From Okeania sp. SIO2C9 (GTDB lineage Bacteria; Cyanobacteriota; Cyanobacteriia; Cyanobacteriales; Microcoleaceae), in contig NZ_JAAHGO010000063.1 in the NCBI RefSeq assembly GCF_010672455.1, positions 1-35,048 of the forward strand: a stretch of DNA of 35,048 nucleotides, written 5' to 3'. Of the stretch, positions 1 to 35,048 are shown in pieces; position 1 is the first letter of the stretch, and each line of letters opens with the position of its first letter. The translations under genes were made by a program, and so were the position numbers. A model generated the notes under the pieces. It did no database searches. It saw nothing but the letters and a program-made list of their open reading frames with translations, and was not told where the DNA came from.

Positions 1-317
1 CCTGTGAATCAATGATTATTAAAGTTGCCCATTTGGTTTTTTTTACCTGAGCAGCGTACAAGAGAGATGCAATACATCTCTAATTTTCAAGGGTTACCCC
101 TGATGCTCGCCATTGCTTGTAATGCCAATACACTGTTGAATAAGGAGGCAAGTATGCAGGGTAAGTCACACCAGTTACAACCATTCTTTAATTGATATAG
201 AATACCATCTAAGATTTCTCTGTTGTTCCATTTTGTTGGACAAGTTTTTTTCTTTTTTGGCAGTAATGGCTCAATCATAACCCATTCTTTGTCTATTAAA
301 CTGCTTGAGTATGGCAT
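1..317 (-). pseudogene. IS5-family transposase, decayed N-terminal part
   Basis: Reading leftward from an ATG at 317, the first 53 or so codons match the N-terminal (DUF4096-type) domain of IS5-family transposases, with the typical KEWVMIEPLLPKKKK and ILDGILYQLKNGCNW segments. After the residues CDLP the frame breaks near 160-165, where the reverse strand has an extra C in a CCC run. The expected continuation YLPPYSTVYWHYKQWR is found one frame over, followed by an in-frame stop. Further left, the family's QVKKTKWATLIIIDSQ segment is still recognisable and runs off the window edge. The gene therefore carries at least one frameshift and one nonsense codon and is not functional as drawn. The rest of the element lies outside the window. 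Confidence 0.85.
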
Positions 318-372
318 TGACCCTCTTGTTGATGATAATTGGCGATCGCTACTTAATTATAATCTTGGACAG

Positions 373-397
373 AAAAGATACGATCAGGGGTTCTATA
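373..397 (+). repeat. 25-nt dispersed repeat, copy 1 (possible IS terminus)
   Basis: The 25 nt beginning AAAAGATACGATC and ending GGGGTTCTATA recur nearly unchanged at 21530-21554 (reverse strand) and 25449-25473. This copy lies about 56-80 bp upstream of the start of the broken IS5-family transposase, so it may be the terminal sequence of that element, with the other copies as solo remnants. That link is inference. Confidence 0.6.
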
Positions 398-404
398 GGT
401 TTTT

Positions 405-436
405 ATATCATGTCCGGTACATCGTTTGTGTATAAA
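405..436 (+). repeat. ATATCATGTCCGG dispersed repeat
   Basis: A copy of the dispersed motif ATATCATGTCCGG followed by a related tail (CATCG...TTGTGTAT). Other copies lie at 511-524 (reverse), 4422, 7160, 19621 (variant), 22716 (variant) and 22850-22881 (reverse, inside the cbiB 3' end). Confidence 0.6.
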
Positions 437-640
437 ATTAAGGAGACAATAGGAGAAAACCTTCTGCCTCCTGCCTCCTGCCTTCCTTCCACCAAAGTCT
501 AATTATTCAACCGGACATAATATTAGTTATGACGATGTGATTTATCAATCTGAAAAGGGCTGTAATTCATAGATTATTTTTGACTTTTGCTTTGCACATA
601 GTGCTATATCGCCCCGACTTTTTCCCAACAATTCCTAACT
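437..640. other. Non-coding spacer with heptamer array
   Basis: Between the transposase remnant and asnS there is a CTGCCTC-type tandem heptamer array (about 463-490), followed by a reverse-oriented ATATTATGTCCGG motif at 511-524. No convincing coding sequence, RNA gene or terminator for asnS is seen. Confidence 0.5.
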
Positions 641-2032
641 TTAAAAATCCACAGTTAAAGGTGCCCTTGGAAAAGGAATCACATCTCGAATATTCCCCAT
701 TCCTGTCATAAACTGCACCACTCTTTCAAATCCCAAACCAAACCCTGCATGAGGAACCGTACCATACCTACGCAAATCTAAATACCACCATAATTCCTCC
801 TTATTCATCTCCTGTTCATCTATCCTTCTCTCCAAAACATCCAAACGTTCTTCCCTCTGAGAACCACCAATAATTTCCCCTACCTTCGGCACCAAAACAT
901 CCATCGCCCTAACCGTCTTACCATCATCACTTAAACGCATATAAAAAGCCTTAATTTTTGCTGGATAATCAGTCACAATTACAGGTTTTTTAAACAATTC
1001 CTCACACAAATAACGTTCATGTTCTGACTGTAAATCTAAACCCCACTCTACCGGATATTCAAACTTTTTATCTGTCTTTTCCAACAAAGAAACAGCTTCA
1101 GTATAAGTAATCCTTTCAAAACTATTATTAATAATCGTATCCGCCGTTTCAAAAACTGTTTTATCAATCCGTTTATTGAAAAATTCCATATCCTCCGGAC
1201 AACTTTCCAAAACAGACTTAAAAATATGTTTCAGAAATTCTTCAGCCAAATCCATATCCCCTTCCAAATCACAAAAAGCCATCTCCGGTTCAATCATCCA
1301 AAACTCAGCCAAATGCCGAGAAGTATTAGAATTTTCAGCTCTAAAAGTCGGACCAAACGTATAAACATTACTAAAAGCAGTTGCCATAATTTCCGCTTCT
1401 AACTGACCACTAACTGTCAGAAAAGCAGACTTTCCAAAAAAGTCTTGACTAAAATCAATGTCTTGTTTTTCTGTTAAAGGAACTTTCTTTAAATCTAAAT
1501 TAGTAACTGTAAACATTTCCCCCGCACCTTCACAGTCACTAGCAGTAATAATAGGAGTATGAACCCATAAAAAACCTCGTTCTTGAAAGAATTGATGCAC
1601 AGCATTAGCACAAACATTTCTCACCCGAAAAACTGCTCCATAAGTATTAGTTCGTCCTCGCAAATGTGCAATAGTGCGGAGAAACTCAAAAGAATGACGT
1701 TTTTTCTGCAAAGGATAAGTTTCAGGATCAGCATCACCATAAGCGATCGCCTTTTCTGCCTTAAGTTCAATTCTTTGTCCTTTTGCTGGCGACTCTACCA
1801 AAATACCACTCACTTCTACTGATGCACCTGTATTCATTTGCTGCAAACTTTCTTGATAATTTGGTATATCGGGATTTAATACCACCTGTAGGTTAGCTAA
1901 ACATGAACCGTCATTAACCTCTACAAAAGCAAAATCTTTCAACTCTCGCTTAGTACGTACCCATCCTTGAATTGTTACTTTTTCATCAGGTTTACCGCTT
2001 CTTAAAATTTCAGCAATTCGTTGCTTTGTCAT
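641..2032 (-). CDS. asnS: Asparaginyl-tRNA synthetase
   Basis: Charges tRNA-Asn with asparagine using ATP, in the cytosol. At 463 residues it has the family's usual length. An N-terminal OB-fold anticodon-binding domain (about residues 1-115, with [22 protein letters not shown]) is followed by a class II aminoacyl-tRNA synthetase core. Motif 2 lies at about 223-250 ([19 protein letters not shown]) and motif 3 at 430-437 (GFGLGFER). GAGEMF (169-174) and the C-terminal IRDVIPFPR are characteristic of AsnRS rather than AspRS or LysRS. The ATG at 2032 opens directly into the OB-fold ([10 protein letters not shown]), so the start is well placed. It stands alone on the reverse strand with a repeat-rich intergenic region upstream. 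Confidence 0.97.
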
Positions 2033-2123
2033 TGATTTAATCCTGTCTATTAGACTTACTATTTTGATTAATTTTTGGTATTTTCTAGTATTAGAGAGTC
2101 TAGCACAAATTTTTAGTAGTTGT

Positions 2124-2235
2124 CATTTCAGTTATCAGTTATCAGTATCTTGTGGAATAAGGAGGCTGGAAATAAGAAATCTTATTTTTTTTATCTTATA
2201 AAGAGGAGGCGTAACTACCCAAATTTTTCGGTAAT
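2124..2235 (-). repeat. Composite dispersed repeat, copy 1
   Basis: Read on the reverse strand this runs ATTACCGAAAAATT, then a GCCTCCTCTTT... hairpin-like segment, an A-rich stretch, CAGCCTCCTTATT, and ends in a tandem ACTGATA heptamer array followed by ACTGAAATG. The same order of blocks is found at 4561-4671, 19450-19621 and 31521-31648. The first block resembles the left end of the intact TnpB element at 16366-16406. Confidence 0.7.
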
Positions 2236-2340
2236 AAACTGGGTTTTTGGGTAAATTTTGTATTTTGATGCACTAGCGTTCTGATAAAACATGATATTTT
2301 TGCTATTTACATATTCCTTAGTTTTAGTTGTTATGTGTAA

Positions 2341-2465
2341 TACCAAATTGAAATGAAGCTGCATAGAATAATATTTCAAGTAGAAGTGACCGCAGGTAAG
2401 CGTAGATAAAGATAAATCAATTTAATGAATTTCATCATTCTATGCAACTTCATATAAAATTGGTA
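2341..2465. repeat. MITE-like element with 33-nt terminal inverted repeats
   Basis: The left arm (2341-2373, starting TACCAAATTGAAATGAAG) and right arm (2433-2465, ending CATATAAAATTGGTA) are inverted repeats matching at about 27 of 33 positions, separated by about 60 bp without an ORF. The size, the AT-rich termini and the lack of a gene fit a miniature inverted-repeat element. No transposase with matching ends is present in the window. Confidence 0.65.
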
Positions 2466-2505
2466 TAAGTCCTAACCAATAATTTTAACAATTGAAGAAC
2501 ATAAA

Positions 2506-3447
2506 ATGAAAATTGCTTACATTAAACCCAGTTTCCCTAACGAAAAAAGAGTCGGTTTATTACCACAGCATTTATCTTACTGTAGTCCAGAAGACGAACG
2601 CAGATTTGAACAAGGTTATGGGGAAAGTTTAGATATTCCAGATGCAGCTTATGGAGAAAGTGGTGGTTATTCTAGAGAAAATCTATTTGCTTGGGCAGAT
2701 GTAATTTACTGTATTAAAGTTCCCCAACCCCAAGATTATCAATATTTTAGAGAAAATCAAACTCTTGCAGGTTGGATTCATCCCTTCGGTGCATCAGGAA
2801 GATATTTTAGAGAATACTGCGCTGAACCAAAAAATGTCCGATTATTTGATATTACCAATTGCATCTCTATTCGTGTTACTCAAGGAAAAACAGAAACTTT
2901 AAATATTCCCAGAGATATTACCCATAAAAATAGTATTTTAGCAGGTTATGCCTCGATGATGCAAGCAATTATGTTGCGAGGTGGAATTACCCACAACGAT
3001 AGAATAGCAGTATTTGGTTCGGGAAATGTCGCTTATGGAGTCTTGAAATATTTTGCCAGCAAAGGAATTGAACCTGTATTGCGTCGCCGAAGTAATATCG
3101 AGTTAATGCAGCAAGAATTTAAAGACTATGATATATTTATTAATGCAGTAGAAATTGCTCAAGGAGATGCAGCAATTGTTACTTTTGAAATGCTTGATTC
3201 TATGAAATCTACAAGTTGGATCATTGATGCAGCAGCGGATACAGGTAGAGCCATTCAAGGGACTCATGCAACTAAAATTGAAGATCCAATCTATCAAGAT
3301 GAGCAAGGACATACATTTTATGTCGTTGATAATTCTCCATCTCTGCTGTATCGAGAAAGTAGTGAAGCCGTTAGTGAAGGTTATGCCAAGCACTTTTGGG
3401 TTAAACCAATGAGCTATTGGTATAGCGATTTCTGTATTGTACGTTAA
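2506..3447 (+). CDS. N5-(carboxyethyl)ornithine synthase-like dehydrogenase
   Basis: Belongs to the alanine dehydrogenase / N5-(carboxyethyl)ornithine synthase superfamily, which reductively couples pyruvate to an amino group using NAD(P)H. At 313 residues it is close to bacterial carboxyethylornithine synthases and shorter than alanine dehydrogenases (about 360-370). The N-terminus (IKPSFPNEKRVGLLP, 6-20) carries the superfamily's substrate-binding arginine region. A Rossmann nucleotide motif lies at 168-178 (AVFGSGNVAYG). The start at 2506 has a weak purine-rich site (GAAGAA) upstream. The last 52 bp around its stop are repeated downstream at 4345-4396. The exact substrate (ornithine, lysine or another amine) cannot be read from sequence. 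Confidence 0.75.
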   Translation: MKIAYIKPSFPNEKRVGLLPQHLSYCSPEDERRFEQGYGESLDIPDAAYGESGGYSRENLFAWADVIYCIKVPQPQDYQYFRENQTLAGWIHPFGASGRYFREYCAEPKNVRLFDITNCISIRVTQGKTETLNIPRDITHKNSILAGYASMMQAIMLRGGITHNDRIAVFGSGNVAYGVLKYFASKGIEPVLRRRSNIELMQQEFKDYDIFINAVEIAQGDAAIVTFEMLDSMKSTSWIIDAAADTGRAIQGTHATKIEDPIYQDEQGHTFYVVDNSPSLLYRESSEAVSEGYAKHFWVKPMSYWYSDFCIVR

Positions 3448-3544
3448 GTAAAAGTTATAGTCATTGTAATTAATTTCCTGACAGTTACACTATCTCAGTA
3501 ACATACTCAATTCCGCTGGTAAATTTATTTTTAGCAATCACCTT

Positions 3545-4252
3545 ATGACAGTTGCACTTACGTTTGATACAGACTGGGCTCCTGATTTCGTACTAGAGTA
3601 TGTGTGCAGCATACTTGCCGACTACGATTTAGAAGCCACGATGTTTTTCACAAATAAGGTTGGGTTTGACATCCCTGACTTTATTGAAACGGCAATTCAC
3701 CCTGACTTCATCACTTGTGGAGGTGTGACACCTGAAGCAGAAAAGCTGATTGACGAACTTCTGTTTGATTTTCCAAATACGAAAGGATTTCGCTCTCACA
3801 GAATGTTTTGGGACTATGGATTGTACGATCTTTTGCCAAAGAAGGGAGTTATTTATGATTCTTCGATCTTTTTACCTTTTCATGCAAATCTTGAAATCAA
3901 CAGAGCTTATGGAAATCTCCTGCGAATACCAGCTTGGTGGACTGATAACCTACACTTAGAACGTCAGTTAAGTCTGAACTCAGCAGAATTCTTAGATTTG
4001 TCGGAGCCAGGATTGAAAGTGCTTATCTTCCATCCAATTCATGTCTACCTAAATTCTTCACACAGAGATGTCTATCGAGAACGAGTCCAACTTCCTGGAG
4101 ACTTGCGCTCTCTTGATAGAACAACCCTGGAGCCGCTCCGCTATCAAGGCGTGGGAATTGAAACTTTACTAAAAGTGATATGTAGAAAGCTAAAGACAAC
4201 GAATGTTTGTTCGTCTAAACTCGAAACACTTGCGTTAGGGCAGGCGGTTTGA
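3545..4252 (+). CDS. Polysaccharide deacetylase (NodB-fold) family protein
   Basis: A 235-residue protein resembling NodB-homology carbohydrate deacetylases, closest by eye to the WbmS-like branch linked to surface-polysaccharide loci. Visible motifs are TFDTDW (6-11, the paired metal/catalytic aspartates), HPDF (52-55), RSHRMFWD (83-90), YDSS (104-107), RIPAWW (127-132) and a late FHPIHVYLNS. There is no signal peptide, so action in the cytosol on a nucleotide- or lipid-linked sugar is plausible but inferred. The ribosome site is weak. Codon use looks somewhat more GC-rich than its neighbours, and the gene is bracketed by a duplicated piece of the upstream dehydrogenase gene, both consistent with acquisition as a cassette. 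Confidence 0.75.
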   Translation: MTVALTFDTDWAPDFVLEYVCSILADYDLEATMFFTNKVGFDIPDFIETAIHPDFITCGGVTPEAEKLIDELLFDFPNTKGFRSHRMFWDYGLYDLLPKKGVIYDSSIFLPFHANLEINRAYGNLLRIPAWWTDNLHLERQLSLNSAEFLDLSEPGLKVLIFHPIHVYLNSSHRDVYRERVQLPGDLRSLDRTTLEPLRYQGVGIETLLKVICRKLKTTNVCSSKLETLALGQAV

Positions 4253-4344
4253 TCCATTTCTTTGTAACAATGCGCTTAATATATCGCCCCTCAGACCTGA
4301 TCTTACTGTCGATTGGCACAAATATCAAGTGCAGGTTCATATAG

Positions 4345-4396
4345 AATGAGCTATTAGTATACTGATTTCTGTATTGACCCTTAAGTAAAAGTTATA
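4345..4396 (+). pseudogene. Duplicated 3' end of the upstream dehydrogenase gene
   Basis: These 52 bp (AATGAGCTATTAGTATAC ... TTAAGTAAAAGTTATA) match 3408-3459, the last codons, stop and first bases after the dehydrogenase gene, at 46 of 52 positions. The last codons of that gene (MSYWYSDFCIVR) are still recognisable in degraded form. The copy is not expressed as a gene; it marks a duplication boundary around the deacetylase gene. Confidence 0.8.
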
Positions 4397-4421
4397 TCAA
4401 AAAATAGAAAAATGTCAAATA

Positions 4422-4453
4422 ATATCATGTCCGGTAGCATTGGTATTGTATAG
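4422..4453 (+). repeat. ATATCATGTCCGG repeat, long form
   Basis: The 32 nt from ATATCATGTCCGGTAGCATT to GTATTGTATAG are identical, except for one base, to the reverse complement of 22850-22881, the 3' end of cbiB. It is followed by a tandem GGGAACA heptamer array at about 4462-4484. Confidence 0.75.
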
Positions 4454-4560
4454 CAAAGGTAGGGAACAGGGAACAGGGAACAGGCAAGAATACTTAAGAG
4501 CAAGAAAAAAAACTTAAATTTCCTGTAGATATTCACCCTTGGGTTTACACAAACGATAAA

Positions 4561-4671
4561 AAAAGGTCTCAAGCCTCCCCTTTCAACGGGATCAGAAAAA
4601 TAAACTTCAGTATTTCAAGCCTCTGGCAACAGCTACGAGGTACTGATAACTGATAACTGATAACTGAAATG
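4561..4671 (+). repeat. Composite dispersed repeat, copy 2
   Basis: Forward-oriented copy: GGTCTCAAGCCTCCCC, then a TTTCAACGGGA segment, CAGTATTTCAAGCCTC, and a TGATAAC heptamer array ending ACTGAAATG. The ACCGAAAAATT start is missing. The block order matches copies at 2124, 19450 and 31521. Confidence 0.65.
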
Positions 4672-4674
4672 AAA

Positions 4675-5088
4675 TCATCCAGCACAAGATTTTAATAGCC
4701 AACCGATCGCAATTCCTAAGCCGCCAAATCTTACAGCTTGCCAAAATGGTTCTTTTATGCTATGCCAACCAAACAAACTACTCTCTAGATTTAATTCTAT
4801 TGTTTCTAATTCTGTCTGTATTTGTTGTAACTCTTCTCTCAATTCATTAGTTTTTTGACGACGTACTTCCGGTCGCACTTCTTCTAAGCGATGCTTTAAT
4901 TCTGCTTTTCGCCTCTGATAATACTGAACTTGCGAATAACGTTCTTTCAGAGCAGCAAAGGAACGCTCTACATCTGCTAGTGCTTGTGCAAAATCAGTCT
5001 CTGAAACTTCTGACTCCCCATCAATTGGTGCAGAGTTTGAGTACCCATCATTTATTTTTGTCTCAGAATGTTCTGGAGGAGGATTCAT
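4675..5088 (-). CDS. Small coiled-coil protein with C-terminal membrane segment
   Basis: I do not recognise a named family. The 137 residues start with a Pro/Ser/Asp-rich tail (about 1-30). They continue with a long charged helix predicted to form a coiled coil (about 30-105, rich in E, R, Q and L), then a short hydrophobic C-terminal segment (FGGLGIAIGWLL, about 121-132) that could anchor it to a membrane. The gene is divergent from the next one at 5143, with 54 bp between the starts, so the two share a promoter region. Its stop lies just beside composite repeat copy 2. Confidence 0.7.
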   Translation of the reverse strand: MNPPPEHSETKINDGYSNSAPIDGESEVSETDFAQALADVERSFAALKERYSQVQYYQRRKAELKHRLEEVRPEVRRQKTNELREELQQIQTELETIELNLESSLFGWHSIKEPFWQAVRFGGLGIAIGWLLKSCAG

Positions 5089-5142
5089 GCTGGCATACTT
5101 AAGTATAGTAAGTTCTACCTGAAAACATTAATCTAGGAAAAT

Positions 5143-5439
5143 ATGCTTAACTCTAACTCAGCTTCTGCAACTGCAACTCACAAAAGAGATTTACAGGAGT
5201 ATAGTACATTAGAACTAGCTCAAGCTTTAGCCCAAAGACTTGCTATACCAGAAAGAGACTGGCATCGACTTAAGTCTAATCGCCAAGTCCGTGCATTAGA
5301 GCTAACTGTAGCTGCCCTCGTTTTTCTAATTAAGGCGCAACCAACTGAAGCGATCGAACGTCTCAAACAAGCTACTAGCTGGTTAGATCGATCTATCTCA
5401 GCTCCCCCATGTCCAACTCATGGAGTGAAGAAGGATTAA
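5143..5439 (+). CDS. Conserved cyanobacterial protein, DUF6439-like
   Basis: A 98-residue protein with the sequence style of a small family conserved in cyanobacteria: LELAQALAQRLAIPERDWHRLK in the middle, an AALVFLIKAQPTEAIERL helix, and the C-terminal LDRSISAPPCPTHG. The assignment to DUF6439 is from memory of the family pattern and needs a profile search. No catalytic motif or membrane segment is seen. It is transcribed divergently from the coiled-coil gene at 4675-5088. Confidence 0.75.
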   Translation: MLNSNSASATATHKRDLQEYSTLELAQALAQRLAIPERDWHRLKSNRQVRALELTVAALVFLIKAQPTEAIERLKQATSWLDRSISAPPCPTHGVKKD

Positions 5440-5463
5440 TCAGTTGAAGTTAACTTAAATTCT

Positions 5464-5940
5464 TCACATAACCAAGGGTAATCTAGAGTTATTTCTTACT
5501 CTTTTGCATAGCATTAACTCTGTACCCTTGGAGTTCCATTCAACATAATCAAAAACTTGGTAGATGATGTATATGCCTCGACCACATTCTTTTTCATCAT
5601 CACAATAATCTTCTGGGGAATAGGTAGCAGTTTGCCTATGATTTTGGTTTGATTTACAAGGTGGTTTAAAACCCAGACCTTGATCTGAAATCACCCACCA
5701 ATACTGGTCTTGTACAATTGAAAAACGGACGAAAACTTTCTTATTGGGGTCTAAATTATTGCCATGCTTTGCAGAATTTACCAACGCTTCTTGTAATCCT
5801 AGTCGTAGTTCTGGATGCCAATGTTTAGGAACATCTGCCAGTAAAAGATCAAGAATAGGACACAAATATAGGGTAGAAGCAAAGCTAATTGTCACCCAGT
5901 TTTGACTTATTAGACGTGGACGTGATGAGATAGCAATCAC
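5464..5940 (-). CDS. Anti-sigma regulatory factor-type ATP-binding protein (HATPase_c_2)
   Basis: A 158-residue single-domain protein of the RsbW/SpoIIAB-like Ser/Thr kinase type, which in other bacteria binds and inhibits sigma factors or phosphorylates anti-anti-sigma partners. The GHKL ATP-binding signatures are all visible: the N box (EALVNSAKHGN, about 51-61), the G1 box (SDQGLGF) and the G2 box (ECGRGIYIIYQVFDYVEW). No partner STAS protein or sigma factor is adjacent, so the target is unknown. Cyanobacteria often carry orphan members of this family. Confidence 0.85.
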   Translation of the reverse strand: MIAISSRPRLISQNWVTISFASTLYLCPILDLLLADVPKHWHPELRLGLQEALVNSAKHGNNLDPNKKVFVRFSIVQDQYWWVISDQGLGFKPPCKSNQNHRQTATYSPEDYCDDEKECGRGIYIIYQVFDYVEWNSKGTELMLCKRVRNNSRLPLVM

Positions 5941-6260
5941 TGAAAAAACTCCCTAGCTTTTCTTAGTAAACCTTTGTCAATCTCCTCGTACAATTAAAAA
6001 TTTTTTCTTTAATCAGCATCCCTGCTTTGATATTTTTATAGTATCAAAACTCTTAAGAAAAATAAAGTACCTAAGCAAAATTAGTGGAAATTCTTTATAT
6101 ATTTTCTACTTAAAGTATCTAATATCTACTTAGGTTTCTTGATTTTTGGCCTAGATTTTTTTTAATACATTTTTATCGCTGACGAGAAATATTTTAGAAA
6201 TAATTCGATCCCGCCTTAATTTTGATACAATATTTAATGTGATTTAATAAAACTTTATAT
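5941..6260. promoter_or_regulatory. Divergent intergenic region
   Basis: About 320 AT-rich bases separate the starts of the anti-sigma-type gene (reverse) and the hydrolase gene (forward), so promoters for both should lie here. A possible forward -10 box is the TACAAT at about 6225-6230. No repeat or RNA gene is seen. Confidence 0.4.
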
Positions 6261-7160
6261 ATGCTAACTACATCAGCCTCTACCACAACTTCAGTTCCTG
6301 GCAGTTATTGGCAGTGGCGGGATCAGTCTATCTACTATATATGTGCAGGTAAGTCGGATACCCCAACTCCACCTATATTATTAATACATGGCTTTGGAGC
6401 ATCAACAGACCATTGGCGCAAAAATATTGCATATCTGAGCCAGTTTTTTCAGGTTTGGGCGATCGATTTGCTAGGATTTGGACGTTCAACAAAAGCAAAC
6501 TGGCAATATAGTGGTCAGCTGTGGAGAGAACAATTAAATGACTTTATTACTGAAATAATTGGTAAACCTGTGGTATTAGCAGGAAATTCTCTGGGAGGCT
6601 ATGCAGCATTGTGTGTGGCAGCTCAATATCCAACTTCTACAGCAGGTTTAATATTACTTAACAGTGCTGGACCTTTTAGTGAATCTCAGCCTACTGCCAA
6701 ACCTCCGTTGTGGAGAAAAGTTATTTCTCAAAGTACAAAGTGGTTACTTTTGCAAGATTGGCCTAGTTTTTTATTATTTCAATGGACGCGACGACGTAGC
6801 ACTATCAGAAAAACACTACAGAAAGTTTATTTAGACCAAAGTGCTGTTACAGACCAACTAATAGAAGATATATATCGGCCTTCTTGCGATCCTGGTGCAG
6901 CTAAAGTCTTTGCCTCTATATTCAAAACTCCATCTGGCGAAAAAGTTGATGTGTTGTTAGGTCAGTTAAACTGTTCCTTGCTCATGCTATGGGGAAAAGC
7001 AGATCCTTGGATAAATACTCAAAGTAGAAGTGCCCAGTTTCGTAAGTATTATCCTCAGTTAACAGAATACTTTTTAGAGGCGGGTCATTGCCCTCATGAT
7101 GAAGTGCCAGAACAAGTTAACAAATTAATTAAAGAATGGGTGTTTTTAATGGTGAAGTAA
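6261..7160 (+). CDS. Alpha/beta-fold hydrolase
   Basis: A 299-residue alpha/beta hydrolase. The oxyanion motif HGFGAS is at 43-48, the nucleophile elbow GNSLGG at 108-113 gives Ser110, and Asp248 (GKADPW) and His276 (EAGHCPHDE) complete the triad. The cap region (about 138-225) is rich in Trp and Arg. The overall pattern resembles the pheophytinase/chlorophyllase-like hydrolases common in cyanobacteria, but the substrate cannot be assigned. There is no signal peptide. An ATATCATGTCCGG repeat begins on the last base of the stop codon. Confidence 0.85.
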   Translation: MLTTSASTTTSVPGSYWQWRDQSIYYICAGKSDTPTPPILLIHGFGASTDHWRKNIAYLSQFFQVWAIDLLGFGRSTKANWQYSGQLWREQLNDFITEIIGKPVVLAGNSLGGYAALCVAAQYPTSTAGLILLNSAGPFSESQPTAKPPLWRKVISQSTKWLLLQDWPSFLLFQWTRRRSTIRKTLQKVYLDQSAVTDQLIEDIYRPSCDPGAAKVFASIFKTPSGEKVDVLLGQLNCSLLMLWGKADPWINTQSRSAQFRKYYPQLTEYFLEAGHCPHDEVPEQVNKLIKEWVFLMVK

Positions 7161-7811
7161 TATCATGTCCGGTTAAATACTTATAAATAACGACGGAGGA
7201 GTCAGGAGTAAAAAGGAAGGATGTTTTTGGTCGCGCTGTTAAGCGGAGATGATATTAAGTACCTATGCAAAATTAATTTAACATTTGTCACCAAGTAGTA
7301 GGCAGTAGGCAGTAGGGCACAAAAAATATACTTGTGTGTTTGAGGCAGTGGGAACCTACTACTAGAAAGTTTGCTAATTTTGGTTTCATAAGGTAGTAGA
7401 AATGCTCTGAGTGTTAGGGGGTGGACTTGTTTAAATTAACATAGCTCTACTTTTCAAGAATTAAGAATTTAGAATTTAGAATTTAGAATTACCTCTCCTT
7501 GAAAAGAAGAGGATTGACAAAGAGATGAAAATTTTTATTTATTATCCCCTTAAAAGGGGAGGCGCATACCCACAATATTTCGGTAAAAAGGTAGCTGATT
7601 CCAGTTAAGCGTTAATTTGCCTTGAGTCTTTTGAGCAGCTTAGGTTGTTTAATTGATAAATAGGAATAGGAATCCTCTGTACTTGAGCTAGAGGAGAATG
7701 TCAATCAGTAGACATCTCTAGATAAAGAGGGAGTAAGAAGTAGGGAGCAGGGAGAAAGAATTTATTAATAAGAGTGGGATAATTGATTTGATTTTTTCTG
7801 ATCGGAGATGT
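7161..7811. other. Repeat-filled spacer
   Basis: No coding sequence is convincing here. The stretch holds the ATATCATGTCCGG motif at its left edge, a GTAGGCA array (about 7288-7310), a TTTAGAA heptamer array (about 7462-7490), a type-B repeat (7491-7585), and inverted 10-nt arms TAGACATCTC (7709) and GAGATGTCTA (7805), the second overlapping the stop of the next gene. Confidence 0.5.
7491..7585 (-). repeat. Type-B dispersed repeat, copy 1
   Basis: On the reverse strand it begins TACCGAAATATTGTGGGTAT and carries the perfect hairpin CCCCTTTTAAGGGG, like the composite repeat. It then differs, ending TCAATCCTCTT...TTTTCAAGGAGAGGT. A second copy with the same tail lies at 31649-31740. Confidence 0.65.
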
Positions 7812-8141
7812 CTAGTAGAAACGAGGATGAATTCTTGGATTAAGCATATCATCAACAGCTTCATTTCCCTGAAAATGTTGTTTAACTATTGTTGGGACAT
7901 TATGAGGTTGGACTCGGTAATACCAAATTTCATCAGGGGAAACTCTGACTGTGGGACCTGTGCTACATTGACCTAGACAACCGCTGGCCTTGATATTAAC
8001 ACCAACTACATTTTCTGTCTCAGCTATGAAAGTTTTGAGGACTTGTTGAGAATTGTGGCGCAGACAAGAGGTATTTTGGCAGACAAATACACAGCGATCG
8101 CGAGCAGGAACTTCTAATTTTTGGCCTTCTGGTGTTGACAT
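7812..8141 (-). CDS. Thioredoxin-like [2Fe-2S] ferredoxin-domain protein
   Basis: A 109-residue protein with the fold and cysteine pattern of thioredoxin-like [2Fe-2S] proteins (related to the NuoE/HoxE cluster domain): Cys21 and Cys26 in VFVCQNTSCLRH, and Cys55 and Cys59 in SGCLGQCSTGP. It probably carries one [2Fe-2S] cluster and acts in electron transfer or redox sensing. The C-terminus (PTIVKQHFQGNEAVDDMLNPRIHPRF) is the usual ending of the small cyanobacterial family. No redox partner gene is adjacent. The ATG at 8141 is followed directly by the domain. Confidence 0.85.
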   Translation of the reverse strand: MSTPEGQKLEVPARDRCVFVCQNTSCLRHNSQQVLKTFIAETENVVGVNIKASGCLGQCSTGPTVRVSPDEIWYYRVQPHNVPTIVKQHFQGNEAVDDMLNPRIHPRFY

Positions 8142-8320
8142 TAGTCAAAAATTCTTAATATAGCTTTATGCTACATTTTAAGCTTTGATTTGAGAAAGGT
8201 GCAATTATAGTATGTTGTACTTTCTTTTATGATTATTATTGAAGCCAAAACTAAAAAGGAAAAATTTTACTTTTTGACGCTCTCATAGTTACTCCAACTA
8301 AAACAAAACCTGAGGTAAAC

Positions 8321-8779
8321 ATGACTAAAACTGTCGCAGATGTTATGAGTAATAATCCAATTTCTGTTAAACCAGAAATGCCTTTAAAAGAGGCAATTAA
8401 AATTTTAGCAGAACAACGCATTAGTGGTCTTCCTGTAGTCAATGAACAAGAAAAATTAGTCGGGATCGTATCAGAAACAGATTTGATGTGGCAAGAAAGC
8501 GGAGTCACTCCTCCACCCTATATTATGTTGCTAGACAGTGTGATTTTTCTAGAAAATCCAGCTCGTTATGAAAAACAAATTCATAAAGCTTTAGGAGAAA
8601 CTGTGGAAGAAGTAATGACTAAAGAACCTCTAACTACTACACCGGAAGAATCACTCTCAGCAGCAGCAAGACTTATGCACGAACAGAATATTCATCGGTT
8701 ACCAGTGTTAGATGAAAATGATAAAGTGATTGGTATACTAACTCGTGGGGATATTATTAGAGCTATGGCAAGTGAGTAA
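8321..8779 (+). CDS. CBS-domain pair protein
   Basis: A 152-residue stand-alone Bateman module. CBS1 spans about residues 3-60 (VADVMSNNPISV ... GLPVVNEQEKLVGIVSETDL) and CBS2 about 92-150 (VEEVMTKEPLTTTPEES ... HRLPVLDENDKVIGILTRGDIIRAM). Such proteins bind adenine nucleotides (AMP, ATP or cyclic dinucleotides in various members) and modulate partners. In plants and cyanobacteria some act on thioredoxins, but nothing here shows the partner. It is followed about 95 bp later by the HEAT-repeat gene in the same direction. Confidence 0.9.
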   Translation: MTKTVADVMSNNPISVKPEMPLKEAIKILAEQRISGLPVVNEQEKLVGIVSETDLMWQESGVTPPPYIMLLDSVIFLENPARYEKQIHKALGETVEEVMTKEPLTTTPEESLSAAARLMHEQNIHRLPVLDENDKVIGILTRGDIIRAMASE

Positions 8780-8874
8780 TTTTGATTCTATTAAAAATCA
8801 ATCATAGCAGGGGATCAAAAATCTACTCTAGTTTATAGTTCAGATAATCCAGGAAAAGAAAAAAATATAAATTT

Positions 8875-9543
8875 ATGGCAATGAGTGTTACCCCAGATTC
8901 AATTCAGCAACTACTAATATCAGAGGATCTAGGCGATCGCTTGCGTGGAGTTAATCAATTACGTCAAATAGATTTAGCTAACGCTTTTGAATTAATTCAA
9001 ACTTCAATCAAAGACCAAGATACTCGTGTTAGATACGCTGCAGTGAGCCAAATGTCTAGCTTAGGCACACAAAATTTAAAAGTATCCCAAGAAATATTGC
9101 GAGACTGTCTGCTCAACGATCCCGAACCAGATGTCCAAGCAGCAGCAGCAGATGCTTTAGGGGCGTTAAAACTTACTGAAACTTTTGACGACCTACAACA
9201 GGTCTACCAGAATACTCCAGAATGGATAGTTAAAATGAGCATAGTTGCAGTAGTAGGAGCAATGGGGGAACCAAGAGCATTATCTTTACTAGAAGATGCT
9301 CTCAAGTCAGATAATGAACTGATACAGACTATGGCCATTAGTGCTCTAGGGGAACTAGGTAATCCAGAAGCTGTTCCTTTCTTAACACCTTTTGCCACTA
9401 ATAGTGATTGGCAAATGCGTTATAGACTTGTACAAGCTTTGCATAAATTAGGAGGGCCACAAGCGGAGCAAGTTATTGCGCAGTTAGCTAACGATCAGGT
9501 TGAGCAGGTTGCTCAGGAGGCCAAGCTAGCCCAAAATAGTTAG
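8875..9543 (+). CDS. HEAT-repeat protein, NblB-like
   Basis: A 222-residue all-helical repeat protein. Recurring units are visible, such as DTRVRYAAVSQMSSLG, PDVQAAAADALGALK, WIVKMSIVAVVGAMGEP, LIQTMAISALGELGNP and WQMRYRLVQALHKLGG. The PBS-lyase-type HEAT pattern and the opening SVTPDSIQQLLISEDLGDRLRGVNQLRQI resemble cyanobacterial NblB-type proteins that bind phycobilisome or chlorophyll components during pigment turnover. The name is a family-level inference. Two starts are possible (ATG at 8875, or the ATG two codons later at 8881). A HIP1 site lies inside the gene near 8933. Confidence 0.8.
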   Translation: MAMSVTPDSIQQLLISEDLGDRLRGVNQLRQIDLANAFELIQTSIKDQDTRVRYAAVSQMSSLGTQNLKVSQEILRDCLLNDPEPDVQAAAADALGALKLTETFDDLQQVYQNTPEWIVKMSIVAVVGAMGEPRALSLLEDALKSDNELIQTMAISALGELGNPEAVPFLTPFATNSDWQMRYRLVQALHKLGGPQAEQVIAQLANDQVEQVAQEAKLAQNS

Positions 9544-9982
9544 GGTTTGCTGAAAAAATTGGTTGCTGGGGGTAGGACACGGGGACGTGGAGAAGCGGGG
9601 ACGCGGAGATGGGGAAACAGGCAACGGTTTCGGCCATTTTATGTGAAGAAATTTTCTTGAATTTCAGCAGAAAATTTCAGTAAATTGATACCAATAAGAG
9701 CCATAAACGTAGGAGATCAACTGAATATAAAAGCTCCATTACCGTCAGCTATCCTGACTTTTAGCCTGATCAGCGCAAGTCCTAATTAATTGTAGCAAAA
9801 GGTAGAAGGTTAATTCTTATCTCAGTTACTTTGTAAGTCCACAACTTTGTAGATAGTGCGATTAAAAGCTAATTAAGTTAATTGAGGCGATCGCTAGGAT
9901 AGTTTCATATTCAGTACGTTACAATACGAGTGAATAATTTAATTTGATTAAAAAGATATTCTTTAGCGAGAGGAAAGACTGT
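9544..9982. other. Spacer without a recognised gene
   Basis: Contains a GGGACG-type tandem array (about 9573-9610), AT-rich unique sequence and a HIP1 site near 9889. Promoter elements for the small gene at 9983 probably lie in the last 100 bases but cannot be pinned down. Confidence 0.4.
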
Positions 9983-10201
9983 ATGTTTTTAGATGAACTA
10001 ACCCCAGTGGTAAAAGAACTAATTGAACAACCAGTTGCCTTTTTTGGAGGTTTTTTCTCTGGTATGTTCCGACTAAATCTTAATGACGATCCAGTCAAAA
10101 GTTGGATTGAAAAGCAGAATGGTTATACTGCTAATACTAGCCCTACTACAGAAGTAAATAGTGATAAAAATGAAGGTCCTCAATCAATCACTATAGAATA
10201 A
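9983..10201 (+). CDS. Small conserved cyanobacterial protein
   Basis: I chose the ATG at 9983 (72 residues) over an upstream ATG at 9944 because a purine-rich ribosome site (GAGAGGAAAG) sits 5-6 bases before it and the protein then opens with MFLDELTPVVKELIEQPVAF. The first 45 residues are conserved in style, with an amphipathic helix and a Phe/Gly stretch (FFGGFFSGMF) ending in LNDDPVKSWIEKQ. The remainder is a polar low-complexity tail. The function is unknown. The Phe/Gly segment could lie at a membrane surface but is too short to be a clear transmembrane helix. Confidence 0.65.
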   Translation: MFLDELTPVVKELIEQPVAFFGGFFSGMFRLNLNDDPVKSWIEKQNGYTANTSPTTEVNSDKNEGPQSITIE

Positions 10202-10444
10202 TAAATATACTTCTTGCAGAGGTTAGGGAATTGTTGATTTTATCTCTTGAATTAATTTCATTAAAACTTTTGCAAGAGGTCTAATATTAATACTTACTTT
10301 ACTTGAAAGCTTTTTCCCACTTGATACGGTCTCGGGGTCTCCCGTTATAATTGAGCCATTTAACGGGAGGGGAATTGCCGAGCTGCAAATTGAACAGGTA
10401 TCGATTGATGTTCAAATATAGCAATAAAGAGTAGTATAAAAATT

Positions 10445-11717
10445 ATGATAATTACTCATTGCTACAAAATTAAGCCCACTTGTGAACAGTCAGTCAAAAT
10501 AGATTATTGGCTAGAACTCCTGCGAAGACATTGGAATTATGCACGCTTGTCAAAGACTAGATTGGTTAAATACAACTAGATGTCAAGTTGACCGTTGTTC
10601 ATTAATTTCATGTCCTATTGGTGAAATTTCTAGTAGACCAGATTATTATTTTCAGCAATCAGCACTTAAACAGACAAAAAAGTTATTTCCTGACTACAAA
10701 GAAATATATTCAGAAGTCCAGCAAATTAACTTACAAAGACTAGATAAAGCCTGGAAACGTTGGCTAATACTTGATAAAACGGGTAAACGAGGAGGAGACC
10801 AAGATTTAAGAAGTCTGGCAAATTAAGATCATTTTGTTTTAGTAGAGTTAATCATCCCAAAGCAGCAATAAAATTTGATGGACAACACATAATTATTAGT
10901 AGGTTTGGTGCTATTCCAGTGATAGTTCATAGACCAATTCCAGATGGGTTTACGATGAAAACTGCAATTATAACCAAAAAAGCTGATGGCTATTATGTCA
11001 GTTTTAGTTTAGAAGATAAATCAGTTCCCAGTCTAATTCCTAAAAATAATATCAAAACTGCTGTAGGTATTGATTTAGGGTTAAAAGAATTTTTAACTAC
11101 TAATACTGGTGAAACTGTTTCTGTTCCTAAATTCTATAGAAAATCTCAATCTAATTTAGCCAGAAAGCAAAAAAAAGTATCTAGAAAAGAAATTGGTTCC
11201 AATAACTGGAGGGCGGCACAAAATAGAATAGCTAGATTGCACCAACATATAGCCAGGCAAAGAGAAGATTCCCACTTAAAAACTGCTCATAAGTTAGTTA
11301 AAGAATATGATTTAATTGCTGTAGAAGACCTGAATATTAAAGGTCTAGCTAAAAATACTAAACTATCAAAATCAATTTATGATGTAGCCTGGGGAGCTTT
11401 TATTGAAAAATTGAATGCAGTGGCGGTAAAACGCGGTTTTCATGTAAGTAGGGGCGAATGGCCATTCGCCCGTACACCCTCACAACACATCACAAAATTG
11501 TAGTAATTGTGGTCAAAAAGTACCTAAAACTTTATCAGTTAGAACTCATTCTTGTCCTAAATGTAAAATAGTTTTAGATAGAGATGAGAATGCTGCAATT
11601 AACATATTAAATAAAGCATTAAATGAGGTGGGTATCATCTTGTCTGCTTGTGGAGGCTTAGATGTTAATCAGCCGGTGAAACAAGAAACTTCTTTGTTTG
11701 AGAAGCTCCCGTTATAA
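10445..11717 (+). pseudogene. tnpB: TnpB RNA-guided nuclease, frameshifted and interrupted
   Basis: The protein can be followed end to end only by changing frame three times. It starts at 10445 (MIITHCYKIKPTCEQSVKID). It shifts near 10540-10550 into QRLDWLNTTRCQVDRC, shifts back near 10797 at PRFKKSGKLRSFCFSRVNHP, and shifts again at about 11448-11475, where a 28-nt palindromic repeat is inserted. All key parts survive in pieces: RuvC-I GIDLGLKEF, RuvC-II AVEDLNIKG, the CSNC and CPKC zinc-finger halves, and RuvC-III DRDENAAINI, ending SLFEKLPL. The decay is therefore recent in sequence terms, but no full nuclease can be made. The element could still be moved by a TnpA acting in trans. Confidence 0.9.
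11448..11475. repeat. 28-nt palindromic repeat inserted in tnpB
   Basis: The core GGGCGAATGG (11452) and CCATTCGCCC form a perfect 20-bp palindrome, flanked by GTA and TAC. The insertion breaks the tnpB frame between the RuvC-II domain and the zinc finger: the upstream frame resumes one base off at PHNTSQNCSNCG. A degenerate relative lies at 16244-16268, and a palindrome of the same length with a different core at 21467-21494. Confidence 0.8.
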
Positions 11718-12427
11718 TCTTTGATTTAACGGGAGAGAACTTCACTCTCAGCAATCATCTGAATTCGACTTATTATCACCCCACAAGTAACATTATTGGG
11801 TGTTGCGTTGGGCTTTTATTTTAAAGACCAGGGTTAAGAGATCTAAAGCTTTTATCACTCATTAAAAGCAATAGCTGATAGCTGACGGCTGAATGCTTAC
11901 AAGCTATATTTAAGGAATAATATTTTACATTACTCTTTAATTCTTATTCCTAAATAATATAAAGTTTGTGTTATTACTATATTTTTTTTAGTAGATAACA
12001 CAAACTTTTTTTTGAGATGGGTGTAATACTAGAAACGTTTAGAACTTTTTAACTTTTGACTTTTAAAATTTGCTTTTTGTAGAGCAAAAAGCGACTATGG
12101 GACTAGCAAAAAAATAGACTACCAGCTAATTGATTGATAGAGTAGAGATTGCTTCGGCTAGCTTGACTATTTCCGATTGAGCTTGAGCCTAATATTATCG
12201 CCTCGCAATGACAGCCACGGAACTTTTTATACACTAATAATCGGTACTTTATTAAGTTGCAAATCCCTAACTATCTAAAATTCATATAAAATTTAGCCTC
12301 CTCTTGCTCAAGCCTAAATAAGATAAACGTTAGACATATCCAGTCATAGAAGTCCAAGTAAAGGTAAAACCTTTACAAATCATCTATTCACCACTGGAGC
12401 TAATTAATATGGAGGAACTAAATACTT
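11718..12427. promoter_or_regulatory. fbp upstream region
   Basis: About 700 bases upstream of fbp without a gene. It holds a strong hairpin at 11961-12013, heptamer-like runs (TAGCTGA, about 11870-11895), and a stretch resembling a common cyanobacterial interspersed repeat (GATTGCTTCGG ... CCTCGCAATGACA, 12147-12212). A clear ribosome site TGGAGGA (12410-12416) precedes the fbp start. Promoters for fbp and the downstream sugar-phosphate genes are expected here but not identified. Confidence 0.4.
11961..12013 (+). terminator. Strong hairpin followed by a T-run
   Basis: The arms AAAGTTTGTGTTAT (11961-11974) and ATAACACAAACTTT (11995-12008) pair perfectly over 14 bp and are followed by further Ts to 12013, the form of an intrinsic terminator. 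No intact gene ends just upstream; the nearest is the broken tnpB, 244 bp away. It may insulate fbp from upstream transcription, or be a palindromic repeat. Confidence 0.55.
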
Positions 12428-13486
12428 ATGGTCAATACCCAGGACAACCTCCACATTCGTCTGGAGGAAACACAGGCATTAGATCGTGATTGTACAACCT
12501 TATCACGTCATGTTCTACAGCAACTTCAGTTCTCACCAGATGCTCAAGATATCAGCGCCCTAATGAATAGAATAGGGTTGGCCGGCAAGTTAATCGCTCG
12601 TCGCCTAACTCGTGCTGGATTAGTAGAAGACGCTTTAGGGTTTACTGGCACAGTTAATGTCCAGGGAGAATCCGTCAAAAAGATGGATATCTATGCCAAT
12701 GATGTATTTATCTCGGTATTTAAGCAAAGTGGCCTTGTCTGTCGCTTGGCATCCGAGGAAATGGAAAAACCCTATTATATTCCAGAAAACTGTCCAATAG
12801 GTCGCTATACATTACTTTACGATCCCCTAGATGGCTCCTCTAATCTAGATACAAATCTAAATGTTGGTTCTATATTCTCAGTTCGCCAACAAGAAGGTAA
12901 CGATGAAGATGGTTCCGCTCAAGATTTACTCCAAAGTGGACGTAAACAAATTGCTGCTGGTTATATTTTATATGGACCTAGCACAATGTTGGTGTATTCA
13001 ATCGGCACCGGCGTTCACGCATTTACTCTTGACCCTAGCTTAGGTGAGTTTATTCTCGCTAATGAGAATATTAAAATCCCCGAACATGGCCCAATATACA
13101 GTGTGAATGAAGGTAACTTTTGGCAGTGGGATGATTCTATGCGGGATTATATCCGCTATGTTCATCGCCATGAAGGTTATACTGCTCGTTATGGTGGTGC
13201 ATTAGTTGGAGACTTCCATAGAATTTTATACCAAGGTGGCGTATTTTTATACCCAGGTACAGTGAAAAAGCCAGAAGGAAAATTACGCCTACTATATGAA
13301 TCAGCACCTATGGCTTATTTAATAGAACAAGCTGGTGGTAAAGCTAGTACGGGTACTGAAGAAATATTGGATGTTGTAGCAAATGAGTTACATCAACGTA
13401 CACCATTAGTGATTGGTAGTAAAGAAGATGTAGCACTTGTAGAGTCTTTTATCAAGGAACAAGCACGCATTTCTCATCAGGGTTAA
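12428..13486 (+). CDS. fbp: Fructose-1,6-bisphosphatase class I
   Basis: Hydrolyses fructose-1,6-bisphosphate to fructose-6-phosphate, feeding gluconeogenesis and the oxidative pentose phosphate route. The 352 residues match class I length. The metal-binding acidic SEE (109-111), the metal/phosphate signature DPLDGSSN (132-139), the fructose-6-phosphate loop [12 protein letters not shown] (254-265) and [11 protein letters not shown] (288-298) are all present. A GGAGGA ribosome site precedes the ATG. It is the first gene of the fbp-tal-zwf-opcA set known in heterocystous cyanobacteria, where these genes supply NADPH in the dark and for nitrogen fixation. Here a TnpB element separates it from tal. 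Confidence 0.97.
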
Positions 13487-13514
13487 TACAAAAAAAACTT
13501 CTCTAAAATCCATC

Positions 13515-14850
13515 AAACTTACTCATAACTCATAGCTATCAAACTAAAATGAGTAAGTTTGTTCAGTTGTCTATCCATTGAGTCGTTATTACCTACAATT
13601 AAGGTATGAAGCTAGTTGAACGTCATGTTATTAGCAAATCACATTATTTGTGGTCAGAAATTGACCAGAAGGCTTTTTTGTCAAAAAATCTGTTCAATTT
13701 AGCCAATTACCATTATCGCCAATATTTCTTTGAAAACAAACAGAAACTCAGCTTTAATCAACTGTATCATCTAGTATCTGAAAGTTACGATTATCAAGTT
13801 TTACCTACCAAGGTAAGTCAGCAAATAATCAGAAGATTAGATTCTGCTTGGAGTAGTTATTTTGCAGCTTTAAAAGTATGGCAAAAACAACCCCATAAAT
13901 TTTTAGTCAGACCGAAAATAACTAAATATAAACATAAGACAAAAGGTCGAAATATTTTAGTCTATTCTCACGAATCAATTTACAAAAAAAATCTCAAAAA
14001 AGGAATATGTCACTTATCCATGAGTGAGTTAAAAATTCCCACATCACAAAAGTCAATTATAGAAGTGAGAATAGTACCAAAAAGCAGCTGTTATGTGATT
14101 GAAATACTCTATGAAAAATCGGAGAAAACAACAGATAATCAACAGGTAGCAGGAATAGACTTAGGAGTGAATAACTTAATGGCTGTAACTACAAATCAAA
14201 CAGGTGTAGCACCTCTATTGATAAATGGCAGACCATTAAAAGCGATTAACACCTTTTATAATAAAAAACGCTCCCTGATACAATCCCAACTGAAAACAAA
14301 AAATAATCAAAACTCATCTAATCGGTTAAATTATCTAACTCATAAACGAAACTGTAGAATAGAAAATTATTTACATACAGCTAGTAAAAGAGTCATAGAT
14401 TGGTGTGATGTACACCAAATAGGAACCTTAATAATTGGACATAATCAAAAGTGGAAACAATCTATTAATCTAGGGAAAAAGAACAATCAACAGTTTGTTA
14501 ATATACCTCATTATAGATTAATAGAGATGTTAAGATATAAAGCTCAGTTAAAAGGGATAAAAGTAATAATTACTGAAGAATCCTATACATCACAATCAAG
14601 TTCATTAGATCAAGATGAATTGCCAAAATATGGTGAAGAAAAACCGATATTTAAAGGAAAAAGAATAGCAAGAGGATTGTATAAAACAGGAGAGAATAAG
14701 TTATTAAATGCTGATGTTAATGGAGCATTTAATATTGTTAGAAAAGTAATTCCTGATGTATTTGACCAGGGAATAAAGGGTTTGCCGTTTAACCCTGTAG
14801 TGCTTGACCCACTACGAATGACTAGACTTCATACCTTTGAGTAAGTTTAG
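13515..14850 (+). mobile_element. TnpB-only element between fbp and tal
   Basis: The left end has a hairpin with arms AAACTTACTCAT (13515-13526) and ATGAGTAAGTTT (13549-13560). The sequence TGAGTAAGTTT recurs at 14838-14848, just past the tnpB stop, marking the right end. A second hairpin (GTAGTG with CACTAC, 14797-14815) lies in the 3' end of the gene, as expected for an omega-RNA scaffold. No TnpA is present. It starts only 29 bp after the fbp stop. Confidence 0.65.
13606..14844 (+). CDS. tnpB: TnpB-like protein, atypical RuvC site, no zinc finger
   Basis: A 412-residue intact TnpB-family protein. RuvC-I (AGIDLGVNNLMAV, Asp185) and RuvC-III (NADVNGAFNIVRK, Asp370) are clear. At the RuvC-II position, where typical TnpB has a Glu (VEDL), it reads LIIGHNQKWKQ (Gly278), with no Glu. 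An acidic pair Glu324-Glu325 (ITEESYTSQ) precedes the site where the zinc finger should be, and the four zinc-finger cysteines are absent (SSSLDQDELPKYGEE). This matches a distinct TnpB branch, perhaps with the relocated catalytic Glu described for Fanzor-like relatives. Whether it cleaves DNA is open. The reading frame is undamaged over its whole length. Confidence 0.85.
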   Translation: MKLVERHVISKSHYLWSEIDQKAFLSKNLFNLANYHYRQYFFENKQKLSFNQLYHLVSESYDYQVLPTKVSQQIIRRLDSAWSSYFAALKVWQKQPHKFLVRPKITKYKHKTKGRNILVYSHESIYKKNLKKGICHLSMSELKIPTSQKSIIEVRIVPKSSCYVIEILYEKSEKTTDNQQVAGIDLGVNNLMAVTTNQTGVAPLLINGRPLKAINTFYNKKRSLIQSQLKTKNNQNSSNRLNYLTHKRNCRIENYLHTASKRVIDWCDVHQIGTLIIGHNQKWKQSINLGKKNNQQFVNIPHYRLIEMLRYKAQLKGIKVIITEESYTSQSSSLDQDELPKYGEEKPIFKGKRIARGLYKTGENKLLNADVNGAFNIVRKVIPDVFDQGIKGLPFNPVVLDPLRMTRLHTFE

Positions 14851-15056
14851 TTGAGCGGTTAATAGAACTTAACATCGGTATGTAAAAGTTTGTAATCAGA
14901 ACGCAGATTTAATTTCAACTTTCTGAATGCTGATCGCAATAGTAAAGAAATTTTGAATACTGCCTTTGAAAATTTAACAACTTAGTTATTTTTTTTGCAG
15001 TATATAAGAACACAAAAAACTCCAAGAAAAATAGTAACAATTAAGGTAAGACAGCT

Positions 15057-16205
15057 ATGACAACTAATCATTTGCTCGAAATTAAAGACTTCGGTCAGAG
15101 TATCTGGATGGATAATCTCAGTCGCAATATCATTGAGTCTGGGGAACTCAAAAATATGATTGCCCAGAAAGGGATTCGTGGTATCACTTCTAATCCCGCT
15201 ATCTTTGAGAAAGCGATCGCTGGTAATGCTATCTATGATGCAGATATTGAAGCAGGTATTAGCGCTGGTAAGTCAGTGATGGAAATCTACGAATCTCTTG
15301 TTTTTAAGGATATTCGTGATGCTTGCGATATATTTATGCCAGTCTACGAACAAACCAATGGATTAGATGGTTACATTAGTATTGAAGTCCCACCTACTAT
15401 AGCTAAAGATACAGAAAGTACCATCACCGAAGCAATTCGTTATTACACTGCTATCGGTCGCGAAAACTTAATGATTAAAATTCCAGGTACGCCAGAAGGT
15501 TTACCAGCAGTAACAAAAGTTATTAGTGAAGGAATTAATGTCAATGTCACTTTGTTATTCTCTGTAGAAAGCTATGTAAACACCGCTTGGGCTTATATTG
15601 AAGGTCTAGAAGCAAGAGCAGCTAAAGGAGAAGATGTCAGTAAAATAGCTTCCGTGGCAAGTTTCTTTTTGAGTCGCATTGATAGTAATATTGACGCTAC
15701 TATTGATGGCAAAATCAAGAATGTAACCGATGAAACTGTCAAGGCCAAATTAGAAACAGTTAAAGGAAAAGTAGCGATCGCTAATGCCAAAATAGCCTAT
15801 CAAGAATACAAAAAAATAATTCAGAGCGATCGTTGGAAAGCTCTATCTGCAAAAGGTGCAACAATGCAAAGGCTATTATGGGCAAGTACTAGCACCAAAA
15901 ATCCCACCTACAGTGATGTGATGTATGTTGATGAATTAATTGGGCCTGACACAGTAAATACTTTGCCTCCCCAAACTATAGATGCTTGTGCTGACCACTG
16001 TCATGTTGACAATCGAGTAGAGACTAATATAGAAGAAGCGACCCAGCTTATAGAAAGTCTTAAAGACCCCGATATTAATATCAATATCGACCAAGTAATG
16101 GACGAACTGCTAGCAGAAGGGATTGACAAATTTATCAAACCCTTTAGTTCTTTAATCAACTCCCTAGAAGAAAAAGTCAAGAAATTAGCACCTGTTTCAA
16201 GTTAG
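15057..16205 (+). CDS. tal: Transaldolase
   Basis: Transfers a dihydroxyacetone unit between sugar phosphates in the non-oxidative pentose phosphate pathway. The 382 residues fit the longer bacterial transaldolases found in cyanobacteria and actinobacteria. The motifs RGITSNPAIFEKA (41-53) and ENLMIKIPGTPEG (136-148) are clear. Lys141 in IKIPGT is the expected Schiff-base lysine. The ATG at 15057 is preceded by AAGGTAAGA. It normally follows fbp directly; here about 1.57 kb, mostly a TnpB element, intervenes, so co-transcription with fbp must pass through tnpB or has been replaced by a local promoter. Confidence 0.96.
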   Translation: MTTNHLLEIKDFGQSIWMDNLSRNIIESGELKNMIAQKGIRGITSNPAIFEKAIAGNAIYDADIEAGISAGKSVMEIYESLVFKDIRDACDIFMPVYEQTNGLDGYISIEVPPTIAKDTESTITEAIRYYTAIGRENLMIKIPGTPEGLPAVTKVISEGINVNVTLLFSVESYVNTAWAYIEGLEARAAKGEDVSKIASVASFFLSRIDSNIDATIDGKIKNVTDETVKAKLETVKGKVAIANAKIAYQEYKKIIQSDRWKALSAKGATMQRLLWASTSTKNPTYSDVMYVDELIGPDTVNTLPPQTIDACADHCHVDNRVETNIEEATQLIESLKDPDININIDQVMDELLAEGIDKFIKPFSSLINSLEEKVKKLAPVSS

Positions 16206-16243
16206 AAAATCTTATAGCAGGGAACAGGGAACAGGAAACATCT

Positions 16244-16268
16244 GTAGGGGCGAATGGCATTCGCCCTC
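16244..16268. repeat. Degenerate copy of the 28-nt palindrome
   Basis: GTAGGGGCGAATGG followed by CATTCGCCCTC is the repeat found inside the first tnpB, minus one central base and with the right end changed. It lies between tal and the third TnpB element, just after a GGGAACA heptamer array. Confidence 0.65.
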
Positions 16269-16468
16269 TCTATATATCTCTATATATAGAGTCTCTGCGT
16301 AAGTCCTGTTTATGTCATCAGTCATTTTCATGTCGGCGACAGCCGAAACGTAAAAAAAACGGTTTGACCGAAAAATTGGGTCTCAAGCCTCGCCCTTCTA
16401 GGGCGACTTTTTAGTTGTTAAGTGTTTCAATGAATATGTTACAATACTGTTAGTTTAAATATCGGATT

Positions 16469-17722
16469 ATGAAAGCTAGATTTAAGTATCGTATATATCC
16501 AACACCGGGACAAAAGCATCGATTAGCAAAGCTATTTGGTTGTGTTCGTGTTGTTTGGAATGATAGCCTAGCTTGCTGTCAAGAAAAATACAAATCCGGA
16601 GATAAGAAACCCAGTAACGAAAAGCTGCAAAAACAGTTTATTACTCAAGCAAAAAAGACTGAAGATAGAGAGTGGTTATCTGAAGTTTCTAACATACCAT
16701 TGCAGCAATCTTTGAATGATTTAAACCAGGCTTATCAAAACTTTTTTAAATCGACTAAAGGTCAGAGAAAAGGTAAACCTGTTAAACCTCCTAAATTCAA
16801 AACTAGGAAGTCAAAACAAACTGCTAGATTTACAAGGGGAGGTTTTAAAGTAGGTCAGCATAAAGTCTATTTAACCAAGATTGGAAAGCTAAAAATAGTT
16901 TGGTCAAGAGAGTTACCTGCTGCTCCATCATCAGTAACAGTAATCAAAGATTCAGCTAATAGATATTTCTTAAGTTTTGTAGTAGAAACTTGTGCCAAAA
17001 CCTCGTCTCATACTGATAAATCAGTGGGGATAGATTTAGGCATCAAAACCTTTGCTACATTTAGCGATGGTATAAAGGTTGATGGTCCTAAACCATTGAA
17101 AAAGCGGATTAAAAAGTATCGAAAGCTAAGTAAATCATTATCCAAAAAAATCTTAGGGTCTAAACGATATGAAAAAGCTAGATTGAGAGTAGCTAAATTT
17201 CATGCCAAACTCAAAGACACTAGGACAGATTTTCTGCATAAATTATCCACTGAAATAATTCGTGAAAACCAAACAATTGTTTTAGAGGACTTGAATGTTT
17301 CTGGAATGGTCAAAAACCGTAAATTATCCAGAGCCATATCAGATTTAGGTTGGCGGAAATTCCGAACACTTCTAGAAGGTAAAGCAGAAAAATACGGTCG
17401 CGATTTCAGAGTAATTAATCGTTGGGAGCCAACCAGCCAAAAATGCAGTTGCTGTGGTTTTCGTGGAGGCAAATTAGACCTTCAAGTACGAGAGTGGGAA
17501 TGCCTTAACTGTGGTGCCAAACACGATCGCGATACCAACGCAGCGATAAATATATTAGTCGCGGGCGGGCAGTCCGAGACAAAAAAGCGCACCGAACCCG
17601 CGCCGCCGAAAGGCGCAAGGGAACGCGGAGCAAGAAACGGACGTGGAGGCAAGCGTCAGACTACTGCCAAAGTAGCAGCAGCCTGTGAGACGTCAACCCA
17701 CCGAGGAGCTAAGGCTCGGTAG
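16469..17722 (+). CDS. tnpB: TnpB RNA-guided DNA endonuclease, intact
   Basis: A 417-residue canonical TnpB. It opens MKARFKYRIYPTPGQK, the usual N-terminus. All catalytic parts are present: Asp189 (GIDLGIKTF), Glu273 (IVLEDLNVSGM) and Asp355 (DRDTNAAINIL). The zinc finger is complete, with Cys326/Cys329 (KCSCC) and Cys345/Cys348 (ECLNC). Such proteins use an RNA from the element's right end to cut DNA next to a short target-adjacent motif, which helps the element persist after transposon excision. The last 50 residues (APPKGARERGARNGRGG...) are Gly/Arg-rich and GC-rich because they overlap the RNA scaffold. It is the only TnpB here with nothing visibly missing. Confidence 0.93.
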   Translation: MKARFKYRIYPTPGQKHRLAKLFGCVRVVWNDSLACCQEKYKSGDKKPSNEKLQKQFITQAKKTEDREWLSEVSNIPLQQSLNDLNQAYQNFFKSTKGQRKGKPVKPPKFKTRKSKQTARFTRGGFKVGQHKVYLTKIGKLKIVWSRELPAAPSSVTVIKDSANRYFLSFVVETCAKTSSHTDKSVGIDLGIKTFATFSDGIKVDGPKPLKKRIKKYRKLSKSLSKKILGSKRYEKARLRVAKFHAKLKDTRTDFLHKLSTEIIRENQTIVLEDLNVSGMVKNRKLSRAISDLGWRKFRTLLEGKAEKYGRDFRVINRWEPTSQKCSCCGFRGGKLDLQVREWECLNCGAKHDRDTNAAINILVAGGQSETKKRTEPAPPKGARERGARNGRGGKRQTTAKVAAACETSTHRGAKAR

Positions 17723-17757
17723 GAATCCCCGTGCCTTTAGGCCGGGGAGGATGTCAA
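17560..17757 (+). ncRNA. Predicted omega-RNA (reRNA) scaffold of the intact TnpB
   Basis: From about 17560 the 3' part of tnpB becomes strongly GC-rich compared with its surroundings. It runs through two right-end hairpins to GGGGAGGATGTCAA, closely resembling the 3' scaffold of known TnpB reRNAs. The guide would be the bases after 17757, starting TGATGACCAAAAATTAAAAT. The 5' end of the RNA is a guess. Confidence 0.6.
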
Positions 17758-17919
17758 TGATGACCAAAAATTAAAATGAATGTAGCTAAAGACGCTGAAT
17801 TATTAAATTATTTCCTATAAAACAATCATAGTGAATTGTTGTTAAATCATAAAATAGCACACCTCGGCAAAAACAAACAAGCTTCTATAAGTAACTAAAT
17901 TAGAAGGAGTCAACAATAG

Positions 17920-19449
17920 ATGGTAGCACTACTAGAAAATCCCTTGCGGGTTGGGTTACAACAAGACCGAATCCCAGAACCCCAGATTTTAATTATCTTC
18001 GGTGCTTCAGGGGACTTAACTCAAAGGAAACTCGTTCCAGCACTCTATCAAATGAAGCTAGAGCGGAGACTCCCCCCCGAACTAACAATAGTCGGAGTAG
18101 CACGCAGAGAATGGAGCCATGATTACTTCCGCGAACAAATGCGGACTGGCGTAGAAGAATTTGGTGGTGGATTACAATCTGAAAACCTCTGGAATGACTT
18201 TGCCAAAGGGATTTTTTACTCTCCCGGTAATATCGACAAACCAGAAGATTACCAAAAACTAAAAGAATTTTTGAGTCAACTTGACGAAGAGAGAGGTACG
18301 CGAGGTAATCGCGTATTTTACTTATCTGTAGCACCACGCTTTTTTGGAGAAGCTGCTCAACAGTTAGGCGCTGCAGGAATGTTGGAAGACCCCAAAAAAC
18401 ACAGATTAGTAATTGAAAAGCCCTTTGGTAGAGACCTCAGCTCCGCTCAAGTACTGAATAAAGTTGTGCGCCAAGTTTGCCCAGAAGAGCAAATATATCG
18501 CATCGACCATTATCTAGGAAAAGAAACAGTTCAAAACTTAATGGTATTTCGATTTGCTAATGCCATTTTTGAACCCCTATGGAATCGTCAATTTGTCGAT
18601 AATGTGCAAATTACTGTTGCAGAAACAGTAGGACTAGAAGGACGTGCTGGATATTATGAAACATCAGGTGCCCTACGGGACATGGTGCAAAACCATCTGA
18701 TGCAGCTATTCTCCCTCACAGCAATGGAACCTCCTAATTCCCTCGATGCTGACAGTATTCGTAACGAAAAAGTAAAAGTAGTTCAAGCAACCCATCTAGC
18801 AGACTTAGAGCGCCTAGAGCTTTCTGCAATTCGTGGTCAGTATACAAATGGCTGGATGAAAGGCAAAGATGTACCAGCTTATCGGGAAGAAGGAGGAGCA
18901 GACCCCAACTCCACCACACCTACTTATGCAGCACTGAAACTCTACATTGATAACTGGCGTTGGAAAGGAGTTCCATTTTATCTACGGACTGGAAAGCGAA
19001 TGCCGAAAAAAGTCTCAGAAATCGCGATTCAGTTCAAGGAAGTACCATATTTAATGTTCCAGTCAGCAGCTAAACAAGCAAATCCTAACGTATTGGCTTT
19101 GCGAATTCAGCCAAATGAAGGAATTTCTATGCGTTTCGAGGTAAAAACTCCAGGCAGTTCCCTGCGGACTCGTTCAGTAGATATGGATTTCCGTTACGAT
19201 ACTGCTTTTGGTAAACCCAGTACAGATGCTTACAGTCGATTGTTGATTGATTGTATGTTAGGAGACCAAACACTATTTACTCATGGTGATGAAGTAGAAG
19301 CATCTTGGCGAGCATTAACACCAATACTAGGTATCTGGGATGCTCCAGCACCACCAGAGGCAATACCTTTGTATGAAGCAGGTACATGGGGACCAGTTGA
19401 ATCTGAACTTTTGCTCAACCGCGATGGTCGTCGTTGGCGCCGACTGTAA
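17920..19449 (+). CDS. zwf: Glucose-6-phosphate 1-dehydrogenase
   Basis: Oxidises glucose-6-phosphate to 6-phosphogluconolactone and reduces NADP+; the entry step of the oxidative pentose phosphate pathway and the main dark NADPH source. The 509 residues match the family. The dinucleotide motif [11 protein letters not shown] (28-38), EKPFG (166-170) and the active-site RIDHYLGKE (194-202) are present. Its only two cysteines, Cys187 and Cys445, correspond to the pair reported for thioredoxin control in Anabaena G6PDH. A strong AGAAGGAG ribosome site precedes the ATG. It is followed by opcA, 525 bp away across a composite repeat. Confidence 0.97.
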
Positions 19450-19621
19450 GTTTCAGTTATCAGTTATCAGTTATCAGTACCTCTAGCTGAGGCGTTGGGA
19501 TTGAAATCTGAAATATTCTCTTCTCTTGGTCGATTAGATCTGGCGAGGAGACCTCGCCAGATCTCGACCGCTTTTTTATCCCCTTAAAAGAGGAGGCTTG
19601 ATAACCATAATTTTTCGGTAA
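19450..19621 (-). repeat. Composite dispersed repeat, copy 3, with nested palindrome
   Basis: On the reverse strand it reads ATTACCGAAAAATTATGG, TCAAGCCTCCTC, TTTTAAGGGGATAAAAAA, then an extra 42-bp palindrome, then GAGAATATTTCAGATTTCAA, and ends in a TGATAAC heptamer array. Removing the palindrome restores close agreement with copy 4 at 31521-31648. It begins on the base after the zwf stop. Confidence 0.75.
19528..19569. repeat. Nested perfect palindrome, terminator-like
   Basis: AGATCTGGCGAGG (19536-19548) pairs perfectly with CCTCGCCAGATCT (19552-19564) around a 3-nt loop, with GGTCG/CGACC extending the stem. CTTTTTTATCC follows at 19571, so it could terminate zwf transcripts even if it arose as an insertion in the composite repeat. 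Confidence 0.65.
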
Positions 19622-19974
19622 TATCATGCCCGCTACTTTGGTGGAAGGAAGGCAGAGGGCATCCCCCCTACCCCCCTTTGAAAGGGGGGAGAAGGCAGAA
19701 GCTTTTCTTCCAATTGTGACTTATATCAAGTCTCATTAATTAGCCATAATAAATTTAGTTATCTTTAGTCATCTTAAAGATGACTTCTGCTTTGAGCCAA
19801 GAAATTTATTTCTTGGCGGATGATTTCAATTTTTGACTATTGGGTTTCTATAGCACTACAGTAATTGGTTAGGACGTTTTTCAATCCTAAAACTCTTTTA
19901 CAGTTTGCTATTCCCTATTCCCCAGCGCTACGCGCTACAAATAACCATCAGTAAAGCATTTACAAACAAGAAAA

Positions 19975-21297
19975 ATGAGTACAACACTTGTTGCCTTACA
20001 ACAACCAAAAGATATTTCTCTCGGAGAAATTGAAGCAGAACTTAGTAAAATCTGGCTCGGTCAAAATGGAGGAAAAGCGACTTCGATCGCTACCAGAGCA
20101 GCTACTTTCAGCATGGTAATATATGAACCCGAAGAATTTCAGCAACTTTTAGCTGGTTTGGGATTCTATAAAGGTGAAATAGATGGTATTAACGGCACTG
20201 AGGCCCGTGACGCTATCAAAGAAGCTCAAAAAGCTTATCAGTTACCAATAACAGGTAGGATAGACTCCGAGACTCTCGCCAAGTTACGCTCAGAATGGGC
20301 TGCGAAATCTCCAGAAACTCGGCAATTCCCCAACATGGATGCTAGAGGATTTAGCATTAGTGAAGTAATTGCAAATCAAAATCCCTGTCGAGTCATCACA
20401 CTATGTCCTACTTTTGGAGAAGATACAGGGGTAACAGCACAAGTTTCTGCTTATTGCCCAGTAAAGAAAAAGCAGTCTTCATTAACTTGCTGTGAATACA
20501 TTACCCTACGCGGAACTAAAGAAGCACTAGAAAGGGTGAGTGATGTCGTGACATCATTGATGATTCCTGACTTGCCGAAATTTGTTTGGTGGAAAGCTAC
20601 TCCCAACCCAGAACAAGAATTATTCCGAAACCTTTGTGAAAATAGCAATTGCATTATTCTAGATTCATCTTATTTTAGCGATGCAGATTCAGAATTTCTC
20701 AAAATGCAAGAGCTAATCGAAAATCAAACATATATTGCTGACTTAAATTGGCACCGTCTATCTGCATGGCAAGAGTTAGCTGCTGCAACTTTCGATCCAC
20801 CACAACGTCGTGCTGCTTTGAGTGAAATCGATAAAATTACTCTTGACTATGAAAAAGGGAATGCTGCTCAAGCACTAATGTTCTTGGGTTGGTTTGCTAG
20901 TCGTCTTGATTGGCAACCCACAGCTTATACTGAGATTGGTGGTGATTATGATATCGTTCATGTCAAGTTTACCAGTCCTACGGATAAGGAGATTTTAGCT
21001 GAGTTAGCAGCAATTCCTACCGCTGACTATGGTGAAATTCCTGGAGATTTAGTAGGCGTGCGTTTGGGGTCTAGTAATCCTAATGCTGACTGTTGCACGA
21101 TTTTATGTTCTGAAGATACTGGTTGTATGCGATTAGAAGCAGGTGGTAGTGCTCAGTCTTGTCGTACAGAGCAAGTTAGTGCTTTGAGCGACCAGAAAGC
21201 AGAATATTTGATGGCTCAACAGTTACAACGTTGGGGTCGGGAAGTTTTATATGAAGAGAGTTTGGCTATAACTGCTGACATTCTCAAGTTACGTTAA
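19975..21297 (+). CDS. opcA: Glucose-6-phosphate dehydrogenase assembly/activator protein OpcA
   Basis: OpcA promotes the active oligomer of Zwf and in cyanobacteria is a redox-dependent activator. The 440 residues show the OpcA core, with FPNMDARGFSISEVIANQNPCRVITLCPTFG (118-148), FVWWKATPNPEQELF (203-217) and DLNWHRLSAWQELAAATFDPPQRR. Residues about 55-104 (FQQLLAGLGFYKGEIDGINGTEARDAIKEAQKAYQLPITGRID...) look like a peptidoglycan-binding-1-type helical module. Cys378 and Cys384 have the 6-residue spacing of the Cys393-Cys399 redox pair reported in Anabaena OpcA, and are probably equivalent. The spacing from zwf is unusually long because of the composite repeat. Confidence 0.95.
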   Translation: MSTTLVALQQPKDISLGEIEAELSKIWLGQNGGKATSIATRAATFSMVIYEPEEFQQLLAGLGFYKGEIDGINGTEARDAIKEAQKAYQLPITGRIDSETLAKLRSEWAAKSPETRQFPNMDARGFSISEVIANQNPCRVITLCPTFGEDTGVTAQVSAYCPVKKKQSSLTCCEYITLRGTKEALERVSDVVTSLMIPDLPKFVWWKATPNPEQELFRNLCENSNCIILDSSYFSDADSEFLKMQELIENQTYIADLNWHRLSAWQELAAATFDPPQRRAALSEIDKITLDYEKGNAAQALMFLGWFASRLDWQPTAYTEIGGDYDIVHVKFTSPTDKEILAELAAIPTADYGEIPGDLVGVRLGSSNPNADCCTILCSEDTGCMRLEAGGSAQSCRTEQVSALSDQKAEYLMAQQLQRWGREVLYEESLAITADILKLR

Positions 21298-21466
21298 AGA
21301 AGCACTTCAGCGGTCAGCACCGAGAGCGATCAGCAGATTTTTTTTTGAGATGGCCTCGTTTGCATTTGCGTAGCATCCCGTAGGGAAGCATTCCGGAACG
21401 GAAATGAGATTTAAACTCCTCCGAGGGCCATCCGACTTAGAGCGGTTTTCATTTCGGTAGACCACA

Positions 21467-21494
21467 GTAGGGACGTTCCATGGAACGTCCCTAC
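21467..21494. repeat. Perfect 28-bp palindrome
   Basis: GTAGGGACGTTCCA followed by its exact reverse complement. It has the same length and GTAGGG...CCCTAC framing as the palindrome that broke the first tnpB, but a different core. A decayed copy (GTAGGGACGTTGCATAAGGG) starts near 22556. Confidence 0.8.
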
Positions 21495-21529
21495 AGGTTT
21501 TTAATTCTGACGGTGTGGTTAAAGCGCTG

Positions 21530-21554
21530 TATAGAACTCCTGATCGTATCTTTT
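21530..21554 (-). repeat. 25-nt dispersed repeat, copy 2
   Basis: Reverse-strand copy of the AAAAGATACGATC...TTCTATA unit seen at 373 and 25449, with one changed base. Homology stops abruptly at the outer TATAGAA side in all three copies, suggesting a true element end. Confidence 0.6.
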
Positions 21555-21904
21555 CTTGAAATACAAAGCCTTCAGGAAAGCCGTTTTAAGGAGCCTAACA
21601 ACTATAAGGGTTCAGGAAACTGAAAAATTATGAAAAATGACTGCCAGAATCATAAAACCCAGATGGGTATTGAACTTGTAACTTTTTAAATAGATACCAA
21701 ATGGCTTCTATAAATACCCTACCTCCTAAGCACAAAAATCATAGCTACATTCACCAACGCCAAAAAAATTTCCATCTGAGCGCCATTGCTAAATCTTTCT
21801 CCATCTCCCCACATTCCCTTCCTGGGAGGGGTTAGGGGTGCTTTCCCATCTCCCCTACTCCCTCACTCCCCTATTCCCCACACTTCCCACACTTCCCACA
21901 CCCT

Positions 21905-22435
21905 CTAACGAAATAACTCCACGCCATCTCTCCCATCAATATCTTGCACATAAACTTTGACCTTCTCTTCTCTAGAAGTGGGTAGCTTCTTACCTGTAAA
22001 ATCTGGATGAATGGGTAGTTCCCGATGACCCCTATCAACCAACACAACTAATTTAATTGCTTCTGGGCGACCATATTCAAGAACTGCATTCAAAGCAGCT
22101 CGCACTGTTCGACCTTTATAGATTACATCGTCAACTAAAACCACAATCTTACCAGTAATATCACCAGGAATTTCAGTTCTAGCTGGTGTTCTCATTCCCG
22201 TTATATTCAAGTCATCTCGATAAAAAGTAATATCCAATGCTCCCACAGGTATTTTAACTTGCTCTAGCAATTCAATTTGATTTGCTAATATTTTTGCTAG
22301 CGGTACTCCTCTAGTATAAATGCCTAACAACACCAGTTGAGACAAATCTCCCGCATTTTCAATTACTTGGGATGCAAGACGAGTAACAGTACGCCGTAAC
22401 TCCTGTGCTGATAAAATTTCTACAGTATTGTTCAT
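21905..22435 (-). CDS. pyrR: PyrR bifunctional pyrimidine regulator / uracil phosphoribosyltransferase
   Basis: PyrR proteins sense UMP and regulate pyr genes by RNA attenuation in Firmicutes, and most have uracil phosphoribosyltransferase activity. I chose the ATG at 22435 ([16 protein letters not shown], 177 residues) over an upstream GTG because AAGGTGG sits about 7 bases before it and the family's N-terminus begins here. The PRPP-binding loop [13 protein letters not shown] is clear. Other family segments are [36 protein letters not shown] and the terminal [14 protein letters not shown]. No pyr biosynthetic gene is nearby, so an RNA-binding role cannot be judged from context. Confidence 0.93.
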
Positions 22436-22849
22436 GTATTCCACCACCTTAACGAAGTCAGAAGTTAGAAGTCAGAAGTCAGAAGTTGTTTTTGTAACGG
22501 GGATTTACAGAGGTTTTCATTTAAGTAGACTACAAAATTCTTTTGGTTGAGGCAGGTAGGGACGTTGCATAAGGGCGTCCGTATGCATCAGAAAAATGCT
22601 TTGGCCACTATACTCTATCTATCTATTTGAAAACCTTGAAAACCGCTATAAGCTCCCCTCCAAGAACATTTCGCCAATCAAGGCAGGGTTTTAGACCTAA
22701 TTATTTTGATAAAAAATATCATGTCCCCTGGGGCGCGTTTGTGTAAAACCAAGGGTGAATATCTACATGAAATTTACGTTTTTTCATACTTTTAAGCCTT
22801 CTTCCTTCTTTCCTCTTCCCTCTTCCTTCTTCCTTCTTCCTTACCTTCA
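22436..22849. other. Repeat-rich gap between pyrR and cbiB
   Basis: Contains a GAAGTCA heptamer array (about 22454-22487) just upstream of pyrR, a decayed GTAGGGACGTT palindrome (about 22556-22580), an ATATCATGTCC variant repeat from 22716, and a CTTCCTT/CTTCTTC array (about 22797-22845). No gene is seen. Confidence 0.5.
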
Positions 22850-22881
22850 CTATACAATACCGATGCTACCGGACATGATAT
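22850..22881 (-). repeat. ATATCATGTCCGG repeat forming the cbiB 3' end
   Basis: The reverse complement matches 4422-4453 at 31 of 32 positions. In this copy the repeat lies in frame with cbiB and encodes the last nine residues (IMSGSIGIV) and the TAG stop. Confidence 0.8.
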
Positions 22882-23863
22882 AACAGATAAAAAATAACCC
22901 CAACCAAATTAGAAAGCAATATCGAGTTAACTGCAATGCTCGATCAATAATTTCTGGCGTAATTGGATAGATGGGATCTCCTAATAATGGTTTATGTTTA
23001 ACCACTCCCTTGTATGAGTTTGTACCACCTACCTGTACTCCCAAGCTTGCAGCATAGGCACATTCACTCCAACCAGCATTAGGACTAGGGTCTTTCACCG
23101 CATCCCTTTGGCATATTCTCCAAACATATAAAGGTTTACCAGAGAGCAAAGCTATAGTCAGCACATTTAAGCGACAGGGTAGCCAGGTTAAAACGTCCTC
23201 TAGTTTGGCACTAAACCATCCTATATCAGTATAGGGCGCTTCTTTGTACCCAATCATCGAATCTAATGTACTAGCAGCTTTGTAAGCAAATGCCAAAGGT
23301 ACGCTACCTACACCTGGTATTATTGCTCCCACTAAAGCGTAAAATAAAGGTGCAATTACCCCATCTGTTGCATTTTCTGTTACTGTTTCAAAAATTGCTC
23401 GAAATATTTCCGATTTTGATAAATTTTCTGTATCTCTACCTACATACATACTTAATTTTTGACGTGCTTGAATTAAATTGTTACTTCTTACCAGTTGAAG
23501 TACCTCTTGAGCTGCCATACTTAAACTTTTTCCGGCAAAACAGCTAGCTAATAAAATACTCTCTGTTATTACTGTTAATATAGGAAATTGGACAAAGTTT
23601 ATTCGTAAAGCTTGAATAATTAACCAACTGATAATTCCATTGCCAAAAACAAGAGCGATCGCTAGTAGTATTCCTGCCAATCTAAGTATAAATACGCCAG
23701 AGTTATCTTGATGAGGTTTAGTGAGTTTAAATATTTGTTTAGTGTAATGAGTAATTATCCAACCTAAGATATTTACAGGATGTGGCCAACTCCAAGGATC
23801 GCCAATCAAATAATCTAGGCAAGCAGCTATGAAAAGAATAATTAAAGTATAGTTGGCATTCAC
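22850..23863 (-). CDS. cbiB: Adenosylcobinamide-phosphate synthase CbiB/CobD
   Basis: Integral membrane enzyme that attaches the aminopropanol arm to adenosylcobyric acid in cobalamin (or pseudocobalamin) synthesis. The 337 residues match the family. Signatures in order are CLDYLIGDPWSWPHPVNILGW, MYVGRDTENLSKSEIFRA, ETVTENATDGVIAPLFYAL, ASTLDSMIGYK and DPSPNAGWSECAYAASLGVQVGG. Hydrophobic membrane segments occur near the N-terminus, at about 60-110, 165-195 and at the C-terminus. The extreme C-terminus (YIMSGSIGIV) is encoded by a dispersed repeat, so the native end has been replaced. An Rrf2 regulator lies 97 bp upstream on the same strand. Confidence 0.94.
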   Translation of the reverse strand: MNANYTLIILFIAACLDYLIGDPWSWPHPVNILGWIITHYTKQIFKLTKPHQDNSGVFILRLAGILLAIALVFGNGIISWLIIQALRINFVQFPILTVITESILLASCFAGKSLSMAAQEVLQLVRSNNLIQARQKLSMYVGRDTENLSKSEIFRAIFETVTENATDGVIAPLFYALVGAIIPGVGSVPLAFAYKAASTLDSMIGYKEAPYTDIGWFSAKLEDVLTWLPCRLNVLTIALLSGKPLYVWRICQRDAVKDPSPNAGWSECAYAASLGVQVGGTNSYKGVVKHKPLLGDPIYPITPEIIDRALQLTRYCFLIWLGLFFICYIMSGSIGIV

Positions 23864-23960
23864 AGGAATTCAATAGTTATAAATTTGTTTTAATAAGTAA
23901 TCATTGTGAATCATATACTACTGATTAACTATTACAACTTGACAGTCAAGCTATCAAAAA

Positions 23961-24404
23961 TTAAACAACAAAACTCGTTTCTTCTCCTACTACAGCTTGC
24001 CAACTACGGACATCATAGTATAAGTCTTCTAGAGAAATATTGTAAAGTGCTTCAGAAAGTTTTTTATCTAATCTATGCCAGATAGAATAAGTAACCCAGT
24101 CTTCTGCCTGTTTATTATCAGGAACATATCTAGGTAAAGGTTTGATTGTTTCACCAACAGATTCTAGTATTTGTCCTAAAGATATTTGAGCAGGTAATTT
24201 AGCTAATTGATATCCTCCTTGAGCACCACGAACTGATTTGACTAAACCAGTACGGCGCATCTCTATTAATAGCTTTTCAAGATAGGCTATAGGTATGTCT
24301 TGACGTAGTGCTATTTCTTTGACAGATATGGGAGTATTACTTTGTTGTAAACTTAAATCTAAAAGTGCCTTAACACTGTAATGCCCACGAGTAGTTAACT
24401 TCAT
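23961..24404 (-). CDS. Rrf2-family transcriptional regulator without cluster cysteines
   Basis: A 147-residue winged-helix regulator: MKLTTRGHYSVKALLDLSLQ, the recognition region IAYLEKLLIEMRRTGLVKSVRGAQGGYQLAK, then the dimerisation helix. Rrf2 proteins such as IscR, NsrR and CymR control Fe-S, NO or sulfur genes. This one has no cysteine at all, so it cannot bind an Fe-S cluster by the IscR/NsrR three-Cys motif and is more like CymR-type or other ligand-free members. It lies upstream of cbiB on the same strand (97 bp gap) and divergent from the cyAbrB gene, so either could be a target; neither is shown. Confidence 0.9.
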   Translation of the reverse strand: MKLTTRGHYSVKALLDLSLQQSNTPISVKEIALRQDIPIAYLEKLLIEMRRTGLVKSVRGAQGGYQLAKLPAQISLGQILESVGETIKPLPRYVPDNKQAEDWVTYSIWHRLDKKLSEALYNISLEDLYYDVRSWQAVVGEETSFVV

Positions 24405-24716
24405 TGTCTTGTGTTTAATTCAAAGGGACTTCAGGAATTTATAGCTATAACTATATCAATAGGCCCTGCAACTAAATAGGTGAATAGTTGATAGTTGATA
24501 GCGCAATGCTTAATATTACATACTATAGATATGATAGATGAGTATAATCAATAGCTCTTCTCAGAATATTGTGTTAAAAATTTGATCGAATATGTGAAAT
24601 ATTCAGATAATTAGTGTAATATAGTTTTACGAGCAAATATTTGTTTATCGTTTCTTGGAATTTAAACAAACCAAGATAAAAAATGATAAGTGTAGTAAAA
24701 TGTTAGGACTGAAAAT
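24405..24716. promoter_or_regulatory. Divergent promoter region, Rrf2 / cyAbrB
   Basis: 312 AT-rich bases between the two divergent regulator genes. A short AGTTGAT heptamer array lies at about 24485-24500. Promoters for both genes must be here; I could not identify a clean operator palindrome. Confidence 0.4.
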
Positions 24717-25148
24717 ATGGCTAAAAAGAAAAATATTGAACCCTTATCTGGGGAAGATTTACTTAAAAAAGTCAAAGACTTAGGTAATCAAAGTAAGGAA
24801 AAGAAGGCGAGAGAATGTGGCTACTACACTGTTACTAAAAATGGTGTTGAACGAGTTAACATGATGAAGTTTTTGAATGCTTTGATTGATGCTGAAGGTA
24901 TTGAATTAGATAGTAAACAGAATGGTAATGGCCGTGGAGGACGCTCTGCTAGCTATCGAATTAGCGTACAATCCAACGGTAATTTACTAATTGGTGCGGC
25001 TTATACTAAAATAATGGAATTAAAGCCAGGAGATGAGTTTGAGATTTCTTTGGGGCGTAAACACATTCACCTACGTCAAGTAGAAGCAGGTGAAGTTGTG
25101 GAAGAAGAGGAAGAAGAAGAAGAAGAAGTATCAGCAGCAACATTTTAA
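24717..25148 (+). CDS. AbrB-family transcriptional regulator (cyAbrB)
   Basis: A 143-residue cyanobacterial AbrB-like DNA-binding protein. Unlike Bacillus AbrB, the swapped-hairpin AbrB domain is C-terminal (about 80-115, LLIGAAYTKIMELKPGDEFEISLGRKHIHLRQV), after a conserved N-terminal region (SGEDLLKKVKDLG, ARECGYYTVTKNGVERVNMMKFLNALIDAEG). cyAbrB proteins tune carbon/nitrogen balance, hydrogenase and nitrogen-regulated genes. Which paralogue this is (cyAbrB1 or 2) is not certain. The protein ends in a run of glutamates encoded by an unstable GAA/GAG microsatellite (about 25099-25127). Confidence 0.92.
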   Translation: MAKKKNIEPLSGEDLLKKVKDLGNQSKEKKARECGYYTVTKNGVERVNMMKFLNALIDAEGIELDSKQNGNGRGGRSASYRISVQSNGNLLIGAAYTKIMELKPGDEFEISLGRKHIHLRQVEAGEVVEEEEEEEEEVSAATF

Positions 25149-25570
25149 GTTAAGACTACATACTTACTTAACATATTCTCTATTTCACTGATTCTCTTCT
25201 CTTCACTTCAAGCATCAAGAACTATAGCTATTGATGCTTGTTGCACCAATAGCTGTACCATCACTTTTTAGTAAATACTTCTTCTTGTCGTTAATGTGTC
25301 AATACTAATTTAGTACCTTCGTAGTATTTCTCTCTCTACAGAATGTAAAGTGTCACAAAGATTGCGGTATATATTGGTTTAATAATGATTGCGTTCACTA
25401 TAAGGAGGCAAATATTTTTTAGTATAGCCAAGCGATCGCCTAAGTTTTAAAAGATACGATCGGGGGTTCTATAAACCGGATTTAGTATTACCTGTATTTC
25501 TCATTAATTTGAGCAAACCTAGTTAACTATCAAATAGCTAACCGCACTTCTAACAATCAAAAACTCAAAC
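25149..25570. other. Gap between convergent cyAbrB and MoxR genes
   Basis: A 10-bp-stem hairpin (CAAGCATCAA at 25209, TTGATGCTTG at 25231) 60 bases after cyAbrB could terminate it, but there is no T-run. A HIP1 site lies near 25431, next to the third copy of the 25-nt repeat. No gene is seen. Confidence 0.45.
25449..25473 (+). repeat. 25-nt dispersed repeat, copy 3
   Basis: AAAAGATACGATCGGGGG followed by TTCTATA, differing by one base from the copy at 373-397. It is followed by AACCGGATTTAGTATT, slightly reminiscent of the ATATCATGTCCGG repeat that adjoins copy 1. Confidence 0.6.
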
Positions 25571-26479
25571 TTAGGAAACCATTACAGAAGTCAGTAATCT
25601 TTCCACAATTGTTTGAGCACGTCTTCCTCCTGCTGGTATCAAACGATGGGAAAGAACATAGGGAGAAAGAAATTTCACATCATCAGGAATAGCGTAATCT
25701 CTTCCAGCAAGAAACCCTAAAGCTTGAGCTGCTCGATGCAAAGCAACTGTTCCACGAGGACTAACACCCAGTGTAACTTCTTCATCTTCCCGCGTTGCTC
25801 TGACTAATCGGAGAATATATTTTTGTAAAGACTCATCTACTTTCACTAGACTGCACAAACGACGCAACTCTTCGACTTCCTCTAAAGTAATACAAGCTTT
25901 TAGTGTACTTAATCCTACTCCCTCAGAAATTCTTTGTAGCATCTGTAACTCTTCAGATTCTGTAGGATAGCCTAATGTCAGAGATAAACTAAAACGATCC
26001 ATTTGTGCTTCCGGCAGTGGAAATGTCCCCTGATATTCAATAGGGTTCTGAGTTGCAATGACAAAAAATGGGTTAGGAACAGAACGCGAAACCCCATCTA
26101 TAGTAACCTGTTTTTCCTCCATTACTTCTAATAGAGCAGACTGAGTACGCGGTGTAGCACGATTAATTTCATCTGTCAATAGTACATTGGCAAACACCGG
26201 ACCTGGTAGAAATTCAAATTTTCCACTGCTAGGGTTCCAAATATTAGTACCAGTAATATCGGTAGGTAGTAAATCAGGAGTACATTGAATTCGCTGAAAC
26301 TTTCCAGCGATCGAATAAGCTAGAGATTTAGCTAATAAAGTCTTACCTACACCGGGAACATCTTCTAAAAGAACATGACCTTCCGAAAGAAGTGCTACTA
26401 ATACTAAGTTAATGGCATCTTCTTTACCAACAATAGTTTGACTAAGATTTTGTTTCAGCTTTTCAATACTTTCTTTCAT
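25571..26479 (-). CDS. MoxR-family AAA+ ATPase
   Basis: A 302-residue MoxR/RavA-type AAA+ ATPase that usually acts as a chaperone for assembling or activating partner complexes, often with von Willebrand factor A or DUF58 proteins. Walker A (DVPGVGKTLLA, 40-50), Walker B (LLTDEINRA, 100-108), the sensor region FVIATQNPIEYQGTFPLPEAQMDRF and the C-terminal lid (ATREDEEVTLGVSPRGTVALHRAAQALGFLAGRDY) are all present. No DUF58 or VWA gene flanks it in this window, so it appears to stand alone. The upstream gap contains repeated TTAACTTAA motifs. Confidence 0.93.
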   Translation of the reverse strand: MKESIEKLKQNLSQTIVGKEDAINLVLVALLSEGHVLLEDVPGVGKTLLAKSLAYSIAGKFQRIQCTPDLLPTDITGTNIWNPSSGKFEFLPGPVFANVLLTDEINRATPRTQSALLEVMEEKQVTIDGVSRSVPNPFFVIATQNPIEYQGTFPLPEAQMDRFSLSLTLGYPTESEELQMLQRISEGVGLSTLKACITLEEVEELRRLCSLVKVDESLQKYILRLVRATREDEEVTLGVSPRGTVALHRAAQALGFLAGRDYAIPDDVKFLSPYVLSHRLIPAGGRRAQTIVERLLTSVMVS

Positions 26480-27508
26480 AAAATTTATGATTTGCTATCT
26501 ATAAATAATTACTTTTATTGCTTTGAGATATAAGTAGGGTAATTTAGCAAATCTAAATATTTAATATTGGGGATATTTTTATGCTATTCTTAGATTACTA
26601 ACTCCAAATTTAATAATATCTCAAATTAATATCTACCTTACAGAAAATTTTAACTTAAATTGAAGTAAATTAACTTAAGTTAATTGGGAAGTGGAGGTTT
26701 GAGATTGGCTGAAAGAGTATTAAAGCTTTTATTTATTCTTATCAAACTAACAAAATATTTTTGTCTGAATTGATATGAACTCAATTCAAATATAGCGATT
26801 ATTGTACTGATGAAGTATAAAGTTTTATATTTTAGGCAACAGAACAGATAAAGAAGAAAAACAGTTGTACTTCACTAAAGTTGAAAAATACTATTTTCGG
26901 TGGCATATTCTTCACAAAGTACTGTCTAGAAGGTAGTTTGGATTAAACTACTACCTAATATTCTTGACCGAACACTCCTTTAATTATCAAATAATCTTAT
27001 ATCTTTGTGATGGCACTACCATAATAATTAATATTTAGTAACAGTAACGTTTGTTAAATAGGTAGGCACTAAAAAAATTAAGTATGTAACAAAAAGTAAA
27101 GTATTTCCTAAGTCTTTTTCCTTCTGCCTTCTACCCTCTGCCTCCCTAAGCACGATAAATTTTAACGCTTACCTACTTAGTTGAATTAATTTTGTCACAA
27201 TAAATATTGGCTGAAAGCCCAAAATATCCTGGCTTCTAACTCCTAAATTAAAACTCTTTCATCAATTGAAAAAATTAACAGACTTATGCAAAAAGTCTGG
27301 CACAATAAACAGCAAAGAGAAACATCATCAAAATTAAGGCCAAAAATTTTATTTTAACAATTTCTTGAAGTTTAATACTTAAAATATTACCTTGATCGCA
27401 CTATTTACATCAGAAAAACTATCAATCAAATTGTAATTAATACGAGAATATAAAAGGAACAGGATTAATTCCTATCCCTTGAATTGAATCTAATTTAACT
27501 ATGAGAAT
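26480..27508. other. 1-kb AT-rich gap without a recognised gene
   Basis: Between MoxR (start at 26479, reverse) and the RRM gene. Notable items are TTAACTTAA at 26650 and 26670, the latter forming a 16-bp perfect palindrome ATTAACTTAAGTTAAT (26669-26684), and a CCTTCTG-type heptamer array (about 27118-27150). No open frame looks coding. Confidence 0.45.
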
Positions 27509-27817
27509 TTAGTAGTCACGAGAGAATTTGTCTCCTCCCCCTTTTCTTGCGCCACCACCAGATGACCCTCGACTTTCTCGTGGCCTGGCCTTATTGACCT
27601 TTAGAGTACGTCCCATCCATTCAGCAGTATCAAGTGCTTCAATGGCTGCTGTCTCTTCATCTTCTGTCTCCATTTCTACAAAAGCAAAGCCCCTGGGACG
27701 ACCAGTCTCACGGTCTGTAGGAACTTGAACTCGTTTAACCGTACCATAATCGGCGAAGACTTCTCTTATATCTTCTTCTTTTGCCTCGTAGGAAAGGTTT
27801 CCAACGTAAACCGACAT
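27509..27817 (-). CDS. RRM RNA-binding protein (cyanobacterial Rbp type)
   Basis: A 102-residue protein with one RNA recognition motif: RNP2 (VYVGNL, 3-8) and RNP1 (RGFAFVEM, about 43-50), followed by a Gly/Arg/Lys-rich tail (ESRGSSGGGARKGGGDKFSRDY). Cyanobacterial Rbp proteins bind RNA and many are cold-induced; some help localise mRNAs of photosynthetic membrane proteins. The start has a strong TGGAGG ribosome site. A promoter-like sequence about 125 bases upstream implies a leader of about 120 nt, a common feature of cold-regulated rbp genes. Confidence 0.93.
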   Translation of the reverse strand: MSVYVGNLSYEAKEEDIREVFADYGTVKRVQVPTDRETGRPRGFAFVEMETEDEETAAIEALDTAEWMGRTLKVNKARPRESRGSSGGGARKGGGDKFSRDY

Positions 27818-27942
27818 AATTGACCTCCAAAATTAAATGCAATCTAGAGAGATTTCGGAAGGCCAGCAATGCCAGATGAAACATCACAAAAAAGCTCACC
27901 ACTGAAAGCAAAAACTGTAACCTATACCTATTCTCGAACTAG

Positions 27943-27971
27943 ATTATATCATAGACAGTTTTGGCTAAGAA
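27943..27971 (-). promoter_or_regulatory. Predicted rbp promoter
   Basis: On the reverse strand a perfect TATAAT (27943-27948) lies 17 bases after a weak -35 TTCTTA (27966-27971). This would start transcription near 27936 and leave a leader of about 120 nt before the RRM gene. Confidence 0.45.
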
Positions 27972-28246
27972 TTATACAGATTAAAACTTTAGTCCAACTT
28001 GAAAACTACCAGTAAAACTTTTTAGATTTTAGCTACATAGAAGTTTGATGAAATGTCTAGGCTAAATTATTCATCAAATTTTACCAATTAAACAGGAATG
28101 CTATATTTTTTTTAGCTTTGCATAATTGATTGTTGATATGTTCGACCAATAATGAATTCAAAAGCAATGATCAATTAAAGTGATACAACATTTACTCATA
28201 ACTCAATTATTTTCCATTGAGACAACTACATTCTTGTACATTATAT
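27972..28246. other. AT-rich spacer after ribF
   Basis: Together with the rbp leader this makes a 429-base gap between the ribF stop and the rbp start. No gene, repeat or clear terminator was recognised. Confidence 0.4.
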
Positions 28247-29332
28247 TTATTTAGTATTACTGATAAGTATACTTCTAGCAATTGCACAGTCTTCTTGAAT
28301 CTTCGCTTTTAGTAAATCTAAAGAAGCAAATTTTTGTTCAGGTCTTAAAAACTCGATCAAATTTACTTTTAGAGTCTGACCATATAAGTCTCCAGACCAA
28401 TTTAACAAGTGAATTTCTGTAGTCGGGTGTAGACCATTTAATGTGGGGCGACAGCCAATATTCATTACTCCTAAGTGTGGGCGATCGCCAGAATCATTTT
28501 CCTGAAGTTGCTTCTGCTCAAAGATATAGACCTCTACAGCATACACTCCAAAACGAGGCAAAAATTTTTGTGGCGGTAGCTGTAGATTAGCTGTAGGAAA
28601 TCCTAAAGTTCTACCTAATTTTTGCCCTTCTACCACCTGACCGACTAAACTGTAGGGACGACCTAATAAACGATTGGATTTTTTTAGGTCTCCTTGCTCA
28701 AGAGCTTGGCGAATTATAGAACTGCTAATACGTTCTCCATTTTCACAAGTGTATAGAGGTACAATAGCAGCTTCTATATTATATTTAGCTGCAATAGTCT
28801 GTAAATCTGTTGCTTTTCCTGCTCTGTTTCGTCCAAAGCGGAAGTCCCATCCTACACTTACTTTACTTGCTTTTAAGTGTTTTACCAAAATTTTTTCTAC
28901 AAATTCAGTAGGAGTTAAATTTGCCAATTCTTGGTCAAATGGCAGTAGTACTACTTGTTCTACTCCCATCTGTTGAAAAAGAGCTAATTTTTCATCTACT
29001 GGAGCTAACAATTTTTTTGGCTTTCCACTAAAAAACTCTTGGGGATGAGGGTTAAAAGTGACAACAGTTGAATAAATTTTTGGCTCTTGGCAATCATCAT
29101 TTTTGTCCAATTCACTTTGGTAATACCATGATGAATTTAATAATTGAAGCTTTGTGTCTTTGTCTACTTCTGTATCTGTTTGTGATGGATAAACATAAAG
29201 TGAATTTTTTCTAGTATCTAATTTTAAAGTTGGTTGAACTACTTGCCTATGTCCTCGATGTAAACCATCAAAGTTTCCCAAGGCAACGGTAGTTGGAGTT
29301 AGTACTGTAGCTAAAGAAGAAGTTACCCACAC
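28247..29332 (-). CDS. ribF: Bifunctional riboflavin kinase / FAD synthetase
   Basis: Makes FMN from riboflavin and FAD from FMN. The N-terminal adenylyltransferase domain carries LGNFDGLHRGHRQVV (18-32), TFNPHPQEFF (92-101) and ISSSIIRQALEQGD (202-215). The C-terminal kinase domain carries GRTLGFPTANL (240-250) and NIGCRPTLNG (291-300). At 361 residues it is about 30-50 longer than usual. The extra length is a polar, low-complexity insert (about 38-87) between the HxGH nucleotide-binding loop and the TFNPHP strand. No frameshift is visible, so the insert is probably a tolerated surface loop. Confidence 0.95.
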   Translation of the reverse strand: MWVTSSLATVLTPTTVALGNFDGLHRGHRQVVQPTLKLDTRKNSLYVYPSQTDTEVDKDTKLQLLNSSWYYQSELDKNDDCQEPKIYSTVVTFNPHPQEFFSGKPKKLLAPVDEKLALFQQMGVEQVVLLPFDQELANLTPTEFVEKILVKHLKASKVSVGWDFRFGRNRAGKATDLQTIAAKYNIEAAIVPLYTCENGERISSSIIRQALEQGDLKKSNRLLGRPYSLVGQVVEGQKLGRTLGFPTANLQLPPQKFLPRFGVYAVEVYIFEQKQLQENDSGDRPHLGVMNIGCRPTLNGLHPTTEIHLLNWSGDLYGQTLKVNLIEFLRPEQKFASLDLLKAKIQEDCAIARSILISNTK

Positions 29333-29433
29333 ACCTTATATTTTCATTGATTGAATTATTTTTTACTACATTTAATCTTTTTCATCTATATTTTTTGTCA
29401 GCTTACTCACAAAATTAACATTAAGCTAAAGTT

Positions 29434-30336
29434 TCAGCTTTTTTTGGAGTATTTTAATGCTGAATTATTCTCTTCAGTATTGCTTGGAGGAATTAATTGA
29501 ATTGACAAACCTTCTCTTGCCATCAAACTATTAGGAAATTTTTCTGCTACTTGCTCCCCTACTTTATCTAAGAAATCATCATTATGTATAGGGTCATGGT
29601 GAAAAATCACTAATTTTTTAACTTGAGCAGCTTTAGCAATTTTTACAGCCTCCTGCCAAGTTGAATGTCCCCAACCTATTTTACTAGACTTGTCCGAATA
29701 ATATTCTTCATCTGTATAGGTAGCGTCGTAGATTAATACATCTGCTTGACGAGCCAAAAATAAAACATTTTCATCAAAGCGATCGGGAAAATGTTCTGTG
29801 TCAGTAACATAAGCTGCAGCATATCCTTGCCAGTTTATACGATATCCTACTGCTTCTCCAGGGTGGTTGAGCAAAGCATTTTCTACAACTATATCACCAA
29901 TTTTAATTGGCTGACTTATTTCCAAATCGAAAAACTTAAGTTCGGCCCCCATAATTTGCAAAGGCACAGGAAAATTAGGGTTAAGCATTTGGTCATTAAG
30001 CCTCTGTTGAATAGTAGCTCCATTGGGAGCAACCACTCCATATATATAGAAACGATTATTTTTTACAAAAGCAGGTGTAAAAAAAGGAAAGCCTTGAATA
30101 TGATCCCAGTGGGTATGGGTAAAGAACATATGGGCTTCTACGGGCATTTGAGACATCAGGGATTGACCTAAAACTCTTAGGCCAGTTCCACCATCAAAAA
30201 TCAGGCGATGTCCAGCAACTCGCACTTCTAGGCAAGGAGTGTTACCTCCATATCTTACTGTTTCTGCTCCGGGAGAAGCAATACTACCTCTTACGCCCCA
30301 AAATTGAACTGTGAATTGATTTTGTTTAACCGACAT
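29434..30336 (-). CDS. Metallo-beta-lactamase-fold hydrolase
   Basis: A 300-residue MBL-fold protein. The metal-binding HxHxDH is at 74-79 (THTHWDHIQGF), followed by a downstream His (LLNHPGEAVGYRI), an Asp (VTDTEHFPD) and FHHDPIHND near the C-terminus. The opening FWGVRGSIASPGAETVRYGGNTPCLEV and VFDGGTG-type loop (IFDGGTGLR, 46-54) are typical of the phosphodiesterase-like group that includes phosphoribosyl 1,2-cyclic phosphate phosphodiesterase PhnP and class II cyclic nucleotide phosphodiesterases. The substrate is not assignable. It lies about 100 bp upstream of ribF on the same strand. Confidence 0.88.
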   Translation of the reverse strand: MSVKQNQFTVQFWGVRGSIASPGAETVRYGGNTPCLEVRVAGHRLIFDGGTGLRVLGQSLMSQMPVEAHMFFTHTHWDHIQGFPFFTPAFVKNNRFYIYGVVAPNGATIQQRLNDQMLNPNFPVPLQIMGAELKFFDLEISQPIKIGDIVVENALLNHPGEAVGYRINWQGYAAAYVTDTEHFPDRFDENVLFLARQADVLIYDATYTDEEYYSDKSSKIGWGHSTWQEAVKIAKAAQVKKLVIFHHDPIHNDDFLDKVGEQVAEKFPNSLMAREGLSIQLIPPSNTEENNSALKYSKKS

Positions 30337-31520
30337 GAGTTTTATTGCAGAATTTCTTGAGTAAGTCCATCGAGGAGATTTTACTTATGAGTCAAATTTT
30401 TGCCATAATAAAATGGCTTAATTTTTAAGTTTAATGATATACTTTAATATATTTTAACTGTTTCCTAAATGAATCTAGCAAAGTTTTGGGTGTAAAGAGG
30501 GTGGAAGATGAAAGTTAGGATTTTTAGTTCTGCTGATATTAAATGACTCGCGTAATTTTTATCGGCCATTTTCTACATCTACAGATTATTTAGAATTCTA
30601 CTATTGTAATAACTTAGTAAATAAATTTTGACAGTAAAGTTTTTTTATCTACTCAACGCTTTTCAACCTACTTCTGTATCAAGAGTTTAACTTTTACGCT
30701 CCTGAAATTAATTTTTGAACGTGGCATCTACACAGCTTCTAATTGTTTCAAATTTTTTTAGTATTTATTTCATTCCTGTTTTTAGTGAAGATTGCAAGTA
30801 AACACAATATTAATCTCTAGATTTCCACTAACATACCAAACTACTATAGCAATATTTTATGAAACTGGTATAATTACTTAGTACAGGATTGCGGAAATAA
30901 CTTACCAGTTAAAAAATCCTAAAACAATTACAAATCAAAAATGATTGACTGTCAAATGTGCGTCTTATATTCTGAGGAAACCTCGCCAATTAGCACTCGC
31001 TTTTAAATGCATGATTTTTAATTTCCGCATAGCTGAACTAGAGCAATTAGAAATGAGGATAATTTTCTTGTTTGTTAAATCAAGCTTTGTCTAGAGAAAT
31101 TAGATTTTTTTTATCTATTTTTGCTAACTTTGTCCTAAATTATGTTCATTGTTCTTAATTTACTTATTGCCAGCCATAAGTTTTTTGGCAGGTAATCCGA
31201 ATTGCTTTTGAGATACTATTTGTCAAATTACTATTAAGAGATTATGGATAGAAATTTATATAAAAGTGGGAAGAAGTCCAAGGATTGAAATAAACATAAA
31301 AGAGTAGTGTATCGGTATTCAAACTCGATGGGTTATGCTCACAAATAAAAAGTATAATTGTATTTTCATATCGCTCCCATATTCCCTGTTTCCTTTTTTA
31401 TATTTTATGATACATTCAACCTCTGACAGACATAGCTAATACCATTTATCAAAAACTTTTTTACCTGTATTTTTAGTAGGGGAGTATTCAAGAATTAATA
31501 ATTAATAATTAATTATTAAT

Positions 31521-31648
31521 TATTACCGAAAAATTCTGGGTATGCGCCTCCCCTTTTAAGGGGATAAAAAAAGAGAATATTTCAGATTTCAAGCCTCCTT
31601 ATTGCAGAGGTACTGATAACTGATAACTGATAACTGATAACTGAAATG
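31521..31648 (+). repeat. Composite dispersed repeat, copy 4 (most complete)
   Basis: In order: TATTACCGAAAAATTCTGGG, GCGCCTCCCC, the perfect hairpin CCCCTTTTAAGGGG, ATAAAAAAAG, GAATATTTCAGATTTCAAGC, CTCCTTATTGCAGAGG, and five ACTGATA-type heptamers ending ACTGAAATG. It is used here as the reference copy. Confidence 0.75.
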
Positions 31649-31740
31649 ACCTCTCCTTGAAAATAAGAAGATTGACTCAAAGAAAGTTTTTTCTTGTTTC
31701 TGCTTTAAAAGAGAGGCTTTAAACCTTAATTATTCGGTCA
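31649..31740 (-). repeat. Type-B dispersed repeat, copy 2
   Basis: On the reverse strand it starts TTGACCGAATAATTAAGG, includes GCCTCTCTTTTAAAG, and ends TCAATCTTCTTATTTTCAAG then GAGAGGT, matching the copy at 7491-7585. It shares its first third with the composite repeats and abuts copy 4 head-outward. Confidence 0.6.
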
Positions 31741-31919
31741 ACATAAAAATAATATACATTCGCTGGCTAATAATTACTCAAAACGTTGTTGAATCCTGTC
31801 ATTATTTAATCATTGAAGTTTTGTATAAGAATAGCATTATTTTTGATAAATGGCATAAAAAACTAAAACTAGAATATACAAGATTCTTTGTACTGCTATA
31901 GTTATGAGGACTTTATTTA

Positions 31920-32825
31920 ATGTCTCGCTCTAGAATTTTTACATGGCGATCACTGTTGACTATTAGCATAGTTTTCTGCTTGGTTTTACTACTAACAATT
32001 ACTACTATACTTGCTGTTATTCGTCCACCTCGAACTAACACTAATTTATTACTATTTCCAGGTATTATTTATCAAAGATTTGCCTTTTCTCAACCACGCC
32101 CGGTCATGATTCATGTTGTAACTATAGCTCTGAACACCCCTGGAGTAAAAGCATTAGTCACACCAAGAATTTCTACTTCTCCAGATCTGAAAATTCGTGC
32201 CCGCACCACTTCTGAATTTGTCAATGAATTTGATTTACAACTAGCAATAAATGCCAATTTTTTCTCCCCCTTTTATGAAAAGACACCTTGGGATTTTTAC
32301 CCTAAAAGTGGTGATTTAGTTAATGTAGTTGGGCGGGCAATATCTAATGGTGATGATTACTCTATAATTGATAGAAACTGGCCGACTTTATGTTTGAGTG
32401 TTAATAATTATGCTCAAATATCAGATAACTCTATTTGTTCAGCTCAAACTATTCAAGCTATCTCTGGTAATTTAATTTTAGTTGCTAATGGTCAAGCAGT
32501 TACTCTGCCAAAAAATTCACCTTTGAATCAAAAACCCTATCCACGGACAGCAGTAGCAATTAATCAAACAGGAGATAAATTATGGTTAATCTTAGTTGAT
32601 GGTAAACAGCCTTTTTATAGTAATGGTGTTACTTTGGCAGAATTAACTGAATTTATTATTAATTTAGGTGCTGATAAAGCATTAAATTTAGATGGTGGTG
32701 GTTCAACAACTTTAGTAGTAAATTCTAATTCCCAAGCTAAATTATTAAATTCACCAATTCATACTCTTGTACCTATGCGTGAACGTTCAATTGCTAACCA
32801 TTTAGGATTTTATGCTCTACCTTAG
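31920..32825 (+). CDS. Phosphodiester glycosidase (NAGPA-domain) family protein
   Basis: A 301-residue protein with an N-terminal membrane anchor or uncleaved signal (about 9-34) and an outside-facing NAGPA/DUF2233 domain, related to the enzyme that uncovers mannose-6-phosphate by removing N-acetylglucosamine and to bacterial exopolysaccharide-linked homologues. Visible family segments are LAINANFFSPF, RTAVAINQTGDKLWLILVDGK, FYSNGVTLAELTEFIINLGADKALNLDGGGSTTLVV and PMRERSIANHLGFY. The natural bacterial substrate is generally unknown. The ATG at 31920 gives a clean signal-anchor N-terminus (MSRSRIFTWRSLLTIS). Confidence 0.88.
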   Translation: MSRSRIFTWRSLLTISIVFCLVLLLTITTILAVIRPPRTNTNLLLFPGIIYQRFAFSQPRPVMIHVVTIALNTPGVKALVTPRISTSPDLKIRARTTSEFVNEFDLQLAINANFFSPFYEKTPWDFYPKSGDLVNVVGRAISNGDDYSIIDRNWPTLCLSVNNYAQISDNSICSAQTIQAISGNLILVANGQAVTLPKNSPLNQKPYPRTAVAINQTGDKLWLILVDGKQPFYSNGVTLAELTEFIINLGADKALNLDGGGSTTLVVNSNSQAKLLNSPIHTLVPMRERSIANHLGFYALP

Positions 32826-33365
32826 ACCAGTTTGATAAATATTTGCTACAAATAGATAGGCTATTTCTTCGGAGTAAACCCACACCTAACCCCTCCTAAG
32901 AGGGGAAGTCAGGAGTCGTATGGGAATGGCTTCGCTATAATTTTTTAGGTCGTAACTTATCTTGTTTGTCAAAGGGACATTATATATAAAGCCTTTTAAT
33001 CACCCACATGATTCATAACATTCTTTTTTGTAATTGGTATTAGACCGGAAATAGAGAAAAAAATTGAATATTTTTCCCTTAACTAAGTCCTGACTACTAC
33101 TTGCTAAAAATTATTGTAGTAATATTTTTTGAAAGTGTTATGAACCAGATATGAAATGATTGAAGAAGAAAGAAGGAAGGACTGAAGTTGGAAAAAGAAA
33201 AAAGTGGATGGGGAATACTCAAATAAGCAGCTCTGCTCGACGGAACTCCAACAAACTTGTAGACACTGCAGGTCAGGTGTGGGGTATTAAACCTTTAAAA
33301 AAAAGATAATGTTATAGTAAGTTTAGAAAAAAATCTCACAAAAACAAATAATAATCACCTATATT
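32826..33365. other. Spacer before the ArsB-like gene
   Basis: Contains a common GC-rich interspersed hairpin (ACCCCTCCTAAGAGGGG, about 32888-32904; related sequences near 19665-19692 and 21820-21840) and AT-rich unique sequence. No operator of the ArsR type was recognised. Confidence 0.4.
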
Positions 33366-34727
33366 ATGGGTTGGCAAATAGTCTTAATTCCATTGATTTT
33401 TCTAGGTACTCTAATTCTTGTATTTTGGCAGCCAAAAGGTTTAGATATAGGTTTCAGTGCAATGATAGGAGCCTGCCTAACACTCACAACTGGTCTAGTT
33501 TCTCTAGCAAATCTACCTACATTGATTTGGGCAATTTTAGTAAATACTACCTTTACCTTACTAGCTTTAATAACTATTAGTTGGATATTGCAACAAAAGG
33601 GAGTTTTTCGTTGGTTCGGATTTCATATTGCTAATTGGAATCTGGGTAGCGGTAAACTTTTATTTGTCACACTGCTAATATTAGTAGCTCTAGTTAGTGC
33701 TATTTTCGCTAACTATGGTAGTACCTTATTATTTCTACCAATAGTAATTGAAGTTCTAATTTTACTCAAGTTTACCCCTAAAGAAATTATCCCATTTCTG
33801 ATAGCTTGTGGCTTAGTTGCTGACATCAGTAGTCTACCATTTTCTATCAGTAATTCAGTCAATTATATTGCTACTACTACATACAATATTTCTTTTGGTA
33901 GTTATATAATGATAATGCTACCTGTTAGTTTCGTGACAATTGCTGCCAGTATTGTTGTTTTGTTGTTTTACTTTTGGTCTGATATTCCTAGGAAATATAA
34001 AAAATTTAGATTCAGAAAAAATTATCTAGAAAGAGCATTACCAGCAGCTAGTATAGAACCAAAAATTAGTCTGAAACTTGCGGATAAAAGTCAAAAGAAG
34101 CAGAATTTATACCTACAATCAGAAGAATTACTTGAGAGTGAAGAAAGTCACAAAATTTCAGTTAATAGTTTGCAGAATAATTATCGATTCCAAGATTTAA
34201 TTTCTCAAACTAAATTTTTAACAAATTACTGTTTTTCTCTCTTTAAATTGATATTTTATCCTTTCCTGCCAGTGATTTTATTTATCTGGGCAATGTACAT
34301 AATAGTTTTTGGTCTGAGTAACTATGGTTTAACAGATGTAATTAAATCTCTGTTAGTTCAAATCTCTGGATGGGGATTTTCTCTAGCTATTATTGCTACT
34401 GGTTTTTTATCTGCATTTATTAGCGCAGTCTGTAATAATTTACCATCTTCTTTGATTAACATATTGACAATTCAAACTGCACCAATAATAGATTCTAATA
34501 TTTCAGAAGCAATGGTTTATGCTACTATTATTGGCTGTGTTGTTGGTGCTAAAATCACCCCGATTGGTAGTCTATCTACTCTATGTTGGTTTTATATGAT
34601 CAAGCGACATGGTTTTCAAATTAGTTGGAAAAATTACTGTGGTATTAGTTTAGCTATAATTTTACCTATTTTATTTATTAGTCTTTTGAGTTTAATTATT
34701 TGGTTGCCAGGAATGCAAATTAATTAA
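33366..34727 (+). CDS. ArsB/NhaD-type membrane transporter
   Basis: A 453-residue inner-membrane protein with about 10-12 hydrophobic segments, of the ion transporter superfamily that includes ArsB arsenite pumps. Family landmarks are SAIFANYGSTLLFLPIVIEVL (about 112-132), ADISSLPFSISNSVNYIA (about 155-172), AVCNNLPSSLI and GAKITPIGSLSTLCWFYMIKR. In typical ArsB the first reads FANDGAALILTP, so the acidic Asp is replaced by Tyr here. A long hydrophilic loop (about 205-275) splits the two halves. No arsR, arsC or arsenate gene is adjacent, so an arsenite role is not supported by context; another anion or ion exchange is possible. Confidence 0.75.
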   Translation: MGWQIVLIPLIFLGTLILVFWQPKGLDIGFSAMIGACLTLTTGLVSLANLPTLIWAILVNTTFTLLALITISWILQQKGVFRWFGFHIANWNLGSGKLLFVTLLILVALVSAIFANYGSTLLFLPIVIEVLILLKFTPKEIIPFLIACGLVADISSLPFSISNSVNYIATTTYNISFGSYIMIMLPVSFVTIAASIVVLLFYFWSDIPRKYKKFRFRKNYLERALPAASIEPKISLKLADKSQKKQNLYLQSEELLESEESHKISVNSLQNNYRFQDLISQTKFLTNYCFSLFKLIFYPFLPVILFIWAMYIIVFGLSNYGLTDVIKSLLVQISGWGFSLAIIATGFLSAFISAVCNNLPSSLINILTIQTAPIIDSNISEAMVYATIIGCVVGAKITPIGSLSTLCWFYMIKRHGFQISWKNYCGISLAIILPILFISLLSLIIWLPGMQIN

Positions 34728-35048
34728 ACTCTACTAATGCGTATGTCATTGAAAAATAGAGGAACAGATGGAGGGATGTGGAGATGGGGTGTATTGAAGT
34801 ATTTTCAATTATTGCCTAATTCCCATGTACGACTGTGTATCTCTAAGATTTTGACGCGACTAAATATTCCAACAACAGAGTCACACAAGTATGGGAATAT
34901 TTTTCCACCTTTTTTTCTAGTATTGCACTACGCAAATAGGGCGCGGACATTTATAAATGCTCAAACGAGTGTCAGATATTACTTTTAACTTTTAACTTTT
35001 GACTTTTGACTTGCGCTATATTGCCTAATTCCCACAGTACGACTCCAT
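34728..35048. other. Right-edge non-coding sequence with direct repeats
   Basis: ATTGCCTAATTCCCA...TACGACT occurs twice, at about 34812-34833 and 35019-35045, with a TTTTAAC/TTTTGAC heptamer array before the second (34983-35012). The short open frame here lacks coding character. Confidence 0.45.

Follow-up and report, generated by a model that had tools for sequence, protein, structure and literature searches.

In a window of 35,048 nucleotides from Okeania sp. SIO2C9, by which we mean the whole stretch of DNA analysed, three tnpB elements lie around the genes fbp, tal, zwf and opcA. These elements are ordinary tnpB-only insertions of the IS200/IS605 type in intergenic DNA, and their meeting at this otherwise ordinary cluster is a matter of chance. 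It is very likely that they represent three independent insertions from three scattered families, whose intact TnpB proteins are probably guide-RNA-dependent cutters.

Results

Gene order and element boundaries

In Nostoc and Anabaena, fbp, tal, zwf and opcA are contiguous and co-transcribed. A literature search including one review gave, in the parts of the sources available, nothing bearing on this co-transcription. The host of the window is Okeania and not Nostoc, and Pfam matches on all four genes confirm the order that the earlier note had read from the sequence. The reading frames and element boundaries likewise place one tnpB element before fbp, one between fbp and tal and one between tal and zwf, the first broken and the other two open, all on the operon strand (Table 1). 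No Rfam family matched at its gathering score within the window, and a promoter scan gave 10 sites compared to 14.9 in shuffled sequence, and thus no indication of promoters.

Table 1. Positions of genes, elements and predicted features in the window.
Feature	Position	Strand	Basis
fbp (fructose-1,6-bisphosphatase)	12428-13486	+	Pfam PF00316, PF18913
tal (transaldolase)	15057-16205	+	Pfam PF00923
zwf (glucose-6-phosphate dehydrogenase)	17920-19449	+	Pfam PF02781, PF00479
opcA	19975-21297	+	Pfam PF10128, PF20171
Element 1, tnpB-only, tnpB broken	~10315-11745	+	family-1 copy ends
Palindromic patch GTAGGGGCGAATGGCCATTCGCCCGTACA inside tnpB1	11447-11476	not assigned	comparison with siblings
Element 2	13487-14859 (left bound 13480-13487)	+	copy ends of 10 family loci including the window
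tnpB2, 412 aa, open frame	13606-14844	+	alternative RuvC-II glutamate (TEESYTS), DLG in RuvC-I
5' arm of the conserved hairpin following tal	16314-16324	+	Okeania/Hydrocoleum/Trichodesmium
TTGAC, target/TAM-like motif directly 5' of element 3	16364-16368	+	empty-site alignment, copy ends
Element 3	exactly 16369-17757	+	empty-site alignment and copy ends; right end ...GATGTCAA
Left-end hairpin of element 3 with T run, terminator-like	16390-16410	+	terminator scan, fold test, family loci
tnpB3, 417 aa, open frame	16469-17722	+	HTH, OrfB (OrfB_IS605) and TNB domains; canonical D-E-D by reading
Predicted omega-RNA scaffold (tnpB3 3' end and right end)	17640-17757	+	conserved fold
Predicted omega-RNA guide (flank 3' of right end)	17758-17777	+	match to empty sites

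Element 1 is bounded by the end hairpins CCCGTTATAA...TTAACGGG (z -1.8 at the left and -4.8 at the right end), with TTGAT at the left end (10321-10325) and a right end reading ...CTTCAC. Its tnpB lies in pieces from 10409 to 11714 on the plus strand, one of the two pieces scanned matching OrfB_IS605. The damage consists of the palindromic patch, which replaces about 11 nt of patch-free siblings, thereby shifting the frame, and which is also found in sibling copies. One relative of element 1 (C135) carries divergent tnpA and tnpB genes between shared ends in the IS605 layout, which is absent from the window copy.

Element 2 begins with G-GGGT..., ends with ...GAGCGGT and has a left-end hairpin of z -4.1. 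Pfam detects no HTH in tnpB2, and the glutamate is missing from its canonical place, the catalytic set being D-Ealt-D by reading; a search of solved structures matched only a nuclease-deactivated Cas12f (73 residues, E 4.9e-6). The element contains no transposase, and a distant relative (L287) adjoins a Y1 TnpA. Matches to PF00239 were also present among those listed, and element 2 may be of the IS607 or the IS605 kind, its partner a serine recombinase or a Y1 transposase. No clean empty site for the left junction was found in relatives; a global alignment of the fbp-tal gap places a repeat-rich spacer of about 160 bp there in relatives, because of which loss in the window and gain in the relatives are not distinguishable on this side. 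A candidate orthologous insertion in another genome (G001, 93% identity) was rejected, since its right flank differs from that of the window.

For element 3, an exact empty site exists in Okeania sp. SIO2B3, showing insertion 3' of TTGAC without target duplication. The right end GATGTCAA is present in all 24 loci compared (the window and 23 siblings), and the preceding motif is T(T/G)AC in 22 of them and TCAC in the other two. The nearest full-length copies in the genus are 85-86% identical, a partial match reaching 93% over 985 bases, and no recent parent copy was found in the Okeania genomes searched. The element has no tnpA, and the one tnpA seen next to ends resembling those of family 3 is broken (L290). 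Among solved structures tnpB3 matches the ISDra2-type TnpB 8bf8 (E 1.7e-66), the top match being an AI-designed nuclease (1.7e-76). Judged from its sequence, element 3 has the right-end scaffold and flank-derived guide of IS200/IS605 elements: in the predicted scaffold, folded from the window and 22 of the 23 siblings (L113 left out), 6 of 29 pairs are changed on both sides across 23 copies, and the predicted guide matches the DNA beside TTGAC at 20 of 20 positions in the empty sites of two relatives (L001 and L003).

Families and density of tnpB elements

Distinct families, together with the HTH of tnpB3 that tnpB2 lacks, bear out the earlier assignment of the three TnpBs to different subgroups, and the family searches and copy ends agree that the arrangement is not one element copying locally. 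In this genome, window excluded, at least 24 of 44 matches to element 3 and at least 9 of 49 to element 2 are near full length, and among 64 matches to element 1 at least 5 span both ends and at least 3 more lack just the left 120-160 bases; these counts are lower bounds, since each search took 40 candidates to scoring (out of 365, 139 and 501) and the five-genome comparison 40 per genome, as is that of a further copy search scoring 150 of 453 candidates. The families of elements 2 and 3 are scattered in each of the five Okeania genomes covered, of which one is the genome of the window and the four others are the same assemblies as relatives L001-L004 and not independent of them. Elements scattered through the genome and not enriched at the locus, which the earlier note had named as evidence against its readings, are thus largely what we find for these two families.

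Few TnpA transposases remain in the genome. Of 20 matches to PF01797 (TnpA), 3 are full-length, unbroken and high-scoring, one of them being the tnpA of the two-gene relative of element 1; a fourth unbroken match scores 41 bits.

We estimate about 345 tnpB loci in the genome from 76 in a 2.4-Mb sample, which comprises 22% of the genome in six contigs of size known from earlier matches and is not random; the tnpB model was built from tnpBs of the same genome and may miss distant ones. The three loci of the window span 6,045 bp. At about 345 loci, some six triplets this tight are therefore expected by chance genome-wide (6.3), and the sample holds 1 compared to 1.39 expected. Neighbour distances of 6 kb or less (19 of 70 vs 12.1 expected) show the loci to be somewhat more clustered than random. 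A crude gene caller (ORFs of at least 110 aa) placed 74 of the 76 loci, with 41 in co-directional, 16 in convergent and 17 in divergent gaps, where these types make up 59%, 19% and 22% of gap bases. Enrichment in co-directional gaps was therefore rejected, insertions being proportional to gap length; within such gaps 27 of 41 tnpBs run the same way as the genes (one-sided p 0.03), so that placement is not perfectly random.

The locus in relatives

Comparing the best 80 of 411 related loci, we found close Okeania relatives to be without all three elements wherever their contigs reach: none occurs in L001, L002 or L004, and L003, which begins inside tal, is informative for element 3 only. Of 54 tal-zwf gaps 2 were found to contain a tnpB, compared to none of 46 fbp-tal and none of 74 zwf-opcA gaps, where distant tnpBs may again escape the model. 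In the two cases, SIO2F4 and Hydrocoleum (L006, L007), the tnpB between tal and zwf is a different one and represents a second insertion event there. Seven further gaps exceed 900 bp and give no tnpB match; other insertions may occur in them.

The hairpin downstream of tal

A conserved hairpin follows tal, and element 3 splits its 3' arm into TGAC (16365-16368) and TGATGAC (17758-17764). Across 9 relatives, the stem, specified by hand, has 92.9% of its cells paired, and by reading all pairs are retained in 7 of them. Strong folding of the hairpin is seen in each of the 6 relatives examined for it (z -3.5 to -6.8), and no such fold is found in the window. Covariation of the stem is weak: both partners have changed in 2 pairs, a number that 32 of 500 shuffles also attain. 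SIO3I5 has a broken stem and Hydrocoleum a damaged one. Under a strict rule, 18 of 24 family loci retain the terminator-like left-end hairpin of element 3, though terminator-like sites are not in excess (4 vs a shuffle mean of 2.5, sd 1.5). The blocks of conserved sequence directly preceding tal and zwf are undisturbed.

Discussion

We propose a model in which the tnpB-only elements were most likely moved in trans by the few remaining TnpA transposases and would have inserted into long spacers between genes, with element 3 placed immediately 3' of the short motif it targets. The insertions would have been kept because they disrupted neither coding sequence nor the conserved stretches that directly precede tal and zwf. 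As in IS200/IS605 elements generally, the 3' end of tnpB and the right end would give rise to an RNA that takes its guide from the flanking DNA, and the intact TnpBs would most likely cut the empty site, upon which the element is restored. The effect on the operon would be neutral.

The earlier note had considered a tolerated hot spot, of which the tolerance of insertions in these gaps stands, while the hot spot is opposed by the chance density, the proportionality to gap length and the empty loci of all readable close relatives. That the fbp-tal-zwf spacers attract tnpB, for instance via transcription, single strands exposed during replication or the stem-loop that follows tal, could draw on the three elements together with the further tnpB in the tal-zwf gap of two relatives, on the hairpin arm in which element 3 sits and on the seven long tnpB-less gaps, but we regard it as quite improbable, given a triplet within chance expectation and the scarcity of tnpB in relatives' gaps. 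Attraction by hairpins in particular was rejected, since folding at 19 family-3 empty sites, including that of the window, is no stronger than at control T(T/G)AC sites (mean -10.3 vs -10.8 kcal/mol); this test preselected T(T/G)AC sites, and the motif count given above rests on the comparison of copy ends instead. Domestication of the tnpBs at a metabolic cluster is extremely improbable: two intact frames within a conserved cluster would fit it, as would the displaced glutamate of tnpB2 and its match to a deactivated nuclease, but both proteins have catalytic residues by reading, the element ends are intact, the predicted tnpB3 guide equals the flank and many siblings of both lie elsewhere. 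We rejected it, as the tnpBs are absent from the locus in relatives.

With chance insertion as the preferred reading, a local consequence for the operon can still be considered. Since element 3 landed in the 3' arm of the conserved tal hairpin, an effect on tal-zwf expression is possible. The proposal of the earlier note that the TnpB genes ride on the operon is weakened, as the left-end hairpin of element 3 is terminator-like, a point tempered by the shuffles. That element 3, by removing the tal hairpin and bringing its own terminator at 16390-16410, changed read-through from tal to zwf in this strain is in our view unlikely: the conservation, strong folding and loss of the hairpin argue for it, and the weak covariation, the broken or damaged stem in two relatives and the lack of excess terminator-like sites against it, while the intact upstream blocks would let tal and zwf each be transcribed separately. 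It should be noted that the first bases of the predicted guide, TGATGAC, are those of the 3' arm of the tal stem and might base-pair with the arm that remains where the tal transcript ends; that this, with the left-end terminator, forms part of tal-zwf control in the strain is a very slim prospect.

A striking cluster of tnpB genes thus means little in a genome with hundreds of such loci. Element 3 offers a defined empty/filled pair, with a predicted guide matching the empty site of relatives, for the study of TnpB-driven retention, and the small number of unbroken TnpAs beside some 345 estimated tnpB loci bears on how tnpB-only elements spread.

TldR proteins are nuclease-dead TnpB repressors that have lost catalytic residues and keep a conserved neighbourhood with the gene they regulate. 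The TnpBs described here differ in both respects, D-E-D in tnpB3 and D-Ealt-D in tnpB2 appearing present by reading, and the locus offering no conserved neighbourhood, as the counts in the fbp-tal and tal-zwf gaps of relatives show. In terms of nuclease type, tnpB2 resembles Ealt TnpBs in its glutamate just before the zinc-finger region and its DLG in RuvC-I (PMC10711439), with the difference that the window copy has serine at that place, where a sibling (L117, DNA inspected by eye) has cysteine. The matching of tnpB3 to an ISDra2-type structure is in line with the anatomy of element 3: ISDra2, an IS200/IS605 element of Deinococcus radiodurans, has a right-end-derived RNA with a flank guide and inserts 3' of a short motif (PMC8612924, PMC2806898), and element 3 shares the latter and, by prediction, the right-end RNA with its flank guide, but lacks tnpA and follows TTGAC (T(T/G)AC in the family) rather than TTGAT. 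The cleavage motifs of IS608 from Helicobacter pylori, TTAC at the left and TCAA at the right (PMC5934647), match T(T/G)AC and GATGTCAA of element 3, although IS608 carries a tnpA. In overall layout, the window elements correspond to the IS1341 type, a single tnpB between IS ends, for which 10 of 18 elements in one survey measured 1252-1393 bp; their copy numbers in the Okeania genome are far above the six-species averages given there (PMC9956272).

Architecture of the locus

Judged by its zwf protein, which shares 99.8% identity with the zwf product of Okeania sp. SIO2B3, the host of the window is an Okeania; its assembly comprises 10.88 Mb in 317 contigs. Pfam returned the gene order fbp, tal, zwf, opcA, and the earlier description of three tnpB genes at this cluster, the first broken and the other two intact on the operon strand, proved accurate from Pfam, reading frames and the tnpB model, with which no further tnpB was detected in the window. 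The observation is correct and what it describes is ordinary, namely three mobile elements of known kind in a genome full of such elements. Among the titles retrieved on TnpB or transposases in this cyanobacterial group, where Trichodesmium is covered in the available sections of PMC9950141, none concerned the fbp-tal-zwf-opcA locus.

Positions of the three elements and associated features in the window
Feature	Position	Strand	Remark
Element 1	about 10315-11745	+	from ends of sibling copies
tnpB1	10409-11714	+	fragmented
Palindromic patch	11447-11476		disrupts tnpB1 frame
Element 2	about 13480/13487-14859	+	from ends of sibling copies
tnpB2		+	open frame, 412 aa
Element 3	exactly 16369-17757	+	from ends of sibling copies
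tnpB3		+	open frame, 417 aa
Hairpin 3' of tal	16314-16324 with 17758-17764		3' arm split by element 3
Hairpin, then T run	16390-16410		added by element 3

Copy number, density and mobility

Each element is one among many copies in this genome. Besides the window, searches yielded at least 44 matches for element 3 (24/44 near full length), at least 49 for element 2 (9/49 near full length) and at least 64 for element 1, where 5/64 span both ends and a further 3/64 are short of the left 120-160 bases only; since 40 candidates were scored per search, all copy counts are lower bounds. At one further locus (L290 461-597, G000:C269:20500-23500) the left end of the element-3 family is joined to the right end with almost nothing between, resembling a miniature derivative, and a broken tnpA lies nearby.

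A 2.4-Mb sample of the genome contained 76 tnpB loci, 24 of them with a frame of at least 330 aa, corresponding to an estimated ~345 loci genome-wide. The proposal that the operon is a tolerated hot spot found no backing at this density: triplets within 6,045 bp have a Poisson expectation of 6.3 per genome and 1.39 per sample, and one was observed in the sample, on contig C223, likewise all in one direction. Neighbour distances of at most 6 kb were in mild excess (19/70 versus 12.1 expected), which renders triplets more likely, not less. Non-tnpB ORFs of at least 110 aa leave around 40% of the sampled DNA uncovered. By a crude ORF call, which placed 74 of the 76 loci, 41 reside in co-directional, 16 in convergent and 17 in divergent gaps, these classes making up 59%, 19% and 22% of gap bases. 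Within the co-directional gaps, 27/41 tnpB follow the gene direction (one-sided p 0.03), a bias that replication-linked orientation could cause.

PF01797 matches numbered 20, three of which are family-covering, open and high-scoring, while a fourth open frame reached 41 bits. With so few open high-scoring tnpA frames, the tnpB-only copies are most likely mobilised in trans. One of the three strong matches, on contig C135, is the tnpA of a relative of element 1 in which this gene and tnpB stand back to back.

Comparison with relatives

Comparing close relatives for presence of each element, as the earlier note proposed, gave a negative outcome. Among the Okeania loci L001 (SIO2B3) to L004, neither the fbp-tal gap (363-433 bp; L001, L002, L004) nor the tal-zwf gap (303-460 bp; all four, L003 counted) carries a tnpB, and upstream of fbp none occurs within the stretch compared in L001, L002 and L004. 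The fbp-tal spacer of these three holds ~160 bp of repeat-rich DNA bounded by GTTAA (L001 8160-8325), missing from the window. In place of element 3, SIO2B3 displays the empty site TTTGAC/TGATGACC, the slash marking the junction, without gain or loss; SIO1I7 and O. hirsuta share this junction. The first 20 bases 3' of element 3 agree with those following TTGAC at 20/20 positions in L001 and L003, 18/20 in L002 and 14/20 in L004. With the identity to L001 and L003, the predicted element-3 guide would fit the empty allele, in line with the retention model, which expects such a fit (available text of PMC8612924 and PMC10278001).

Of 411 named loci, the 80 best were scanned with the tnpB model, and tnpB occurred in 0/46 fbp-tal, 2/54 tal-zwf and 0/74 zwf-opcA gaps. 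The two carriers are Okeania SIO2F4 and Hydrocoleum CS-953, with an apparently common insertion of a different tnpB at a different tal-zwf position from the window's. In Hydrocoleum CS-953 (L007 1975-3562), tal matches as three overlapping pieces, as if by tandem part-duplication or misassembly. Seven more gaps in these 80 loci are longer than 900 bp and gave no tnpB match (910-2708 bp, tal-zwf or zwf-opcA spacer; L009, L034, L056, L059, L070, L073, L076). Scatter of the same elements through relatives, named earlier as evidence against a special role of the locus, was borne out for two of them: in the four assemblies behind L001-L004 (40 candidates scored per genome), strong matches numbered at least 10, 19, 11 and 36 for the element-3 family and at least 3, 4, 7 and 10 for the element-2 family.

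Ruin of tnpB1

Across 16 family-1 copies covering the region, the patch disrupting tnpB1 sits at the identical place in the window and eight others (L146, L148/L288, L149, L150, L155, L156, L158, L159), the C135 copy with tnpA being among the carriers, and is absent in seven. In six carriers there is also an AT-rich fold-back insert, which is shorter in the L156 copy. Since siblings share the patch, the ruin of tnpB1 probably did not follow its landing at the fbp site. The patch may have spread by conversion between copies or by repeated insertion. A quick tree of the upstream flank (11 copies) mixes carriers among patch-free copies, and in the downstream-flank tree (15 copies) five carriers cluster with support 0.998.

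Possible effects on the operon

An 11-bp stem 3' of tal is common to relatives, with 92.9% of cells paired over nine sequences and two pairs changed on both sides, a number reached in 32/500 shuffles. It folds well in 6/6 relatives tested; in SIO3I5 the stem is broken, and Hydrocoleum has a damaged version. The hairpin (at 9777-9870 in L001) is kept in most Okeania and also in Trichodesmium relatives. In the window its fold is gone. The hairpin and T run added by element 3, retained in 18/24 family-3 loci by a strict rule, with three more one T short, looks like a terminator that would protect tnpB3 against read-through. Terminator-like sites in the scan showed no excess (4 versus a shuffle mean of 2.5, sd 1.5). 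Conserved blocks immediately upstream of tal and of zwf are intact in the window.

Relation to known systems

tnpB2 contains the motifs GIDLG, ITEESYTS and NADVNGAFN and, judged from its sequence, belongs to the TnpBs with an alternative RuvC-II glutamate, as defined in the accessible part of PMC10711439; its sole match to solved structures is a weak one over 73 residues to nuclease-deactivated Cas12f. Elsewhere in the genome (L287 1419-3190, G000:C308:26500-30000), a frameshifted TnpB adjoining a Y1 TnpA combines a DPG RuvC-I with the alternative glutamate, a combination described in that part of PMC10711439 as rare and tied to IS607. tnpB3 is close to the ISDra2 TnpB. All 24 element-3 loci, window counted, end on the right in GATGTCAA, and their 5' motif is T(T/G)AC in 22 and TCAC in two; T(T/G)AC and this right end are similar to the IS608 motifs TTAC and TCAA as given in the available text of PMC5934647.
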